A stretch of DNA of 64,000 bases. It comes from Actinomadura sp. NAK00032 (GTDB taxonomy: Bacteria > Actinomycetota > Actinomycetes > Streptosporangiales > Streptosporangiaceae). Both the position numbers and the translations under genes were made by a program. Of this stretch, positions 1-64,000 are shown piece after piece (within the stretch, counting starts at the first letter, position 1; every line of letters starts with the position of its first letter). The notes beneath the pieces are model-generated. The model was not told where the DNA came from and made no database searches. It saw only the letters and a program-made list of their open reading frames with translations. The stretch is taken from the NCBI RefSeq assembly GCF_013364275.1, contig NZ_CP054932.1:4712001-4776000 (forward strand). The letters are read 5' to 3'.

Positions 1-1663
1 GGTAGACGCGGGCGGCGCCGAGGAGGTTGGCGTCGGGGCGGTAGTAGCGGCATTCGGCGCCGCGGGGTTCGGGGACGGCGGCGTGGACGGCGCCGGCGTC
101 GAGGGTCTGCTTTCGCGGGAGGGTCTGTTCGACCTGGTGCTGGGGTGTGCCGACGCGGAGGGCGGCGTAGTCGGCGGGTGGGAGGACGGAGTTGAGGGTG
201 ACGTAGATGTAGTAGCCGGCCATGACGGCGCCGAGGGCGGCCATGAGGGCGATGGGGACGGTGATGGCGGTGATGAGGCCGCGGCGGACCTGGAGGCGTT
301 CGCGGGCGAGGTGGAGGGCGGATTCGGAGGGCCACTCCCCCGGTGGGACGGGCGGCGCGTCGGGGGGTGCGTCGGGTGCGGGGGGCGGGGTGTCGGGGAG
401 GCGGGCGGTGAGGGTGAAGCCGCCGGCGGGGTCGGGGGCGGCGTCGAGGGTGCCGCCGAGGAGGCGGACGCGTTCGGTGAGGCCGGTGAGGCCGCGTCCG
501 CCGGCGGGGAGGAGGGGTGTGCGGGCGGGCGGGGGGTCGTTGGCGACGGTGATGTGGAGGGCGTCGTTGGGGTGGGTGAGGGTGACGGTGATCGGGGCGC
601 CGGGGGCGTGTTTGGCGGCGTTGGTGATGGCCTCTTGGACGATGCGGTGGGCGGTGAGGGCGGCCATGGGGGCGAGTCCGTGCAGGGTGGCGGCGCCGGT
701 GAGGTGGACGGGGATGCCGGAGGCGCGGGCGCGGTCGACGAGGTCGGGGATGGTTTCGCGGGCGGGGCTGACGGGTGCGGCCGGGCCCTGGCCTGCGTCG
801 GGTGCGGGGCCGGTGTCGTCGCGGAGGACGCCGATGATCTCGCGGAGGCGGTCGGTGGCGTCGGCGGCGCCGGTGCGGAGTTCGGCGGCGGCGTCGCGGT
901 GGCGGTCGTGGAGTCCGGGGGCGACCTGGAGGGCGCCGGCGCGGACGGCGATGAGGGCGAGTTCGTGGCCGAGGGAGTCGTGCATGTCCTGGGCGATGCG
1001 GGCGCGTTCGCGGAGGCGTTCGCGTTCGGCGATGATGCGCTGCTGGTGTTCGAGGCGTTCGGCGCGTTCCCAGCCGGCGTGCAGGAGTTCCTGGTGCTGG
1101 CGCCAGTAGCGGCCGATGAGCCAGGGCAGGACGCCGAGCAGGACGAGCCAGACGGTGGAGGGGAACCAGACGGCGACGTCGAGGCCGCGGGCGGTGGCCA
1201 GGGCGGTGCCGCCGATGAACACGGCGGTGAAGCCCCACAGCAGGGGCTGGGGGCGGGAGGTGCGCAGGCCGGCGAGGTAGGCCAGGACGGGCATGGCGAA
1301 CACGAAGTTGCCGTGGACGAGGTTGAGGGTGATGGCGATGAGGAGTGCGGTGGCGGGCCGGGCGCGGCAGACGGCGACGGCGGCGGCGAGGGCGGCGAGT
1401 CCGGCTCCGCGCAGCCACCAGGAGGCAAGGTGGGGCTCGAGCGGGGAGACCATGTCGACGGCGATGGGGAAGGCCAGCGCGCCGTAGAGGAGGGTGTCCT
1501 TGATCCGGGCGGCGCGGGTGGGGCGGCGGACCGCGGCGCGCAGCGCGGCGGGGCGGGCGGCGTCGGCGGCCGTGCGCAGTGCCCGGGCGGCGGCGCCGGC
1601 GGCGGCCCGGGCGTGGGCGCGGGCGGCGCCGCCGGGTTCCCGGGTGGCTGCGGAGTGGTTCAC
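1..1663 (-). CDS. NarL/DesK-type sensor histidine kinase with C-terminal membrane anchor (3' end off window)
   Basis: Reading leftward from the GTG at 1663 the frame stays open to the window edge (about 554 codons), so the C-terminus is missing. About four hydrophobic segments are followed by a HisKA_3 dimerisation helix with the phospho-acceptor in MHDSLGHE (near 950-1000) and an HATPase region with AAKHAP and GGRGLTGLTERV. Unlike ordinary kinases of this family it does not end there. A Pro-rich linker (about 350-410) leads to one more membrane helix (LITAITVPIALMAALGAV, about 230-290) and an outward C-terminal domain containing VGTPQHQVEQTLP and CRYYRPDAN. Third positions are nearly all G/C in this frame. 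It is divergent from the response regulator at 1830, its presumed partner. The stimulus is unknown. Confidence 0.85.
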   Translation of the reverse strand, partial: MNHSAATREPGGAARAHARAAAGAAARALRTAADAARPAALRAAVRRPTRAARIKDTLLYGALAFPIAVDMVSPLEPHLASWWLRGAGLAALAAAVAVCRARPATALLIAITLNLVHGNFVFAMPVLAYLAGLRTSRPQPLLWGFTAVFIGGTALATARGLDVAVWFPSTVWLVLLGVLPWLIGRYWRQHQELLHAGWERAERLEHQQRIIAERERLRERARIAQDMHDSLGHELALIAVRAGALQVAPGLHDRHRDAAAELRTGAADATDRLREIIGVLRDDTGPAPDAGQGPAAPVSPARETIPDLVDRARASGIPVHLTGAATLHGLAPMAALTAHRIVQEAITNAAKHAPGAPITVTLTHPNDALHITVANDPPPARTPLLPAGGRGLTGLTERVRLLGGTLDAAPDPAGGFTLTARLPDTPPPAPDAPPDAPPVPPGEWPSESALHLARERLQVRRGLITAITVPIALMAALGAVMAGYYIYVTLNSVLPPADYAALRVGTPQHQVEQTLPRKQTLDAGAVHAAVPEPRGAECRYYRPDANLLGAARVY

Positions 1664-1829
1664 GGGTCCACGCTACTGGCCGGTGACGTGCGGGGTTACC
1701 GTCGAAAGTCAGGGGTGGGGCGGTGAAGATCGCGGGAGGGCGGCGGGAGGGGGGCGGGCTGAACTACGGTTGGCGGGTGGCCCGGCCGGGGGGCGGTGGC
1801 GGCCGGGTGGAGAGCATGGAGGAGATCGC

Positions 1830-2495
1830 GTGATCCGGGTGATGCTGGCTGACGACCAGACGCTGGTGCGGGCGGGGTTCCGGTCGATCCTGGAGGGCGA
1901 GGACGACATCGAGATCGTCGCCGAGGCCGGGGACGGGGCGCAGGCGGTGGCGCGGGCGGTCGAGGTGCGCCCGGACGTGGTGCTGATGGACATCCGGATG
2001 CCGGTGCTGGACGGGCTGGAGGCGACGCGGCGGATCATCGCCGATCCGCGGCTGGGCGGCGTCCGGGTGGTGATCTTGACGACGTTCGATCTGGACGACT
2101 ACGTGTACGAGGCGATCAAGGCGGGGGCGAGCGGGTTCCTGGTGAAGGACACCGAGCCGCCGGAGCTGATCCACGGGGTGCGGGTGGTGGCACGGGGGGA
2201 CGCGCTGCTGGCGCCGACGGTGACGCGGCGGCTGATCTCGGAGTTCGCGTCGCGGATCACCGCTCCGCCGCCGGCGGCGGAGCTGGGCGCGCTGACCGAG
2301 CGGGAGCGGGAGGTGCTGGAGCTGGTGGCGGCGGGCCTGTCGAACGAGGAGATCGCGGGGCGGCTGGTGCTGTCGCCGGCGACGGCGAAGACGCATGTGA
2401 GCCGGATCCTGGCCAAGCTCGGGGCGCGGGACCGGGCGCAGCTGGTGGTGCTGGCGTATGAGAAGGGTGTGATCCGGCCGGGATGGCTCGGCTGA
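1830..2495 (+). CDS. NarL/FixJ-family response regulator
   Basis: A 221-residue DNA-binding regulator. The receiver domain has the acidic pair D8/D9, phospho-acceptor D54 in VLMDIRMP and the switch lysine in VKD near residue 105. The C-terminal LuxR helix-turn-helix reads LTEREREVLELVAAGLSNEEIA and ends with KTHVSRILAKLGARDRAQLV. The GTG start was chosen because GGAGGAG lies 6-8 nt upstream; longer in-frame extensions lack a ribosome-binding site. The 166-bp gap to the divergent kinase (1664-1829) should hold both promoters. It is very probably the cognate partner of that kinase; target genes cannot be read from the sequence. Confidence 0.92.
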   Translation: MIRVMLADDQTLVRAGFRSILEGEDDIEIVAEAGDGAQAVARAVEVRPDVVLMDIRMPVLDGLEATRRIIADPRLGGVRVVILTTFDLDDYVYEAIKAGASGFLVKDTEPPELIHGVRVVARGDALLAPTVTRRLISEFASRITAPPPAAELGALTEREREVLELVAAGLSNEEIAGRLVLSPATAKTHVSRILAKLGARDRAQLVVLAYEKGVIRPGWLG

Positions 2496-2553
2496 GCGGG
2501 GGCCGGCGCGGGCCGGGGTGCAACCGGCCGGCGGGGGCCGGTGTTGACGGGAT

Positions 2554-3231
2554 GTGACGGTTACGGACGAAGCGCTCCCCCGCCCTCCGGGCGGCGCCCG
2601 CGATCGCGGCGGGCCCGGGGCCGGTGCCGGGTCCGGTGATGACGCGGGCGCGGCGGTCGCGGCGGAGCTGGCGCGGGACCTGGACGCCGGGTTCGCGGCG
2701 CTGTACGAGGCGTACCGGGGTGCGGTGTTCTCGACGGCGCTGCGGCTGTGCGGGCGGTGGGCCGAGGCCGAGGACCTGTCGGCGGAGGCGTTCCTGCGGG
2801 CCTACCGGGCGCTGGCGGGGTACGAGGCGGACCGGATCGAGGGGCTGCGGCCGCGGGCGTGGCTGCTGGCGATCCTGACGAACGTGTGGCGCAACAGCCT
2901 GCGGTCGGCGGCGCGGCGTCCGGTGGCGGCGCCGATGGAGGACGCGCCGGACCCGCCCGATCCGGGTGAGGGGGTGGAGGACGCCGCGGCGCGCCGGGAG
3001 ACGGGCCGGGAGCTGGCGGCGCTGCTGGCCGAGCTGCCGGAGGCGCAGCGGGCGGCGGTGGTGCTGCGGCATGTGACGGGTCTTCCCGTCGCCGAGGTGG
3101 CGGCGGTGCTGGAGTTGCCGGAGGGCACCGTGAAGTCGCATGTGTCGCGGGGGCTGGCGCGGCTGCGGAGGCTGCGCGGCGTCCCGGACGGGCGTGAGGG
3201 GCCGCGTGAGCGGCGGGAAGGAGGCCGGTGA
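2554..3231 (+). CDS. ECF sigma-70 family RNA polymerase sigma factor
   Basis: A 225-residue two-domain sigma factor. After a Pro/Gly-rich leader, region 2 spans about residues 45-115 (FAALYEAYRGAVF and a DLSAEAFLRAYRAL segment) and region 4 spans about 150-210 (LPEAQRAAVVLRHVTG, then LPEGTVKSHVSRGLARLRRL). No SnoaL or TPR C-terminal extension is present. Its stop codon overlaps the next gene's ATG by 1 nt (TGATG), implying coupled translation with an alkyltransferase/Ada-like protein where an anti-sigma factor would often sit. A role in an alkylation response is an inference from this coupling. The start is GTG; the ATG two bases upstream is followed at once by a stop. Confidence 0.9.
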   Translation: MTVTDEALPRPPGGARDRGGPGAGAGSGDDAGAAVAAELARDLDAGFAALYEAYRGAVFSTALRLCGRWAEAEDLSAEAFLRAYRALAGYEADRIEGLRPRAWLLAILTNVWRNSLRSAARRPVAAPMEDAPDPPDPGEGVEDAAARRETGRELAALLAELPEAQRAAVVLRHVTGLPVAEVAAVLELPEGTVKSHVSRGLARLRRLRGVPDGREGPRERREGGR

Positions 3232-4040
3232 TGACCGGTGCCGATGCCTTCGGCGGGGCGGATCCGGTGGATCCGGCGGTGGATCCGATGGTGGACGCGG
3301 TGGTCGGTGAGCTGGCGGGGCTGGCCGCGGACGCGCCGGCGGGGCTGCTGGAGCGGATCGCGGCGCGGCGGGTGCGGGTTCCCGGGCCGGTGCAGGACGG
3401 GCCGCTGGCGGGGCTGCAGGTGGCCTTCACCGACCGGGGCGTCGCCTACGTGCGGGCGGGGATGGGCGAGCGGGAGTTCGCCGAGGCGTTCCGGGACCGG
3501 TTCGCGCGGCCGCTGCTGCCGGCGGAGCGTCCTCCGGCGGGGCTGGTGCCGGCGCTGCGGTCGGGGCGGCTGGGCGGGCTGCGGCTGGACCTGCGGGGGC
3601 TGAGCGAGTTCGAGGCGGCGGTGCTCGAGGCGGCGGCGGCGATCCCGCGCGGGCAGACGCGCCCGTACGCGTGGGTGGCGCGGCGGGCGGGGCGGCCGCG
3701 GGCGGTGCGGGCGGTGGGTTCGGCGCTGGGCCGCAATCCGGTGCCGCTGCTGATCCCGTGCCATCGGGTGACGCGGTCGGACGGGTCGCTGGGCGAGTAC
3801 GTGTTCGGTGCGGGGGCCAAGGAGCGGCTGCTGCGGGCCGAGGACGTGGACGTCGAGGAGGCGGCGGAGCTGGCGCGGCGGGGGGTGCGGCTGGTGGGGT
3901 CGGACACGACGGGGATCGTGTGCTATCCGACGTGCGCGGACGCGCGGCGGATCGCGCCGGGGCACCGGCGCGGGTTCGCGGGCCTGGCGGCGGCGGAGGC
4001 GGCCGGGTACCGGCCGTGCCTGCACTGCCGCCCCGCCTGA
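3231..4040 (+). CDS. Methylated-DNA-protein cysteine methyltransferase fused to Ada zinc domain
   Basis: A 269-residue protein with inverted domain order compared with classical Ada. The O6-alkylguanine transferase domain comes first, with acceptor C177 in the IPCHRV motif and the preceding IPRGQTRPYAWVA helix. An Ada-type zinc/phosphotriester domain follows, with ligands C231, C235, C263 and C266 (VCYPTCADARR, RPCLHC). There is no AraC-type helix-turn-helix. The first 50 residues are acidic and helical with no clear family. ATG 3231 is preceded by GGAGG at the proper distance; GTG 3228 is an alternative. The gene overlaps the upstream sigma factor by 1 nt. It could both repair alkylated DNA and signal alkylation to the sigma factor (inference). 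Confidence 0.88.
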   Translation: MTGADAFGGADPVDPAVDPMVDAVVGELAGLAADAPAGLLERIAARRVRVPGPVQDGPLAGLQVAFTDRGVAYVRAGMGEREFAEAFRDRFARPLLPAERPPAGLVPALRSGRLGGLRLDLRGLSEFEAAVLEAAAAIPRGQTRPYAWVARRAGRPRAVRAVGSALGRNPVPLLIPCHRVTRSDGSLGEYVFGAGAKERLLRAEDVDVEEAAELARRGVRLVGSDTTGIVCYPTCADARRIAPGHRRGFAGLAAAEAAGYRPCLHCRPA

Positions 4041-4176
4041 CCCTTCGCGGCGCCGCCGCCGGGGCCGGGCTGGGGCGGGTCTGGGGGCGGGGCATAGTTC
4101 GGCGCAGGCCGGGAATGGGGCCGTCCACCTGCGGGGACGAGCCCGCGGGCGGACCGCCGAGGAGAGGGAGACCGCC

Positions 4177-5253
4177 ATGCGCGTCGTCGTGACCGGCGCG
4201 ACCGGCAACATCGGGACCAGCACGCTGCGCGAGCTCGCCGAGGATCCCGCCGTGACCGCCGTGACAGGGCTGGCGCGGCGCGCGCCGGGGCCGGACGCGG
4301 CGCGGGAGACCGACCCGGCCGGCAGCGGGAAGATCGAGTGGGCGCGGGCCGACGTCACCGACAGCGACCTGGTGCCGCTGCTGCGGGGCGCGGACGTGGT
4401 GGTGCACCTGGCGTGGCTGTTCCAGCCGACCCACCGGCCCGCGGTGACGTGGGACGCCAACGTGGTCGGCAGCGGCCGGGTGTTCGACGCGGTCGCCGAG
4501 GCCGGGGTGCCGGCGCTGGTGCACTCCTCGTCGGTCGGCGCGTACTCCCCCGGGCCCAAGGACCGCCCGGTGGATGAGTCGTGGCCGACGCACGGGTGGC
4601 CGGGCGCCGCCTACTCGCGGGAGAAGGCCTATGTGGAGCGGCTGCTGGACGCGTTCGAGGCCGCCAACCCGCGGTGCCGGGTCGTGCGGATCCGGCCGGG
4701 GTTCGTCTTCCAGCGGCAGTCGGCCAGCCAGCAGCGGCGGCTGTTCGCCGGGCCGCTGCTGCCGGGCCGGCTGGCCCGTCCGGGCGGGATCCCGTTCGTG
4801 CCGGACATGCCGGGGCTGCGGATGCAGTTCCTGCACGCGGCGGACGCGGGGCAGGCGTTCCGGCTGGCGGCGACGGGTGCGGCGCGCGGGGCGTTCAACG
4901 TCGCCGCCGACCCCGTGATGGACGCGGCCGAGCTCGCCGACGTGCTCGGCGCCCGCACGGTCCGGGTGCCGCGGCCGGCGGTGCGGGCGGCGCTGGCGGC
5001 GGCGTGGGGGCTGCACCTGGTGCCGGCGTCGCCGGGGCTGTTCGACCTGGCGATGCAGATCCCGGTCATGGACACCGCGCGGGCTCGCGCCGAGCTGGGC
5101 TGGACGCCGCGCCACACCGCGCGGGAGGCGTTCACCGACTTCCTGGAGGGGCTGCGGGCCGGTGCCGGGCGCGACACGCCGCCGCTGGCGCCCGGCAACG
5201 CCGGGCCCGGCCGGGCCCGCGAGTTCAGCACCGGCGTCGGCCGCCGCCCCTGA
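4177..5253 (+). CDS. NAD-dependent epimerase/dehydratase family protein (extended SDR)
   Basis: A 358-residue extended short-chain dehydrogenase. The N-terminal nucleotide-binding motif is VTGATGNIG (residues 5-13), followed by ADVTD and VVHLAW. The catalytic tyrosine/lysine pair is in AYSREKAY, with a serine in LVHSSSVGAYSP. The C-terminal part (ELGWTPRHTAREAF) is typical of sugar-nucleotide epimerase-like proteins. ATG 4177 has GAGAGGGAG upstream; earlier in-frame codons lie in a region without a ribosome-binding site. The substrate is unknown. The last 30 residues are a Gly/Pro-rich tail. It is separated by 136 bp from the alkyltransferase gene, so it probably has its own promoter. Confidence 0.88.
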   Translation: MRVVVTGATGNIGTSTLRELAEDPAVTAVTGLARRAPGPDAARETDPAGSGKIEWARADVTDSDLVPLLRGADVVVHLAWLFQPTHRPAVTWDANVVGSGRVFDAVAEAGVPALVHSSSVGAYSPGPKDRPVDESWPTHGWPGAAYSREKAYVERLLDAFEAANPRCRVVRIRPGFVFQRQSASQQRRLFAGPLLPGRLARPGGIPFVPDMPGLRMQFLHAADAGQAFRLAATGAARGAFNVAADPVMDAAELADVLGARTVRVPRPAVRAALAAAWGLHLVPASPGLFDLAMQIPVMDTARARAELGWTPRHTAREAFTDFLEGLRAGAGRDTPPLAPGNAGPGRAREFSTGVGRRP

Positions 5254-5310
5254 AGGCCGAACACCCCGCCCCGCACCGTCCGTCCGCGGCCACCTCGTCC
5301 ACCTGTCAGT

Positions 5311-5344
5311 ACACCTGTCACCGCGCTACACCTGTCACCGCGCT
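5311..5344. repeat. Perfect 17-bp tandem repeat (two copies)
   Basis: The unit acacctgtcaccgcgct occurs at 5311-5327 and again at 5328-5344 without mismatch; a partial third match (acctgtcagt) precedes it at 5301. The array ends just before the ribosome-binding site (GGAGGT) of the gene at 5360. The TGTCA cores therefore repeat every 17 bp inside its 5' untranslated or promoter region. It may be an operator or a recent slippage duplication. Confidence 0.8.
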
Positions 5345-5359
5345 ACCGGAGGTCACCCG

Positions 5360-5611
5360 ATGCCGACGATCACTTCCGACCACCTGCACACCCTGCTGGC
5401 CTCCGCCGACCGCGACGCGGCGCTCGTCGTGGTCGGGGGCCGCGCGGCGGTCGTGCCGGCCGATCCGAGCCGCGGCGGCGGCCCCGAGGACGCGCTGGTG
5501 ATCACCACGCGGGACGCGGTGATCGCCGAGCTGGACACCGGCGCCAACGAGGAGCAGATCGAGGCGCTGGCCCAGCGGCTGGACGTCGCCCTGGAGAGCC
5601 TCGGCGGCTGA
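5360..5611 (+). CDS. Small hypothetical protein (83 aa)
   Basis: An 83-residue protein from ATG 5360 with a strong GGAGGT ribosome-binding site 6-8 nt upstream. It is mildly acidic and has no signal peptide or membrane segment. The central part alternates beta-like stretches (AALVVVGGRAAVVPAD, DALVITTRDAVIAEL) and ends in an amphipathic helix (EEQIEALAQRLDVALESL). I do not recognise the family. It stands alone between the epimerase and the convergent CDGSH gene, behind a 17-bp tandem repeat that may control it. G/C at third positions supports coding. Confidence 0.75.
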   Translation: MPTITSDHLHTLLASADRDAALVVVGGRAAVVPADPSRGGGPEDALVITTRDAVIAELDTGANEEQIEALAQRLDVALESLGG

Positions 5612-5635
5612 CCGCCGGCCCGCCGGCCGCGCCCG

Positions 5636-5911
5636 TCAGCCGCGGGCGCGGCGGCGGTGGCTGGTGTCGCAGAACGGGTAGGAGCGGCTGCGGCGGCACG
5701 CGCACAGCGCGACCAGCCACCGGTCCGACACGACCGTGGAGCCGTCCTCCAGGACGACCTCGACGGGGCCCTCCACCAGGACCGGGCCGCCCGGCACCAT
5801 CCGCACCCGCCGCCGCTCCCCCGGCGCGGACGCATGCCCTCCCCCGTGCCTTTCCCCCTCCCTTTCCTCGGGGCCGGGGGCGGGGTCAGGCGGCCTGGTG
5901 CCGGTGCTCAT
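5636..5911 (-). CDS. CDGSH-type iron-sulfur protein
   Basis: A 91-residue protein whose C-terminus carries one CDGSH-type [2Fe-2S] motif: C70, C72, C81 and H85 in LCACRRSRSYPFCDTSH, the 3-Cys/1-His pattern of the mitoNEET family. The first 35 residues are Pro/Glu-rich and probably disordered. A bacterial single-motif protein of this kind is expected to be a soluble electron-transfer or cluster-transfer protein. ATG 5911 has GAGGAGG upstream; GTG 5932 is possible. It overlaps the end of the methyltransferase gene by 26 nt and is the last gene of a four-gene operon. Delivering electrons to the metal oxidase two genes upstream is a plausible inference. Confidence 0.88.
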   Translation of the reverse strand: MSTGTRPPDPAPGPEEREGERHGGGHASAPGERRRVRMVPGGPVLVEGPVEVVLEDGSTVVSDRWLVALCACRRSRSYPFCDTSHRRRARG

Positions 5912-6614
5912 GGCCCTCCTCACCGTCCTCACCGCAGGCGGTCATCCCGGCCGCGGCGACCTCGCCGCGGACCACGACGAGGTCCTCGTGCAGCTGCCCG
6001 GGCCCCAGCAGGCCCCGCGCGGCCAGCAGCGCCGCGCGGCGCCGCATGACCGGCCCGAACGGCTCGCGGCGCCGGGCGACCACCGACGCGCGCAGCCCGG
6101 CGGCGCGCAGCGCCACCAGCGTCGCCGCGACGCCGTTCAGCGCCGAATGCACCACCAGCAGCGTCCCGCCGGGCGCCAGGTGCCGCGGGGCGAGCGCGCA
6201 GATCCGGTCCAGCAGGGCGCGGCCGTCGTGGCCGGCCTCCCAGGCGCGGGCCCTGCCCCGCACCGCCGCCGGGTCGGCGTCCCCGGCCACGTACGGGGGG
6301 TTGGCGACGATCACGTCGAAGACCTCGCCGGCGACCGGGGCGAACAGGTCGCCGCGCAGCACCCGGACGGGCAGGCCCCGCAGCCGGGCGTTCATCCGCG
6401 CGGTGAGGACCGCGGGCGCCGAGACGTCCACGGCGACGACGTCGCAGCCGGCGCGGGCGGCGGCCAGCGCGACCGCGCCGGTGCCGGTGCCGAGTTCCAG
6501 GACGCGGGCGCCCGGCGGTGCGCCGGCGCGGGCCAGTGTCCGGGCGAGCGCGCCGGTCAGCAGCGAGGTGTCGGTCTGCGGCCGGTACACCCCGGGCGGG
6601 CGCAGCAGCATCAT
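5886..6614 (-). CDS. HemK/PrmC-like class I SAM-dependent methyltransferase
   Basis: A 242-residue methyltransferase. Motif I LELGTGTGAVAL (residues 39-50) binds S-adenosylmethionine, D63 closes strand 2, and NPPY (105-108) is the signature of N5-glutamine or N6-adenine methyltransferases. The N-terminal PPGVYRPQTDTSLL resembles the release-factor methyltransferase (HemK2/Mtq2) group. ATG 6614 overlaps the stop of the oxidase gene by 4 nt, with GAGGAGGA upstream. It does not look like the housekeeping PrmC: it is short and lacks the long N-terminal helical domain. A dedicated substrate within this operon is likely (inference). Confidence 0.88.
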   Translation of the reverse strand: MMLLRPPGVYRPQTDTSLLTGALARTLARAGAPPGARVLELGTGTGAVALAAARAGCDVVAVDVSAPAVLTARMNARLRGLPVRVLRGDLFAPVAGEVFDVIVANPPYVAGDADPAAVRGRARAWEAGHDGRALLDRICALAPRHLAPGGTLLVVHSALNGVAATLVALRAAGLRASVVARRREPFGPVMRRRAALLAARGLLGPGQLHEDLVVVRGEVAAAGMTACGEDGEEGHEHRHQAA

Positions 6615-7741
6615 CGCCGGTCCTCCTCTCCCCCACCGGCCGACGGCGAGCCGGGCGGGGCGTCGGGCAGGGGGCGGCGCAGCGCGGGGCGGCCGGCGCG
6701 CCAGCGCGCCATCAGATGGCCGGCCAGGCGGTCCTCCAGCAGCCCGGTCGCCCGCACGCCGAGCACCACGTCGGCGGCCAGGCCGGGCTCGGCGGCCAGC
6801 AGCGCGCCGATCACGTCGTGGCGCAGGACCTGCTCGTGGACGGCGTCGGCCTCGATGTGCTCGGTGTAGAACAGGACGGCGCGGGGGCCGGCGCCCAGTC
6901 GGCGCAGGGCCGCGGCCATCCGCCGCGCGGACGGCGCGGTGGTGATCTCGGCGGCGGCGAAGTGCCCGACCAGCGCGCCGCGCAGCGACCGGTGCAGCCC
7001 GAACAGCGACATCATGGTGACGGTGGCGAGCATCTGCGGCGGGGCGGCGTCGACGTAGGCGCCGTAGGAGGGGTCCAGGCCGAGGTCGTCCAGGAGGGCG
7101 GCGTACAGGCCCTGGTGGGTCATCTCGGGGCGGCCGCCGCCGAACTCGTCGTTCTCGACGGCGACCAGCGCGGTCTTGGCGCGGCCCCGCAGCCGCGGGA
7201 TGACCCAGGCGTGCGGGTCGGCCTCCTTCAGGTGGTACACCGACCGCAGTGCCGCGTGCTCGCGCAGCTGCCAGGCGGGGGCGTCGTCGCGCAGGTGGTG
7301 GGTGACGCCGCCGGCGCCTACGGGTTCGACCAGCAGTTCGTCCAGGGCGGCGTCCACGTCGGAGTCCGGGCCCGTGTCCGGGCCTGTGCCGGTGGCGGTG
7401 GCGGTGGCGGTGTCGCGGCGGAGCGCGGTGAGGAACGCGTTCTCCAGGGCGGCGCGGGTCCGCAGCAGCGCCGGGTCCCACTCCCAGTCGGGGTGGACGC
7501 CGGCGAAGCCCTGGTAGTGCAGTTCGTAGCAGGTGTGCAGGGCGAGCTGGAGGTCGTCCCCGTAAGGGTCGGCGGCCGCGGCGGCGGCGGGGCCGGGCAG
7601 GCGGCCGGCGTCGCCGGGCGGCGGGCCGGCGCGCAGGGCCTGGGTCACGGCGCGCGACAGCGGGCCGCGCGGTGGCGGCGGCGCCGGCGGTGCGTCCGTG
7701 GCGGCCGTGGTTCGCGCGGCCGTGGCCTGCGGAGCGGTCAT
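6611..7741 (-). CDS. Haem-oxygenase-like iron-containing redox enzyme
   Basis: A 376-residue protein of the haem-oxygenase-like fold (iron-containing redox enzyme/Haem_oxygenas_2 type). Candidate metal ligands lie on helices at E73/H75 (YELHYQG), E196 (AVENDEFGGG), H260/E265 and E294/H295/E297/H302 (YTEHIEADAVHE). This is the Glu/His set expected for a non-haem di-iron oxidase; characterised members of the superfamily include UndA, BesC and SznF. The N-terminal 60 residues are Ala/Pro-rich, and a Thr/Asp-rich insertion sits near 111-130. ATG 7741 has GGAGG at good spacing. It lies 13 bp behind the ligase gene and overlaps the methyltransferase by 4 nt. The substrate is unknown. Confidence 0.85.
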   Translation of the reverse strand: MTAPQATAARTTAATDAPPAPPPPRGPLSRAVTQALRAGPPPGDAGRLPGPAAAAAADPYGDDLQLALHTCYELHYQGFAGVHPDWEWDPALLRTRAALENAFLTALRRDTATATATGTGPDTGPDSDVDAALDELLVEPVGAGGVTHHLRDDAPAWQLREHAALRSVYHLKEADPHAWVIPRLRGRAKTALVAVENDEFGGGRPEMTHQGLYAALLDDLGLDPSYGAYVDAAPPQMLATVTMMSLFGLHRSLRGALVGHFAAAEITTAPSARRMAAALRRLGAGPRAVLFYTEHIEADAVHEQVLRHDVIGALLAAEPGLAADVVLGVRATGLLEDRLAGHLMARWRAGRPALRRPLPDAPPGSPSAGGGEEDRR

Positions 7742-7754
7742 CGGTCCTCCGTTG

Positions 7755-9002
7755 TCAGGGGGCGTCCGGCTCCGGTACCCGCTCACACGCGTCCCATACG
7801 CCCGGTTCCTCCCCAGGTGGTGCGGGGGGCGCCTCCGCTGCGCCGGGCGGCCGGCCCGACTCGGTCTGCCGCGCCAGCATCTCCACCACCGCGCGCGGGC
7901 CGCCGTCCGCGGCGGCGCGGCGCTGCCGGTCGGCGCCCGTCCCCGCCCGGCGGACCGCGGCCAGCAGCGCGCGGACGGTGTCCAGGTCCCCGGCGGCGGC
8001 CAGCGCGGGCGCCGCGCGGGCGACCATCGCCTCCACCCGCCGCCACGCCGGGACCGGCCGCCCGGTGGCGGGGTCGGCCAGCGCCGCGGACATGCCGTCG
8101 CGGGCGGCGTTCCACAGCGCCGCCGCGCACAGCTGCGCGTCCGCGCGGGGCGCCTCCCGGCCCGCCGCCAGGTCGGCCAGCGCCGCCCCGACCAGGCCCC
8201 GCACGAGCCCGGCCTGCAGCGCCGCCTCCGCCGCGGTCCCGGCCGCGTCGGCGGCGCGGACCTCGACCGTCGGCCACCGGGTCGATGGCCGCGCCAGCCA
8301 GAACGTCATCGCCTCGTCGACCAGCACGCCCGCCTCCACCAGCGCCGCGACCCGCGCGTCCCACGCGGCGGCCGACGCGGTCCACGGCGGGACGCCGGCG
8401 CCGGGGAACCGCGCCATCGCCACGGCCCGGCGGGAGGCGTGGGCGGTGAGGCGGCCGCGGTCGAACGGGGAGTTGGCCGACAGCGCCAGCAGCACCGGCA
8501 GCCACGGCCGCAGGTGGTTGACCACCGCCACCGCGGTGTCGCGGTCGGGGACGCCGACGTGGACGTGGCAGCCGCACGCCTGGTAGTCCTCGACCACGTC
8601 CCCGTAGGCGGCCATGACCGCGGCGAACCGGGCACCGGGCGCGGGCGGCGGCGGGGGCCCCTCCAGCACCGGGGCGCCCGAGGCGACCAGCAGGGCGCCG
8701 CGCGCCCGTGCCGCCGCCGCCAGCCGCTCGCGCCCGAACCGCAGCTGCGCGCCGAGCCCGGCCAGGTCGTGGCACACGCCCGTGGCCGCCTCCACCTGCG
8801 TGGACAGCAGTTCGGGCTGGAAGGAGCCGCCCGCGCGCGCCCACCGGTGCGGGCCGGCCGCGGCCAGCACGGGGCCGGCGTCCGGGACGCACCGCCCGGT
8901 CGCCGCGTCCGCCAGCACGAACTCCTCCTCCACCCCGATCGTGCCGGGCACGGCCGCGCGGTCCCGGTCCATGCGGTCCCGGTCCATGCGGTCATGGTCC
9001 AT
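7755..9002 (-). CDS. YbdK/GCS2-type glutamate-cysteine ligase-like carboxylate-amine ligase
   Basis: A 415-residue ATP-dependent ligase of the GCS2 (plant/EgtA/YbdK) class. Seen are GTIGVEEEFVL (ATP/metal site, residues 20-30), GGSFQPELLSTQVE, and GCHVHVGVPD, all characteristic of the family. It would join a carboxylate such as glutamate to an amine such as cysteine. The N-terminus consists of a threefold MDRDR-type repeat, each unit starting with Met; the first ATG (9002) has a GAGGGGG stretch upstream. It is the first gene of the ligase-oxidase-methyltransferase-CDGSH operon, 95 bp behind a TauE/SafE exporter. Whether it makes gamma-glutamylcysteine or another amide cannot be told from sequence. 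Confidence 0.87.
   Translation of the reverse strand: MDHDRMDRDRMDRDRAAVPGTIGVEEEFVLADAATGRCVPDAGPVLAAAGPHRWARAGGSFQPELLSTQVEAATGVCHDLAGLGAQLRFGRERLAAAARARGALLVASGAPVLEGPPPPPAPGARFAAVMAAYGDVVEDYQACGCHVHVGVPDRDTAVAVVNHLRPWLPVLLALSANSPFDRGRLTAHASRRAVAMARFPGAGVPPWTASAAAWDARVAALVEAGVLVDEAMTFWLARPSTRWPTVEVRAADAAGTAAEAALQAGLVRGLVGAALADLAAGREAPRADAQLCAAALWNAARDGMSAALADPATGRPVPAWRRVEAMVARAAPALAAAGDLDTVRALLAAVRRAGTGADRQRRAAADGGPRAVVEMLARQTESGRPPGAAEAPPAPPGEEPGVWDACERVPEPDAP
8958..9002 (-). repeat. 15-bp triplicated start region (Met-Asp-Arg-Asp-Arg units)
   Basis: Three consecutive 15-nt units fill the first 15 codons of the ligase gene. Two are identical (gcggtcccggtccat on the plus strand at 8958 and 8973) and the outermost (8988-9002) differs at two bases. 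Each unit begins with an in-frame ATG, so the start codon itself is triplicated. The unit length keeps the frame whatever the copy number. Confidence 0.85.
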
Positions 9003-9097
9003 GTGGCGCCCCCTCGCTCGTGTGCACCCGTCCCGGGGGGATGCCCGTCCAGGACGTCCCCTCCCGCCCGCGGCGAAGATCCTTTCGGGGGCGGGGG

Positions 9098-9877
9098 TCA
9101 GCCGTGCAGGGCCACGTAGGGGGCCAGGACCAGCAGGCACACCACCAGCGCGGCCTTCAGCGCCGCCGCCGGGACCGCCCGCGCGATCATCCATCCGGCC
9201 AGCACGCCGGCCAGTTCCGGGACGCCCATCAGCGCGGCCAGCCGCCAGTCGACGGCGCCGGCGGCGAGGTATCCGGCGGTGCCGATGCCGGCAATCACCA
9301 CCGACTGGGCCTGCGCGGCGGCCAGCGCCGAAAGGACCGGGGTTCCCAGCGCCACCAGCAGCGGGACGCTCAGCAGCGGCCCGCCGACGCCGAACATCGC
9401 GCCCACCGCCGCGACCGCGATGCCCACGGCGACCGCGGTCGGCGCCCCGATCCCGGCCGCGGCGGGCGCGGGGGCGTCGTCGGCGGCGCGGCCGGGGCGG
9501 CGCCAGAGCACCAGCACGGCGGTCAGCGCGACGAAGGCGCCCAGCAGCACCCCGAACACGCGGCCCTCGACCAGCCCGTTGGCCGCCACCCCCAGCGGCG
9601 TCCCGGCGACCGCGCCGGCCGCCAGCAGCACCGCGGTGCGGCGCGTCGCCGGATCCCGCAGCTGCCCCGACCGCGTGTAGACCGCCGTGCCCGCCAGGCC
9701 GGTCGCGACGTTGGTGACGATGGCGGTCCCGGCGACCTGCGCCGGCGTCAGGTCGGTGAAGGCGAACAGCCCCACGGTGATCAGGACCCCGCCGGGCCCG
9801 ACCGCGGTGATCCCCACCCCGGCCGCCAGCCCCAGCAGGACCAGCGCCGCGGCCACCACCGGTTCCAGTCCCGCCAT
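9098..9877 (-). CDS. TauE/SafE (TSUP) family membrane transporter
   Basis: A 259-residue integral membrane protein with about eight hydrophobic helices in two related halves. Each half carries the family's Gly-rich signature: AVGPGGVLITVGLF near residues 25-38 and FGVGGPLLSVPLLVAL near 162-177. TSUP proteins move sulfite, sulfonates or other organic anions. It lies between a TetR gene and the glutamate-cysteine ligase-like gene on the same strand, with gaps of 51 and 95 bp. Export of a sulfur compound linked to that operon is possible but unproven. Confidence 0.88.
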   Translation of the reverse strand: MAGLEPVVAAALVLLGLAAGVGITAVGPGGVLITVGLFAFTDLTPAQVAGTAIVTNVATGLAGTAVYTRSGQLRDPATRRTAVLLAAGAVAGTPLGVAANGLVEGRVFGVLLGAFVALTAVLVLWRRPGRAADDAPAPAAAGIGAPTAVAVGIAVAAVGAMFGVGGPLLSVPLLVALGTPVLSALAAAQAQSVVIAGIGTAGYLAAGAVDWRLAALMGVPELAGVLAGWMIARAVPAAALKAALVVCLLVLAPYVALHG

Positions 9878-9928
9878 CGGCCGCCACCTCGCCTTCGCCC
9901 GTCCCGCTCCGTCCCGCCGGCGCGGGGG

Positions 9929-10510
9929 TCAGCCGCCGCCCGGGCCGCCCGGCCGGGCCAGCGCGCCCGACAGGAACAGCGTGGTGACGGCGGCGCCGGC
10001 CTCCTCCACGTCCAGGCTGCGGCGCGCGACCCGCGACACCACGCCCTCCAGCAGGCTGAAGTACAGCTCGGCGAGGGTGTGGACGGGCATGTCGCGGCGG
10101 AAGTGCCCGCCGGCGGCGCCGCGCTCGAACACCGCGCGCAGCGGCCCGGCGAGCTGCCGCTCCACGCGGCGCGCCTCGCGCGGGGTCCGCTCCAGCAGTC
10201 CCAGCGCCCGGTGCCGGGCGGCCGCGGCGATCGTCGCGCGGGTCATCCGCGCGACGGCCTCCTCGATCGGGACGGTGTCCAGCCGGGCCTCCTCCAGCCG
10301 GTCCGCCAGGTCGGCCAGGGCGTCCTCGTACAGCGCGGACAGCAGGGCCTCGCGGCTGGGGAAGCAGCGGTCGAGGTCGGCGCGGTCCACGCCCGCGGCG
10401 GCGGCGACGTCGGGCATGCCCGCCGATCCGCCCCGCTCGGCCAGGATCGCCGCGGCGGCGCGGAGGATCCGCGCCCGCACCTGGTCGCCGACGATCGTGC
10501 CCCTGCTCAT
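9929..10510 (-). CDS. TetR-family transcriptional regulator
   Basis: A 193-residue repressor-type protein. The N-terminal helix-turn-helix covers about residues 12-58 (ARILRAAAAILAERGGSAGMPDVAAAAGVDRADLDRCFPSREAL), followed by an all-helical ligand/dimer domain. The start is ATG 10510. It is the first gene of the minus-strand TetR-exporter-ligase-oxidase-methyltransferase-CDGSH block and divergent from the YCII/ECF42 pair. It may control either side from the 149-bp gap at 10511-10659. The ligand is unknown. Confidence 0.88.
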   Translation of the reverse strand: MSRGTIVGDQVRARILRAAAAILAERGGSAGMPDVAAAAGVDRADLDRCFPSREALLSALYEDALADLADRLEEARLDTVPIEEAVARMTRATIAAAARHRALGLLERTPREARRVERQLAGPLRAVFERGAAGGHFRRDMPVHTLAELYFSLLEGVVSRVARRSLDVEEAGAAVTTLFLSGALARPGGPGGG

Positions 10511-10659
10511 CGCGGGAAAGGCTACACCGCGCTCCCCGCACCCGGCGCCGCGTGCGGGGAGCGGCCGGGGCCGGGCCGGTGACCGCGGGGCCGGGGATCT
10601 GGCATCCTGGCCCGGCGGCCGGGAGCGGCCCGGCCGCCGAGCCGAGGGGGAGGCCGCGG

Positions 10660-11010
10660 GTGCGCTATGTGCTGATGATCTGCAGTGACGAGACCGCCGG
10701 GACCGATCCCGAGCGGGCCGCCGCGACCGGCTGCGGCGGCTGGTCGCAGGAGATGGCCGACCGCGGTGTGGTCCGCGGCGGCGCGGGCCTCGCGCCCGCC
10801 GACCGCGCCACCACCGTCAAGGTCCGCGGCGGGGACGTGCTGCTCACCGACGGGCCGTTCGCCGAGACCAAGGACCAGATCGGCGGGTTCACGGTCATCG
10901 AGTGCTCCGGCCTGGCCGAGGCGGTGGAGATCGCCGCCCGGCACCCGTGGGCCGAGCTCGGCCAGATCGAGATCCGCCCGGTCGAGGAACCGGGCCCCGC
11001 GACGGCGTGA
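10660..11010 (+). CDS. YCII-related (DGPF domain) protein
   Basis: A 116-residue ferredoxin-like-fold protein with the family signature LLTDGPFAETKDQIGGF (about residues 68-84) and the opening RYVLMICSDE. GTG 10660 was chosen because GAGGGGGAGG precedes it. DGPF proteins are the conserved partners of ECF42 sigma factors (established family knowledge), and the sigma gene indeed follows with a GTGA overlap. Its exact role in sigma control is not established. An upstream extension to 10552 has no ribosome-binding site. Confidence 0.88.
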   Translation: MRYVLMICSDETAGTDPERAAATGCGGWSQEMADRGVVRGGAGLAPADRATTVKVRGGDVLLTDGPFAETKDQIGGFTVIECSGLAEAVEIAARHPWAELGQIEIRPVEEPGPATA

Positions 11011-13241
11011 CCCCCGTCCCCGCGCCCCCGCCCGGCGGCGCGGCCCCCGACGCGGCCCCCGGAGCGGCTCCCGGGACGGTCGCCGCCGCGGTCGCGGGCG
11101 CGTTCCGCGCCGAGTGGGGACAGCTCGTCGCGACGCTGATCCGCCTCACCGGCGACTGGGACCTGGCCGAGGAGTGCGCGCAGGACGCCTTCGCCGCCGC
11201 GCTGGAACGCTGGCCCCGCGACGGCGTCCCGTCCCGCCCCGGCGCGTGGCTGACCACCACCGCCCGCAACCGCGCCGTGGACCGGCTGCGCCGCGACGCC
11301 GCCGGCGCCCGCAAGCTCGCCGAGGCCGCCCGCACCGCCCCGCCCCGCGCCGACCCCGCCGAGGACGGGCCGGACGGGTTCGGCGACGACCGGCTGCGGC
11401 TGATGTTCGCCTGCTGCCACCCCGCGCTGCCGCTCAAGGCCCGCGTCGCCCTCACCCTGCGGACCCTGGCCGGCCTCACCACCGGCGAGATCGCCCGCGC
11501 GTTCCTGGTCGAGGAGGCCGCCATGTCCAAGCGGCTCACCCGCGCCAAACGCGCGATCCGCGACGCCGGCGTCCCCTTCGGCGTCCCTCCGCCCGACCTG
11601 CTGCCCGAACGCCTCACCGGCGTCCTGGGCGTGCTGTACCTGCTGTTCAACGAGGGCTACACCGCCACCGGCGGTGACGGGCTGGCCCGCCCCGAGCTGT
11701 GCGGGGAGGCGATCCGGCTCGCGCGGCTGCTGGCCGCGCTGCTGCCCGGCGAGCGGGAGGCGCGCGGGCTGCTGGCCCTGATGCTGCTGCACGACGCCCG
11801 CGCCGCCGCCCGCACCGGCCCCGGCGGCGCGCTGGTCGTCCTGGAGGAGCAGGACCGGTCCCGGTGGGACGCCGCCGGGATCGCCGAGGGCGTCGCGCTG
11901 CTGGAGGACGCGCTGGCGCCCGCGCCCGGCCGTCCCCCGCCCGGCCCGTACCTGGTCCAGGCCGCCATCGCCGCCTGCCACGCCACCGCACCCGACGCCG
12001 CCGCCACCGACTGGCCCCAGATCGCCGTGCTGTACGAGCGGCTGGAGCGGCTGGTGCCGTCCCCGGTGGTGCGGCTGAACCGGGCCGTGGCGGTCGGCAT
12101 GGCGGACGGGCCCGCCGCCGGGCTCGCCCTCGCCGACGACCTGGACCGCGCCGGGCACCTGGACGGCTACCACCTGCTGCACGCCGTCCGCGGCGACCTG
12201 CTGCGGCGCCTGGGGCGCCGCGCCGACGCCGCCGCCGCGTTCCGCCGCGCGCTGGACCTGGCCGCCAACGACGCCGAGCGCCGCCACCTGGCCCGCCGCC
12301 TGGACGAACTCACCCGGCCCCCGTCCACCGGAGGAGGCAGCGGAGCCGGAGGAGCCGGAGGGGAAGGCGGCGCCGGAGTGTCCGCCGGGGGCCCGCCCGT
12401 TCGTCGGTGGGACGAGACCGGCCACCGGGGCCGCCGATCTGGGAAGGACACCCTCATGGAAACCGCGCACTCCAAGGACGGGACGCCCATCGCCTGCGAC
12501 CGGACCGGCGGCGGGCCCGCCGTCGTCCTGGTCGGCGGGGCGCTCAACGACCGCCGCTCCGGTGCCGACCTGGCCGCGCTGCTGGCGGGCGGGCACACCG
12601 TCCTCACCTACGACCGCAGGGGCCGCGGCGACAGCGGCGACACCCCGCCCTACGCCGTCGACCGCGAGATCGACGACCTGGCCGCCGTCCTGGACGCCGC
12701 CGGCGGCTCCGCCGCCGTCTACGGGATGTCCTCGGGGGCGGTGCTGGCGCTGCGCGCCGCCGCCCGCGGCCTGCCCATCACCCGGCTCGCGCTGTTCGAG
12801 CCGCCGTTCCACTCCGGGCACGACGACCGCCTCACCCGCTCCCGCGCCTACAACACCGAGCTGACCGGGCTGCTGGCCGACGGCCGCCGCGGCGACGCGC
12901 TCGCGCTGTTCATGGCCAGTGTCGGGATGCCCGAGCAGATGGTCGCGCAGGCGCGGAACGCGCCGATGTGGCCCGCGCTGGAGGCGCTGGCGCCGACGCT
13001 GGCCTACGACTCGGCGGTCATGGACGACGCCGGCGGCGGCGCGATGCCCACCGACCTCATCGGCCGGGTCACCGTGCCCGCGCTGGTGCTGGCCGGCGGC
13101 GACAGCCCCGCCTGGATGCGCGACACCGCCCGCCGCGTCGCCGAGCTGCTGCCCGCCGGGACCCACCGCGTCCTGGACGGCCAGACCCACGACGTCGCGG
13201 CCGAGGCGCTCGCGCCCGTCCTGGCGGGCTTCCTCACCTGA
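11007..13241 (+). CDS. ECF42 sigma factor reading in frame into an alpha/beta hydrolase (apparent fusion)
   Basis: One open frame of 744 residues. Residues 1-190 hold sigma regions 2 and 4 (RLTGDWDLAEECAQDAFAAA and the TGEIARAFLVEEAAMSKRLTRAKRAI segment). Residues 190-435 form the long C-terminal TPR-like domain of ECF42 (LLFNEGYTATGGDG, VRLNRAVAVGMADGPAAGL). A low-complexity linker (about 436-480) then runs without a stop into a complete alpha/beta hydrolase. The GTG start overlaps the DGPF gene stop (GTGA), the usual ECF42 arrangement. The linker looks like former intergenic DNA: it contains GGGAAGG before an internal ATG at 12456. The sigma module is certain; whether one or two proteins are made is open. 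Confidence 0.8.
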   Translation: MTPVPAPPPGGAAPDAAPGAAPGTVAAAVAGAFRAEWGQLVATLIRLTGDWDLAEECAQDAFAAALERWPRDGVPSRPGAWLTTTARNRAVDRLRRDAAGARKLAEAARTAPPRADPAEDGPDGFGDDRLRLMFACCHPALPLKARVALTLRTLAGLTTGEIARAFLVEEAAMSKRLTRAKRAIRDAGVPFGVPPPDLLPERLTGVLGVLYLLFNEGYTATGGDGLARPELCGEAIRLARLLAALLPGEREARGLLALMLLHDARAAARTGPGGALVVLEEQDRSRWDAAGIAEGVALLEDALAPAPGRPPPGPYLVQAAIAACHATAPDAAATDWPQIAVLYERLERLVPSPVVRLNRAVAVGMADGPAAGLALADDLDRAGHLDGYHLLHAVRGDLLRRLGRRADAAAAFRRALDLAANDAERRHLARRLDELTRPPSTGGGSGAGGAGGEGGAGVSAGGPPVRRWDETGHRGRRSGKDTLMETAHSKDGTPIACDRTGGGPAVVLVGGALNDRRSGADLAALLAGGHTVLTYDRRGRGDSGDTPPYAVDREIDDLAAVLDAAGGSAAVYGMSSGAVLALRAAARGLPITRLALFEPPFHSGHDDRLTRSRAYNTELTGLLADGRRGDALALFMASVGMPEQMVAQARNAPMWPALEALAPTLAYDSAVMDDAGGGAMPTDLIGRVTVPALVLAGGDSPAWMRDTARRVAELLPAGTHRVLDGQTHDVAAEALAPVLAGFLT
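12456..13241 (+). CDS. Alpha/beta hydrolase module, probably also translated from its own start
   Basis: A 261-residue hydrolase in the same frame as the sigma factor upstream. ATG 12456 has GGGAAGG 8-9 nt upstream, a normal ribosome-binding site. Nucleophile elbow GMSSG (about residues 88-92; more usual is GxSxG with His or Tyr), acid region LVLAGGDSP, and the catalytic His probably in GQTHDV near the end. Similar small hydrolases opening with SKDGTPIACDRTG are common in actinomycetes. It may be a standalone enzyme whose upstream neighbour has lost its stop codon, or the C-terminal domain of a true fusion. Confidence 0.7.
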   Translation: METAHSKDGTPIACDRTGGGPAVVLVGGALNDRRSGADLAALLAGGHTVLTYDRRGRGDSGDTPPYAVDREIDDLAAVLDAAGGSAAVYGMSSGAVLALRAAARGLPITRLALFEPPFHSGHDDRLTRSRAYNTELTGLLADGRRGDALALFMASVGMPEQMVAQARNAPMWPALEALAPTLAYDSAVMDDAGGGAMPTDLIGRVTVPALVLAGGDSPAWMRDTARRVAELLPAGTHRVLDGQTHDVAAEALAPVLAGFLT

Positions 13242-13251
13242 CCCGCCGAGA

Positions 13252-13290
13252 CCCGCCCGCCCAGGTGCCGGCAGGCGCCGGGCGGGCGGG
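13252..13290. terminator. Bidirectional hairpin terminator
   Basis: A 10-bp perfect inverted repeat, cccgcccgcc (13252-13261) with ggcgggcggg (13281-13290), encloses a 19-nt loop. It lies in the 50-bp gap between the convergent hydrolase and YigZ genes. There is no U-tract, as is common in actinomycetes. Confidence 0.65.
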
Positions 13291-13291
13291 G

Positions 13292-13915
13292 TCAGGTGAC
13301 GGGGACCTCGATGTGGCCGGGCGCGCCGCGCCGCAGCGACGCGCGCCCGGCGGTGGCCGCCGCGGCCCACGCCTCGAACTCGGCCAGGTCCGCGGCGGGC
13401 ACCGCCACGTCGGCCTCCACCGCCGTCCCGTAGCGGACGTCGGCGGGCTGGTGCCCGGCGGCGTGCAGGTCGCCGAGGAACCGGCCCGCCAGCTCGTGCC
13501 CGACCCCGACCGTGACCGTCACCACCGGGCGCAGCTCCACCACCCCGACGGCGTCGACGGCGCCGGCGACCGCCTGCGCGTAGGCGCGGACCAGCCCGCC
13601 CGCGCCGAGCTTCACCCCGCCGAAGTAGCGGGTGACGACCGCGGCGGTGCCGGTTAGGCCGCGCCGCACCAGCACCTCCAGCATCGGCACGCCCGCCGTC
13701 CCGGCCGGTTCGCCGTCGTCGCTGCTCTTGGTGATCTCGCCGTGCTCGCCGACCACGTAGGCGGTGCAGTTGTGGGTGGCGTCGCGGTGCGCGCGGCGGT
13801 GCGCGGCGATGAACGCCGCCGCCTCGGCCTCGTCGGCGACGCGGGCGAGCGTGCAGACGAACCGGGACCTGCGGATCTCCAGCTCGCGGGACCCGCCCTG
13901 TCTGATCATGCGCAT
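13292..13915 (-). CDS. YigZ/IMPACT family protein
   Basis: A 207-residue protein with the UPF0029 (IMPACT N-terminal) domain: RSRFVCTLARV, then HNCTAYVVGEHGEITKSSDDGEPAGTAG, then VTRYFGGVKLGAGGLVRAY, the family's most conserved block (about residues 90-112). A smaller C-terminal DUF1949-like domain follows. Members are linked to translation/ribosome stress, but the bacterial function is poorly defined. ATG 13915; no obvious operon partners. Confidence 0.9.
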   Translation of the reverse strand: MRMIRQGGSRELEIRRSRFVCTLARVADEAEAAAFIAAHRRAHRDATHNCTAYVVGEHGEITKSSDDGEPAGTAGVPMLEVLVRRGLTGTAAVVTRYFGGVKLGAGGLVRAYAQAVAGAVDAVGVVELRPVVTVTVGVGHELAGRFLGDLHAAGHQPADVRYGTAVEADVAVPAADLAEFEAWAAAATAGRASLRRGAPGHIEVPVT

Positions 13916-13968
13916 GGCGCTCCCGAGTGTAGGTTCGCCGGGCCGCCCGCGGGGGAAGGGTGCCCGCC

Positions 13969-14376
13969 ATGGACCCGTTGGACGCGCTGTACCGGCGCTG
14001 GCTGTTCGAGGTGTGGGAGGGCGACTACGCCGTGGCCGAGGAGATCCTCACCCCCGGCTTCACCGGGCACTGGCCGGACCTGGAGGTGCGGGGGCCCGCC
14101 GAGGCGGCCGAGCAGGTCCGCCGCTCCCACGCCTACTTCTCCGGCGTCCGCACTTCCCTGGACGCCGGACCGGTCGTCGGCGGCGGCATGGTCGCCGCCG
14201 CGTGGAGCTTCCACGGCGCCTACCGGGGCGGCATCCCGGGCGCGACCGCCGCGCCCGGCACGCCGGTGTCGTTTCGCGGGCAGGACATCTTCCGCGCCGA
14301 GGACGGCCGGTTCGCCGAGTACTGGGTCGTCTCGGACGCGCTCGGCATGATGACCGCGCTCGGCGCCCTCGGCTGA
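13969..14376 (+). CDS. SnoaL-like polyketide cyclase/ester cyclase family protein
   Basis: A 135-residue protein with the NTF2-like/SnoaL fold: LYRRWLFEVWEGDYAVAEEILTPGFTGHW at the N-terminus and DIFRAEDGRFAEYWVVSD near the C-terminus, where the usual FR.DGKI.E.W motif falls. ATG 13969 was preferred over GTG 13960 because GGGGGAAGGG then sits at 9 nt. These proteins are small-molecule cyclases or isomerases, or binding proteins. No pathway neighbours define a substrate. Confidence 0.8.
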   Translation: MDPLDALYRRWLFEVWEGDYAVAEEILTPGFTGHWPDLEVRGPAEAAEQVRRSHAYFSGVRTSLDAGPVVGGGMVAAAWSFHGAYRGGIPGATAAPGTPVSFRGQDIFRAEDGRFAEYWVVSDALGMMTALGALG

Positions 14377-14415
14377 CGCCCGCCCCCGGGCCGGGGCCGG
14401 GCGGTGGGGCGGGCG
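14377..14415. terminator. Hairpin between convergent genes
   Basis: A perfect 10-bp inverted repeat, cgcccgcccc (14377-14386) with ggggcgggcg (14406-14415), lies directly after the SnoaL-like stop codon and before the stop of the convergent HAD gene. It is well placed to terminate both transcripts. Confidence 0.6.
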
Positions 14416-14420
14416 GCGGG

Positions 14421-15200
14421 TCAGACCAGGTCGACGAGGTCGGCGATGGAGGGGACGACGCGGCTCGGCCGGAACGGGAACCGGGCGATCTCCTCCTTGC
14501 GGGTCACGCCGGTCAGCACCAGGATCGTCTCCAGCCCGGCCTCGATGCCGGCGACGACGTCGGTGTCCATCCGGTCGCCGATCATCGCGGTGCACTCGCT
14601 GTGCCCGCCGACCACGTTCAGCGCGGTCCGCATCATCAGCGGGTTGGGCTTGCCCACGAAGTACGGCTCCACCCCCGTCGCCCGGGTGATCATCGCGGCG
14701 ACCGCGCCGCACGCGGGCAGCGACCCCTCCGGGGACGGGCCGATCGGGTCGGGGTTGGTGGCCACGAACCGGGCGCCGCCCTCGATCAGCCGGATCGCGC
14801 GGGTGATCTGGGAGAAGCTGTAGGTGCGGGTCTCGCCGAGGACCACGTAGTCGGGGTCGATGTCGGTGAGGACGAAGTCGGCCTCGTGCAGCGCCGTGGT
14901 CAGCCCCGCCTCGCCGATCACGTACGCGGTGCCCTCGGGGCGCTGGTCGGCCAGGAACCGCGCGGTCGCCAGCGCCGAGGTCCAGATCGACTCGGCCGGG
15001 ACCTGCAGGCCGGACGCCGCCAGCCGGGCCGACAGGTCCCGGCGGGTGTAGATCGAGTTGTTGGTGAGGACGAGGAACGGCGTGCCGGACGCCGACAGCC
15101 GGCGGATGAACTCCTCGGCGCCGGGCACGGGGCGGCCCTCGTGGACCAGGACCCCGTCCATGTCCGACAGCCAGTACTCGATCGGCCTGCGTTCGGTCAT
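14421..15200 (-). CDS. HAD-IIA family hydrolase (NagD-like)
   Basis: A 259-residue phosphatase of the HAD superfamily. Motif I is [13 protein letters not shown] (nucleophile D and general acid D), motif II lies in FLVLTNNS, the lysine is in FVGKPNPLM, and motif III is [10 protein letters not shown]. The IIA cap, with [11 protein letters not shown] and ACGAVAAMI, places it with NagD/p-nitrophenylphosphatase-type enzymes acting on nucleotides or sugar phosphates. The start is ATG 15200; only a weak GGGGAC precedes it. It is divergent from the acyl-CoA synthetase. Confidence 0.9.
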
Positions 15201-15378
15201 GTCCCCATTGTCGCAGGTGAGGATCTTCGCTCGCGCCGCCCCGTCCCGGGGCGCCGCCCGCGCCGGGGGCGTTGACCTGCGGGTGAGGTGGATCATAGAT
15301 TTTCGGCACGGCGCACCGAACCGTGTTCGGCGGTCGGGCCGCGCGGCGGGCGCGCCGTCACCCCGCGGGAGGCGCGAC

Positions 15379-17178
15379 GTGCAGGACCGTGAAGCCCAGG
15401 ACCGTGAAGCCCAGGACCGCCGAGCACACGAGCGTGAAGCACAGGACCGGGACGTGCAGGGGGGCGGCGGCGCGGGCCGGGCCGGGACACTGCCGGGGAT
15501 CGCCGAGGTGAGGGCGGCGATGACCGCGCCCGGGCAGCCGTTCGAGATGGACGAGGTGGAGATCCGCGGCGTGCGGACCCGGGTGTGGCGCAACGCCCCG
15601 GGCACGCTGCGCGAGGTCCTGGAGATCTCCCGCGCGCACGGCGACGCCGACTTCCTGGTCTACGGCGAGGACCGGCTCACCTTCGCCGCCCACTACGCCC
15701 GCGCCGCCGCGTTCGCGCGCGTCCTCACCGGCCGGTACGGGGTCGCCAAGGGCGACCGGGTCGCGATCGCGATGCGCAACTACCCCGAATGGTCGGTGGC
15801 GTTCTTCGGCGCCGCCGCGGCCGGCGCGGTGGTGGTGCCGCTGAACGCCTGGTGGAGCGCCGCCGAACTGGAGTACGGGCTCGCCGACAGCGGCGCCGAG
15901 GTCCTCGTCGCCGACGCCGAACGCGCCGAGCGGCTCGCCGGGGCGCTGCCCGGCCTGGGCGTGGCGTGCCTGGTCGCGCGGCCCGGCGGCGCGCTGCCGG
16001 CCGGCGCCGAGGCGTTCGGCGACGTCCTCGGCGACCCCGGCGACCCGGCCGCGGCGTCCCTGCCGGAGGTGGCGATCGACCCCGACGACGAGGCCACCAT
16101 CTTCTACACCTCCGGCACCACCGGGCGGCCCAAGGGCGCGCTCGGCACCCACCGCAACATCACCACCAACCCCGTCAGCCTCGCCTACGGGATCATGTCG
16201 GCCGGGGTCCGCGCGGGCCGCACGGTGCAGGAGCTGGCCGTGCCGCAGCGGCGGGTGACGCTGCTGAGCGTGCCGTTCTTCCACGCCACCGGCTGCCACT
16301 CGGTGCTGGTCAGCAGCGCGCTGCAGGGCGGCACGGCCGTGCTGATGTACAAATGGGACGTCCGGCGGGCGCTGGAGCTGATCGAGCGGGAGCGGGTCAC
16401 CGGGTTCGGCGGCGTCCCCACGATGGCGTGGCAGGTGCTGACCTCCCCCGACTTCGGCGACTACGACACCTCCAGCCTCACCGGGGTCAGCTACGGCGGC
16501 GCCCCGGCCGCGCCCGCGCTCGTCGACAAGATCAAGGAGCGGCTGCCCGAGCGGGTGCCCGGCAACGGCTACGGGCTGACCGAGACCTCGTCGGTCACCA
16601 CCTACAACGGCGGCGTCAACTACCTGGAGCGGCCCGAGAGCGTCGGCCCGCCCGTCGCGGTCTGCGACGTCCGGGTGGCGGGCCCCGGCGGAGAGGACCT
16701 CCCGGCCGGCGAGGTCGGCGAACTGCTGATCAAGGGCCCGAACGTCATCAAGGGGTACTGGAACAGGCCGGAGGCGACCGCGGCGGCGTTCGAGGACGGC
16801 TGGTTCCGCAGCGGCGACCTGGCCCGCGTGGACGAGGACGGGTTCGTCTACATCGTCGACCGGGCCAAGGACATGCTGATCCGCGGCGGCGAGAACATCT
16901 ACTGCGCCGAGGTGGAGGCGGCCCTGTACGAGCATCCGGCGGTCGCCGACTGCGCGGTGATCGGCGTCCCGCACCAGGTGCTGGGCGAGGAGGTCGGCGC
17001 GGTGATCGTGCCGCGGCCGGGCGCGGCGGTCGACGAGGCGGAGATCCGGGCGTTCACCGGCGGGCGGATCGCGGCGTTCAAGGTGCCGGCGCACGTGTGG
17101 TTCCGGGACGAGCCGCTGCCCCGCAACCCCGGCGGGAAGATCCTCAAGCGGCGGCTGCGGGAGGAACTGCTCGCCTGA
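15379..17178 (+). CDS. Class I adenylate-forming acyl-CoA synthetase
   Basis: A 599-residue ligase if GTG 15379 is used, which has an ideal GGGAGG-6 nt site. Starts at 15508 or 15520 would remove an N-terminal tail of five 5-residue repeats. The AMP-binding domain shows [15 protein letters not shown] (P-loop), [26 protein letters not shown] and [19 protein letters not shown]. The C-terminal catalytic lysine is in [12 protein letters not shown]. It activates a carboxylic acid to the acyl-AMP and then acyl-CoA, probably a fatty or short-chain acid. No beta-oxidation genes adjoin it. The repeat tail is described as a separate feature. Confidence 0.92.
15382..15456 (+). repeat. 15-bp tandem repeats encoding five QDREA-like units
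   Basis: Five consecutive 15-nt units lie directly after the GTG start of the acyl-CoA synthetase. The first two are identical (caggaccgtgaagcc at 15382 and 15397) and the rest diverged. In frame they read [20 protein letters not shown] and QDRDV, a charged helical tail. The in-frame unit length and amino-acid conservation suggest coding selection. Confidence 0.8.
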
Positions 17179-17237
17179 CCGCCCCCGCCGCCCCGCCCCC
17201 TGTCCCCCGGCCGGGCCGCCGGTAGGGTGATCTTGTG

Positions 17238-17669
17238 ATGAGCGACGATCCGCGGCCCGGCATCCGGCAGGTCGACGCGCCGGGCCTGGCGCCCGGCCCC
17301 GGCTACAGCCACGCCGTCTCGGCGGACCTGCCGGGGCGGCTGGTGGCGGTGAGCGGGCAGATCGCCCTGGACGCCGCCGGGAACCTGGTGGGGCCCGGCG
17401 ACCTGGAGGCCCAGACGCGGCAGGTGTTCGCCAACCTGGAGGCGGCGCTGGCCGCCGCCGGCGCCCGCTGGGAGCACGTGGTGCGGCTCGGCTACTTCCT
17501 GCGCGACGCCGGCGGGGTAGGCGTGGTCCGCGCCGTGCGGGCCGAGTTCGTGCCCGAGGGGGTGGCGCCGGCGGCGTCGCTGGTCGAGGTGTCCCGGCTG
17601 GTCCGCGACGACCTGCTGGTGGAGATCGAGGCCCTGGCCGTCGTCCCCGCCGCACCGCCCGGCGCCTGA
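17238..17669 (+). CDS. RidA family protein
   Basis: A 143-residue member of the YjgF/YER057c/UK114 family, which hydrolyses reactive enamine/imine intermediates released by PLP enzymes. Typical segments are YSHAVSADLPGRLVAVSGQIALD, QTRQVFANLEAALAAAGARWEHVVRLGYFL and PAASLVEVSRLVRDDLLVEIEALAV. The usual active-site arginine in the R.a.v.v..L motif corresponds to SRLVRDD. ATG 17238 is taken; GTG 17235 directly upstream is possible. It follows the acyl-CoA synthetase by 59 bp and ends at a strong terminator. Confidence 0.9.
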   Translation: MSDDPRPGIRQVDAPGLAPGPGYSHAVSADLPGRLVAVSGQIALDAAGNLVGPGDLEAQTRQVFANLEAALAAAGARWEHVVRLGYFLRDAGGVGVVRAVRAEFVPEGVAPAASLVEVSRLVRDDLLVEIEALAVVPAAPPGA

Positions 17670-17698
17670 GCCGCACCGCCTCGAAGCGAACGTCCGTG

Positions 17699-17747
17699 AA
17701 CGCGGAACGGGGCGCCCCGGGAGGAATCCGGGGCGCCCCGCCGCGTT
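17699..17747. terminator. Strong bidirectional terminator hairpin
   Basis: An 11-bp perfect stem (cggggcgcccc with ggggcgccccg) around an 11-nt loop is extended by a second matching pair (aacgcgg with ccgcgtt) across a small 2-nt bulge. It lies between the convergent RidA and TerD genes. Confidence 0.8.
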
Positions 17748-17760
17748 CGGGACCGGACGG

Positions 17761-18336
17761 TCAGACGTTCACGCCGAAGTCGGAGGCGATCCCCGACAGG
17801 CCGGAGGCGTAGCCCTGCCCGACCGCGCGGAACTTCCACTCGGCGCCGTTGCGGTACAGCTCGCCGAACACCATGGCGGTCTCGGTCGAGGCGTCCTCCG
17901 ACAGGTCGTAGCGCGCGATCTCGCTGTTGTCGGCCTGGTTCACCACGCGGATGAACGCGTTGCGGACCTGCCCGAAGTTCTGCTGGCGGCCGTCGGCGTC
18001 GTAGATCGACACCGGGAACACGATCTTGGCGACCTCGGCCGGGACGGTGCTCAGGCCGACCTTGATCTGCTCGTCGTCGCCCTCGCCCTCACCGGTGAGG
18101 TTGTCGCCGGTGTGCTCGACCGAGCCGTCGGGGCTCTTGAGGTTGTTGAAGAACACGAAGTGCTGGTCCGACAGCACCTTGTTCTCCGCCGACACGAGCA
18201 GGGCGCTGGCGTCCAGGTCGAAGTCGGTCCCGGTGGTGGTCCGCACGTCCCAGCCCAGACCGACCACGACGGCGGTCAGTCCGGGGGCCTCCTTGGTCAG
18301 CGAGACGTTGCCGCCCTTGCTCAGACTGACTCCCAC
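17761..18336 (-). CDS. terD: TerD family protein
   Basis: A 191-residue protein of the tellurium-resistance TerD family. It opens with [19 protein letters not shown] and contains [41 protein letters not shown] and the acidic calcium-binding-type segment [13 protein letters not shown] 18336 has GGAGG upstream (rest of the spacer is AT-richer). TerD proteins bind calcium and act in stress and envelope processes. It stands alone; no other ter genes are in the window. Confidence 0.93.
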
Positions 18337-18490
18337 TGTTGTCTACCTCCGTATCGGACTGCGGGCGGATGCGCCCGCGATCGGTCTGTCTTACGAGAAC
18401 GGTAGCCATCCCCGCCCGGTTCCCCCGGGTCCTTGGAGAATTAGCGGCGCGGCGTGCCGTTTCGCATGATCGAAGCGTAGGGGACGGGGG

Positions 18491-20341
18491 TCAGGGGCCG
18501 GTGAGGAACGCGGTGGGCGCGGTGAGGGGGGCGGGCAGCGCGAACGCGGCGGCCAGGTCCCCGGCCGCGGGCGCCAGCGCGTCGCAGGCGCGGCGCCGCG
18601 CGGCCCGCACGTCCTCCAGCAGGCCGGGCGCGGCGGCGCCCTCGTCGAGCAGATCGGCGGCGCGGCGCTCCACGACGTTGAGGGCGTGCAGGTGCAGCAC
18701 CCCCGCCAGCTCGGCGGGTCCGGCGGCCGCGGCGGCGGCGCAGACCTCCAGGACGATCCGGTCGGCGCAGGCGGAGGCGGTCCGCGCGGCCAGGGCCAGG
18801 TTGCCGTTCCAGGCGGTGAAGGCGTCGCCGCCGCCGCGCAGCGCGGTGTCGACGCGGTCCTGGAGCCGGTCGCGCATCCGCCGTTCGGCCTCGCGCAGCA
18901 GCAGCAGCGGTGTTCGCGGCGAGTCCAGTCCCGCACCGGGCGCGGCGCCGCCGGGGCCGGGCGGGGTGTAGCGGTCCAGGGCGGCCATGGCGCGGGCGGT
19001 GTCGTAGAGGATCAGCTCGTTGTCGCCGCCGGCGTTCTGGTAGGCGTGGGTGAGGCCGCGGTAGGCGTTGAGGCGCTCGACGGCGGCGAAGCCGGGCGCG
19101 CCGCTGTGCACCCGGCACGCCGACACCGTCTCCTGCGCCTGCGCGGTCGCGGCGGCCTTCAGCAGCGCCAGGTCGCGGTCGACCGCCGACCACGGCGCCC
19201 ACGCGGTGTCGGGGCCGTCCCCGGCGGGCGCGGCGCCCGGGGCGGCGGGGCGGGGCGCGGTGACGTGCGCGGCGACGGCGGTGAGCGCGTACCCGGCGGC
19301 GAGCGCGCCGAGCACCGCCTCCTGCTGGTTGCGGTAGTCGGTGAGGGGGCGGCGGGGCGCGAGCCGGCCGAGGGTGGTGCGGCCGGCCGAGTGCGCGGCC
19401 AGCATCCCGGCGGCCGCGCGGGTGATCGCGGCGGAGGCGGAGATGACGGCCCGCCACACCGGCGGCGCGACGCCCATGGAGCGGGTGAGGCGCGCCGCGG
19501 GGTCGCCGGCGGGGTCGTGGAAGCTCCCGTCGGGGTCGATGCGGGCGCCGTCGCGCAGCCACGCCGCATGCGGGACGCGGACGTCGTCGAGCAGGACGGC
19601 GGCGTAGTCGATCTGCAGCCCGGTCGTCTCGGGGGCGGGGACGATCCGGACGCCGGGCGGGACGGTGCCGTCCGGGCGGCGCAGCGGCACCGCGAACACG
19701 AACACGCCGCGCTCGCGGCCCTCGTGGACGAGGGTGGCGTAGACGGCGGCGGTCTTGGCGACGCCGGGGTGGGCGGTGTTGGTGGGGAATTTGGCGGCGC
19801 GGGTGTCGGGGGTGGTGAGGACGAACCCGCCGGTGGCGGGGTCGTGGCGGGCCGTGGTGCGGGGCGACAGGTGGCTGTTGCTGCGGCCGACCTCGGTCAT
19901 CAGCAGGGTCCCGGCCGCCTCCATCGACTCCAGCGACTCCCGCGCGCCGCCCGCGCCGTCCTCGGCGTCCTCGCCGTCGGTGCCGCCCTGGCCGGCGCCG
20001 AAGCGGATGATGGGGCCGAGCGCGAGGGTGTAGTGCAGCAGCATCACGTGGAACAGGGCGGGGTCGGCGATCGCGGCGCGGTCCAGCAGCGCGCACAGCG
20101 CCGGCGGGTCGGCGAGCAGTTCGGCGGCGGGCGGCGCGGCGAGCCCGGCGCTGCGCAGCCGCGCGTAGGTGAGGGCCTGGTGCTCGCGGGCGGTGAGCCC
20201 GCCGGGGTAGGTGAAGAACTCCTCGGGGACGGCGTCGTGCAGCCGGGCCCGGGTCTTGGCGTCCAGCGACCCGCCGCGCACGAACGCGGCCAGCGCGGTG
20301 TCGGGGGCGGTGTCGGGTGTGGTGTCGGGTGCGGTGTCCAT
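18491..20341 (-). CDS. Acyl-CoA oxidase/dehydrogenase-like flavoprotein
   Basis: A 616-residue protein with the acyl-CoA oxidase layout. The mid-domain MTEVGRSNSHLSPRTTARHDPATGGFVLTTP corresponds to the FAD-binding loop region, followed by AKFPTN and DDVRVPHAAWLRDGA. A helical C-terminal half contains YRNQQEAVLGALAAGYA and HSGAPGFAAVERLNAYRGLTHAYQNAGGDNELILYDTARAM. The expected reaction is FAD-dependent alpha,beta-desaturation of an acyl thioester. ATG 20341 overlaps the stop of the acyltransferase gene by 1 nt, so the two are co-translated. The N-terminus has a short TPDTAPDT repeat. The substrate is unknown. Confidence 0.85.
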   Translation of the reverse strand: MDTAPDTTPDTAPDTALAAFVRGGSLDAKTRARLHDAVPEEFFTYPGGLTAREHQALTYARLRSAGLAAPPAAELLADPPALCALLDRAAIADPALFHVMLLHYTLALGPIIRFGAGQGGTDGEDAEDGAGGARESLESMEAAGTLLMTEVGRSNSHLSPRTTARHDPATGGFVLTTPDTRAAKFPTNTAHPGVAKTAAVYATLVHEGRERGVFVFAVPLRRPDGTVPPGVRIVPAPETTGLQIDYAAVLLDDVRVPHAAWLRDGARIDPDGSFHDPAGDPAARLTRSMGVAPPVWRAVISASAAITRAAAGMLAAHSAGRTTLGRLAPRRPLTDYRNQQEAVLGALAAGYALTAVAAHVTAPRPAAPGAAPAGDGPDTAWAPWSAVDRDLALLKAAATAQAQETVSACRVHSGAPGFAAVERLNAYRGLTHAYQNAGGDNELILYDTARAMAALDRYTPPGPGGAAPGAGLDSPRTPLLLLREAERRMRDRLQDRVDTALRGGGDAFTAWNGNLALAARTASACADRIVLEVCAAAAAAGPAELAGVLHLHALNVVERRAADLLDEGAAAPGLLEDVRAARRRACDALAPAAGDLAAAFALPAPLTAPTAFLTGP

Positions 20342-21357
20342 CAGCGGTCCTCTCCCCCGGCGCCCGGTGAGGCCTTGCCGGTGCGTCCGTCGCGGGGCCG
20401 GTCGCGCAGCGGCGCCAGGGTCCGGGCGCCGGGGACGGCCAGCCGCGCGCACTGGCACAGCGCGTCGCCGGGGCCGGCCTCGGTGAACACGGTCGCCCCG
20501 GCGGCGTGCACGGCGCGCAGCGCGTCGGGAAGGCGGACGGGTTTGACGATGCAGTCGGCCATGGCGCGGTGCAGGTCGTCGCCGTCGCTGTAGGCGCGGC
20601 CCCGTACCGGGGAGTGCACGGGGACCTCCAGGGGCCGCTGGGGCAGGTGGCGGATCATGGCGTACCACTCGTCGTCTGCGCCGGCCATCGCGGGGTGGTG
20701 CGACAGGTAGGGGACGGCGAGCCGCACGGCGCGCACGCCGGCGGCGCGGGCGGCCGCGACGACGGCGTCCAGGGGGCCGCCGGGTCCGGACACGATCGTG
20801 ACCGTGGGGGCGTTGAGGCAGGCGACGACGACCTCGGGGGCGCCGGCGGCGTCGATGCAGGCCTGGGCGCCGTCCTCGCCGGCCTCCAGCAGCGCCATGC
20901 CGCCGCCGCGGCCGCGGGAGGCCAGGACGCCGACGGCGGAGACGGCCATCCGGGCGCCGTCGGCGATGGTGAACGCGCCGGCGCACACCAGTGCGGCGAT
21001 CTCGCCGAAGCTCTGCCCGACGGCGAAGGCGGGGTGGACGCCGGCGGCGCGCAGGGCGCGGTCGACGGCGACGGAGGCGGCGTAGGAGCACAGCTGCGCG
21101 ACGCCGGGCGTGGCGGACGCGGCGCGGTAGCCGGCGGTGTCCTCCAGCAGGACCGCGCGCAGCGACGGCCATCCGGTGGCGGGCAGGCCCTCCTGGACGG
21201 CGTCCAGGACGTCGGCGACGGCGCGGGCGGCGCCGGGCCCGGTGCGGGCGAGGGCGGGCAGGTCGGGGACGCCGGTCGAGCCGGTGCCGGGGAACAGGAA
21301 GGCGCAGCTGTCGTCGGGCTTGAGCGCTTCGGCCGGGGGGAAGGCGGTGGAGGGCAC
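20341..21357 (-). CDS. Acyltransferase-domain protein (malonyl-CoA:ACP transacylase-like)
   Basis: A 338-residue protein of the FabD/AT fold. It has FPGTGS near residue 23 in place of the usual GQGSQ, the nucleophile elbow GQSFGE (S116), and a catalytic His in PYLSHHPAM (H220 or H221). GTG 21357 has AAGGAG upstream. It overlaps the acyl-CoA-oxidase-like gene by 1 nt and is divergent from a KAS III-like gene across an AT-rich promoter. The altered N-terminal motif and the neighbours suggest a dedicated pathway rather than housekeeping fatty acid synthesis. Confidence 0.83.
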   Translation of the reverse strand: MPSTAFPPAEALKPDDSCAFLFPGTGSTGVPDLPALARTGPGAARAVADVLDAVQEGLPATGWPSLRAVLLEDTAGYRAASATPGVAQLCSYAASVAVDRALRAAGVHPAFAVGQSFGEIAALVCAGAFTIADGARMAVSAVGVLASRGRGGGMALLEAGEDGAQACIDAAGAPEVVVACLNAPTVTIVSGPGGPLDAVVAAARAAGVRAVRLAVPYLSHHPAMAGADDEWYAMIRHLPQRPLEVPVHSPVRGRAYSDGDDLHRAMADCIVKPVRLPDALRAVHAAGATVFTEAGPGDALCQCARLAVPGARTLAPLRDRPRDGRTGKASPGAGGEDR

Positions 21358-21506
21358 GCGGGGGTCTCCTTACCTGGAAGGAAGGCTCACTTTCCCATTC
21401 GGTTAAAGGCCGCTTTACGGATAGGTATGGAACATAAACCGTGAAATGGGATTATTCACTCGTGGGTTGGGCCTGACAACCGTTGTGACGCGAGGGGGAA
21501 CCGAGC
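21358..21506. promoter_or_regulatory. AT-rich divergent promoter region with inverted repeats
   Basis: This 149-bp gap is far richer in A+T than its surroundings. It contains taaag-gccg-cttta (21404-21417) and a wider pair tcccatt (21393-21399) with aatggga (21445-21451). It separates the minus-strand acyltransferase/oxidase pair from the plus-strand KAS III-like gene and very probably holds both promoters and an operator. No regulator gene is immediately adjacent. Confidence 0.6.
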
Positions 21507-22514
21507 ATGTCCCTGAGGCAAGGCCCGGCATGGGCGATCCGCGGGACCGGCGCCTGCCTTCCCGAGCGGTGCGTGCCCAGCGAGGAGCTGTCGCGCTCGC
21601 TCGGCCTGGAGCCGTCCTGGATCGAGGACCGCACCGGAATCCGCCGCCGGCACCTGGCCGCGCCCGGGCAGGCCGCCTCCGACCTGGCCGCGGCCGCCGC
21701 CGCCCGCGCCCTGGACGCCGCCGGCCTGGACGCCGCCGACCTCGGCCTGATCGTCCTCGGCACCTCCACCCCCGACCTGATCGCCCCGTCCACCGCCTGC
21801 CGCGTGCAGGCGCTGCTGGGCGCCCGCCGCGCCGCCGCGTTCGACGTCGCCGCCGCCTGCACCGGGTACGTGTTCGGGCTGCAGGCCGCGCTCGGCTGGC
21901 TGGCCGCCCAGCCCGGCCCCGTCCACGCGCTGGTCGTCGGCGTCGAGGTGTACTCCCGGTTCCTGGACCCCGCCGACCGCGGCACCGTCGCGGTGTTCGG
22001 CGACGGCGCCGCCGCCACGGTGATCGGCCCCGCCGCCGCGCCCTACGGGATCGGGCCGGTCACGCTCGGGTCCGACGGGTCGGGCGCCGACGACGTGCTC
22101 ATCCCCGCCGGCGGCAGCCGCACCCCCGCCAGCGCCGACACCCTGGCCTCCCTCGGCCACACCATCCGCATGGACGGCCGCGCCGTCCGCGGCTTCATCA
22201 CCCGGATCTTCCCCCGGCTGGTCGCCGAGGCCACCGAGGCCGCCGGGATCAAACCCGCCGACCTGGCCCTGGTCGTCCCCCACCAGCCCAACCCGCGGCT
22301 GGTGGCCGCGCTGGCCCCCGAGGCCGGCCTGGACCCCGCCCAGCTGGCGATCGTCGGGCAGGACGTCGGCAACATCGGCGCCGCGAGCATCCCCTACGCC
22401 CTGGACCAGGCCGTCCGCGGCGGCCGCCTCGCACCCGGCGACCAGGTGCTGCTCGCCGGGTTCGGCGCGGGCGTGACCTGGGGCCACACCCTCATCACCT
22501 GGCCGCCCGACTGA
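21507..22514 (+). CDS. 3-oxoacyl-ACP synthase III (KAS III)-like protein
   Basis: A 335-residue thiolase-fold enzyme with the full KAS III triad: Cys118 in AAACTGY, His in VVPHQPN (about residue 253) and Asn in VGNIGAAS (about residue 290). The N-terminal GTGACLPER and EDRTGIRRRH are typical of FabH-like proteins. ATG 21507 has GAGGGGGAA upstream. It would start an acyl chain by condensing an acyl-CoA with malonyl-ACP, or make acyl esters/thioesters in secondary metabolism. It faces the acyltransferase/oxidase pair, and no ACP gene is in the window. Its 3' end overlaps the convergent LysR gene by 20 bp. Confidence 0.9.
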   Translation: MSLRQGPAWAIRGTGACLPERCVPSEELSRSLGLEPSWIEDRTGIRRRHLAAPGQAASDLAAAAAARALDAAGLDAADLGLIVLGTSTPDLIAPSTACRVQALLGARRAAAFDVAAACTGYVFGLQAALGWLAAQPGPVHALVVGVEVYSRFLDPADRGTVAVFGDGAAATVIGPAAAPYGIGPVTLGSDGSGADDVLIPAGGSRTPASADTLASLGHTIRMDGRAVRGFITRIFPRLVAEATEAAGIKPADLALVVPHQPNPRLVAALAPEAGLDPAQLAIVGQDVGNIGAASIPYALDQAVRGGRLAPGDQVLLAGFGAGVTWGHTLITWPPD

Positions 22515-23355
22515 CCCCGCCCGCCCGGGCGGCGGCCGCGGCGTCGGCCGCGGCCCGCACGAACGCCGCCAGCGCCCGCGACCGGGACGCCTCCGGCCAG
22601 GCCAGCACCAGCGTGGTCGGCGGCGCGTCCCGCACCGGCACCGCCGCCAGGTCGTCGCGCAGCAGCCCCCGCATCGACGCCGGCAGCACCGCCACCGCCC
22701 GGCCGAGCGCGATGAGCTGCATCAGCTGCCCGCCGTCGTGGATCCGCGGCCCGTCCCCCGGGCCCCGCCCGTAGGGCAGGACCTCCCCGTCCAGGTCCGC
22801 CATCGACACCTGGGCGCGGCCCGCGAGCCGGTGCCCGGCCGGCACGACCGCGATCTGCGGCTCGCGCTTCAGCTCCTCGGTGGCCAGGCCCGTGACGTCC
22901 TGCCGCGGCGTGTAGAGCAGCGCGGCGTCGGCGCGGCCGTCGCGCAGCGCGTGCTCGGCCCCGTACCCGAACAGCATCTCCACCGGGACCGCGTCCGGGG
23001 CGCGCTCGTAGGCGGCCAGGATCGCCGGCAGCAGCCCGCCGCCGTCCCCGCCGGGCTTCATCGCCAGGACCAGGCGGGGCCCGGCGCCGCCGGCGCGGCG
23101 GGTGCGGCGCACGGCCGCCGCGACGGCGTCGAGCGCGGCCTCGCCCTCGGCCCGCAGCGTCTCCCCCGCCGGGGTCAGCGCGACGCGGCGGCTGGTGCGC
23201 TCCAGCAGCGCCACGCCCAGCCGCCGCTCCAGCCGGGCGATCGCCCGCGACAGCGGCGGCTGCGCGATGCCCAGGCTCTCGGCGGCGCGGCCGAAGTGCA
23301 GCTCCCGCGCCACCGCCAGGAAGTAGGCGAGCTCCCGCGTCTCCACCACGTCCAT
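22495..23355 (-). CDS. LysR-family transcriptional regulator
   Basis: A 286-residue regulator. The N-terminal winged helix-turn-helix is REL-AYFLAVARELHFGRAAESLG then AQPPLSRAIARLERRLG (about residues 5-60), followed by a periplasmic-binding-like effector domain. ATG 23355 is chosen because GGAGGT lies 9 nt upstream; two earlier in-frame ATGs (23364, 23376) lie right against tandem copies of ctggaggtatgg. It is divergent from the SDR gene at 23448 and probably regulates it through the 92-bp gap. Confidence 0.88.
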   Translation of the reverse strand: MDVVETRELAYFLAVARELHFGRAAESLGIAQPPLSRAIARLERRLGVALLERTSRRVALTPAGETLRAEGEAALDAVAAAVRRTRRAGGAGPRLVLAMKPGGDGGGLLPAILAAYERAPDAVPVEMLFGYGAEHALRDGRADAALLYTPRQDVTGLATEELKREPQIAVVPAGHRLAGRAQVSMADLDGEVLPYGRGPGDGPRIHDGGQLMQLIALGRAVAVLPASMRGLLRDDLAAVPVRDAPPTTLVLAWPEASRSRALAAFVRAAADAAAAARAGGVSRAAR

Positions 23356-23447
23356 GCGGTCCATACCTCCAGCCATACCTCCAGGGTATTGATCGGGGGA
23401 CGATCGGTGTTGGAGCGCGCGGCGCCGCCGGTGGTGGAGTGGGGGGC

Positions 23448-24203
23448 ATGGACGACACCACCAAGACAGCCCTGGTCACCGGGGCGAACAAGGGCATCGG
23501 CAACGCCATCGCGCGGGGGCTGGCCGAGCGCGGCATGACCGTGCTGCTCGGCGCCCGCGACCCCGGCCTGGGCGAGAAGGCCGCGGCGGAACTGCGCGGC
23601 GCCGGCCACGACGCCCGCGCCGTCGCGCTGGACGTCACCGACGACGCCTCGGTCCGCGCCGCGGCCGCGGCGGTCGCCGCCGCGACCGGGCGCCTGGACG
23701 TGCTGGTCAACAACGCCGGCATCTCCGGCGGCGCCCGGCACCTGCCCGACGAGGCCGACCTGGACGTCGTGCGGCGCGTGTTCGACACCAACCTGTTCGG
23801 CGTGATCCGGGTGACCAACGCGATGCTGCCGCTGCTGCGCCGGGCCCCGGCCGGGCGGATCGTGAACGTCTCCAGCGGCACGGCGTCGATGGCCGCGATG
23901 ACCGACCCCGGCCACTACTTCCGGGACACCCCCGCCTCCGCCGCCTACCCGGCGTCCAAGGCGGCGCTGAACATGCTCACGATCCAGTACGCCAAGCGGC
24001 TGCGCGGCACCCCGATCCTGGTGAACGCCGCGGCGCCGGGCGCGTGCGCCACCGACTTCACGGCCGAGTTCGTCCGCGCGCACGGGCGGGTCGTGGAGCG
24101 GACCGCCGAGCAGGGCGCCGCGATCGCGGTCCGGCTGGCCGTCCTGGAGGACGGCGGCCCCACCGGCGGGTTCTTCCACGACGACGGCCCCGTCCCCTGG
24201 TAG
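23448..24203 (+). CDS. Classical short-chain dehydrogenase/reductase
   Basis: A 251-residue NAD(P)-dependent oxidoreductase. The cofactor motif is VTGANKGIG (residues 11-19), then VLVNNAG, the catalytic serine in VNVSSGTAS, and Tyr/Lys in AYPASKAALN. ATG 23448 follows a GTGGAGTGGGGGG stretch. It resembles plant carbonyl-reductase-like SDRs (DTNLFGVIRVTNAMLPLL). The substrate is unknown. It is divergent from a LysR gene, the classic regulator-target layout. Confidence 0.9.
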   Translation: MDDTTKTALVTGANKGIGNAIARGLAERGMTVLLGARDPGLGEKAAAELRGAGHDARAVALDVTDDASVRAAAAAVAAATGRLDVLVNNAGISGGARHLPDEADLDVVRRVFDTNLFGVIRVTNAMLPLLRRAPAGRIVNVSSGTASMAAMTDPGHYFRDTPASAAYPASKAALNMLTIQYAKRLRGTPILVNAAAPGACATDFTAEFVRAHGRVVERTAEQGAAIAVRLAVLEDGGPTGGFFHDDGPVPW

Positions 24204-24245
24204 CCGCCCGGCCGCCGCCGTGGGGGCACCGGGGGCACCGGGGGG

Positions 24246-25649
24246 TCACCAGGGGGAGGCGACGAGCGCCTGCACGGCGAGCGCGGTCACCGCCTGCGCG
24301 GCCAGCCACCGCCGCGCGGGCGGCCCGTGCAGGGACGCCGCGGCCAGCGGCCACACCGCGAACGGCACCCAGATCCGCTCCACCTCGCCGCGCGTCACCC
24401 CGGAGGCGTCCAGCACCAGGACCCCCACCAGCGCCGCCGCCGCCAGTGCCGCGACCGCCGCCGCCGGCGGGACGGCCCGCGCCCGCGCCGCCCCCCGCAG
24501 CGCCCCGCCGGCGTCGCGCAGGGCCGTGGCCGCGGCGGGCAGCGCGTGCGCGACCGCCGGGCCCGTCAGCAGCCCCAGCACCGCCAGGTTCGCCGCCGCG
24601 AAGTAGGCGTAGGAGCGCTGCGCCGACCCGCGGCTGACCAGGTAGGTGTCCAGGGTGGCGCGGACGCCGTCGGGCCACCAGAACCCCGCCAGCGTGCACG
24701 CGGCGGGCACCACGACCAGGCCCGCGCCGAGCGCCGCGAGCACCGGCCTGCGGGGACGGGCCAGCAGCAGCACCGCCAGCGGCACCGCCAGCAGCGGCAG
24801 CAGCCCGTAGCTGAGGTAGGGCAGGGATCCCAGCAGCAGCCCGCCGCCCGCCGCGAGCACGCCCGCGCGGCGCGGGGGCGGGTCCCGGCGGGCGGCGGAC
24901 GCGAGCAGCGCCGTGCCCCAGGCGGCCACGGCCAGGAAGAACGCGTCCATCGTGGTCGCGATCCACACCGCCAGCGGCGCCAGGACCAGCAGCGGCACCG
25001 CCGCGCGCGCCGCCCGCTCCCCCGCGACGCACCGCACGGTCACCGCGACCGCGGCGGCCGCGGACGCGCCCGCCGCGACGATCACCGCGGCCGCCCAGCC
25101 GGTGCCGCCGAGCCCGGCCCGCTCCAGCGCCCACAGCGCCAGCGTCGGCAGCGGCGGATGCCCCCGCACGTGGGTGGTGTAGCCGCCGAGCCGGTCGGTG
25201 AAGGTCCGCAGCCACTCCGCCGGGTCGGGCCGCACCTGCGCGAGCCCGGCCGGGTACTCGGTCGGCGCGTCCAGCGGCGCGGCGAGCGCGCCCCAGCCGT
25301 CGCCGGCCGCCAGCGCCACCGCCCACGCCGCCGACCCCGCCCACGCCAGGGCCGGCACCGCCCGCCACGGCAGCCGCGCCGCCAGCGCCGGCAGCGCCGC
25401 GACCGCCGCCGCCGCGAACACCGCCGCCGGCAGCAGCTCCCAGGTCAGGGGCCGCTCCCGTACCCGGGCGTGCAGCGGCGGCAGCTGGTCCTCGGTGGCC
25501 AGCCCGGCGCGGCGCAGGTACCACCCGGCCGCGAACGCCGCCGCGATCCCGGCCGCCCACACCGCGACCGCGGCCCGCCCGTACCGCCCGTGCGTCCGGC
25601 CGCCGCCGCGCCCGGCCGCGGCCCGCCGCCGGGCACCGGTGAGCGTCAC
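24246..25649 (-). CDS. Polytopic GT-C-type glycosyltransferase-like membrane protein
   Basis: A 467-residue protein with about ten to eleven hydrophobic helices. After the first one or two helices comes a loop with TEDQLPPLHARV, then TTHVRGHPPLPTLALWALE; a GHPPL-type loop is seen in bacterial GT-C/mannosyltransferase-like proteins. Such enzymes transfer a sugar from a polyprenyl phosphate on the outer face of the membrane. GTG 25649 overlaps the preceding gene's stop (GTGA). It is the last gene of the seven-gene operon 30309-24246. The GT-C assignment rests on topology and that loop, so it is moderately sure. Confidence 0.75.
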   Translation of the reverse strand: MTLTGARRRAAAGRGGGRTHGRYGRAAVAVWAAGIAAAFAAGWYLRRAGLATEDQLPPLHARVRERPLTWELLPAAVFAAAAVAALPALAARLPWRAVPALAWAGSAAWAVALAAGDGWGALAAPLDAPTEYPAGLAQVRPDPAEWLRTFTDRLGGYTTHVRGHPPLPTLALWALERAGLGGTGWAAAVIVAAGASAAAAVAVTVRCVAGERAARAAVPLLVLAPLAVWIATTMDAFFLAVAAWGTALLASAARRDPPPRRAGVLAAGGGLLLGSLPYLSYGLLPLLAVPLAVLLLARPRRPVLAALGAGLVVVPAACTLAGFWWPDGVRATLDTYLVSRGSAQRSYAYFAAANLAVLGLLTGPAVAHALPAAATALRDAGGALRGAARARAVPPAAAVAALAAAALVGVLVLDASGVTRGEVERIWVPFAVWPLAAASLHGPPARRWLAAQAVTALAVQALVASPW

Positions 25650-26086
25650 CGCCGCCCGCCCTGACGCCGCCCGCCCTCGCGCCGCCGCGCCAGCCGCACC
25701 AGCCGCACCGCCACCGCGGCGGCGGCGATCACCGCGATCGCGGCGAGGACGAGCGCGAGGTTGCGGCCGTAGGGCAGCGGCAGCCGGGACGGCTCGTCGG
25801 CGCGGCGGCCGTAGCCCAGGACGAGCGGCAGCGCGACCGCGGTGACGCATCCGGCGACCACCAGCGCGGCCCGCACGGGCCGCCGGGCCGCGGCCGGCAG
25901 CCGCGCGGTGGCCAGCCCGGCGGCCAGCACCAGCGGGACCAGCACGGCGTCGTGCAGGACCGCCGCGCCCGCGAACCACGCCGCCCACCGCGCGGCGGGG
26001 ACCTCGGCGGCGATCCCGCGCGCGCCGACGCCGATGAGCGCCAGCCCCGCCGCGTAGGCGGCCCACACGCCGATCCGGGAGGTCAT
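25646..26086 (-). CDS. Small membrane protein, unknown function
   Basis: A 146-residue protein with four predicted membrane helices (about residues 6-26, 36-60, 72-92 and 105-128) and a basic, Arg/Gly-rich tail. I do not recognise a family. ATG 26086 overlaps the stop of the molybdopterin oxidoreductase by 4 nt, and its own stop overlaps the GT-C-like gene by 4 nt. It is therefore firmly inside the operon and could be an accessory or anchor for either membrane neighbour. Confidence 0.8.
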   Translation of the reverse strand: MTSRIGVWAAYAAGLALIGVGARGIAAEVPAARWAAWFAGAAVLHDAVLVPLVLAAGLATARLPAAARRPVRAALVVAGCVTAVALPLVLGYGRRADEPSRLPLPYGRNLALVLAAIAVIAAAAVAVRLVRLARRREGGRRQGGRR

Positions 26087-27267
26087 GCCACCACCAGCCG
26101 GTGCACCCATTTGGTCTGCATGACCCCGGGCCGGTTCGGTGCGATCAGCCGGCACGGGTAGCCGTGGTCCAGGGGCAGGGGCGCGCCGTTGAGGCCGAGC
26201 GCGAGCAGGGTGAGGGGGTCGTTCCAGTGCGGCGGGTCGACCGTGGAGGTGCGGTAGAGGCCGCCGCGTTCCAGCGACTCGACGCGGATCCGCGCGCCGG
26301 CGGGGGCGCCGGCCAGGCGCAGGACGTCCCGCAGCCGCACGCCCGTCCAGTCCGCCTCGACGCTCCAGCCCTCCACGCAGGCGATCGGGAGCCGCGCGGT
26401 GTGCTGCGGCAGGGCGCGCAGGGCGTCCAGGGACAGGGTGAGCGGCCGGGCGGCGCGGCCGGTGACGGTGAGCCGCCAGGCGGGGTCGCGGGCGGCGGCG
26501 GTGACGCCGGTCGCGGCGGCGGACTTGTTGACCGGGACGTCCCGGGGACCGGTGCCGGGGCGGCGCGGCGCCAGCACCGCCAGCCGGGCGAGCGGCGTCA
26601 CCGCCTCCCCGGCCGTGGTCGCGGCGATGGCGCCGCCCGCGGCGGCGACGGTGAGCAGGAACCCGCGGCGGCCGACCGCGTCCCGGGGCCGGGCCATCAG
26701 CGCCCGCCGCGCGGTGCCGCCCTCGTTGGCGATGTGCACCAGCAGCGCCCCGACCAGGATGTAGGACGTCCAGTAGTGCGCGGTGGTGAAGAAGAACCGG
26801 AACGCGTACCAGTAGCCGATGTTCAGCACCCCGGTGACGGACTGGAACAGCGCCGCGCCGACCAGCACGAACACCAGGACCCGCTGCACCGCGTGCCCGG
26901 CGGAGCGCACCGGCGGCCACTGCCACAGGCGGGGGTAGACCGTCCACAGCTTGGCCAGCAGCAGCGGCACGGCCGCGAGCCCGCCGATGACGTGGACGCC
27001 CTGGGTGACCCGGTACAGGCCCACCGGCCGCGACGGCCACTGCATCCACCCGGCCGGGTGCTGCATGAAGTGGCTGACCAGGCCCGTCGCGAACGACACC
27101 GCGATCGAGACGCCGAGCGCGGCGCCGAGCCAGGAGGCGACCCGGGTGTCGTGCAGCCGGCTGGTGAACCGCCCCGACAGGCCGGGCAGCAGCGGCGGCG
27201 GGGCCAGCCGCGCGGTCAGGCGCGCGGTCAGGCGCGCGCGGGTCGGGTGCGCAGGTCGACGAACCAC
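26083..27267 (-). CDS. Molybdopterin-dependent oxidoreductase fused to a cytochrome b-like membrane domain
   Basis: A 394-residue fusion. Residues about 45-190 form four to five membrane helices with several histidines suited to haem ligation (SHFMQHP, GVHVIGG, TTAHYWTSY, LVHIANEG). An Arg-Arg segment with another hydrophobic stretch (RRGFLLTVAAAGGAIA) comes next. A sulfite-oxidase-type Moco domain follows, with the Mo-ligand Cys in LPIACVEGWSVEADWTG and the PNRPGVMQTKWV ending. The GTG at 27267 has GGAGGAGG 7 nt upstream and makes a 40-nt overlap with the methyltransferase gene. It probably moves electrons between the quinone pool and an external Moco centre; the substrate is unknown. Confidence 0.85.
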   Translation of the reverse strand: MVRRPAHPTRARLTARLTARLAPPPLLPGLSGRFTSRLHDTRVASWLGAALGVSIAVSFATGLVSHFMQHPAGWMQWPSRPVGLYRVTQGVHVIGGLAAVPLLLAKLWTVYPRLWQWPPVRSAGHAVQRVLVFVLVGAALFQSVTGVLNIGYWYAFRFFFTTAHYWTSYILVGALLVHIANEGGTARRALMARPRDAVGRRGFLLTVAAAGGAIAATTAGEAVTPLARLAVLAPRRPGTGPRDVPVNKSAAATGVTAAARDPAWRLTVTGRAARPLTLSLDALRALPQHTARLPIACVEGWSVEADWTGVRLRDVLRLAGAPAGARIRVESLERGGLYRTSTVDPPHWNDPLTLLALGLNGAPLPLDHGYPCRLIAPNRPGVMQTKWVHRLVVA

Positions 27268-27863
27268 CGTCCGGCCTCCTCCCACAGTTCGGTCAGGGTC
27301 GCCGCGCACGCGTCGGCCAGGCCGCCGGCGGCGTCGGCCGACACCCGCGCCCAGGTGAACCACTCGCCGACGGCGCCGCCCGACCGCAGCCGCAGCGGCT
27401 CCACCCGGGACCCGGCGCCGGGCGGGTCGACCTCGACCAGGACCCGGCCGCCGGGCGCCGGCAGCGCCAGGACGCGGCGCAGCAGCGCGGCGGGGTCGCC
27501 GCCGATGCCGATGTTGCCGTCGGCCAGCAGCACGGTGCCCCAGCGGCCGGTGCCGGGCACGCGCCCGAACACGTCCCGGCACAGGGCGGGGGCGCCGGCC
27601 GCGACGGTCAGCGCGACGGCGGCGGGGGCCAGGTCGATGCCGAGGACGGGGACGCCGCGGCGGGCCAGCGCCACGGTGAGGCGGCCCGGCCCGGACCCGA
27701 CGTCCAGGACGGCGCCGCGGCAGCGGGCCAGCAGCCCGGCGTCGCCGGGGCGGGCGGCGGCGAGCCAGTCCTGCACCGGCAGTGGGCGGCGGCGGCCGTC
27801 GGCGTGCTCGATCTCCACGGGGGCGCGGCCCCGCAGCGCCTCCTCGTACAGTGCGCCGATCAT
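27228..27863 (-). CDS. Class I SAM-dependent methyltransferase
   Basis: A 211-residue methyltransferase. Motif I is AVLDVGSGPGRLTVALA (about residues 51-67), the acidic residue ending strand 2 is in VLGIDLAPAAV, and the motif IV region is TVLLADGNIGIGGD. The C-terminus has GGRVLVEVDPPG and EWFTWARVSAD. ATG 27863 and the stop are locked into ATGA-type overlaps on the upstream side, and the 3' end overlaps the oxidoreductase start by 40 nt. It probably methylates a small molecule or glycan intermediate made by this operon; the target is unknown. Confidence 0.85.
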   Translation of the reverse strand: MIGALYEEALRGRAPVEIEHADGRRRPLPVQDWLAAARPGDAGLLARCRGAVLDVGSGPGRLTVALARRGVPVLGIDLAPAAVALTVAAGAPALCRDVFGRVPGTGRWGTVLLADGNIGIGGDPAALLRRVLALPAPGGRVLVEVDPPGAGSRVEPLRLRSGGAVGEWFTWARVSADAAGGLADACAATLTELWEEAGRWFVDLRTRPARA

Positions 27864-28537
27864 GCCGGGACGGTCCCGGCGTGCAGGCCGCGCAGCGCGG
27901 CGGCGAACCGGGTCCCGGCGGCGAGCGCGGCGACGGCGCGGGCGTCGGCGGGGGTGTCGACGTCGGTGAGCTCGGGCAGCAGCGCGACCTCCAGCCCGGC
28001 GCCGCGCAGCCGGGCGAGCTGGGCGGCGCCGGTGTCGGCCCGCGACATCGGGACCCCGCGCAGCAGCCCCGGGTCGGGGCGGCGCAGGCCGAGCAGCCAG
28101 AACCCACCGTCGGCGGCGGGCCCGAGCACCGCGCCGCGCTCGCGCAGGCCGCGGGCGGCGCGGCGCAGCAGCGCGGGGGTGACCTGCGGGGTGTCCATGC
28201 CGATGAGGACCAGGGGGCGGCCGGCCCACGCGTCGGTGAACGCGGCGGCCAGCCGCTCGTCCAGGCCGCCGCCGCGCTGCGGCACGACGGTGAACCCGGG
28301 AGGCAGCCACGGGCCGGGCGCGCCGTCCAGCGCCAGGACCCGCCGCCCGACGGGCGCGGCGGCGACCGCGGCGAGGGTGTCGCGCAGCGCCGCCTCGGCG
28401 AGCGCGGCGGCCTGCGCGGGGGTGTAGGCGGGGGTGAGGCGGGTCTTGACGCGCCCGGGCACGGGCTCCTTGGCGATCACCACGAGATCCGCGGCCGGGG
28501 CTCCGGCGGGGGCGGGGGTGCGGGTGGGGGCGGTCAT
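27860..28537 (-). CDS. TIGR04282/DUF2064-type glycosyltransferase-like protein
   Basis: A 225-residue nucleotidyl/glycosyltransferase-fold protein. The N-terminal VVIAKEPVPGRVKTRLTPA is the DUF2064/TIGR04282 signature, then VLIGMDTPQVTP and LGPAADGGFWLLGLRRP. The family is annotated as arsenosugar-type or rSAM/selenodomain-associated transferase 1, but biochemical evidence is thin. ATG 28537 overlaps the GT2 gene stop by 4 nt, and its own stop overlaps the methyltransferase start by 4 nt. Confidence 0.87.
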   Translation of the reverse strand: MTAPTRTPAPAGAPAADLVVIAKEPVPGRVKTRLTPAYTPAQAAALAEAALRDTLAAVAAAPVGRRVLALDGAPGPWLPPGFTVVPQRGGGLDERLAAAFTDAWAGRPLVLIGMDTPQVTPALLRRAARGLRERGAVLGPAADGGFWLLGLRRPDPGLLRGVPMSRADTGAAQLARLRGAGLEVALLPELTDVDTPADARAVAALAAGTRFAAALRGLHAGTVPA

Positions 28538-29247
28538 CGGGCGGCCTCGGCCAGGACGCGGCGCATGTCGCGGACGGCGCGGACCGTCCCGCCGAGCGTC
28601 CCGGTCACCTTCGACGCGCCGGTGCGGGGCCGGTAGGCGACGTCGACCTCGGCGACCGCCCAGCCCTCGGCGGCGGCGCGCAGCACCATCTCCAGCGGGT
28701 AGCCGAACCGGCGGTCGGCCAGGCCGAGGCCGAGCAGCGCGGCGCGGGGCGCGGCGCGCATCGGGCCGAGGTCGCGCAGGCGGGTGCCGGCGCGCCGGTT
28801 CAGGGAGCGGGCCAGGACGGCGTTGCCGAGGCGGGCGTGCGGCGGCCACGCGCCGCGCCCGGCGGGGCGGCGCCGGCCCAGCACCAGCCCGGCGCCCGGC
28901 GCGGGCCCGCCCGCGCCGCCCGCGCCGCCCGGGCCGGCGGGTGCGGCGGCGCGCAGCGCGGCGAGCGCGGCGGTGAGGCGGGGCAGTTCGGCGGGGTCGA
29001 GGGAGGCGTCGGCGTCCATCACGCACACCACCTCGCTCCCGGCGGCAAGGAGCCCGGCGTGGCAGGCGGCGCCGAAGCCGCGTTCGGGCGCGTCGACGAC
29101 GCGGGCGCCGCGGGCGGCGGCGACGCGCGCGGAGCCGTCGGTGGAGGCGTTGTCGACCACCAGGGGCCGGAACCCGGGAGGCATCCGGTCCAGCACCCAG
29201 GGCAGTGCCTCGGCCTCGTTGAGGCACGGGAGAACCACATCGATCAC
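28534..29247 (-). CDS. Family 2 glycosyltransferase
   Basis: A 237-residue GT2 enzyme beginning VVLPCLNEAEALPWVLDRMP, with VVDNASTDGSARVA and the metal-binding CVMDADASLDP (DxD). Near the end are GYPLEMVLRA and TGASKVTGTLGGT, the layout of dolichol-phosphate-sugar synthase-like proteins, but no membrane helices follow. A Gly/Ala/Pro-rich insertion sits near residues 95-125. GTG 29247. It is the second gene of the operon, 36 bp behind the epimerase. It likely loads a sugar onto a lipid phosphate that the GT-C-like protein then uses (inference). Confidence 0.88.
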   Translation of the reverse strand: MIDVVLPCLNEAEALPWVLDRMPPGFRPLVVDNASTDGSARVAAARGARVVDAPERGFGAACHAGLLAAGSEVVCVMDADASLDPAELPRLTAALAALRAAAPAGPGGAGGAGGPAPGAGLVLGRRRPAGRGAWPPHARLGNAVLARSLNRRAGTRLRDLGPMRAAPRAALLGLGLADRRFGYPLEMVLRAAAEGWAVAEVDVAYRPRTGASKVTGTLGGTVRAVRDMRRVLAEAAR

Positions 29248-29283
29248 GGTCCGACGCTACTTTCGGTGACGGGTCGGCGACCC

Positions 29284-30309
29284 TTACGAAGTGGTGACGG
29301 GCGCGGCGGCGAACTCGGCGATGCCGTCGGCGAACGCGACCGCCGGGGAGAACCCCAGCTCGCGGCGGGCCCGGTCGGGGCGGGCGACGATGTGGCGGAC
29401 GTCGCCGAGCCGGTGGCCGCCGGTGACGCGCGGCGCCGGGCCGCCGAGCGCGGCGGCGAGCGCGGCGGCCATGTCCGCGATCGTGCGGGGCTCGCCGCTG
29501 GCGATGTTGTAGGCGCGCAGCCCGCCGGGCTCGGGCGGCCCGGCCGCGAGCCGCTCCAGCGCGAGCACGTTGGCGCGGGCGACGTCGCGGACGTGCACGA
29601 AGTCGCGGCGCTGCGCGCCGTCCTCGAACACCTGCGGCGGCCGGCCGTCCAGCAGCGCGGACCGGAAGATCGCCGCGACGCCCGCGTAGGGGGTGTCGCG
29701 GGGCATCCGCGGCCCGTAGACGTTGTGGTAGCGCAGCGCGGCGGCGGACCCGCCGGTGGCGCGGGCCCAGGACGCGGCCAGGTGCTCCTGGGCGAGTTTG
29801 GTGTCGGCGTAGGCGTTGCGGGGGTCGGGCGGGGCGTCCTCGGCGACGGCGCCGGGCGCCAGGGGCCGCCCGCAGGCGGGGCAGCCGGGTTCGAACCGGC
29901 CGGCGGCCAGGTCCCGCGCGGGGCGGGGCCGGGGCCGGACGGGCCCGTGCGCGGCGCAGGTGTAGGCGCCCTCCCCGTACACCACCATCGAGGACGCCAG
30001 GACCAGGGCGCCGACGCCGGCGCGGGCCATCTCGGCCAGCAGCACGGCGGTGCCCTGCACGTTCGCGGCGGTGTAGGCGGGCAGGTCGGACACGTCGACG
30101 CCGAGGCCGACCTTGGCGGCCTGGTGGCAGACGGCGTCGACGCCGGCCAGCCGCCGCGCGACCGCGGCGGGGTCGGCGACGTCGGCGGGCGCGCCGCCGA
30201 GCCCGTCGGGCCGGGCGTCCAGGCCGCGGACGCGGTGCCCGGCGGCGGTGAGGGCCTCGGCGATGTGCGAGCCGATGAACCCGGCCGATCCGGTGAGCAG
30301 TACGTTCAT
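29284..30309 (-). CDS. NAD-dependent sugar epimerase with zinc-ribbon-like insertion
   Basis: A 341-residue extended SDR. Cofactor motif LLTGSAGFIGSHIAEAL (residues 4-20), serine in LVLASSMVVYGEG, and catalytic pair in NAYADTKLAQEH. A cysteine-bearing insertion (residues about 123-155, with CAAHGPV and PGCPACGRPL) looks like a small zinc-binding knob, unusual for GalE-like enzymes. It heads the seven-gene operon. The upstream 130 bp contain a direct repeat of acaagg on the minus strand and a locally AT-richer promoter-like stretch (30361-30395). It probably supplies the nucleotide sugar for the downstream transferases. Confidence 0.9.
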   Translation of the reverse strand: MNVLLTGSAGFIGSHIAEALTAAGHRVRGLDARPDGLGGAPADVADPAAVARRLAGVDAVCHQAAKVGLGVDVSDLPAYTAANVQGTAVLLAEMARAGVGALVLASSMVVYGEGAYTCAAHGPVRPRPRPARDLAAGRFEPGCPACGRPLAPGAVAEDAPPDPRNAYADTKLAQEHLAASWARATGGSAAALRYHNVYGPRMPRDTPYAGVAAIFRSALLDGRPPQVFEDGAQRRDFVHVRDVARANVLALERLAAGPPEPGGLRAYNIASGEPRTIADMAAALAAALGGPAPRVTGGHRLGDVRHIVARPDRARRELGFSPAVAFADGIAEFAAAPVTTS

Positions 30310-30439
30310 GGCGACGAAGGTAGGACGCGCGGCGCGGCGGGGACGGCGCGCACGGCCCGGTCAAGCCACCTTGTTTCAACCTTGTAAGAACTTCACCCGC
30401 CAGACCCCGGGGCGGGCGGGGTCAAAGGGGGTCCGGGGG

Positions 30440-31492
30440 TCAGGGGGTGACGAGCGGGGCGAGGAGTTCGACGGCCTTGTCGACGTCGTCCTCGGTGGTG
30501 GTGAGGTGGAACGCGCACCGCAGCCGCCCGGCGCGGACGGCGGCGATCACCCCGCCGCCGCGCAGCTTGCCGGCGGTGCCGTCGGGGACGTCGACCGCCA
30601 CGATCGCCGAGTCGCCGGGCGGCAGGCCGAGCCCGGCGCGGAACCGGCGGGCCAGCGCGACGTCGTGGTCGTGGATCGCGGCGGTACCGACCCGTTCGAG
30701 GAGTTCCAGGGCGGGGGCGTGCCCGGCCCAGCACTGCCACGCCGGGGACAGGTCCAGGCGGCGCGCGTCGGCGGCCAGGCGCAGCGGCAGCCCGTAGACC
30801 GAGTCCCAGATGTCGGCGCCGGCGTACCAGCCGGCGCCGACCGGCGGCAGCGCCTGCAGGGCCTCGGCGGTGCCGGTGAGGAAGCAGGTGCCGCGGGGGC
30901 CGAGCAGCCACTTGTAGCCGCCGCACACCAGCCAGTCGACGCGGTCGGCGGGCAGCGGCAGCCATCCGGCGGCCTGGGTGGCGTCCAGCAGGATCCGGGC
31001 GCCGTGCGCGCGGGCGGCGTCGATGAGGTCGCCGAGGGGGGCGATGCGGCCGTCGGCGGACTGCACCGCCGACACCGCGACGACGCCGGTGCGGGCGGTG
31101 ACCTGCTCGGCGATCCGCTCCAGCGGCACCGACCGGACGGTGAGGCCGGGCCGGGCGGCGAAGGGGAACAGCAGGGAGGTGAAGTCGCCGTCGGCGACCA
31201 GGACCTCGGTGCGGTCGGGCAGCGACGCCGCGACCAGCCCGACGTAGTACGACACCTGCGGCCCGCACGCGACCCGTGCGGCGGGGACGCCGAGCAGCCG
31301 CGCGAACGCCTCCCGGGAGCGGGTGACGGCGGCGTCCAGGTCGGTGGGGACCATGAGCCCGGCGGCGCGGTCGCGTTCGGCGGCGAGCATCGCCTCGTGC
31401 GCGGCGCGCGGCGGCAGCCCGTAGGTGGCGGTGTTGAGGTAGGCGGCGCCGGCGGTGAATTCGCGCTGCGCCGCGGTGATGGAGAGGGTCAT
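30440..31492 (-). CDS. Class V aminotransferase-fold PLP enzyme
   Basis: A 350-residue PLP-dependent enzyme. The cofactor-binding Asp/Gln are in [16 protein letters not shown], and the Schiff-base Lys is in [14 protein letters not shown]. It begins [18 protein letters not shown], like isopenicillin-N-epimerase/cysteine desulfurase-like proteins. ATG 31492 has GGAGAGGG nearby. It is divergent from a LysR gene with a perfect LysR-type palindrome between them, so it is probably that regulator's target. The substrate is unknown; it lacks the clear active-site Cys loop of desulfurases. Confidence 0.88.
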
Positions 31493-31550
31493 GGTCCGAT
31501 CGTCGGGCACCCGCGTCCCATAGCGCAAAGTACGGTTTTCTGGGCGTCCC

Positions 31551-31565
31551 ATCAACATCGTTGAT
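31551..31565. promoter_or_regulatory. LysR-type palindromic operator
   Basis: The perfect palindrome ATCAAC-atc-GTTGAT fits the T-N11-A LysR box. It lies 11 bp before the LysR start codon and 59 bp before the divergent aminotransferase start, in AT-richer DNA. It is well placed for autorepression and target activation. Confidence 0.7.
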
Positions 31566-31576
31566 ACCTTGCGGGG

Positions 31577-32500
31577 ATGCTGGACCTGCACCGGGGCCGG
31601 ATCCTGCGGGAGGTGGCGCGGCTCGGCTCGATGACCGCCGCCGCGCGGGCCCTGTCCTACACCCAGCCGGCCGTGTCGCACCACATCGCGCGGCTGGAGG
31701 CCGAGGCCGGGACACCGCTGGTGGTGCGGCACGGCCGCGGGGTGCGGCTGACCGAGGCGGGCCGGATCCTGGTCGAGCACGTCGAGGACGTCCTGGCCCG
31801 GATGGACGACGCGCAGGAGCAGATCGCGGCGATCGCGGGACTGCGGGCGGGCCGGGTGCGGGTCGCGGTGTTCCCGACGGCGGCGGGGGCGCTGCTGCCG
31901 GACGCGCTGGCGCGGCTGGCCGGGCGGGCGCCGGGGGTGTCGGTGACGCTGGTGGACGCCGAGCCGCCGGAGGCGCTGGCGCTGCTGCGCGCCGGCGACA
32001 CCGACATCGCGGTGGTGTTCCGCTACGAGCACACCCCGCCCGACGCCGACGCCCGGTTCCGGGAGGTGGCGCTGGCGGAGGATCCGCTGCGGCTGCTGGT
32101 CCCGGCGGGGCACCCGCTGGCGGCGGCGGCCGCGCCGCGGCTGGCGGACCTGGCGGGGCAGCGGTGGGCGTCGGGCTGCGCCCGGTGCCGCGACCATCTG
32201 CGGTGGGCGTGCGGGCGGGCCGGGTTCGTCCCCGACATCGCGTTCGCGACCGAGGACCACGTCGCAGTCCAGCGCCTGGTCGCGCGGGGCCTGGCGGTCA
32301 CGGCGCTGCCGGCGCTGGCGCTGGGCCTGCACACCGAGCCGGGCGTCGCCGTCCCGGACGTCCCGGCGATGGGCACCCGCCGCATCAGCGCGGTCGTCGC
32401 CGCGGGCCCCCGGCCCCCGGCGGTGGCGGCCCTGCTGGACGAGCTCACCGCCGTCTCCACCGTCTCGACCGCCGCCGTCGGGCAGGCCGTGGCGGACTGA
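31577..32500 (+). CDS. LysR-family transcriptional regulator
   Basis: A 307-residue LysR protein. The helix-turn-helix is at residues about 8-65 ([32 protein letters not shown] split by normal turns), followed by an effector domain with [22 protein letters not shown] 31577. A CARCRDH cysteine pair in the effector domain (near residue 202) could be redox- or metal-sensitive, but this is only suggestive. It is divergent from the PLP enzyme and has the palindrome directly upstream. Confidence 0.9.
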
Positions 32501-32512
32501 GGGGGGCCGGGG

Positions 32513-33310
32513 TCAGGACAGGTGGCGGTGCAGGGCGGTGAGGCGCCCGGCGGCGGCCAGGACGGCCTCGGCCAGGCCGGGCAGCCGGTCGTCGCCGAAC
32601 CGCACCGACGGGCCCTGCAGCGCGACCGCCGCGATCACCCGGCCGCCGCCGTCGCGGACCGGCGCGGCCACCGCCCGCACCCCGGCCAGGCGCTCCTCGT
32701 CGTTGACGGAGTAGCCGCGGGCGCGGACGCGGGCCAGGTCCTCCTCCAGGCCGCTGCGCGTGGTGAGGGTGGCGGGGGTGTAGCGGGCGTAGGGCTCGCG
32801 CATCGCGACGGGGCCGCCGCCGAACGCCAGCAGCGCCTTGCCCATCGCGCAGGTGTGGATGGGGTTGCGGTCTCCGGGCGGCTGGTCGTAGCGCAGCGGG
32901 TGCAGCGACGGCAGGTGCATCAGGACCGCGACCTCGTCGCCGGCGCGGACGCCGAGGCTGACGGCCTCGCCGGTGCCGTCGCGCAGCGCGGTCAGCTCCG
33001 GCTGCAGCAGCGTGGCGCCCATCCGCTCCAGCGCGAGCCGGCCGAGGATCGCGGTGGTGGGGCCGAGGAAGTACCGCTCGGTCGCCGGGTCCTGCGCGAG
33101 CATCCCGGTGGCGTGCAGGGCGTGCACGATGCGGTGCGCGGTGCTGACCGACAGCCCGAGCCGGTGCGCGATCTCGGTGGGGGTCTGCCGGGCGGCGTCC
33201 TCGAAGGAGCGCAGGACCGCCACCGACCGGTCCACGGTCTGCGTTCCCGGTTTGGGGTGATGGGTCCCGTCCGCCCGTCCGCCGGGGACGGCGCCGCTGT
33301 CGTCCGTCAC
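32513..33310 (-). CDS. IclR-family transcriptional regulator
   Basis: A 265-residue regulator. The N-terminal winged helix is QTVDRSVAVLRSFEDAARQTPTEIAHRLGLS with STAHRIVHALHATGM. The C-terminal IclR effector domain includes GEAVSLGVRAGDEV, PIHTCAMGKALLAF (the usual TA.GKA.LA motif) and GYSVNDEERLAGVRAVAAPV. GTG 33310 is taken because GGGAGG then lies about 10 nt upstream; ATG 33319 abuts that site. There is no target gene beside it, since the next gene on this strand ends at 33437. Confidence 0.85.
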   Translation of the reverse strand: MTDDSGAVPGGRADGTHHPKPGTQTVDRSVAVLRSFEDAARQTPTEIAHRLGLSVSTAHRIVHALHATGMLAQDPATERYFLGPTTAILGRLALERMGATLLQPELTALRDGTGEAVSLGVRAGDEVAVLMHLPSLHPLRYDQPPGDRNPIHTCAMGKALLAFGGGPVAMREPYARYTPATLTTRSGLEEDLARVRARGYSVNDEERLAGVRAVAAPVRDGGGRVIAAVALQGPSVRFGDDRLPGLAEAVLAAAGRLTALHRHLS

Positions 33311-33436
33311 GGCTCCCATCCTCCCACCGCGCCCCGCGCCGGGACCGGCGGGGGCGTGCCATCGCGGGCCGGCGGCCTCCCAGCCCCCGCCCCGGCGGCC
33401 CCGCACGGAAGGCCGTCGGCGGCGTGCCGCCCGGAC

Positions 33437-34405
33437 CTAGCCGGCGGGCGGGCCGGTGGCGGCGCGGGTCAGCCGCTCCCCCATGGCCGCGAGCCGTTCG
33501 CGCAGCTCGGCCGGTTCGCGGACCTCGAAGTCGATGTCGAGGTAGGCGATGCGCAGCGCCGTCCACTCCAGGGAGTCGGCGGTGGTGCGCAGCAGGCAGG
33601 TGCGCTCGTCGACCGGTTCGACCTCGTCGGCGGTGACGCGGAACCGGTCGGCGAGTTCGGCGGCGGGGGCGTGCACGAGCAGCACCGCCCGCCGCAGCGG
33701 CCGCGACCGCGCCAGCGACCGGGTGACGAACGCGGCGGCACCGCCGGCGGGCGGCTCGCGGGGCGCGAACCGGACGCCGGTGGGGTGCGGGCCCGCCACC
33801 CGGTCGACGCGGAAGGTCCGCCATTGGCCGCGGCCGGTGTCGTGGGCGACCAGGTACCAGCGGCGCCCGGCCGACACCAGCCCGTGCGGGTCGGCGAGGC
33901 GGCGGGTCTCGGCGCCGCCGGAGTCGCGGTAGGCGAAGCGGACGCGTTCGCGGTCGCGGCACGCGGCGGCCAGCACGGTCAGGACGGCCGGGTCGGCGGC
34001 GGGCCCGGCGGGCGGCCCGGTCAGCGGGGTGGTCGCGGTGTGCAGGGCGGTGACGCGGCGCCGCAGCCGCGCGGGCAGGACCTGTTCGAGCTTGGCCAGC
34101 GCCCGCACCGACGCCTCCCCGATGCCCTCGACCGCTCCCCCGGCGGCGGCGCGGAGCCCGACGGCGATCGCGACGGCCTCCTCGTCGTCCAGCAGCAGCG
34201 GCGGCATCGCCGCGCCGGCCTCCAGCGCGTACCCGCCGGCGGCGCCGAGGGTGGAGTGCACGGGGTACCCGAGCCCGCGCAGGCGCTCGACGTCGCGGCG
34301 GACGGTGCGGGCGCTGACGCCGAGCCGCCCGCACAGCTCGGGGCCGCTCCATGCGCGGCGGGCCTGCAGGAGCGACAGCAGCCGCAGCAGCCGTTCGGAC
34401 GACAT
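33437..34405 (-). CDS. WYL-domain helix-turn-helix regulator (YafY type)
   Basis: A 322-residue protein. The N-terminal HTH_11/DeoR-like domain is SSERLLRLLSLLQARRAWSG then ELCGRLGVSARTVRRDVERLR, followed by the GYALEAGAAMPPLLLDDEEAVAIAVGL segment. The WYL domain is RRWYLVAHDTGRGQWRTFRVDRV (residues about 205-227), thought to sense ligands or nucleic acid ends. Its ATG lies next to a truncated UvrA-like fragment on the other strand, which may be all that remains of its former target. Confidence 0.9.
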   Translation of the reverse strand: MSSERLLRLLSLLQARRAWSGPELCGRLGVSARTVRRDVERLRGLGYPVHSTLGAAGGYALEAGAAMPPLLLDDEEAVAIAVGLRAAAGGAVEGIGEASVRALAKLEQVLPARLRRRVTALHTATTPLTGPPAGPAADPAVLTVLAAACRDRERVRFAYRDSGGAETRRLADPHGLVSAGRRWYLVAHDTGRGQWRTFRVDRVAGPHPTGVRFAPREPPAGGAAAFVTRSLARSRPLRRAVLLVHAPAAELADRFRVTADEVEPVDERTCLLRTTADSLEWTALRIAYLDIDFEVREPAELRERLAAMGERLTRAATGPPAG

Positions 34406-34469
34406 GCCCCCCCAGTATGCGGGCGAAGCAGGCCAGGTCCTGACCGCTTTGGTTCCCACGCGTACTCGG

Positions 34470-34582
34470 CCGGCACGGCGGCGAGGGTCGTGTTCGCCGG
34501 CACCCCGGCGCAACTGCTGGACGCGCCGGGCTCGGCGACGGCGGAGTACCTGCGCCGCGAGACCGCGCCCGCCGCCGGGTGA
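34470..34582 (+). pseudogene. 3' remnant of a UvrA-like ATP-binding cassette gene
   Basis: An open stretch ending at TGA 34582 encodes RVVFAGTPAQLLDAPGSATAEYL, which resembles the extreme C-terminus of UvrA and UvrA-like drug-resistance ABC proteins (V-EGTP followed by a T/S-G/A-YL ending). Nothing of the Walker or ABC signature remains upstream; the sequence runs into the WYL gene's promoter. I read it as the tail of a deleted gene. The match is short, so chance cannot be excluded. Confidence 0.5.
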
Positions 34583-34604
34583 CCCGCCCGGTGGGGGCGC
34601 GGGG

Positions 34605-35075
34605 TCAGTCGCCGGAGGCGAGGCGGGCGGGGAACCCGCCGGTGGCGATGGGGCCCCACCGGTCGATCGCGACGCGGATCAGCGACTTGTCCTGGCGGCG
34701 CATCGCCTCGCGGTACTCATCCCAGTCGGGGTGCTCGCCGGCGATGCACCGGTAGTAGTCGACGAGGGCGTCGGCGGCGTCGGGCATGTCGATGACCTCG
34801 GCGGTCCCGTCGACCTGGACGTAGGGGCCGTTGAAGTCGTCCGACAGCACGCACAGCGACACCCGCGGGTCGCGGCGGGCGTTGCGGGCCTTGGCGCGCT
34901 CGGGGTAGGTGGATACCACGATGCGGCCCTGCTCGTCGACGCCGCAGGTCACCGGGGACAGCTGGGGGCGCCCGTCGGCGCGGGCGGTGGACAGCAGGGC
35001 GCGGTGGCGGGGCCGCAGGAAGTCCAGCAGGTCGGCGCGGGCGACGCGGTTCGCGGTGGCGATGGAAGGGGTCAT
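34605..35075 (-). CDS. PPOX-class probable F420-dependent enzyme
   Basis: A 156-residue split-barrel flavin/deazaflavin-type protein. Typical blocks are LDFLRPRHRALLSTARADGRPQLSPVTCGVDEQGRIVVSTYPERAKARNARRDPRVSLCV and YVQVDGTAEV, split by normal turns, with DKSLIRVAIDRWGPIATGGFP at the end. This resembles the actinobacterial PPOX class F420-dependent family. It would bind F420 (or FMN) and reduce an unknown substrate. ATG 35075. It is divergent from a second PPOX-fold gene at 35178, with 102 bp between them. Confidence 0.88.
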   Translation of the reverse strand: MTPSIATANRVARADLLDFLRPRHRALLSTARADGRPQLSPVTCGVDEQGRIVVSTYPERAKARNARRDPRVSLCVLSDDFNGPYVQVDGTAEVIDMPDAADALVDYYRCIAGEHPDWDEYREAMRRQDKSLIRVAIDRWGPIATGGFPARLASGD

Positions 35076-35177
35076 GGCCCCCACCCTAGGGAACCGGGCG
35101 CCGATGAGTTCGCGCGCGCCGCGCGGTCTGCACCATGAGACGGCCCGGACGGCGGGCCGGGCGGAAGGAGGACGGCG

Positions 35178-35705
35178 ATGACCGGCGACCGCGGGCCCGT
35201 CGAGGCCCGCAACCTCGACATCTACGGCAGCCCCGAGCTGGTGTGGGAGGACGTCCGCGACGCGCTCGTGGCGGCAATGCCGAAGCCGGAGACGGCGGCG
35301 TTCCTCGGCACGGTCCGCCCGGACGGGCGCCCGCACGCGGCGGGCATCGGCCCGCTGTGGCGGGACGGCGAGGTGTTCTTCGTCAGCGGGCCGGGCACCC
35401 GCAAGTCGCGGAACCTGGCGGCGAACCCGGCCTGCACCCTGTCGGTGCGCACCCCGTCCGGGGACGTGGTGCTGGAGGGGACGGCCGAGCGCGTCACCGA
35501 CCCGGCGGTGCTGGAGCCGGTCGCGGCCGCCTACCGGGAGGGAGGCTGGCCCGCACGGGTCGACGGGGACGCCTTCACCGCCCCCTACAGCGCGCAGAGC
35601 GCGGGCCCGCCGCCCTGGCACCTGTACCGGCTGGTGTTCGACACGGTGGTGGCGCTCAGCACGGTGGAGCCGTACGGCGCGGCGCGCTGGCGCTTCGCGA
35701 CCTGA
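35178..35705 (+). CDS. Pyridoxamine 5'-phosphate oxidase-fold protein
   Basis: A 175-residue split-barrel protein. TAAFLGTVRPDGRPHAAGIGPLWRDGEVFFVSGPGTRKSRNLAANP-type sequence (residues about 35-80) forms the flavin-binding barrel, followed by DVVLEGTAERVTD. ATG 35178 with GGAAGGAGG upstream. FMN or F420 binding is expected; the substrate is unknown. It is divergent from another PPOX-fold gene. Confidence 0.87.
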   Translation: MTGDRGPVEARNLDIYGSPELVWEDVRDALVAAMPKPETAAFLGTVRPDGRPHAAGIGPLWRDGEVFFVSGPGTRKSRNLAANPACTLSVRTPSGDVVLEGTAERVTDPAVLEPVAAAYREGGWPARVDGDAFTAPYSAQSAGPPPWHLYRLVFDTVVALSTVEPYGAARWRFAT

Positions 35706-35780
35706 CCGCCGCGCCCCGGTCGTCGACGTTCCCCTACGTCGCCTTCGCTCTTCGGGGCGCCCCGCGCGGTCCCGGCGACG

Positions 35781-36161
35781 GTGAGGTTCCGGGTGCCGGT
35801 GCTGGCGGTGGTGCTGCCCAAGGGCACGCGGCCCGGCGCCGCGTCGGTGCGGATCACCCGGGGCCGGTACGCGCCCGCCGACGGCGTCCTGCTGGCCGGC
35901 GCCGGGTTCTACGCGCTGCTCGGCTTCCCCCTCGACGACGTCTGGCACCGCATCTTCGGGCAGGACGTGACGCTGTGGGCCCCACGCACCTGAGGCTGAT
36001 CGGCGGGGCCGGGCTGTCGCTGGTGGCGATGATGGTCCTGGAGCGGGAGGGCCGCCGCGCCCGCCCCGGTGGTGCTGGCGTGCACGCTGTCGCTGGTCCC
36101 GGCGCTCGGCTGGGGCGTCGCGCGGATCGCCCGGCTGCTGCCCGCCGAGCGGGACGCGTGA
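35781..36161 (+). pseudogene. Decayed membrane protein gene (two frameshifts)
   Basis: Successive reading frames look like one damaged membrane protein. Frame 1 (35781-35993) gives FYALLGFPLDDVWHRIFGQDVTLWAP and then a stop. A shift near 35980 continues as THLRLIGGAGLSLVAMMVLEREG. A second shift near 36060 gives VVLACTLSLVPALGWGVARIARLLP and ends at TGA 36161. The three pieces have continuous hydrophobic character. The N-terminal part seems lost or scrambled. Sequencing error in this G/C-rich region is an alternative. Confidence 0.5.
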
Positions 36162-36337
36162 GCGCCGCCGGCGGGGTCCTGGCGGCCCACCCGCTCATCA
36201 CGGCGGTGCCGTTCTTCGTGCCGACGTTCGTCGTCGTCGCGGTGATCGCCGTGGTGGTGTGGCGCGACCGCCGCCGCAGCACCGGCGACGACAACGAAGA
36301 CGGCGGCGGGGAGGGCGGGGCGCCGCCGCGGCCGTAG
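36158..36337 (+). CDS. Small single-span membrane protein (59 aa)
   Basis: A 59-residue frame from GTG 36158 overlaps the stop of the decayed gene by GTGA. One clear membrane helix (ITAVPFFVPTFVVVAVIAVVV, residues about 14-34) is followed by basic residues and an acidic, Gly/Pro-rich tail. The family is not recognised. The coupled start suggests it was an operon partner of the broken membrane protein upstream and may be a relic itself. Confidence 0.5.
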   Translation: MSAAGGVLAAHPLITAVPFFVPTFVVVAVIAVVVWRDRRRSTGDDNEDGGGEGGAPPRP

Positions 36338-36348
36338 ACTCGGCGGCC

Positions 36349-37140
36349 ATGAGCGAGCGGACCTCCCCTGCCGGGTACCTGTCGGAGCTGTTCTCGCTGG
36401 AGGGCCGGGTCGCGGTGGTGACCGGCGGCAGCTCCGGGATCGGCCGGGCGATCGCGGTGGCGCTGGCCCGGTCCGGCGCGTCGGTCGTGGTGGTCGCGCG
36501 GCGCGAGGCGGAGCTGGCCGCGACGGTCGCCGAGCTGGAGGGGCACGGGTGCCGGGCGGCGTCGGTCAGCGCCGACCTGGCCTCGCGGGACGCGGTCGCC
36601 CGCGCCGCCGACGCGGCCGCGGCGGCGTTCGGGGAGCCCGACATCCTGGTCAGCGCGGCGGCGGTGAACCTGCGCCCGCCGATGGACGACCTCGGCGCGG
36701 ACGTGTGGGACGCCACGATGGCGGTGAACCTGGACGCACCGTTCCTGCTCGGGCAGCGGTTCGGGCCGGGGATGGCCGAGCGCGGCTTCGGGCGGCTGAT
36801 CCACATCGCCTCGCAGCAGGCGTTCCGCGCGTCGGTGACCAGCGGCGCCTACGGGGTGTCCAAGGCGGGCGTGGTGGCGCTGGCCCGGTCGCAGGCCGAG
36901 GCGTGGTCGGGCCGCGGCGTCACCGCCAACACCCTGGTCCCGGGGTTCGTGATGACGCCGCTGAACGCGCGGCTGTCGGCGGACCCGGTGAAGGTGAAGG
37001 CGCTCGCCGAGCGGACCATGACCGGCCGCAACGGCCTGGCGGAGGACTTCGCCGGCGCGGCGGTGTTCCTGGCGTCGGCGTCGTCCGGCTACGTCACCGG
37101 CCAGTCGATCTTCGTGGACGGCGGCTTCTCCGCCCACTGA
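36349..37140 (+). CDS. Short-chain dehydrogenase/reductase
   Basis: A 263-residue classical SDR. Cofactor motif VTGGSSGIGRAIAVAL (about residues 24-39), VVARREAEL, serine in IHIASQQAF, and Tyr/Lys in AYGVSKAGVVAL; the C-terminal SSGYVTGQSIFVDGGFS is the usual substrate-loop ending. The NNAG motif is replaced by SAAAVN. ATG 36349; the open frame upstream is the small membrane gene, not an extension. Probably a 3-oxoacyl or sugar-alcohol reductase; the substrate is not defined. Confidence 0.9.
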   Translation: MSERTSPAGYLSELFSLEGRVAVVTGGSSGIGRAIAVALARSGASVVVVARREAELAATVAELEGHGCRAASVSADLASRDAVARAADAAAAAFGEPDILVSAAAVNLRPPMDDLGADVWDATMAVNLDAPFLLGQRFGPGMAERGFGRLIHIASQQAFRASVTSGAYGVSKAGVVALARSQAEAWSGRGVTANTLVPGFVMTPLNARLSADPVKVKALAERTMTGRNGLAEDFAGAAVFLASASSGYVTGQSIFVDGGFSAH

Positions 37141-37165
37141 CCCCCTCCACCGGCCGGCGGGCCGC

Positions 37166-37639
37166 TCAGGCCCACAGGCCGGTCGCGGAGACGGCGGCGG
37201 CCGGGTCGGCGGCGTGCACGATCCCGCCGGCGGGCCGCCCGTCCCCGTCGTGGACGCGCCACCCGCCGAGCTGCACCACGGGGACCCGTCCGGCGCGCAT
37301 GGCCAGCGCGATCTCCGACAGCGTCCCCCAGGACCCGCCGACCGCGATGACGGCGTCGGCGGCGTTGACCACGACGCTGTTGCGGGCCTGCCCGAGGCCG
37401 GTGGGGACGGCGACGGTGAGGTCGGGTCCGGCGGCGGCGCGGTCGGCGGCGGGCAGCACCCCGACGGTGATGCCGCCGCCGGCGCGGGCACCGGCCGCGG
37501 CGGCGGCCATCACCCCGCCGAGCCCGCCGCACACCACGACCGCGCCGCGCGCGGCGAGCAGCCGCCCGGTCTCGTAGGCCAGGTCCCATTCGCGTTCGGT
37601 GCACTCGCCGGGCCCGCACACCGCGACCTGCACGGCCAT
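37166..37639 (-). CDS. TIGR00725/LOG-like Rossmann-fold protein
   Basis: A 157-residue protein of the lysine-decarboxylase-like/LOG fold. It has VAVCGPGECTEREWDLAYETGRLLA, VVVCGGLGGVMAAAAAGARAGGG, and GGSWGTLSEIALAMRAGRVPVV in place of the PGGxGTxxE motif. TIGR00725 members are short relatives of cytokinin-riboside phosphoribohydrolases and may bind nucleotides. The start is ATG 37639. It lies 7 bp behind the pterin dehydratase gene, likely in one transcript. Confidence 0.85.
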   Translation of the reverse strand: MAVQVAVCGPGECTEREWDLAYETGRLLAARGAVVVCGGLGGVMAAAAAGARAGGGITVGVLPAADRAAAGPDLTVAVPTGLGQARNSVVVNAADAVIAVGGSWGTLSEIALAMRAGRVPVVQLGGWRVHDGDGRPAGGIVHAADPAAAVSATGLWA

Positions 37640-37646
37640 GGCGCGG

Positions 37647-37946
37647 CTACCCGGCGCCGTGCCGGGCGGCGATCCCGTCGATCACCGCGGCGAGGTCGAA
37701 GTCCTTGCCGGTGATGCCGCCGGCGCTGTGGGTGGACAGCGTGAACGTCAGCGACCGCCAGCGGATGTCGATGTCGGGGTGGTGGTCGGCGTCCTCGGCG
37801 GCGCGGGCGACGTCGGCGACGATGTCGATCCCGGCCAGGAACGCCGGCGCCTGCACGCGCCTGCGGATGGCGTCGCCGTCGCGGTGCCAGGCGGGCAGGC
37901 CGCGCAGTCGTTCCGCGACGGCGGCGTCGTCGAGCGTGTCGGCCAT
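37647..37946 (-). CDS. 4a-hydroxytetrahydrobiopterin dehydratase (PCD/DCoH)
   Basis: A 99-residue pterin-4a-carbinolamine dehydratase with the family signature DADHHPDIDIRWRSLTFTLSTHSAGGITGKDFDLA (residues about 52-86, split here by normal turns); the HHP histidines are catalytic. It dehydrates the pterin product of aromatic amino acid hydroxylases, though no such hydroxylase is in this window. ATG 37946. It is followed after 7 bp by the LOG-like gene. Confidence 0.93.
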   Translation of the reverse strand: MADTLDDAAVAERLRGLPAWHRDGDAIRRRVQAPAFLAGIDIVADVARAAEDADHHPDIDIRWRSLTFTLSTHSAGGITGKDFDLAAVIDGIAARHGAG

Positions 37947-38003
37947 GGGCCCACTCCCCTTGTCGTGTCGGCGGTGTTCTCCCTTCCCACTACATCACGC
38001 CGG

Positions 38004-40073
38004 TCACCCGCCGCCGAGGTCGTACAGGACGGTGCCGCCGGCGGTGGTAGGGGTGTAGTTCGCGGCGACCCATGCGCTGATCCGCTGGGCGGCGTCGCTG
38101 CCGCTCCGCGCGCGCATGGCCGGGCCGCCGCCGCGTCCGGTCCCGATGAAGTAGTGGATCCTGCCCTGGCGGACCAGGCTCTGGAACCCGGCGAGGGTGG
38201 GGGCGGGGTCGGTGCCGTTGAACCCGCCGACGGCCATCACCGGCAGACCGGTGGCGAGCTGGTACCCGGCGGCGGTGTTGGACCCGACGGCCGCGGCGGC
38301 CCAGGTGTAGGAGCCGGCGTCGCGCTTCAGCGCGGACACGGCGGCGGCACTGGGTGCGCCGGCGTCCAGCAGGCCGCCCGGGCCCCCGCCGCCGGGCGCG
38401 CGCCCCGGCCCGCCGCCCCACCCGGGCCCCTGCCCGGGCCCCTGCCCGGTGCGCTGCCCGTCGCGCTGCCGGCCGGTGCCGGGGGCGGCGCCCATGGGCG
38501 GGGGCCCGGCCGCAGGACCCCGGTTCCCGCCACCCGGACCGCCGCGCCCGGTGCGCCCGCCGCGCCCGCCGGGCCCGGCGCCGGTGGACACGGCGGGCCC
38601 GGCGGTGACGATGGCGCCGGTGTGCGGGGTGCGGGCGGTCTCGGCGGCGTAGCCGGCGGGCCCGGCCAGGCCGGCCAGGACCGCCAGCGCGGCGGCGCCG
38701 CCGAGGACCCGGGGCCGCAGGGCCCGCGCCGCGGCGAGCCCGGCCGCGCCGGCCAGGCCGGCGGCGGCGACCGCGGGCGCCAGCCACGGATGCCAGTCCG
38801 GGGACCGCCCGAGCAGCACGTACGCCCACAGCGCGGTCACGGCCGCGGCGGACGCGAGGGCCGCGGCCGCGCCGGGGCCGCGGCGCCGCTCCCACAGCAG
38901 CGCCGCGCCCGTGCCGGTGAGCGCGGCGATCGCGGGCGCCAGCGCGACGGTGTAGTACTCGTGGAAGATCCCCTGCATGGAGCTGAACACCGCGGCGGTC
39001 AGCAGCAGCCACCCGCCCCACAACGCCAGCGCGGCGCGGGCGGGGTCGGTGCGGGGCGCGCGGCGGACGGCGGCGAGCCCGGCGGCGAGCAGCACCAGCG
39101 CGGCGGGCAGCAGCCAGGACACCTGCCCGCCGATCACGGGCCCGAACATGCGGCCCCACCCGGCGTCCTGGTTCAGGTTGCCCAGGCCTCCGGTCTCCTC
39201 GCCGTTGAGGCGGCCGAGCCCGTTGTAGCCGAGCGCCAGTTCCAGCACCGAGTCGTGCTGGGATCCGCCGATGTAGGGGCGGTGGGAGGCGGGGACGGCC
39301 GCGACCGCGGCGACCCACCATCCGGCCGAGGCCAGCAGCACTCCCCCGGCGGCGGCCAGCTGCGCCAGCCGCCGCCGGACCGGGCCGGGCGCGGCGGCCA
39401 GGTACACGGCCGCGAACACCGGCACGACCAGGAACGCCTGCAGCATCTTGGCCAGGAACCCGGTGCCGGTGCAGGCGGCGGCGAGCAGCAGCCAGCGGGT
39501 GCTCGCGGTCTCCTGCGCGCGGAGCAGCGCGTACGCGGCGACGGTCAGCAGCAGCACCAGCAGCGCGTCGGGGTTGTTGTAGCGGAACATCAGCGCGGCG
39601 ACGGGCGTGACCGCGAGCGCGGCCCCGGCCAGCAGCGCCGCCCAGGCGGGGGCGTGGCGGCGGACGGCGGCGTGCACGGCGGCGACGGCCGCGACGCCCA
39701 TCAGCGCCTGCGGGACCAGGATGCTCCAGGGGTTGACGCCGAAGACGCGGGCGGTGAGCGCCATCGGCCACAGCGCGGCCGGGGGCTTGTCGACGGTGAT
39801 CGCGCCGGCGGCGTCGGAGGAGCCGAAGAAGAACGCCTTCCAGGAGGTCGCGGCGGCCTGGACGGCGGCGGAGTAGAACGCGTTGGCCCATCCGGAGGCG
39901 CCCAGCCCCCACAGGTACAGCACGGCGGTGGCGGCGAGCAGGGCCGCCAGCGCGGGCCGGGCCCAGGCGGGGTCGCGGCCGGAGCCGCGCCAGAGGCGGT
40001 GCGGGAGCCGGCGCGGGGGGCCGCCCCGCCCGCGCGGGGTGCGGGGCGGGGCGGCCTGGCTGGTGGAGCTCAT
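38004..40073 (-). CDS. GT39/ArnT-like polyprenyl-phosphate glycosyltransferase (first of two paralogues by position)
   Basis: A 689-residue membrane transferase. After a basic N-tail come about eleven to twelve helices. The first outer loop has GWANAFYSAAVQAAATSWKAFF and ITVDKPPAALWPM (the D-K-P-P pair is the acid/lipid site of this family), then RYNNPDALLVLLL. A Gly/Pro/Arg-rich segment (about 500-565) leads to a C-terminal outer domain (LATGLPVMAVGGFNGTDP, HYFIGTGRGGG). It is 40 bp downstream of a closely related gene (40114-42243), indicating tandem duplication. It probably glycosylates an envelope component outside the membrane. Confidence 0.88.
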   Translation of the reverse strand: MSSTSQAAPPRTPRGRGGPPRRLPHRLWRGSGRDPAWARPALAALLAATAVLYLWGLGASGWANAFYSAAVQAAATSWKAFFFGSSDAAGAITVDKPPAALWPMALTARVFGVNPWSILVPQALMGVAAVAAVHAAVRRHAPAWAALLAGAALAVTPVAALMFRYNNPDALLVLLLTVAAYALLRAQETASTRWLLLAAACTGTGFLAKMLQAFLVVPVFAAVYLAAAPGPVRRRLAQLAAAGGVLLASAGWWVAAVAAVPASHRPYIGGSQHDSVLELALGYNGLGRLNGEETGGLGNLNQDAGWGRMFGPVIGGQVSWLLPAALVLLAAGLAAVRRAPRTDPARAALALWGGWLLLTAAVFSSMQGIFHEYYTVALAPAIAALTGTGAALLWERRRGPGAAAALASAAAVTALWAYVLLGRSPDWHPWLAPAVAAAGLAGAAGLAAARALRPRVLGGAAALAVLAGLAGPAGYAAETARTPHTGAIVTAGPAVSTGAGPGGRGGRTGRGGPGGGNRGPAAGPPPMGAAPGTGRQRDGQRTGQGPGQGPGWGGGPGRAPGGGGPGGLLDAGAPSAAAVSALKRDAGSYTWAAAAVGSNTAAGYQLATGLPVMAVGGFNGTDPAPTLAGFQSLVRQGRIHYFIGTGRGGGPAMRARSGSDAAQRISAWVAANYTPTTAGGTVLYDLGGG

Positions 40074-40113
40074 GTGGTGGTTTCCCGTGGTCGTGGACGG
40101 TCAGCCGAGACGG

Positions 40114-42243
40114 TCAGCCGAGCTTGTAGAGCTGCGCGCCGGAGGCCCCGGCGCCGTTCCGCGCGGTGGCGGACCCGCCGTACTCGCTCGCGTCGACGGG
40201 GGTGCCGTGCCGCTGGACCCAGGCGGTGACGGCGGAACTGCCGCCGCCGGGGCCCATGCGCCCGCCGAGCAGGATGTAGCGGAGCTTGCCGTCCCGCACG
40301 TAGGACCGGAGTTTCGCGGTGGTCATGGCGGGGTCGCTTCCGGTGAAGCCGCCCATGGCGATGACGGGCCGCCCGGTGGCCAGGATGATCGAGGACGCCT
40401 CCTGGGCGGAGGAGACGGCGACGAGCCAGGTCGCGCCGCCCTGGTTCTTCTCCAGGTAGGCGATCATCTGCTCGTCGACCCGCCCGCCGGGCCCGCCGCC
40501 GAACCCGCCGGGACCCGGGGACCGGGACCCGCGCGCGTCGCGGCCCCCGCCGTCCTGCCCGGTGGTCGCGTTCTGCTGCCCCGGGGGACGCCGCCCGCCC
40601 GCCGCGCCGGGTCCGCCGAACCCGCCGGGTGCGCCTGCGCGCCCGTCCGGTGTCGCGGGTGGGCCGCCGCGGCCGCCGGGCATGCCGAAGCCGCCGCCGG
40701 TCGCGGGCCCGGCGAGGGGGTTGGTGCCGTTGACGGCGGTCGAGGCGGCGGACACGGCGTAGGCGCCGGGCCCGGCCAGTCCCGCGGCGGCGGCCAGGAC
40801 GAGCCCGGCCGCGATCACGCGGGCCCGGGCGCGCGGGAGGAGGCGTCCGGCCAGGAGCGCGGCGACCGCCAGGGCGGTGGCGGCGGCGACGGCCCACCGC
40901 AGCCACGGGTGCCAGCCGGGGGTGCGGTCCAGCAGCACGAACGCCCACGCGCCGGTGGCGGCGGTCCCGGCGGGCAGCGCCCACGCCCACGCCGCGCTCC
41001 GCCGGTGCGCGCGCACCAGCAGGACGGCGCCGGCGCCGGTGAGCGCGGCGACGGCGGGGGCCATGGCGGTGGTGTAGTAGGGGTGGAAGGTGCCCTGGGC
41101 GAAGCTGAAGACGGCGTAGTGGACGGCGAGCCATCCGCCCCACAGGATCAGCGCGGCGCGGGCGGTGTCGGTGCGGGGCCGGCGCCGCAGCAGCACCAGT
41201 CCCGCGGCGAGGGCGAGGACGGCGAAGGGGATCAGCCAGGAGATCTGGCCGCCGATGATGTCGTTGAACAGCCGTCCGGCGCCGGGCTGCCCGCCGAATC
41301 CGCCGCCTCCGCCGGGGCCCGCGCCGGGTCCGCCGCGGCCGCCGGGTCCGCCGGTCTCGCCGAGGATGCGGCCGAGGCCGTTGTAGCCGACGACCAGGTC
41401 CCAGGCGGTGCCGTCGGTGCTGCCGCCGATGTAGGGGCGCGAGCGGGCGGGGACGAGGTCGACGGCCAGCACCCACCACAGCGAGGACGCGGCGAGGACG
41501 GCGCCGGCGGCCAGCAGGTGCAGCACCCGCCTGCCGGTCCCGGGCCGCGCCGCGAGCAGGTAGGCCGCCGCGAACGCGGGGACGACGAGGAACGCCTGCA
41601 GCATCTTGGTGTTGAAGCCGCACCCGACCAGGAACGCCGCGAGCAGCAGCGGCCGCGCCCGGCCGGTGGCGATGGCGCGCTGGCAGGCCCACGCGGCGGC
41701 GGCCATGAGCAGGACGAGCAGGGTGTCGGGGTTGTTGTCGCGGTTGATGGCGACGGTGATCGGGGTGAGCGCCAGGACGGCGGCGGCGGTGACCGCGGCG
41801 GCGTGCCCGAACGCCCGCCGCACGGTCGCGTGGACGACGGCGACGGCGGCGACGCCCGCGATGACCTGCGGGAGCAGCAGGCTCCAGGTCCCGAATCCGA
41901 GGATCCGGGCGCAGATCCCCATGGCCCACAGCGCCATCGGGGGCTTGTCGACGGTGATGTAGGACCCGGCGTCCAGGGACCCGAAGAAGAACGCCTTCCA
42001 GCTCTGGGTGCCGCTCTTGACGGCGGCGGAGTAGTAGGAGTTGGCGTGGCCGGACTCGCTGAGCCCCCACGCGTACAGGGCCGCGGCGGCGATGAGGATG
42101 GCCCACAGCGCGGGCCGTGCCCAGCGGGGGTCCTCGTCGGGGCCGAGGAGCAGGCGGCGGGCGCGGCGGGTCGCGGCGGGGCCGCGCGGCGCGGTGGACG
42201 CTGCGGTGGGCGCTGCGTTGGGCGAGGTGGCGGGGGCGGTCAT
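40114..42243 (-). CDS. GT39/ArnT-like polyprenyl-phosphate glycosyltransferase (paralogue)
   Basis: A 709-residue paralogue of the next gene with the same plan. An N-terminal cytoplasmic tail; SESGHANSYYSAAVKSGTQSWKAFF and YITVDKPPMALWAM in loop 1; RDNNPDTLLVLLM; about twelve helices with a Gly-rich insertion near residue 305-325; then a Gly/Pro/Arg-rich linker and an outer domain (VAVSSAQEASSIILATGRPVIAMGGFTGSDP). ATG 42243 overlaps the GT2-GtrA gene's stop by 4 nt with GGAGGGAG upstream. The GT2 enzyme could make the lipid-linked sugar these two transferases use. Confidence 0.9.
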   Translation of the reverse strand: MTAPATSPNAAPTAASTAPRGPAATRRARRLLLGPDEDPRWARPALWAILIAAAALYAWGLSESGHANSYYSAAVKSGTQSWKAFFFGSLDAGSYITVDKPPMALWAMGICARILGFGTWSLLLPQVIAGVAAVAVVHATVRRAFGHAAAVTAAAVLALTPITVAINRDNNPDTLLVLLMAAAAWACQRAIATGRARPLLLAAFLVGCGFNTKMLQAFLVVPAFAAAYLLAARPGTGRRVLHLLAAGAVLAASSLWWVLAVDLVPARSRPYIGGSTDGTAWDLVVGYNGLGRILGETGGPGGRGGPGAGPGGGGGFGGQPGAGRLFNDIIGGQISWLIPFAVLALAAGLVLLRRRPRTDTARAALILWGGWLAVHYAVFSFAQGTFHPYYTTAMAPAVAALTGAGAVLLVRAHRRSAAWAWALPAGTAATGAWAFVLLDRTPGWHPWLRWAVAAATALAVAALLAGRLLPRARARVIAAGLVLAAAAGLAGPGAYAVSAASTAVNGTNPLAGPATGGGFGMPGGRGGPPATPDGRAGAPGGFGGPGAAGGRRPPGQQNATTGQDGGGRDARGSRSPGPGGFGGGPGGRVDEQMIAYLEKNQGGATWLVAVSSAQEASSIILATGRPVIAMGGFTGSDPAMTTAKLRSYVRDGKLRYILLGGRMGPGGGSSAVTAWVQRHGTPVDASEYGGSATARNGAGASGAQLYKLG

Positions 42244-43673
42244 GAGGTGCTCCCTCCGGTGCCGTCCCCGGCCGCGGGGACGCGCCCGCCCCGCCGCCCG
42301 CCGCTGCCCTGCTCTCCGCCGTGCCGGCCGTCGTGCGGGCCGTCGCGGTCGAGGCGGCGGGGGTGGAAGATCCAGGCGCGCATCAGCAGGAACCGGGCGA
42401 GGGTCGCGGCGGCGTTGGCGGTGACGAGCGCGGCGATCTCCACGGCGCGTCCCGCGCCGGGCGCGGCGGCGTGCAGCAGCGCCAGGCCGCCGGTGGACAG
42501 GGCGAGGCCGAGCAGGAACGCGGCGCCGCCTTCGAGCTGGTGGCGCAGGGCGCGGCGGGTGCCGGTGACGCCGAAGGTGAAGCGCCGGTTGGCGGCGGTG
42601 TTGGCGATCGTGGTGGCGGTCAGCGACACCGCGTTCGCCCACAGCGGCCCCATGGCCAGGCGCAGCAGCAGGAACAGGGCGAGCTGGGCGAGGGTGCTGA
42701 GGACGCCGATGACGGCGAAGGCGGGCAGCTGCCGCCGCATCCCGGCGGGCAGCCCGGCCGCCTGTGCCGCCTGCCCGGCCGTGTGGGCGGGCGTGTGGGC
42801 GGGCGTGTGGGCGGGCGTGTGGGCGGGCGTGTGGGCGGGCGTGTGGGCGGGCGCGGTGCGGGTGACGGGGGCGCGGAACGCGCCGGTGAGGATGCGGCGG
42901 GCGACGCGGGCCATGCCGCGGAGGTCGTCGCGGGCGGTGCGGAGCACGTCGACGCGGGAGTCGGGGTCGTCGACCCAGTCGACGGGGACCTCGTGGATGC
43001 GCAGCCCGTTGCGTTCGGCGAGCAGCAGCAGTTCGGTGTCGAAGAACCACGCCTCGTCCTCGACGGCGGGCAGCAGCGCCTGGACGATCTCGGTGCGGGC
43101 GGCCTTGAACCCGCACTGGGCGTCGGTGAAGCGGGCGGCGAGCGCGGTGCGCAGCAGCAGGTTGTAGCAGCGGGAGATGGCCTCGCGGCGGGGGCCGCGG
43201 ACGACGGCGGAGCCGCGGGTGAGGCGCGACCCGATGGCCAGGTCGCTGTGCCCGGAGATCAGCGGCGCGACCAGCGGCAGGAACGCGTCCAGGTCGGTGG
43301 ACAGGTCGACGTCCATGTAGGCGACGACGTCGGCGTCGCTGCCGCTCCACACGTGCCGCAGCGCCCGCCCGCGGCCCTTGCGCTCCAGCCGGACGGCCCG
43401 CACGTGCGGGAGCCGGGCCTGGAGCGCGGCGGCGATCGTCCAGGTGGCGTCGGTGCTGGCGTTGTCGGCGACGGTGATGCGGAACGGGTAGGGGAAGGTG
43501 TCGGCCAGGTAGCCGTGGAGGCGGTGGACGCTGGCGGCCAGGACGCGTTCCTCGTTGTGGACGGGCACGACCACCTCGACCAGCCGTCCCCGTCCCGCGT
43601 GCTCGGGCGGTGACGGCGGCGGCGGTGAGGTCGCCGAGGGGGGCGTGCCCTGTTCGGTGATGAGGTGACTCAT
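42240..43673 (-). CDS. Family 2 glycosyltransferase fused to GtrA-like membrane domain
   Basis: A 477-residue fusion. The GT2 domain has VVVPVHNEERVLAASVHRL, VADNASTDATWTI and AYMDVDLSTDLDAFLPL (DxD), then DAQCGFKAARTEIV. It resembles dolichol-phosphate mannose/glucose synthases. A linker with six PAHT repeats (residues about 274-298) joins it to a GtrA-like domain of four helices (PAFAVIGVLSTLAQLALFLLL and on), which is thought to flip or anchor the lipid-linked sugar. It heads the three-gene glycosyltransferase group, 116 bp behind the histidine kinase gene. ATG 43673. Confidence 0.9.
   Translation of the reverse strand: MSHLITEQGTPPSATSPPPPSPPEHAGRGRLVEVVVPVHNEERVLAASVHRLHGYLADTFPYPFRITVADNASTDATWTIAAALQARLPHVRAVRLERKGRGRALRHVWSGSDADVVAYMDVDLSTDLDAFLPLVAPLISGHSDLAIGSRLTRGSAVVRGPRREAISRCYNLLLRTALAARFTDAQCGFKAARTEIVQALLPAVEDEAWFFDTELLLLAERNGLRIHEVPVDWVDDPDSRVDVLRTARDDLRGMARVARRILTGAFRAPVTRTAPAHTPAHTPAHTPAHTPAHTPAHTAGQAAQAAGLPAGMRRQLPAFAVIGVLSTLAQLALFLLLRLAMGPLWANAVSLTATTIANTAANRRFTFGVTGTRRALRHQLEGGAAFLLGLALSTGGLALLHAAAPGAGRAVEIAALVTANAAATLARFLLMRAWIFHPRRLDRDGPHDGRHGGEQGSGGRRGGRVPAAGDGTGGSTS
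42781..42852. repeat. 12-bp minisatellite, six perfect copies, inside a coding region
   Basis: Six identical tandem copies of gtgtgggcgggc fill 42781-42852. On the coding (minus) strand each gives four residues, Pro-Ala-His-Thr, in the linker between the GT2 and GtrA domains. Perfect identity implies recent expansion. Copy-number change would alter linker length without breaking the frame. Confidence 0.92.
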
Positions 43674-43725
43674 GGGACCGAGGTTGCGGCGCGGCCGTGG
43701 GAAGCCGGTGAGCCGCCGATGAAGG

Positions 43726-43760
43726 CGGCATGAGAATGCGCCCGGCGCCCTCTCATCCCC
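43726..43760. promoter_or_regulatory. TGAGA-type motif region before the glycosyltransferase genes
   Basis: The gap between the kinase stop (43789) and the GT2 start (43673) holds atgagaa (43730-43736) facing tctcat (43751-43756), an inverted pair around a G/C-rich centre. The same TGAGA core is repeated three times before the response regulator gene of the adjacent two-component system, suggesting a shared binding site. Confidence 0.45.
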
Positions 43761-43788
43761 GCCCGGCCGGGCCCGGCGGGGCGGGGGG

Positions 43789-45273
43789 TCAGTCGGGGGG
43801 CCGGGGGGTGCCGGGGAGGTTCACGCGGGCGAGGGTGCCGCCGCCGGGGGCGGGGTCCAGCGCGACGGTGCCGCCGGATTCGGCGACGACGCGCGCGACG
43901 ATGGACAGGCCGAGGCCGGAGCCGGGCAGGCTCCGCGCGGACGGGGACCGCCAGAACCGCTCGAACACGTGCGGGAGGTCGGCGGCGGGGATGCCGGGCC
44001 CGTGGTCGCGGACGGTCAGTTCCCCGCCGGCGAGGCCGACGGCGACGGTGCCGCCGGGCGGGGAGAACTTGACGGCGTTGTCGAGGAGGTTCACCACGGC
44101 GCGTTCCAGGGAGGCGGGGTCGCCGAGCACGTACCAGGGGTCGATGGCGGCGTCGACGGTGAGGCCGGGGCCGCGGAGCCGGGCGCGTTCGACGGCGCGG
44201 CCGGCGACGTCGTGCAGCGCGACGCTCTCGTGGACGGGCTGCGCCTCGGCGGGCCGGGCCAGCTCCAGCAGGTCCCCCACCAGGCTGGACAGCTCCAGCA
44301 TCTGCGCCTTGACGCTGGTGAGCAGGTTGCGGCGGGCGGCGGCCGGCAGGTCGCGGCCGGTGGCCTCGGCGCGCAGCAGCAGGTCGATGTTGGTGCGCAG
44401 GCTGGTCAGGGGGGTGCGCAGTTCGTGGCCGGCGTCGGCGATGAGCTGCTGCTGGCGTTCGCGGGACGCGGCGAGCTGGGCGGTCATGCTGTTGAAGGAG
44501 CGGCTGAGCCGGGCGATCTCGTCGGTGCCCTCCTCGGGGATGCGGGTGGCGAGGTCCTCGGTGCGGGCGATGTGCTCGACGGCGCCGGTGAGCTCGTCCA
44601 CCGGCCGCAGCGACGCCCGCGCGATCATGAGCCCGGCGGCGGCCGACACCAGCACGCCGAGGGCGGTGACGGCGGTGAGCAGCAGCGCGAGGTTGTCCAG
44701 CGGGCCTTCGACCTCGTCCAGCGACAGCGCGTAGGACACGGCGGCGGTGCCGCCGCCGGGGGCGCGGAACCCGCGGGTGAGGACCCGGACGTGGTCGTCG
44801 GCGCCGGTCGCGGTGACGCCGGTGCCGTCGTGGTAGACGTGGCCGCGTTCGCCGCGGGCGACCGCGGTGTCGGCGCCGGTGACGCGGATCGCGCCGGCGC
44901 CGGGGACGGTGCAGCGGCGCCCGTCGGCGGCGACGACCTGCATCATCTCGTAGGGGCCTGGCAGGGCGTTGAGCGCGGCGGTGGGCCGGGCGGTGCAGTC
45001 GGCCAGGGCGGCCTGGACCAGCCGGGCGGTGCGGCCGCGCGGCGGCCCGTCGTGGTCGGGCCCGCCGGGCGCCTCGGGCGGGCCGCCGGAGGTGACGGCC
45101 AGCCGCCGGTCCAGTTCCCGGTACAGCTGGTTGCGGGTGAGCAGCCACCCGGCGGTGGCGCAGGCGGCGACGGCGAGCGCGACGGCCGCGGCGGTCAGCA
45201 GCGCCATGCGGGCGCGCAGGGTCAGCCGCCGGGCGACGCGGGCGCGGGTCCCGCCGCCGGCGGGCCGGGTCAT
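43789..45273 (-). CDS. Two-component sensor histidine kinase, MprB-like
   Basis: A 494-residue kinase. Membrane helix 1 ([22 protein letters not shown]), an outer sensor region of about 145 residues with two Cys, helix 2 ([21 protein letters not shown]), HAMP, then HisKA with the phospho-His in [21 protein letters not shown] (about residue 295). The HATPase has [21 protein letters not shown] and [12 protein letters not shown] 45273 overlaps the regulator's stop by 4 nt, so the pair is co-translated. MprAB-type systems sense envelope stress; here the downstream glycosyltransferases fit an envelope role. Confidence 0.92.
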
Positions 45274-46013
45274 GGGGACGCCGCCGTCCGCAGCACGTAA
45301 CCGACGCCGCGGACGGTGTGGACCAGCCGCGGCAGCCCGCCGGCCTCGGTCTTGCGCCGCAGGTACATCACGTACACGTCCAGGGAGTTGGAGGCGGGTT
45401 CGAAGTCGAATCCCCAGACGGTCTCCAGGATCTGCTCGCGGGTGAGGACCTGGCGGGGGTGGGCGAGGAACATCTCCAGCAGCATGTACTCGGTGCGGGT
45501 GAGCTCGACGGGCCGGCCGGCGCGGGTGACCTCGCGGGTGCGGGTGTCCATGCGCAGGTCGTCGAACGCCAGGACGTCCTGCCGGGCCGCGCCGTGGCCG
45601 CCGGCGGCGGGGGCGGCGCTCATGGCGGCGCGGCGCAGCAGGGCGCGGACGCGGGCGAGGAGTTCGTCGAGTTCGAAGGGTTTGGCGAGGTAGTCGTCGG
45701 CGCCGGCGTCCAGGCCGGTGACGCGGTCGCCGACCATGTCGCGGGCGGTGAGCATGAGGACGGGCATGGTGGCGCCGAGGGCGCGCAGCCGCCGGCAGGT
45801 GGTCAGGCCGTCCATCCGGGGCATGAGGACGTCCAGGACGACCAGGTCGGGGGTGTCGCGCTGGACCCGGTCGAGGGCGGTGACGCCGTCGGCGGCGCCG
45901 GCGACCCGGTAGCCCTCGAACTCCAGGCTGCTGGACAGCGACTCGCGGACGGCGGGTTCGTCGTCGACGACCAGTATCCGCGCGGGTCCGGTCTCCGGGG
46001 TGTCGGGCTCCAT
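45270..46013 (-). CDS. OmpR-family response regulator, MprA-like
   Basis: A 247-residue regulator. Receiver acidic pair D17/D18, phospho-acceptor D61 in [13 protein letters not shown], and switch Lys in [20 protein letters not shown]. The winged-helix output domain contains [31 protein letters not shown] (split by normal turns) and [13 protein letters not shown], matching the MprA/TrcR type. It heads a run RR-HK-GT2/GtrA-GT39-GT39. Three 11-bp-spaced TGAGA-type repeats lie 49-77 bp upstream of its start codon. Confidence 0.93.
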
Positions 46014-46061
46014 GTACTCACCGTAAACAGCGCCGGTGGCGGGCCGCGCACCGGCGGTGGT

Positions 46062-46090
46062 TTCTCATGGTTCTCTCAGGATCTTCTGAG
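46062..46090 (-). promoter_or_regulatory. Three helically phased TGAGA-type direct repeats before the response regulator
   Basis: On the minus strand the stretch reads TCAGAAG, TGAGAGA and TGAGAAA at exact 11-bp spacing. Direct repeats on one helix face are typical of OmpR-family binding sites. It lies between the unknown Ala-rich gene and the regulator, so it suggests autoregulation. Confidence 0.55.
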
Positions 46091-46097
46091 CGGCGGT

Positions 46098-47414
46098 TCA
46101 GGCGCGCGGCGGGGCCCCGGCCGCTGTGTCGGCGGCGGTTTCGGCGGTGGCCTCGGCCCACACGTCGCCGGGCTCGCGTACCGCGGCATCGGGGGCTTCG
46201 GCATCGGGGGCTTCGGCATCGCGGTCTTCGGCGCCGCGCGCTTCGGTGGCGGGGGCGGTCTCGACGACCACGGTCGCGGTGACGACGGTCGTCTCCCCGA
46301 CCTTCCCGACCTCCGCAGCGGCGGTGGCTGTGGTGGTGGTGGGGCGGGTGGCGGTGGTCCAGGTGGTCTTGGCGACGTCGACGACGACGTCGCGGGAGAT
46401 CTCCAGGATCATGCCGCGCAGCCGTTCGCGCATGGCGAGCCGGAGGGCGTCGCGGAGCAGTTCGCGCAGGGCGGCCTCCATCGCGGCGGTGGCGGCGCGG
46501 GTCGCGGCGCGGGCGGCGAGGTCGCGGGCGGTGCGGGCGAGGTGGCTCCCGGCGGCGGCGGTGAGCAGGTCGGTCGCGGCGCGCGCGGTCCCGGATCCGG
46601 CGGCGCGGGCGGCCAGGTCGCCGGCGGCGCCGGCGAGCGGGCCGAGTTCGGCGGTGAGGCCGGTGTCGCGGGCGGTGTCGCGCAGGGCGGCGGCGAGGTC
46701 GCGGGCGGCCTGCTCGGCGGTGTCGCGGACGACCCGGGCGACGATGTCGCGGCCGGCGGTCATCGCGGCGTCGGCCGCGGCGTCGGCGGCGGTGTCGATC
46801 GCGGCGTCCACGACGGCCCGGGTGGCGATCTGCACGGCGGGCGCGGACGCGGTCCGCCCGGCCAGGTCGCGGGCGGCGCCGGCGAGGTCGCGGGCCAGCG
46901 GGCTGCGGACGGCGAAGCGGCGCGCGGCGGCCGCGGCGGGGTGCCGCACGGCCTGCTCGGCGAGGGTCATCGCGGCGGTGGCGGCCTCGAACGCGCCGGC
47001 GGTCGCGGGGTTGGCCGCGGCGGCGGCGCGGGCCTCGGTGACGGCGCGTTCGGCGGCGCCGCGCGCGGCGCGCAGGGCGGCGTCCCGGGCGGCGGTCTCG
47101 ATCGCGCGCATGGCGGGGGTGCCGGACGCCTGCTCCAGGATGCGGGCGGCGGCGAGCGCGGCGGCGTCCCGGGCGGCGTCGCGGACGGGTTCGCCGGCCT
47201 GCGCGGCCAGCCGCGCGGCGGACTCGGCGGCGGGCGCGAGCGCGTCGAAGACCTCTTCCAGCCGCCGCGCGGCGGCGCGGTCGGCCCGTCCCGCGCGCCC
47301 GGCGAGCCCGGTGCCGCGCAGGTCGCCGGTGCCGCGCCGGTCCGGGCCGTCCGCCCGGTCCTGGTGGTCCCGGTGGTCCTTGCCGTCCCGGTGGTCTGTG
47401 TCGTCCACGGCCAT
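46098..47414 (-). CDS. Ala-rich helical protein of unknown function
   Basis: A 438-residue protein, about one third alanine. G/C at nearly all third positions in this frame marks it as the coding frame among several open ones. The N-terminus (residues 1-40) is very charged (Asp/Arg/His). Residues about 45-330 are long amphipathic helices with irregular AARDLA/ARDAA-type repeats, like phasins or LEA-type lipid/membrane-associated proteins. The tail is Thr/Val-rich, then Glu/Asp/Ala-rich with a repeated EAPDA unit. There is no signal peptide or membrane span. ATG 47414 is chosen; 47423 is possible. No family is recognised. It lies just upstream of the MprA-like regulator on the same strand. Confidence 0.75.
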   Translation of the reverse strand: MAVDDTDHRDGKDHRDHQDRADGPDRRGTGDLRGTGLAGRAGRADRAAARRLEEVFDALAPAAESAARLAAQAGEPVRDAARDAAALAAARILEQASGTPAMRAIETAARDAALRAARGAAERAVTEARAAAAANPATAGAFEAATAAMTLAEQAVRHPAAAAARRFAVRSPLARDLAGAARDLAGRTASAPAVQIATRAVVDAAIDTAADAAADAAMTAGRDIVARVVRDTAEQAARDLAAALRDTARDTGLTAELGPLAGAAGDLAARAAGSGTARAATDLLTAAAGSHLARTARDLAARAATRAATAAMEAALRELLRDALRLAMRERLRGMILEISRDVVVDVAKTTWTTATRPTTTTATAAAEVGKVGETTVVTATVVVETAPATEARGAEDRDAEAPDAEAPDAAVREPGDVWAEATAETAADTAAGAPPRA

Positions 47415-47576
47415 GCCCCTCATCCGCGATCCGCCCCGAAATCACCATAACCGGCGCGGGCCGGTGCCGGTCCCCCGCCGCCCGCCCCGCCGCGTGCACC
47501 GGGGGAGGTTTATCGGGTGGTGCGGCCGGGGCGGGGGCGGTAGTGTCGCGCGTGAGCGTGAGGGAGGTGGGGACGT

Positions 47577-47645
47577 ATGGCCGTCGCCGCGGTTGCCGCT
47601 GCCCGCGGCATTCAGCCCGTCCTCATCCCCTGGGCCGCCGGCTGA
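47577..47645 (+). CDS. Short upstream ORF (22 aa) before rsgA
   Basis: A 22-codon frame with the strong ribosome-binding site GGAGG 9 nt before ATG 47577, ending at TGA 47645, 60 bp before the rsgA start. The product is hydrophobic/Ala-Val-rich with a GIQPVLIPW segment. A possible -10 element, tagtgt, lies at 47541. It may be a regulatory leader peptide or a small protein. No coding function is known to me. The 282-bp region 47424-47705 holds nothing else I can support. Confidence 0.45.
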   Translation: MAVAAVAAARGIQPVLIPWAAG

Positions 47646-47705
47646 GCCGACCTGGACCGCACTCGTCGTAGTCGCGGCGTCCGCCCGCCGGGGCCCTGCA
47701 TTCAC

Positions 47706-48806
47706 GTGAAGGGTTCCACTGCATTGTCCTGCGCATACGCGGACTCGTCCCCTCTCGCCGCCTACGGCTGGGACGAGGACCTGGAGAACGAGTTCACCTG
47801 TCATCGCGCGTCGGGTCTGGTGCCCGCGCGTGTGGCCGCGGTCGACCGCGGCCTGTGCGACGCGGTCACAGAGGACGGCCCGGTCCGGGCGTCGGTGCCG
47901 CGTCCCGCGTCCGCCGGCGAACCGGTGCCGTGCACGGGCGACTGGGCGGCGCTGCGCCTCGGCGGCCCGGACGGGCGCCCGGTCGTGGCGGCGCTGCTGC
48001 CGCGCCGGACCGCGGTCACGCGGGCGTCGGCGGGGCGTGATTCACGCGGCCAGGTGCTGGCCGCCAACGTCGACACCGTCGCGGTCGCGGTGTCGACGGC
48101 GGCGCGGCCGGCGCCGGGCCGGATCGAGCGGCTGGTGGCGCTGGCCTGGGAGAGCGGCGCGCGTCCGGTGGTGGTGCTGACCAAGGCCGACCGGGCCGCG
48201 GACATCGCCGCCGCCGAGGCGGACGCCGCCGCGGCCGCGCCGGGCGTTCCGGTGGTGGCGTGCAGCGCCGCGACCGGCGACGGCGTCGAGGCGGTCCGGG
48301 CCGTCCTTTCGGGGACGGTCGTGCTGATCGGGCCGTCGGGCGCGGGCAAGTCCACGCTGGGCAACGCGCTGCTGGGCGCGGACGCCCTGGCGACGGGCGC
48401 GGTCCGGGAGGCCGACGGCAAGGGCCGGCACACCACCGTGCGGCGGGAGCTGCTGCCGCTGCCGGGCGGCGGTGTCCTGATCGACACGCCGGGGCTGCGC
48501 GGCGTCGGGCTGGTCGACGCGTCGGCCGGGCTGGAGCGCGCGTTCGCCGACGTGGAGGAGCTGGCCGCCGGGTGCCGGTTCGCCGGCTGCGCGCACGAGA
48601 GCGAGCCGGGCTGCGCGGTGCTGGCGGCGGTGCAGGACGGGACGCTGCCGCGGCGGCGCCTGGACAGCTACCGGCGGCTGCTGCGCGAGAACGCGTGGGC
48701 GGCCTCGCGCACCGACGCGCGGCTGCGCGCCGAGCACGAGGACCGCTGGAAGCGGCTCAAGAAGGAGCAGCGGCGGATGTACCGGGAGCGTGGGCGGGAC
48801 CGGTGA
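47706..48806 (+). CDS. rsgA: Ribosome small subunit-dependent GTPase A
   Basis: A 366-residue circularly permuted GTPase. An OB-like N-terminal domain (SLAAYGWDEDL-type opening, LVPARVAAVDRG) is followed by G4 VVLTKAD, G5 VVACSAATGDG, G1 LIGPSGAGKSTLGNAL, G2-like GKGRHTT and G3 LIDTPGLRGV; then the C-terminal zinc knuckle CRFAGCAHESEPGC. It releases from late 30S ribosome assembly intermediates. GTG 47706 gives about 15 residues more than usual before the OB domain, so the start is uncertain. A short ORF with a strong ribosome-binding site precedes it. Confidence 0.93.
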   Translation: MKGSTALSCAYADSSPLAAYGWDEDLENEFTCHRASGLVPARVAAVDRGLCDAVTEDGPVRASVPRPASAGEPVPCTGDWAALRLGGPDGRPVVAALLPRRTAVTRASAGRDSRGQVLAANVDTVAVAVSTAARPAPGRIERLVALAWESGARPVVVLTKADRAADIAAAEADAAAAAPGVPVVACSAATGDGVEAVRAVLSGTVVLIGPSGAGKSTLGNALLGADALATGAVREADGKGRHTTVRRELLPLPGGGVLIDTPGLRGVGLVDASAGLERAFADVEELAAGCRFAGCAHESEPGCAVLAAVQDGTLPRRRLDSYRRLLRENAWAASRTDARLRAEHEDRWKRLKKEQRRMYRERGRDR

Positions 48807-48867
48807 GGCGGGCGGCGGGGCCGGAGCGCCCCGGCGGCGCCCGGCGGCCATTGGGGGTGTGAGAGCC

Positions 48868-48907
48868 GCCCGCGGCCCGCGGCGGACACCCGCCGCGGGC
48901 CGCGGGC
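48868..48907. terminator. Eighteen-bp perfect hairpin between convergent genes
   Basis: An uninterrupted 18-bp stem (48868-48885 with 48890-48907) around the 4-nt loop acac, followed by a smaller stem (ccccgccg with cggcgggg). It separates rsgA from the convergent ABC transporter operon and should stop transcription from both sides. Confidence 0.85.
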
Positions 48908-48928
48908 CCCGCCGGAGGGCCGGCGGGG

Positions 48929-49770
48929 TCAGCGGCCGCGGCGGCGGTAGGTGCGCACCGACAGCGGGGCGAACACCGCCAGCAGCAGCAGCGACCAGCC
49001 GAGGGTGGCGGCGACGGGGTGGGCGAGGGGCCAGGCGGCGTCGGCGGCGGGCGCGCCGGGGTTGCCGAACAGGTCGCGGCAGGCGGCGGTGAGGGCGCTG
49101 ACGGGGTTCCATTCGGCGATGATCCGCAGCGGCGCGGGCATGCCGCCGGTGGGGACGAAGGAGTTGGACAGCATGGTGACCGGGAACACCAGCGGGATGA
49201 GCTGGTCGGCGGTCTGCTCGTTGCGGACGACCAGGCCGAGGTAGCAGCCGGCCCAGCTGAGCGCGTACCGCATGAGGGCCAGCAGCGCGAACGCCTCCAG
49301 GGTGGACCAGAGGCCGTGGTGGGCGCGCCATCCGACGGCGAGGCCGGCGGCGGCCATGATGAGCATGCCGAGGGCGCCGTTGAGGATCTCGGCGCCGGTC
49401 TGCCCGAACGGGACGGCGGAGCGGGCCATGGGCATGGAGCGGAACCGGTCCATGACGCCGCGGGAGGCGTCGGTGGCCACGCGCAGGGTGACGGCCATGG
49501 TGGAGGTGAAGGTGACCATGGCGAACAGGCCGGGCATGAGGTATTCGCGGTAGTCGCCGCCGCCGGGGACGGAGATGGCGCTGCCGAACACGTAGCCGAA
49601 CAGCACGACCATGACGGCGGGGAAGATCAGCGCGGCGATGAGCTCGCCGGGTTCCTGGCGGATCCGCGACAGTTCGCGGCCGATGAGGGTGAGGCCGTCG
49701 GTGACGGCCCAGCGGGCCCGTGCGGCGCGGCCGGCGGGCGCCGCGGTCGCGGCGGGGGCGGTGAGGGCGG

Positions 49771-49774
<4 letters not shown>
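48929..49774 (-). CDS. ABC-2 type transporter permease (DrrB-like)
   Basis: A 281-residue permease with six hydrophobic helices. The first contains ELIAALIFPAVMVVLFGYVFGSAI; the YLMPGLFAMVTFTS and SNSFVPTGGMPAPLRIIAEWNPVSALTAACRDLFG blocks are typical of daunorubicin-resistance DrrB/ABC-2 exporters. ATG 49774 overlaps the ATPase gene's stop by 4 nt. Together they should export a hydrophobic compound. The TetR gene divergent from the pair probably controls it. Confidence 0.92.
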
Positions 49775-50778
<1,004 letters not shown>

Positions 50779-50792
50779 GGCAACTCCTCTGG

Positions 50793-50836
50793 GTACGGTG
50801 TACGCATCTCACGGTAGACAACTGGGTACGTCGTAC
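50793..50836. promoter_or_regulatory. Two palindromic TetR-type operators
   Basis: GTACGtCGTAC (50826-50836) is a perfect palindrome; GTACGgTGTAC (50793-50803) differs at one position. Their centres are 33 bp apart, three helical turns, and both are followed by GCA. They lie in the 96-bp gap between the exporter operon and the TetR gene, where a repressor would block both promoters. Confidence 0.75.
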
Positions 50837-50874
50837 GCAACTAGGATGCTCGGAAAGACCCGCGAGGAGGTTCG

Positions 50875-51597
50875 GTGGCAGCCGGCGAGCAGCACGTCAG
50901 CATCTGGTCGGTCCCGGAGCGGCAGGGCCGCGGCCCGCGCCCCGCCTACAGCCGCGTCCAGATCACCGAGGCGGCGATCCGCATCGCCGACGCCGACGGG
51001 CTGGAGGCGGCCTCGATGCGCCGCATCGCCGCAGACCTCGGCACCGGCGCCATGTCGCTGTACCGGTACGTGCCCTCCCGCGACGACCTGCTGGAGCTGA
51101 TGGTCGACCACGCGCTGCTGGAGATGGACATCCCCGACCGGCCCTCCGGCGACTGGCGCGCCGACCTGACGCTGATCGCCGAGAACACCCGGGCGGTGTG
51201 GCTGCGGCACCCCTGGCTGGCGGGGCTGCACCGCCCCCGTCCCGCCATGGGCCCCAACCGGCTGCGGCTGCTGGAGTTCGCCTTCGGGGCGCTGGACGTC
51301 GGCATCCCCATCGACCAGATGTTCACGCTCCTGGAGATGCTGAACGGCTACGTCGAGCGCGTCGTGCGCGGCGAGATCGAGTGGATGCGGGAGATGCGGC
51401 AGAGCGGGATGACCCCCGAGCGCTGGATGCTGCAGAGCGCCCCCTACGTCCAGGAGCTGCTGGGCACCGGCCGGTACCCGATGTTCGAGCGCATCGTCAT
51501 GGACGCGCGGCTGCCCCACATGAACGCCGAGGAGCAGTTCCGCTACGGCCTGGACCGCGTCCTGGACTGCGTCGGCGGCGTCCTCCCCGCCCCCTGA
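50875..51597 (+). CDS. TetR-family repressor with TetR_C domain
   Basis: A 240-residue repressor. The N-terminal helix-turn-helix is RVQITEAAIRIADADGLEAASMRRIAADLGTGAMSLYRYVPSRDDLLELMVD (residues about 24-75, split by turns), and the C-terminal domain resembles the TetR_C_1 (tetracycline-repressor-like) type (AENTRAVWLRHPWLAGLHRPRPAMGPNRLRLLEFA). GTG 50875 has GAGGAGG upstream. It is divergent from the DrrAB-like exporter and should repress it by binding the two GTACG palindromes. Confidence 0.92.
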   Translation: MAAGEQHVSIWSVPERQGRGPRPAYSRVQITEAAIRIADADGLEAASMRRIAADLGTGAMSLYRYVPSRDDLLELMVDHALLEMDIPDRPSGDWRADLTLIAENTRAVWLRHPWLAGLHRPRPAMGPNRLRLLEFAFGALDVGIPIDQMFTLLEMLNGYVERVVRGEIEWMREMRQSGMTPERWMLQSAPYVQELLGTGRYPMFERIVMDARLPHMNAEEQFRYGLDRVLDCVGGVLPAP

Positions 51598-51633
51598 ACG
51601 CGCGCCCCCGCCGAACACCCGCTGAACGCGCGG

Positions 51634-51668
51634 GATCCCGTCCCCAGGGTGACAGCGGGGACGGGATC
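51634..51668. terminator. Strong hairpin terminator
   Basis: A perfect 12-bp inverted repeat, gatcccgtcccc (51634-51645) with ggggacgggatc (51657-51668), encloses an 11-nt loop. It follows the TetR stop by 37 bp and, on the other strand, follows the tRNA-like element directly, as a tRNA terminator would. Confidence 0.75.
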
Positions 51669-51671
51669 GGA

Positions 51672-51730
51672 GACGCCGGCGGGAATCGAACCCGCGAGGG
51701 GATGGCGGCCCGGTGCGCCGCCGCGGCGCC
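51672..51730 (-). other. tRNA-like element lacking a D arm (probable tRNA remnant)
   Basis: On the minus strand gcgggttcgattcccgc is a canonical T arm (5-bp stem, TTCGATT loop), followed by cggcgtc, which pairs with ggcgccg 59 nt upstream (one G-U) like an acceptor stem. Between them ggcggc-gcaccgg-gccgcc forms a 6-bp stem with a 7-nt loop. There is no room for a D arm and U33 is missing, so it is not a functional standard tRNA. It may be a decayed tRNA or an old attachment-site fragment. Confidence 0.4.
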
Positions 51731-51809
51731 CGCCGGAGCGGCCGCCCGATCAGCCTGCCCCGGCCCAGGCGCCGCCGCAACGCAATTTCCCCCCCGCCCC
51801 CGTGCAGGC

Positions 51810-52661
51810 TCACGCCAGGCCGTGCAGGACGCGCACGAGGTCGATCCACCGCTCCGGGTGGACGTGCCCGACGACCGCACTACGGGGCAGCCCCGCCGCG
51901 CGGAACGCCGCGTCCACCCGCCGCCGCGGGTACGCCGGCCGCAGCGACGCGTACAGGCTGCCGCCCCGGCCGGTGAACCCCAGCTCCACGCACCGCGCGT
52001 ACGCCTCCAGCGCCCCGGGCGGCAGCAGCGGCCGCGGCCGCCGCTCCAGGCGCAGCACGGCCGAGTCCACCCGCGGGACGGGCCGGAACCGGCTCGCGGG
52101 GATCCGCTCGCCCAGCCCCCACCGGAACACCGGCCACGTCCGCACCGTCAGCAGGCTCCACCGCCCGTAGTCGCCGGTGCGCTTGCGCGCGTACTCCCGC
52201 TGCGTGATCAGCGTCGCCGCCTCCAGCGCCGGCGCGTCCAGCGCCCACGCCACGATCGCCGACGTCGCCGCGTACGGGATGCCGCCGACCAGCCGGAACC
52301 GGCCGCGCGGCGGCCGCGCGGCCAGGAAGTCGCCGGTCACGCACTCCACGCCCGGCAGCCGCCGGCGCCGCAGCCGCGCCGCGTGCACCGGGTCGATCTC
52401 GTAGGCGATCACCCGGTCGGCGTGCGCGGCGAGCGCGGCGGTGATGCGGCCGTCGCCGGCGCCGGCCTCCACGACCAGCCCGCCGGGCGCGGCCAGCCGG
52501 GCGTACCGGGCGATCACGCCCGGGTCGGCGAGGAAGTTCTGGGACAGCTCGCGGCGCGCGCGCCCGCGAGCGGTGGATCGGTCTCGGGAAGGGATGGCGG
52601 CCGTCCTCGGCTCCCGGCCACGGCGGGCCGGCGGACGGACCGCGCACGCGCACGGCGGCAC
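51810..52661 (-). CDS. erm: 23S rRNA adenine-N6 dimethyltransferase, Erm family (ErmE type)
   Basis: A 283-residue methyltransferase. SQNFLAD (about residue 40), SAM motif VVEAGAGDGRITAAL, IAYEIDP, CVTGDFLAA and the catalytic GGIPYAATSAIV. The QREYARKRTGDYGRWSLLTV block closely follows ErmE; the chromosomal housekeeping KsgA lacks that form. Dimethylation of A2058 (E. coli numbering) of 23S rRNA gives macrolide-lincosamide-streptogramin B resistance. The GTG start (52661) has no good ribosome-binding site, so the real start may lie downstream. A promoter, a leaderless 33-codon ORF and a hairpin precede it. Confidence 0.92.
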   Translation of the reverse strand: MPPCACAVRPPARRGREPRTAAIPSRDRSTARGRARRELSQNFLADPGVIARYARLAAPGGLVVEAGAGDGRITAALAAHADRVIAYEIDPVHAARLRRRRLPGVECVTGDFLAARPPRGRFRLVGGIPYAATSAIVAWALDAPALEAATLITQREYARKRTGDYGRWSLLTVRTWPVFRWGLGERIPASRFRPVPRVDSAVLRLERRPRPLLPPGALEAYARCVELGFTGRGGSLYASLRPAYPRRRVDAAFRAAGLPRSAVVGHVHPERWIDLVRVLHGLA

Positions 52662-52744
52662 GGCTGCCGCGATAAAGCACGATAAAGCGCTAGAGAGCGG
52701 CAGAGAGCGGCAGAGAAGGCGGCGCCGGGAGGCGCGGCGGGGCC

Positions 52745-52782
52745 CGTCCAGGGTCGTCAGGGGCGTCGGCGTGCCCTGGACG
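52745..52782 (-). promoter_or_regulatory. Hairpin in the erm leader
   Basis: A perfect 9-bp stem, cgtccaggg (52745-52753) with ccctggacg (52774-52782), around a 20-nt loop, with further G/C pairing outside. It sits between the small leader ORF and the erm start, 84-121 bp upstream of the latter. It is placed as an attenuator would be. Confidence 0.5.
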
Positions 52783-52842
52783 GCCGGAGCGCATACCGCG
52801 GCCGCGGCACCGCACTGCGCGGCACCGCACGGCGGCGAAGGA

Positions 52843-52944
52843 TCAGGCGGCGCGCACCCGGCGGTCCAGGACGGGGCGGCGGCCGCGGAGCCGGACGTAG
52901 GCGGCGGCCATCACCCGCGCCGCGCAGTCCGTGACGGCGGTCAT
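52843..52944 (-). CDS. Leaderless 33-aa ORF upstream of erm
   Basis: A 33-codon frame from ATG 52944 to TGA at 52843, with G or C at every third position after the start. It is Arg/Ala-rich (ends RRPVLDRRVRAA) with one Cys. There is no ribosome-binding site, but a good promoter ends 7 nt upstream, so the transcript would start at or next to the ATG (leaderless). It lies 182 bp upstream of the erm start with a hairpin between. A leader peptide controlling erm is the simplest reading; an independent small protein is the alternative. The rest of 52662-53034 holds nothing I can identify. Confidence 0.5.
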   Translation of the reverse strand: MTAVTDCAARVMAAAYVRLRGRRPVLDRRVRAA

Positions 52945-52951
52945 GCGCCCG

Positions 52952-52980
52952 ATCCTAGGGACCCGCGCCGCCCGCCCCAA
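52952..52980 (-). promoter_or_regulatory. Sigma-70-type promoter for the erm leader transcript
   Basis: On the minus strand TTGGGG (-35, 52980-52975), a 17-bp spacer and TAGGAT (-10, 52957-52952). The -10 box ends 7 nt before the ATG of the 33-codon ORF, predicting a leaderless mRNA. Confidence 0.55.
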
Positions 52981-53034
52981 CAGGTTTTCCCCCGGGCCGC
53001 CGCCCTCCCGGGCGCACGCCGTAGGCTGCGCGGT

Positions 53035-53994
53035 GTGACGGGCCGCGATCCGGAGTACCTGGCGTTCCTGCGCCGCCGCCGCGCCGAACCCGCCGGCGAC
53101 GGCGGCGCCGGCGGGGGAGAAAGCGTCCAGGACGCGCGCCGCGCGCACGCCGCCGACCTCGCCCGGTCCCCGCGCCCGCCCGCCGGCGACGTCACCGACC
53201 TGGCCGCCGACGGCCCCGCCGGGCCGCTGCCCGCCCGGCTCTACCGGCCCGCCTGGGACGGCCCCGCGCCCGCGCTGGTGTACCTGCACGGCGGCGGCTG
53301 GGTGCTCGGCGACGTCGACTCCTACGACCCGGTCGTGCGGGCCCTGGCCGCCGCCAGCGGCGTCGCGTGGCTGTCGGTCGGGTACCGGCGCCCGCCCGAG
53401 GACCCCTTCCCCGCCGCGCTCGAGGACACCGTCGCCGCCGTCCGCTGGACCGTCCGCAACGCCGCCCGCCTCGGCCTGGACCCGCACCGCATCGGCGTCG
53501 CCGGCGACAGCGCCGGCGGGCAGCTCGCCGCCGCGGCCGCCGGCGCCCTGCGCGCCGCCGGCCCCGACCGGCCCGCGCTGCAGGTACTGCTGTACCCGGC
53601 GCTGGACCTGCGCGAGATGCCGCCGCCGCTGCCCGACCCGGACGGCCTCGCCCCGCCCCGCGACGGCGTGGACCGGGCCCTGCGCGCCTACCTGCGCGGC
53701 ACCGACCGCACCCGCCCCGACGTCTCCCCGCTCCTGGACCCCGACCCCGCCGGCCTGCCCCCGGCGGTCATCGCCACCGCCGAGCACGACCGGCTGCGCC
53801 CGCAGGCCGAGCGGCACGCCGCCCGGCTGCGCGCCGCCGGCGTCCCCGTCACCCTGATCGCCGGCACCGGCCTGGACCACGGCTTCCTCGGCTGGGGCGC
53901 GTTCGCGCGCCGCCCCGCCGAGGCCGTCGCGGAGATCGGCGCCGCCGTCCACCGCGCCCTCACCGCCGTTCCGGACGGCCCCGCGACCGCCTGA
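53035..53994 (+). CDS. Alpha/beta hydrolase, hormone-sensitive-lipase (HSL) family
   Basis: A 319-residue esterase-type enzyme. Oxyanion motif YLHGGGWVLGD (about residues 83-93), nucleophile elbow GDSAGGQ (Ser near residue 160), acidic residue in EHDRLR, and catalytic His in GTGLDHGFLGW. This is the HSL/family IV carboxylesterase pattern. GTG 53035 directly follows a short AT-poor leader and lacks a clear ribosome-binding site; GTG 53033 is out of frame. It is divergent from the erm leader region. The substrate is unknown. Confidence 0.9.
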   Translation: MTGRDPEYLAFLRRRRAEPAGDGGAGGGESVQDARRAHAADLARSPRPPAGDVTDLAADGPAGPLPARLYRPAWDGPAPALVYLHGGGWVLGDVDSYDPVVRALAAASGVAWLSVGYRRPPEDPFPAALEDTVAAVRWTVRNAARLGLDPHRIGVAGDSAGGQLAAAAAGALRAAGPDRPALQVLLYPALDLREMPPPLPDPDGLAPPRDGVDRALRAYLRGTDRTRPDVSPLLDPDPAGLPPAVIATAEHDRLRPQAERHAARLRAAGVPVTLIAGTGLDHGFLGWGAFARRPAEAVAEIGAAVHRALTAVPDGPATA

Positions 53995-54108
53995 CCACCC
54001 GTCCTTAAAGACGCTTGCCCACCCCGTTTAACCCCCTTGACGTGGGAAATCACACAAGCAGGTCAGATTTCCGCAAACGCCGCCGACCGTCGAGGGAGGC
54101 CCACCGCC

Positions 54109-54399
54109 TTGCACAGGACCCACGAGATGCGGATGGTCCGCACCGAAGAGTCCGGACTGGAGGAATGGGCCTGCCCCACCTGCGGCCGCCGCATCCTGCT
54201 GCGCTGGCCGCCCCACTACGCCAAGAACGTCCTGGACACCGGCGACCCCAAGGCCTGCCACATCGCCCGCACCCCCGACGACACCCCCGGCGAAACGCCC
54301 GCCACCGTGGGCGGCGGCTGCCGCCGCCTCCGCGAAACCGGCGCCGACGCCCTCGGCACCCCCGCCCAGCCCCGCGTCAACCCACCCGAACCCGTCTGA
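54109..54399 (+). CDS. Small zinc-finger-like protein
   Basis: A 96-residue protein with the probable zinc site EEWACPTCGRRILLRWPP near residues 20-37 and two further Cys (KACHIA, GGGCRR). The start is taken as TTG 54109 because GAGGGAGG lies 8-9 nt upstream; ATG 54127 has no ribosome-binding site. Small actinobacterial proteins with a CPTCGRR core are common but unassigned. The upstream 54000-54108 is AT-rich with a TTGACG element (54037-54042). It stands alone and may be nucleic-acid binding; the function is unknown. Confidence 0.7.
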   Translation: MHRTHEMRMVRTEESGLEEWACPTCGRRILLRWPPHYAKNVLDTGDPKACHIARTPDDTPGETPATVGGGCRRLRETGADALGTPAQPRVNPPEPV

Positions 54400-54460
54400 C
54401 CCCGGCCCCCACACCACGGCCGCACGCCACGGCCGCACGGCAGGGCGTCACGGCAGGGCG

Positions 54461-56104
54461 TCACGCCGCGAGCTCGGCCCGCAACCGGTCCAGGCCCATC
54501 GGCCCCAGATCCAGCGCCCGCCGGTGGAACTCCTTCAACTCGAACGCCGCACCCGCCCGCCGCCGCGCCGCCTCACGCGCCTCCAGCCACACCCGCTCCC
54601 CCTGCTTGTACGCGATCGCCTGCCCCGGGCACCCCAGATACCGGTCGATCTCGAACGCCACCACCGAATCGGGATCCGGGCCCTTGCGCGACCGCAGGAA
54701 CTCAAAACCCAGCTCCGGCGTCCACCGCTCCCCCTCATGGAACCCCGCCCCCTTCGGGATCGGCAGCCCCAGATGCAACCCGATGTCCAAGATCACCCGC
54801 GCCGCGCGGAACCGCTGCCCGCCCGCCAGCATCCCCAGCCGGTGCGCCGGATCCGCGTAATACCCCAGCTCGTCCATCAACCGCTCCGCGTACAGCCCCC
54901 ACCCCTCGCAATGCCCCGCGTGGAACTCGCTCGACACCCGCTGGAACCGGTTCAGCCGCGGGTTCAGCACCGTCACCCCCAACTGCAGATGATGGCCCGG
55001 CACCCCCTCGTGGAACATCGTCGTCGGCACCGACCACGTCACGATCTCCGCCGCCGGATCCTGCACCGTCCACCACACCGTCCCCGGACGCGACAGGTCC
55101 TCCGCCGGCGCCAGGTAGTAGATCCCCGTCTCCACCGGCGGGATCCGGCACTCGATCCGCCGCAACGGCGCCGGAATGTCGAAATGCACCCCGTCCAGAT
55201 CGGCGATCGCCCGGTCCGCCAGCTCCTGGATCCACCCCCGGAACGCCTCCGCGCCCGCCACCCGGTACGCCGGATCGGCGTCCAGCGCCGCCATCACCGC
55301 CGGCAGCGGCTCACCCGGCAGGATCTCCCGCGCCGCCACCGCCATCTCCGCCTCGATCCGCGCCAGCTCCTCCCAGCCCCACGCGTACGTCTCCGCCAGA
55401 TCCAGCTCCGTCCCCAGGAACTCCCGCACCCCCAGCGCGTACCGGTCCGCGCCCAGCGCGTCCCGCTCCGGCGCCCGCGCCGCCACCACCCCCGTCAGGA
55501 ACCCCGCGAACTCCGCCAGCGCCGCCGACGCCGCCCGCACCGCCTCCCCCAGCGCACCCGCCAGCGGCCCCTCCCCGTACCGCGCCGCCAGACCCTCCAG
55601 ATACGCCGGGAACTCCGCGCACTCCCCCGCGCTGCGCAGCACCTGCCGCCGCGCCGCGACCCGCCCCCGCCCGCACGCCGCCTCCAGCGACACCCGCAGC
55701 CCCGCCAGCGCACCCGGCAGCGCCGCCACCCGCGACCGCACCGCCTCCCAATCGGTCCGCGCCCCCTGATCCAGCAGCTCCACCGCCATCCGCAAACGCT
55801 GGACGGGCCCGTCGATGGTGTCCAGGAACCCCTCCCGCACCCCCGCCTCGTCCAGCGCCGCCTCCACCTCCAGCCGATCCCGCAGCACCGCCGCCGCGAC
55901 CCGGCCCGCCTCCCCCTCCACCGGCACCCGCGCCAGCTCCGCCAGCGTCCGCCGCACCAGCTCCGCCCGCGCCGCCGCCCCCTCCGGCCCGTAGTCGGTC
56001 AGCCGCGCGTCCTGCCCCGCGATCCCCATCATCGCCGCGCGGCACGGATCCAGCGCGGCGAACTCGTCGGTGTACCGGCCGGCAAGGTCATCCAGTGCGG
56101 TCAT
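54461..56104 (-). CDS. DUF885 family protein (putative metallopeptidase)
   Basis: A 547-residue DUF885 protein. The zinc-peptidase-like motif is MFHEGVPGHHLQLG (about residues 350-363), followed by EGWGLYAERLMDELGYY (the downstream Glu/Tyr of the family). The C-terminal PGQAIAYKQGERVWLEARE is also conserved. Members are predicted gluzincin-like peptidases, few of them characterised. There is no signal peptide, so it is probably cytoplasmic. ATG 56104; no operon partner. Confidence 0.92.
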   Translation of the reverse strand: MTALDDLAGRYTDEFAALDPCRAAMMGIAGQDARLTDYGPEGAAARAELVRRTLAELARVPVEGEAGRVAAAVLRDRLEVEAALDEAGVREGFLDTIDGPVQRLRMAVELLDQGARTDWEAVRSRVAALPGALAGLRVSLEAACGRGRVAARRQVLRSAGECAEFPAYLEGLAARYGEGPLAGALGEAVRAASAALAEFAGFLTGVVAARAPERDALGADRYALGVREFLGTELDLAETYAWGWEELARIEAEMAVAAREILPGEPLPAVMAALDADPAYRVAGAEAFRGWIQELADRAIADLDGVHFDIPAPLRRIECRIPPVETGIYYLAPAEDLSRPGTVWWTVQDPAAEIVTWSVPTTMFHEGVPGHHLQLGVTVLNPRLNRFQRVSSEFHAGHCEGWGLYAERLMDELGYYADPAHRLGMLAGGQRFRAARVILDIGLHLGLPIPKGAGFHEGERWTPELGFEFLRSRKGPDPDSVVAFEIDRYLGCPGQAIAYKQGERVWLEAREAARRRAGAAFELKEFHRRALDLGPMGLDRLRAELAA

Positions 56105-56180
56105 CGCCCCAGGCTACGACCCGCACCACCAAAACTGATCATGAAAAAGTGCCAAAAAACGGCATAGCGCCCAGCGCCCG

Positions 56181-56864
56181 TCACCGCGCCTCCACCGCCA
56201 ACCGCACCCCCAGACCCACCAGCACCACACCCGACACCTGCTCCAACCGCCGCCGCACCACCGGCCGCCCCAGCACCCGCCGCGCCGCCCCCACCACCCA
56301 CACCACCACCGCGTACCACGCCAAGTCGATCAGCGCCCACAGCACCGCGAACCCCACCAGCGTCCACCCCACCGGCCACCCGTCCGGCACGAACTGCGGC
56401 AGGAACGACACCGCGAACACCCCCGCCTTCGGATTGGCGAAGTTCGTCACCAGCCCCAACCGGAAACACCGCCACCCCGACAACCCCGAACCCGAGTCCG
56501 AGTCCGAGTCCGAGTCCGAACCCGCCGCACCGTCCAATGCCTCCGGCACCCTGCCCGACCGCCCACCCGACGGCCCGCCCCGCCGCGCCCCCCACAACGC
56601 CCGCACCCCGAACCACACCAGCACCACCGCACCCGCAACCCGCAACCCCTCATACGCCAAACGCGACGCCACCAGCAGCGCCGACAACCCCACCGCGGCC
56701 GCCGCACCCCACACCAGCACACCCGCCTCGTTCCCCAGCACCACCGCGAACCCCCCGCGGCGCCCCGACCGCACCGACTCACGCATGATCACCACCGTGC
56801 TCGGCCCCGGCGCCATCGCGATCAGCACCGCCGCACCCGCGAACGCCAGCAGACTCTCCACCAT
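56181..56864 (-). CDS. LysE/RhtB family amino-acid exporter
   Basis: A 227-residue permease with about six helices. The opening FAGAAVLIAMAPGPSTVVIMRESVRSG is the LysE/RhtB signature (the APGP element), and TNFANPKAGVFAVSFLPQFVP is the second conserved block. Between helices 3 and 4 is an unusual Ser-Asp repeat loop (SDSDSDSDSG), encoded by tandem gagtcc hexamers near 56487-56520. ATG 56864. It exports an amino acid or homoserine-lactone-like compound; the substrate is unknown. Confidence 0.9.
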   Translation of the reverse strand: MVESLLAFAGAAVLIAMAPGPSTVVIMRESVRSGRRGGFAVVLGNEAGVLVWGAAAAVGLSALLVASRLAYEGLRVAGAVVLVWFGVRALWGARRGGPSGGRSGRVPEALDGAAGSDSDSDSDSGSGLSGWRCFRLGLVTNFANPKAGVFAVSFLPQFVPDGWPVGWTLVGFAVLWALIDLAWYAVVVWVVGAARRVLGRPVVRRRLEQVSGVVLVGLGVRLAVEAR

Positions 56865-56957
56865 CCGCCCATGCTCGCCAACCCGCACCCGCCCGCGCAA
56901 CGCCGTTCCACGCCACCCGGCCGCACCCGGCCGCCCGCACCCCGGCCGGACCGGCGG

Positions 56958-57746
56958 TCACAGCGGCGCGCCGTCATCCCCTCCCGTACCCGACGGCGAC
57001 GGCGTCGGCGGACTCGACGGCGACCGCGGCGGCCCCGACGGAGAACGCGACGGCGACGGCGACCGCGACGGCTGCTGGAACGTCGGCGTCGGCTCCGGCG
57101 GCGCGGGCGGCGGCTCCTCCGCCGACGGCTGGCACGCGAACAGCACCGCCATCAGCAACGCCAGCACCAGCAGCGCCGCCGCCAACGCCACCACCGCCGC
57201 CACCAGATTCCGCTCCGGCGGACGCTCCCCCGCCGGCACCCCACCCGGCACCACCGGCGGACCCTGCCGCGGCGCCTCCAACGCGGGCTCCCCCGACCCC
57301 AGCCAGTACGGCTGGAACTGCGGACCCCGCCGCCGCCCGCCCCACCACGCACGCTCCTGCCCCTGGAACACCACCGGCTCCAGGAACCGCTCAGCCCCCA
57401 CCCGATCCGGCTCGTACAACGTCGCCACCCACGGCGCCGGACCATCCGGATGCGCCGCCACCACCGGCGCCTGCCCACCCGGCCCACCCGGCCCACCCGC
57501 GGCCTCACCAGCCCCCCGGCCGGGCACACCACCCGCCGCCGGCACCGCCGCGTTGATCGCCGCACGGAACCGGTCCCGCGCCGCCGCATCACCCGCCGCA
57601 CCCCGGTTCAGCACCGCCACACTCGCGCGCCGCCCCTCACCGTCCACCCCCAGGAACACGATCCCCGCGGCGGACTCCGACAGCCGCGCCGACAAACGGA
57701 ACGGCCCCAGCTGAACAGGATCACCCGGCGGCAACGGCCTCGACAT
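56958..57746 (-). CDS. Protein kinase N-lobe-like protein with single membrane helix
   Basis: A 262-residue protein. Residues about 8-60 (VQLGPFRLSARLSESAAGIVFLGVDGEGRRASVAVL) resemble the glycine-loop lobe of bacterial Ser/Thr kinases, but the conserved Gly pattern is weak and no catalytic lobe follows, so it cannot be an active kinase. A Gly/Pro linker, one membrane helix (AAVVALAAALLVLALLMAVLF, residues about 184-206) and a Pro/Ser-rich outer tail (PSRSPSPSRSPS) follow. ATG 57746. It is divergent from the MoxR operon. It may be a membrane scaffold or sensor; the family is not firmly recognised. Confidence 0.72.
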   Translation of the reverse strand: MSRPLPPGDPVQLGPFRLSARLSESAAGIVFLGVDGEGRRASVAVLNRGAAGDAAARDRFRAAINAAVPAAGGVPGRGAGEAAGGPGGPGGQAPVVAAHPDGPAPWVATLYEPDRVGAERFLEPVVFQGQERAWWGGRRRGPQFQPYWLGSGEPALEAPRQGPPVVPGGVPAGERPPERNLVAAVVALAAALLVLALLMAVLFACQPSAEEPPPAPPEPTPTFQQPSRSPSPSRSPSGPPRSPSSPPTPSPSGTGGDDGAPL

Positions 57747-57964
57747 GGCCGCAACACTAACAACCACGCCCCGCCAACGACCCCAGGACGCCGACACGCC
57801 CACCCACACGCCCACCAGGCAGCCCGCCCCGCACCCCCCTGAACCGATCATCGCCCGAGCGCACGTATCCCGAACGAACGGGTACAAGTGATCGCGTAGG
57901 GTCGTAACACGCCCACCGGCACCCGACGGACAGGCCCACCAGGGACAGCGAGGGGACTCCCACC

Positions 57965-58974
<1,010 letters not shown>

Positions 58975-58978
<4 letters not shown>

Positions 58979-60051
58979 GCCCGCGGCGCGCCGACCACGG
59001 GAACCCCGCCGCCGGCCCCGCCGCCGGACGGCGCCGCCGAGGCGGCGGCGGCAAGCTCGCCCACCTCGCCCCCGAACGCACTCTGCGCCGCCTGGAACTC
59101 CAGGTCACCCGCCGCCTCGACGGCCTCCTCAACGGCGAGCACCTCGGCCTGATCCCCGGCCCCGGCACCGAACTCGCCGAAGCCCGCCTCTACCAGCCCG
59201 GCGAGGACGACGTCCGCCACATGGACTGGGCCGTCACCGCCCGCACCACCACCCCCCACGTCCGCGACCTCGTCGCCGACCACGAACTCGAAGCCTGGTC
59301 CCTGGTCGACCTCACCCCCAGCATGGACTTCGGCACCGGCACCATGATCAAACGCGACCTCGCCGTCGCCGCCCTCGCCGCCGTCGGCTTCCTCACCGTC
59401 CGCCTCGGCGACCGCGCCGGCGCCTACCTCCTGCACACCGACGGCATGCGCCGCTGGCCCGCCCGCACCGGCAAGGCCGCCCTCTACGCCCTCCTGCAGT
59501 CGGTCCTGGACGCCCAGTCCGCCGGGCAGGGCCCCGGCTCCCGCACCGGCCCCGCCGCCCCCCGCGACCTCGCCGCCGCCATCACCTCCCTCGACCGCGG
59601 CCAGACCCGCCGCGGCCTGCGCGTCGTCATCTCCGACTTCCTCGCCAACGACGGCACCGACCCGCTCACCGCCCCCACCGCCGCCGGCCCGCACGGACAG
59701 CAGCCCGACTGGGAACGCCCGCTGCGCCGCCTCGCCGCCCGCCACCAAGTCCTCGCCATCGAGATCATCGACCCCCGCGAACTCGACCTCCCCGACGTCG
59801 GACTCGTCGAGATGGCCGACCCCGAGACCGGGACCGTCCACGAGATCGTGCTCAGCCGCCGCACCCGCGAGCGGTACGCCGCCGCGGCCGCCGCCCAGCG
59901 CGAGCGCAACCGCGCCGCCCTGCGCCGCTGCGGCGCCCACCATCTCGTCCTGCGCACCGACCGCGACTGGATCGCCGACGTCGCACGCTTCGCCCTCCGC
60001 CAGCGCCGTGCCGCAGGCCGGCCCTTCACGACCGCGGGAGTGCGCCCATGA
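58975..60051 (+). CDS. DUF58 domain-containing protein
   Basis: A 358-residue protein with the DUF58 core GEHLGLIPGPGTELAEARLYQPGEDDVRHMDWAVTARTTTPHVRDL (residues about 60-105, split by turns) and a degenerate VWA-like region (WSLVDLTPSMDFGTGT). It has no membrane helix, and the basic N-terminus is Gly/Ala-rich. It overlaps MoxR and the VWA gene by 4 nt on each side. It is expected to work with MoxR and VWA proteins on a shared client complex. Confidence 0.93.
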
Positions 60052-60995
60052 CCTTCCTGTCACCCGAACGCCTCTGGCTCCTCGGCCTCCTGCCGCTGCT
60101 GGCCGCGGCCTACACGGTCCTGCAGCTGCGCCGCAGCCGCTACGCCGTCCGCTTCACCAACCTCGCGCTGCTGTCCCAGGTCGCGCCCAGGCGGCCGGGC
60201 TGGCGCCGGCACGTCGCCGCCGGCCTGTTCCTCATCATGATCCTGCTGATGATGGTCGGGTTCGCGCGGCCCGCCTCCTCCGTCAAGGTCCCCCGCGACC
60301 GCGCCACCATCATGGTCGCCGTGGACGTGTCGCTGTCGATGATGGCCAGGGACGTCTCCCCCAGCCGCTTCGACGCCGCCAAGGCCGCCGCCAAGAAGTT
60401 CATCGGCGACCTGCCCCGCCGCTTCAACGTCGGCGTCGTCGCCTTCGCCGGCAACGCCAACCTCGTCGCCGCGCCGTCCGCCGACCGGGCCGCCGCCATC
60501 GCCTCCCTCGACCAGCTCGCCCTGGCCAAGCGCACCGCCATCGGCGAGGCCGTCTTCACCTCCCTGCAGGCCGTCCGGTCCTTCGACGCCGAGGCCAGCC
60601 AGGACCCGCCGCCCGCCCACATCGTGCTGCTGTCCGACGGGGACAACACCACCGGACGCTCCGTCCAGGAGGCCGTCGACGCCAGCCGCGTCGCCCACAT
60701 CCCCGTCTCCACCATCGCGTTCGGCACCCCCTACGGCACCGTCGACATCGAGGGCGAGACCACCAGCGTCTCGGTCAACAAGGAGACCCTCAAGACCCTC
60801 GCCGACAGCACCGACGGCAAGGCCTACGAGGCCGCCGACGCCGGCCAGCTCGACGAGGTGTACAGCAACATCGGCACCTCCCTCGGCTTCCGGATCGAGC
60901 ACCGCGACATCGCCGCCCGCTACATCGGCATCGCGCTGCTGTTCGCCCTCGCCGCCGGCGGCGCCTCCCTCGCCTGGTTCTCCCGCCTGCCCTGA
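60048..60995 (+). CDS. VWA domain-containing membrane protein (BatA-like)
   Basis: A 315-residue protein. Two N-terminal helices (LWLLGLLPLLAAAYTVL and the GLFLIMILLMMVGFARP stretch), a VWA domain with metal-site motif VAVDVSLSMMARD (about residues 87-99), TAIGEAVFTSLQAV and VLLSDGDNTTG, and a C-terminal helix. This is the BatA/aerotolerance-type arrangement of MoxR operons. ATG 60048 overlaps the DUF58 stop by 4 nt. It probably binds client proteins at the membrane in a Mg2+-dependent way. Confidence 0.93.
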   Translation: MTFLSPERLWLLGLLPLLAAAYTVLQLRRSRYAVRFTNLALLSQVAPRRPGWRRHVAAGLFLIMILLMMVGFARPASSVKVPRDRATIMVAVDVSLSMMARDVSPSRFDAAKAAAKKFIGDLPRRFNVGVVAFAGNANLVAAPSADRAAAIASLDQLALAKRTAIGEAVFTSLQAVRSFDAEASQDPPPAHIVLLSDGDNTTGRSVQEAVDASRVAHIPVSTIAFGTPYGTVDIEGETTSVSVNKETLKTLADSTDGKAYEAADAGQLDEVYSNIGTSLGFRIEHRDIAARYIGIALLFALAAGGASLAWFSRLP

Positions 60996-61068
60996 CGCTC
61001 CTCCGCACGCCCGGGCCGCCGGTCTGAGCGGCCCGGGCGCCGCGCGCGCACTGATAGCGTCGTCGGAC

Positions 61069-61683
61069 GTGGGGGATCACTACTTCGCCGAGCGGCCCGG
61101 CGCCGCCAGCCGGCGCCGCACCGTCGACCTCGTCCTGCCCGACCTGCACCTGCGGCTCGACACCGACAGCGGCGTCTTCTCCCCCGACCGCGTCGACCCC
61201 GGCACCCGCGTCCTGCTGGAGACCGTCCCGCCACCCCCGCAGCACGGCGACCTCCTCGACCTCGGCTGCGGCTACGGGCCCATCGCCCTCACCCTGGCCA
61301 AGCGGTCCCCGTTGGGGACTGTCTGGGGCGTGGACGTCAACCGGAGAGCCTTGGAAATCGCCGAGGACAACGCCAAAGCCGCCGGCCTTGACAATGTAAG
61401 GTTCAGGCTGGCGGACGAGATCGACCCCGCGCTGCGCTTCACCGCGCTCTGGTCCAACCCCCCGATCCGCATCGGCAAGGCCGCCCTCCACGACCTCCTG
61501 CTCACCTGGCTCCCCCGCCTCACCCCCGAGGGCACCGCCCACCTCGTCGTCCAGAAGCACCTCGGCTCCGACTCCCTCCAGCGGTGGCTGACCGGCCAGG
61601 GCTTCCCCACCGAGCGGATCGCCTCCCGGTCCGCCTACCGCGTCCTGCGCGTCACGTCCCGCACGGAAGGCACCACCCGATGA
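61069..61683 (+). CDS. Class I SAM methyltransferase, RsmC/RlmG-like
   Basis: A 204-residue methyltransferase with motif I LLDLGCGYGPIALTLA (about residues 62-77), acidic VWGVDVNRRALEIAEDNA and catalytic SNPPIRIGK (NPP motif of base-N2/N6 methylases). The N-terminal HYFAERPGAASRR resembles single-domain relatives of 16S rRNA m2G methyltransferase RsmC. The start is GTG 61069. The stop overlaps the SpoU-type methyltransferase by 4 nt. A change of local composition around 61310-61400 (more A/T) is seen but the frame is intact. Confidence 0.9.
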   Translation: MGDHYFAERPGAASRRRTVDLVLPDLHLRLDTDSGVFSPDRVDPGTRVLLETVPPPPQHGDLLDLGCGYGPIALTLAKRSPLGTVWGVDVNRRALEIAEDNAKAAGLDNVRFRLADEIDPALRFTALWSNPPIRIGKAALHDLLLTWLPRLTPEGTAHLVVQKHLGSDSLQRWLTGQGFPTERIASRSAYRVLRVTSRTEGTTR

Positions 61684-62249
61684 CCACCCGCGACCCGAAG
61701 AGCACCCCCGAACCCGCCCCGGGCCGCCGGCAGCTGCGCGCCACCGACGTCAAGCGCCTCAACCGCGACTGGCGCCGCCGCACCGGCGCCCGCCTCGGCC
61801 TGCTCGTCGAGTCCGTCACCCAGCCGTTCAACATGGGCTCGATCATCCGCAGCGCCGCCGTGTTCGGCGTCGAGCACCTCTGGCTCGCCGGCAACGCCAC
61901 TCCCCCCACCCACCGCGGCGTCGCCAAGACCGCCCTCGGCACCGACCGCCTCGTCCCCTGGGAGCACGCCGGCACCCCCGCCGAGGCCGCCGCGGCGATC
62001 CGCAAGGAGGGCCTGCGCCTCATCGCCGTCGAACTCACCGCCGACGCCGTCCCCCTGCACGACGCCCCCCTCGACGGCGACGTCTGCCTCGCCGTCGGAG
62101 GCGAGGACCACGGCTGCTCCCCCGCCCTGCTCGCCACCGCCGACGCCGTCGCCTACATCCCCCAGATCGGACGCGTCGGCTCCCTCAACGTCGCCGTCGC
62201 CACCGCCATCGCCCTCGCCGAGGCCCGCCGCCGCGAATGGAGCGCCTGA
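61680..62249 (+). CDS. TrmH/SpoU family RNA methyltransferase
   Basis: A 189-residue SPOUT enzyme. ESVTQPFNMGSIIRSAAVFGVEHLWL is motif 1 (N and R conserved), LAVGGEDHGCSP is motif 2, and IPQIGRVGSLNVAVATAIALAEA is the trefoil-knot motif 3. It 2'-O-methylates tRNA or rRNA. ATG 61680 overlaps the upstream methyltransferase's stop by 4 nt, so the two RNA-modification enzymes are co-translated. Confidence 0.93.
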   Translation: MTTRDPKSTPEPAPGRRQLRATDVKRLNRDWRRRTGARLGLLVESVTQPFNMGSIIRSAAVFGVEHLWLAGNATPPTHRGVAKTALGTDRLVPWEHAGTPAEAAAAIRKEGLRLIAVELTADAVPLHDAPLDGDVCLAVGGEDHGCSPALLATADAVAYIPQIGRVGSLNVAVATAIALAEARRREWSA

Positions 62250-62402
62250 CCCGCGCCTCCCGGCCCGCGCCCCAGCCCCGCCGCCTGCACCCCCGCACCC
62301 CCCGTAAATGGGTACCGGCACCCATGGCGGGCGGCGCCCCCTTGCCGCATGGTGGAGGTTCGCCACGTACATTCCCCAGGCGACCGAAGGGAGCCCCTTG
62401 CG

Positions 62403-62753
62403 ATGACGGTCAACGGCGCGGTCAACAGCGCGGTCGGCGACGCCTCCGGCGGCTACCCGCCGGGCGGCGCGGCGGCACGGCAGGCCCGCGAGCTCCTGGA
62501 GCGCGAGCGCCGCAACCGCATCGCCGAACTCGGCCTCCTGGACGGCGAGGGCCCCGGCGCCCCCGACGAGGCCGCCATGGCCCGCCGCGGCACCCTCCAG
62601 GGCAACCTGGAGGAGATCGACGCCGCCCTCGCCCGCCTTGACGACGGCACCTACGGCCTGTGCGAGGACTGCGGGAAGCCCGTCCCCGAAGGCCGCCTGG
62701 AGATCATCCCCTACGCCCGCCGCTGCGTGGCCTGCCAGCAGCGACGGCGGTGA
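62403..62753 (+). CDS. TraR/DksA-type zinc-finger protein
   Basis: A 116-residue protein. A helical N-terminal part (ARELLERERRNRIAEL and EEIDAALARLDDGTYGL) is followed by the C4 zinc finger CEDCGKPVPEGRLEIIPYARRCVAC (residues about 86-110). DksA-like proteins can reach into the RNA polymerase secondary channel. The short coiled-coil and lack of the DxxDxA tip suggest a distinct actinobacterial role. ATG 62403 (AAGGGAG upstream). Its stop overlaps the next gene's ATG by 1 nt. Confidence 0.9.
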   Translation: MTVNGAVNSAVGDASGGYPPGGAAARQARELLERERRNRIAELGLLDGEGPGAPDEAAMARRGTLQGNLEEIDAALARLDDGTYGLCEDCGKPVPEGRLEIIPYARRCVACQQRRR

Positions 62754-63553
62754 TGACCGCCGCCGCGGCGGCACCCGGCGGCGGCCGCGCCGCCCTCGAC
62801 CTCGGCACCAGCCGCATCCGCGCCAGCGTGCCCGCCCTGGACGTGCTCGTCGACCGCCCCTCCGCGGCCGGCGACCACGCCCCGGCCCCCGCCGGACGCC
62901 GCCGCACCGCCCCCGCACGCCCCGTCGAGCACGGCATCGTCGCCGACGCCGGCGCCTGCACCCGGCTCACCCGCCGCACCCTGCAGGAGGCCGGCCCCGG
63001 CCTGCGGCTCCAGCACATCCTGCTCGCCGTGCCCGCCGCCGCCAGCGGCACCCAGCTCGGCCGCGCGGCCACCGCCGTCCGCGCGGCCGCCGGCTGCCCC
63101 GTCCGCACCATGGAGGCGCCGCTGGCCGCCGCCCTCGGCGCCGGCATCGCCGTCGACGACCCCCGGCCCCGGCTCACCCTCGACATCGGCGCCGGCATCG
63201 TCGAGATGGCCGTCATCATGCGCGGCCGCGTGCACCTGGCCCGCTCCATCCAGTACGTCCCCGACCGGCAGGCCGGGCACGCCGTGCCCCGGCTGCCCGA
63301 GTACGTCCGCGAGCGCCTCCCCGACGGCGTCCGGCACCTGCTGGCCGACCTGCCCGCCCCGCTGCGCCGCACCGCCCGCGACGGCGGCCTCCTGCTCACC
63401 GGCGGCGGCGCCCGGCTGCCGTCCCTGCCCGGCCGCCTCACCGCCGAGATGGGCCTCACCGTCACCATCGCCCGCGACCCCGCGCGCGCCACCATCCGCG
63501 GCCTCGCCCGCGCCTGCCGGTCCCCCGACCTCTGGCGGCTCGCCCGCACCTGA
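62753..63553 (+). CDS. Actin-fold rod shape-determining protein (MreB-like)
   Basis: A 266-residue actin-like protein shorter than MreB (about 340). The phosphate-1 loop is AALDLGTSRIRASVP (residues about 13-27), phosphate-2 is LTLDIGAGIVEMAVI, and the adenosine motif is LLLTGGGARLPSLP. VEHGIVADAGACTRLTRRTL matches the MreB region P/VxxGxIxD. ATG 62753 overlaps the DksA-like stop by 1 nt (TGATG). Large parts of MreB subdomains 1B and 2B are missing, so it may not polymerise like MreB. Its function in this non-rod actinomycete context is unknown. Confidence 0.88.
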   Translation: MTAAAAAPGGGRAALDLGTSRIRASVPALDVLVDRPSAAGDHAPAPAGRRRTAPARPVEHGIVADAGACTRLTRRTLQEAGPGLRLQHILLAVPAAASGTQLGRAATAVRAAAGCPVRTMEAPLAAALGAGIAVDDPRPRLTLDIGAGIVEMAVIMRGRVHLARSIQYVPDRQAGHAVPRLPEYVRERLPDGVRHLLADLPAPLRRTARDGGLLLTGGGARLPSLPGRLTAEMGLTVTIARDPARATIRGLARACRSPDLWRLART

Positions 63554-63579
63554 ACCGGCGCACCCCCGCGTCGGCACGC

Positions 63580-63585
63580 TACGAT
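63580..63585 (+). promoter_or_regulatory. -10 element of a leaderless transcript
   Basis: TACGAT fits the actinobacterial TANNNT -10 consensus. It ends 6 nt before the GTG of the 7-codon peptide, predicting that transcription starts at the GTG itself. The -35 region is not clear. Confidence 0.45.
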
Positions 63586-63591
63586 CAACCC

Positions 63592-63615
63592 GTGCAGTTC
63601 CTCATCCGTGCGTAG
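63592..63615 (+). CDS. Seven-codon leader peptide MQFLIRA
   Basis: GTG-CAG-TTC-CTC-ATC-CGT-GCG-TAG reads MQFLIRA and stops. It lacks a ribosome-binding site but directly follows a -10 box (leaderless). The stop codon overlaps the base of a strong hairpin, and an MFS exporter gene starts 90 bp further on. The layout is that of a ribosome-mediated attenuator that senses drugs or stalling. Confidence 0.5.
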   Translation: MQFLIRA

Positions 63616-63659
63616 GACGCCCCAACGCCGCCGCCCCGGCGCGGCGGCCTCCGGCGTCC
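63615..63659 (+). promoter_or_regulatory. Attenuator-like hairpin before the MFS exporter
   Basis: Outer stem ggacgcc (63615-63621) with ggcgtcc (63653-63659) and an inner G/C-rich stem (gccgcc with ggcggc) form a long stable hairpin starting inside the leader peptide's stop codon. A ribosome stalled on the 7-codon peptide would cover the 5' arm. Confidence 0.5.
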
Positions 63660-63704
63660 CCATGAACCGCCCCTAGCGGGCCCTCCCGATGAGGAACACC
63701 CTCC

Positions 63705-64000
63705 GTGGCACCGTCGTACGCGGCCGTCCTGCGCGCACCCCACGCCTTCCGCACCTTCTCCCTCGCCCTGATCGGACGCCTGTCCTACGGGACGGTCTTC
63801 CTGTCCCTCACGCTGGCGTTCACCGCCTCCACCGGCTCCTACGCCCGCGCGGGCGCCCTCATGGCCCTCAACGGCCTCACCGTCTCCGTCCTGTCGCCCC
63901 TGCGCGCCGGGCTCATCGACCGGCACGGCCCGCGCCGCGCCCTCCCGCCCATGGCCGCCGGCTACTGCCTGGCCCTGCTCGCCCTGGCCGCCCTCACCTG
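63705..64000 (+). CDS. MFS transporter (5' part; runs off the window)
   Basis: From GTG 63705 (GAGGAAC upstream) the frame reads on to the window end (98 codons). Two to three membrane helices are visible, with GRLSYGTVFLSLTLAFTAS in the first and LRAGLIDRHGPRRAL in the loop 2-3 position of the MFS motif A (G-x-L-x-D-R-x-G-R-R). The N-terminus MAPSYAAVLRAPHAFRTFSLALIGR is typical of drug-export MFS proteins. A leader peptide and hairpin precede it, suggesting inducible expression. The C-terminal part is not in this window. Confidence 0.85.
   Translation, partial: MAPSYAAVLRAPHAFRTFSLALIGRLSYGTVFLSLTLAFTASTGSYARAGALMALNGLTVSVLSPLRAGLIDRHGPRRALPPMAAGYCLALLALAALT

What the first reader, a model, noticed from the sequence alone, without database searches (positions are those of the whole stretch)
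5636..9002. Four-gene operon: GCS2 ligase, haem-oxygenase-like oxidase, HemK-like methyltransferase, CDGSH protein
Four genes are packed with a 13-bp gap, a 4-nt overlap and a 26-nt overlap, so they are co-expressed. The chemistry is suggestive: a carboxylate-amine ligase makes an amide, a non-haem metal oxidase could oxidise it, a CDGSH [2Fe-2S] protein could feed electrons, and an NPPY methyltransferase could finish or modify a protein partner. Haem-oxygenase-like di-iron oxidases (UndA, BesC, SznF) make unusual small molecules. I know of no described pathway with this set.
Basis: partly seen in the sequence, partly recalled or inferred. Interest (0 to 1): 0.75.

Follow-up and report, generated by a model that had tools for sequence, protein, structure and literature searches.

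The report
Stress-linked oxidase with iron-sulphur partner
Four packed bacterial genes turn out to belong to a widespread actinobacterial set built around an oxygen-using iron enzyme and a small iron-sulphur protein that usually sit side by side, often with a methyltransferase and a stress-type promoter, so they may make or modify a protective small molecule that has not been identified.

Summary
Four minus-strand genes lie at 9002-5636: YbdK-type GCS2 ligase, PF14518 haem-oxygenase-like oxidase (HDO), HemK2/MTQ2-type methyltransferase and CDGSH protein, with a 13-nt gap and 4- and 26-nt overlaps.

The set is not confined to one lineage. In 118 genomes of the class, 45 of 54 HDO loci have a CDGSH gene within 3 kb; of 50 CDGSH genes in HDO-bearing genomes, 45 lie there (about 0.08 expected). 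Methyltransferase and CDGSH both accompany 73 of the 80 best named relatives, collinear or convergent. GCS2 is an optional addition (31 of 80), nearly all in one HDO clade.

The HDO keeps a complete SznF-like candidate metal site, invariant in 81 sequences.

New here: a SigB/SigF-type promoter pattern (GNNT-N14-16-GGGTAY) lies upstream of the HDO in 45 of 80 named loci (0.7 in shuffles; 4.4% of neighbouring genes). In the window it sits inside the 3' end of GCS2 (7775-7799), so the trio may be expressed without GCS2.

Best reading: a general-stress oxidase with the CDGSH protein as dedicated [2Fe-2S] partner and interchangeable tailoring enzymes. Substrate, product and electron transfer are inferred.

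The parts
6611..7741 (-). Haem-oxygenase-like (PF14518) oxidase, 376 aa; candidate metal ligands E173, E199, H209, E265, H295, D299, H302
   Evidence: Pfam 6.4e-55; the seven residues conserved at 1.0 in 81 rows and invariant in the 20-row alignment A1; aligned to SznF; AlphaFold model pLDDT 85.7 matching HrmI, SznF, RohS
5636..5911 (-). CDGSH [2Fe-2S] protein, 91 aa; ligand motif CACRRSRSYPFCDTSH at 5657-5704
   Evidence: Pfam 7.7e-17; motif; 45 of 54 HDO loci in the class sample have such a gene within 3 kb
5886..6614 (-). HemK2/MTQ2-type class I SAM methyltransferase with NPPY, 242 aa
   Evidence: TIGR00537 114.7 bits over cut-off 87; NPPY invariant in 17 rows; model closest to N6AMT1/HEMK2 and PrmC
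7755..9002 (-). YbdK-type GCS2 carboxylate-amine ligase, 415 aa; optional, clade-limited member
   Evidence: Pfam 2.4e-38; NF010041 342.8 bits over cut-off 332; PDB relative YbdK 1r8g; present in 31 of 80 named loci
7775..7799 (-). SigB/SigF-type promoter-like site GTAT-N15-GGGTAC, before the HDO start at 7741 and inside the 3' end of GCS2
   Evidence: Position; this kind of site is enriched upstream of the HDO in 45 of 80 named loci, 7 of 21 and 10 of 33 sampled loci; kept in several Actinomadura without GCS2

Best explanation
The core is a two-protein redox unit: an HDO non-haem (probably di-iron) oxidase and a small CDGSH [2Fe-2S] protein that serves as its dedicated partner, most likely giving single electrons for O2 activation or re-reduction of the metal centre. 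A SAM methyltransferase, and in some lineages a GCS2 amide ligase or a family-2 glycosyltransferase, tailors the substrate or product, probably an amino-acid-derived small molecule. The unit is switched on by SigB/SigF-type general-stress sigma factors, so the product or activity is protective under osmotic, oxidative or drying stress. Shown here: the gene set, its co-occurrence across the class and in part beyond it, complete candidate metal and [2Fe-2S] ligand sets, and promoter-pattern enrichment. Inferred: electron transfer, the kind of substrate, actual sigma dependence and the protective role.
For: CDGSH within 3 kb of 45 of 54 HDO loci, and 45 of 50 CDGSH genes in HDO genomes lie there. 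Layout varies: methyltransferase and CDGSH on the HDO strand in 53, convergent in 20 of 80 named loci, so the link is not only inherited synteny. Candidate ligands invariant and aligned with SznF; fold match to HrmI, SznF, RohS. Stress-type promoter pattern: 45 of 80, 7 of 21, 10 of 33 against shuffle means 0.68, 0.20, 0.30, and 44 of 997 other neighbouring genes; the own genome has two SigBFG sigma genes over the cut-off. Tailoring partners vary: three other methyltransferase groups, a glycosyltransferase and an HDO-glycosyltransferase fusion. Precedents: MboA needs the flavin/Fe2S2 reductase MboB for its second oxidation (PMC13185094, passages); DtpC, an HDO, protects dried Acinetobacter (PMC13232832, abstract, passages and section 6).
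Against: No experiment touches these proteins. Nine of 54 HDO loci lack a CDGSH gene within 3 kb, five of them with an NPPY methyltransferase instead, and the seven weaker HDO relatives have no CDGSH motif in the DNA read, so CDGSH is not always needed. Outside the class only 4 of 12 loci read have it. Most loci of the class sample have no match to the strict promoter pattern (37 of 54), and in the window alone one such site is expected by chance. Other HDOs can be supported by chemical reductants or mediators, so a protein partner is not a general need. CDGSH could deliver iron or clusters rather than electrons.
Confidence: 0.5

Rival explanations
1. A four-gene biosynthetic operon as first read: GCS2 makes an amide, the HDO oxidises it, the methyltransferase finishes it, CDGSH supplies electrons, all on one transcript.
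For: The four genes are packed; GCS2 is upstream of the HDO on the same strand in 30 of the 31 named loci that have it, in Thermomonosporaceae, Streptosporangiaceae, Pseudonocardiaceae and some Streptomyces; 6 of 30 GCS2 genes carry their own stress-type site.
Against: No GCS2 was found near the HDO in 49 of 80 named loci (in two of these, L017 and L024, the contig begins at the HDO); it is nearly confined to one clade; the HDO keeps its own promoter-like site with or without GCS2.
Confidence: 0.2
2. A direct protection device, not biosynthesis: the HDO scavenges oxygen species or binds iron in stressed cells, as discussed for DtpC; CDGSH shuttles electrons or iron, and the HemK-like enzyme methylates a protein glutamine.
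For: DtpC protects dried Acinetobacter and needs its predicted metal-binding residues (PMC13232832); stress-type promoter pattern here; methyltransferase nearest to HEMK2/N6AMT1 and PrmC; one HDO follows an RsbU/SpoIIE-type stress regulator.
Against: The methyltransferase type changes between lineages, and glycosyltransferase or GCS2 come and go, which fits small-molecule tailoring better; the nearest solved HDOs are biosynthetic N-oxygenases. DtpC itself was not compared here by sequence.
Confidence: 0.25
3. CDGSH matures the oxidase by handing over iron or a cluster, or senses redox state, and gives no catalytic electrons.
For: CDGSH proteins elsewhere are linked to cluster and iron transfer (recalled); the co-occurrence fits a maturation factor equally well.
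Against: Nothing here separates the two roles; HDOs commonly load Fe(II) unaided in vitro (recalled).
Confidence: 0.2
4. Chance or passive synteny.
For: The 80 named loci are close relatives, mostly of two genera.
Against: About 0.08 CDGSH neighbours expected against 45 seen in a class-wide draw; orientation changes; CDGSH also near 4 of 12 loci outside the class.
Confidence: 0.02

Closest known systems
SznF, HrmI and RohS (HDO N-oxygenases)
   Same: Fold; the only PDB relatives found by sequence; candidate metal ligands align
   Different: About 16-22% identity in the structure matches; they belong to natural-product pathways (recalled); no CDGSH partner was mentioned in what I read
MboA-MboB (mangotoxin HDO with a dedicated reductase)
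   Same: An HDO with an Fe2S2-bearing redox partner and amino-acid ligases encoded beside it (PMC13185094, passages)
   Different: MboB uses NAD(P)H, a flavin and Fe2S2, and the ligases are ATP-grasp; here the candidate partner is a 91-aa CDGSH protein and the ligase is of the GCS2 family
DtpC of Acinetobacter baumannii
   Same: HDO with a stress-protective role, co-transcribed with another stress gene (PMC13232832)
   Different: Beside katE; the word CDGSH has 0 occurrences in the main text; not compared by sequence
Mycobacterium smegmatis SigF-regulon genes MSMEG_1771-1773
   Same: A putative methylase followed by two conserved hypotheticals, strongly SigF-dependent; a 667-nt step between the first two starts resembles the methyltransferase-CDGSH layout of L094/L148
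   Different: Identity with the trio is not verified: the published promoter strings were not found in 297 and 387 genomes of the presumed genus
HEMK2/MTQ2 and PrmC methyltransferases
   Same: Fold, NPPY, TIGR00537 cut-off met
   Different: PrmC equivalog cut-off not met, no PrmC N-terminal part; substrate unknown

Membership tests
HDO (haem-oxygenase-like oxidase) | Haem-oxygenase-like helical fold | tested here: met
   Model pLDDT 85.7, pTM 0.86; Foldseek HrmI 1.7e-07, SznF 2.9e-07, RohS 4.9e-06
HDO (haem-oxygenase-like oxidase) | 3-His/3-carboxylate metal site | tested here: met
   E199, H209, E265, H295, D299, H302 (and E173) conserved at 1.0 in 81 rows, aligned to SznF; residues only, geometry not measured
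HDO (haem-oxygenase-like oxidase) | Bound Fe and O2-dependent oxidation | not testable with these tools
   Needs protein
HDO N-oxygenases (SznF, HrmI, RohS) | N-oxygenation of the substrate | not testable with these tools
   Nearest solved relatives only
CDGSH/NEET | Three Cys and one His in C-x-C-x2-S/T-x3-P-x-C-D-G-S/A/T-H (motif recalled) | tested here: met
   CACRRSRSYPFCDTSH: all four ligands, Gly replaced by Thr; Pfam over cut-off
HemK2/MTQ2 methyltransferase | TIGR00537 cut-off and NPPY | tested here: met
   114.7 against 87 bits; NPPY invariant in 17 rows
HemK2/MTQ2 methyltransferase | Protein glutamine (or lysine) methylation | not testable with these tools
   Needs protein
PrmC | Equivalog model cut-off and N-terminal part of the model | tested here: not met
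   99.1 against 199.1 bits; match starts at model position 64
YbdK/GCS2 ligase | Full-length GCS2 domain | tested here: met
   Pfam 2.4e-38, residues 23-303; TIGR02050 232.5 over 176.4 bits; equivalog models of the family are not reached
SigB/SigF-type stress regulon | GNNT-N14-16-GGGTAY upstream | tested here: met
   Window site 7775-7799; enrichment; alone it is no more than chance in 64 kb
SigB/SigF-type stress regulon | Sigma-dependent transcription | tested here: inconclusive
   MSMEG_1771-1773 are SigF-dependent but their identity with the trio is inferred from layout only

The most novel reading that the evidence does not exclude
CDGSH proteins of Actinomycetota are the dedicated one-electron donors of a whole class of haem-oxygenase-like oxidases, forming a widespread, SigB/SigF-controlled pathway with interchangeable methyl, glycosyl and glutamyl tailoring enzymes that makes an undiscovered stress-protective metabolite.
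Probability: 0.3. Interest if true: 0.8.

Novelty: new variant of a known kind. Interest (0 to 1): 0.62.

Why it matters
[quoted passage not shown] Here is a candidate second kind of pair, found in many families of the class, with a partner from a family (CDGSH) whose bacterial role is largely unknown (recalled). The promoter pattern ties it to survival rather than to one natural product, and suggests a role for hypothetical genes of actinobacterial stress regulons. Each step can be tested with small soluble proteins and deletion strains.

Tried and rejected
Looked for other constant neighbours: among gene families around the 80 rows (named loci and window), those beyond HDO and methyltransferase (CDGSH was too short for that gene caller) occurred in 39 rows or fewer. 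Looked for second HDO copies between HDO and CDGSH in part of clade B: the gene there is a family-2 glycosyltransferase, not an HDO; my note that called them tandem HDOs was wrong. Tried to tie the trio to M. smegmatis by promoter strings printed in PMC5445863: no match in 297 and 387 genomes, so that link stays an inference. The MSMEG_1773 passages in PMC7390352 and PMC5656591 gave no useful annotation. A plasmid search gave 13 records, all named for actinobacterial genera, none pursued. Two papers on RohS and SznF were not held, so SznF residue roles beyond the alignment and the two papers read in part are recalled.
Full report
WHAT IS THERE. The window lies in a 9.43-Mb chromosome whose best named relative for this HDO is Actinomadura meyerae (91% identity over the best segment). 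The four genes are as reported: GCS2 9002..7755, HDO 7741..6611, methyltransferase 6614..5886, CDGSH 5911..5636, with Pfam matches well above cut-offs. The genome holds one match to this HDO, five GCS2 matches and three CDGSH matches that make two genes, the other a two-domain gene 463 kb away.

THE OXIDASE. Solved relatives found by sequence are SznF, HrmI and RohS. In 81 aligned sequences E173, E199, H209, E265, H295, D299 and H302 are conserved at 1.0, and all are invariant in the 20-row alignment A1. They align with SznF: LKEADP with LSEASP, DEFGGG...H with DEYGYG...H, the E of AAEIT with that of YTESS, and H-x3-D-x2-H with H-x3-D-x2-H. The spacing of E199 and H209 is that of E143 and H153 of DtpC, where changing E143, H153 or H232 to alanine abolished protection (PMC13232832, section 6). 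The model (mean pLDDT 85.7) matches HrmI, SznF and RohS best, then FlcD and CADD. The same seven residues occur in nine of nine more distant HDOs checked. Metal geometry was not measured.

THE NEIGHBOURHOOD. Of the 80 best named relatives (of 553 found), 73 have methyltransferase and CDGSH with midpoints within 3 kb, 31 have GCS2, 29 have all four, and 7 lack one or more of the trio, several of them on short contigs. In the 73, methyltransferase and CDGSH are on the HDO strand in 53 and convergent in 20. In a draw of 118 genomes of the class, 59 had an HDO match. I read 61 loci; seven weak matches, none with a CDGSH motif in the DNA read, were set aside, leaving 54. Two groups appear by profile score. 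In clade A (21 loci, one being the window) 17 have methyltransferase and CDGSH and 20 have CDGSH; the exception, L102, runs into a contig end. In clade B (33 loci) that methyltransferase is replaced: 25 have CDGSH within 3 kb, 10 have a distantly related DPPW/DPPY methyltransferase, 5 an NPPY methyltransferase of another group and no CDGSH, and 3 a third kind; some of these lie more than 3 kb away. A glycosyltransferase follows the HDO in nine places of clade B. Flanks were only 1.5 kb for L086-L115 when first read.

HOW TIGHT IS THE HDO-CDGSH LINK. PF09360 was searched in the same 118 genomes. With domains of one gene merged there are 70 CDGSH genes; 50 lie in genomes with an HDO and 45 of those are within 3 kb of it, 30 at a gap of 1-188 nt and 15 at 734-1693 nt between profile matches, against about 0.08 expected for random placement in a 5-Mb genome. 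Of the five others, three are two-domain genes, one lies 7.7 kb away and one is on another contig. Twenty more genomes have CDGSH without this HDO, so CDGSH has other roles. In a phylum-wide draw of 100 genomes 23 had an HDO match. I read 12 of the 17 places outside the class: 4 have a CDGSH motif, 5 the glycosyltransferase, 6 neither; the places left out were one split over two contigs (two rows) and three weak matches.

GCS2. On a tree of 80 HDOs, 31 of 40 rows in one well-supported half carry GCS2 and 1 of 40 in the other; the tree needs 7 changes (the window is one row and L064 was not included because no gene was called). This reads as one gain with several losses, but in L017 and L024 the contig begins at the HDO, so absence there cannot be judged. 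The half spans Thermomonosporaceae, Streptosporangiaceae, Pseudonocardiaceae and a few Streptomyces. GCS2 is a real, long-kept partner in that clade but not part of the core.

A STRESS PROMOTER. S. coelicolor SigB-type promoters have a GNNT or GTTT -35 region and a GGGTA-like -10 region (PMC8346170, passages). Within 350 nt upstream of the HDO profile start the pattern GNNT-N14-16-GGGTAY occurs in 45 of 80 named loci (shuffle mean 0.68, maximum 3), 7 of 21 clade A and 10 of 33 clade B loci of the class sample (means 0.20 and 0.30; maxima 2 and 4). In a 300-nt version it occurs in 44 of 997 other neighbouring genes. Methyltransferase genes in convergent layouts have it in 5 of 27 (mean 0.38), in collinear layouts in 3 of 66 (mean 0.68). 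Sequences are related, so these are not independent trials; the 17 hits of the class sample, the window among them, fall in six of its numbered families. In the window the site is at 7775-7799, before the HDO start at 7741 and inside the GCS2 reading frame. It is the only match to the 15-spacer form in 64 kb, though one is expected by chance, so comparison, not the single site, carries the argument. Of nine Actinomadura loci in which saw no GCS2, L016, L018, L019 and L021 keep the site and L022 has it; L014 and L023 show none; L017 and L024 have too little DNA. The own genome has two SigBFG-type sigma genes over the cut-off. In L149 the HDO follows an RsbU/SpoIIE-type gene by about 67 nt in my gene calls.

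PUBLISHED EXPRESSION. In M. smegmatis MSMEG_1771 (putative methylase), 1772 and 1773 fall strongly in a sigF mutant (PMC4694148, one table passage), and the cluster that holds them is up-regulated in bacteria cycled through spray drying (PMC5445863, passages). The listed promoter distances of 29 and 696 nt fit a 667-nt step between the first two starts; in L094/L148 the methyltransferase profile starts about 650 nt before the called CDGSH start.

MECHANISM. The most economical reading is an oxidase with its own small iron-sulphur donor. MboA shows that an HDO can need a specific Fe2S2-bearing partner for full conversion (PMC13185094, passages). Partners beyond the pair change with lineage: four kinds of methyltransferase, GCS2, or a glycosyltransferase that is once fused to the HDO (L166). 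Interchangeable decorating enzymes point to a small molecule. The rival, direct protection as discussed for DtpC, is open.

STATUS. Of nine full-text searches, the two that asked for CDGSH with such an oxidase returned 0 papers. One search listed 12 of 23 papers and none of the listed ones held the word CDGSH; one search listed 15 of 287; some searches asked about regulons and genes. The library covers open-licence papers only, so a description elsewhere is possible. I rate the module as a new variant of a known kind: known protein families in a widespread, stress-linked combination that I did not find described.

Noticed in passing
window 5360-5611 (+) and L165:8287-8520: An 83-aa protein without a Pfam match, convergent with the CDGSH gene and in a 10-member cluster, resembles a 78-aa protein near a distant HDO (36% over 83 aa, E 1e-09): a possible small extra member of the module.
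   Followed up: partly
L166:9565-11919: HDO fused to a family-2/21 glycosyltransferase in one reading frame; separate genes in related loci.
   Followed up: partly
L165:7854-8213: A GvpK gas-vesicle gene lies just upstream of methyltransferase, HDO and glycosyltransferase.
   Followed up: no
L179, L183, L184: HDO genes outside the class sit beside genes that look like Ku and LigD of DNA end joining (by eye).
   Followed up: no
L090 and L146 (one genome): Two HDO copies on one contig, one with methyltransferase and CDGSH, one with CDGSH only.
   Followed up: no
window 3228-4040 (+): Ada-type protein with an O6-methylguanine methyltransferase domain followed by an Ada metal-binding domain; the order seems unusual (recalled).
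   Followed up: no
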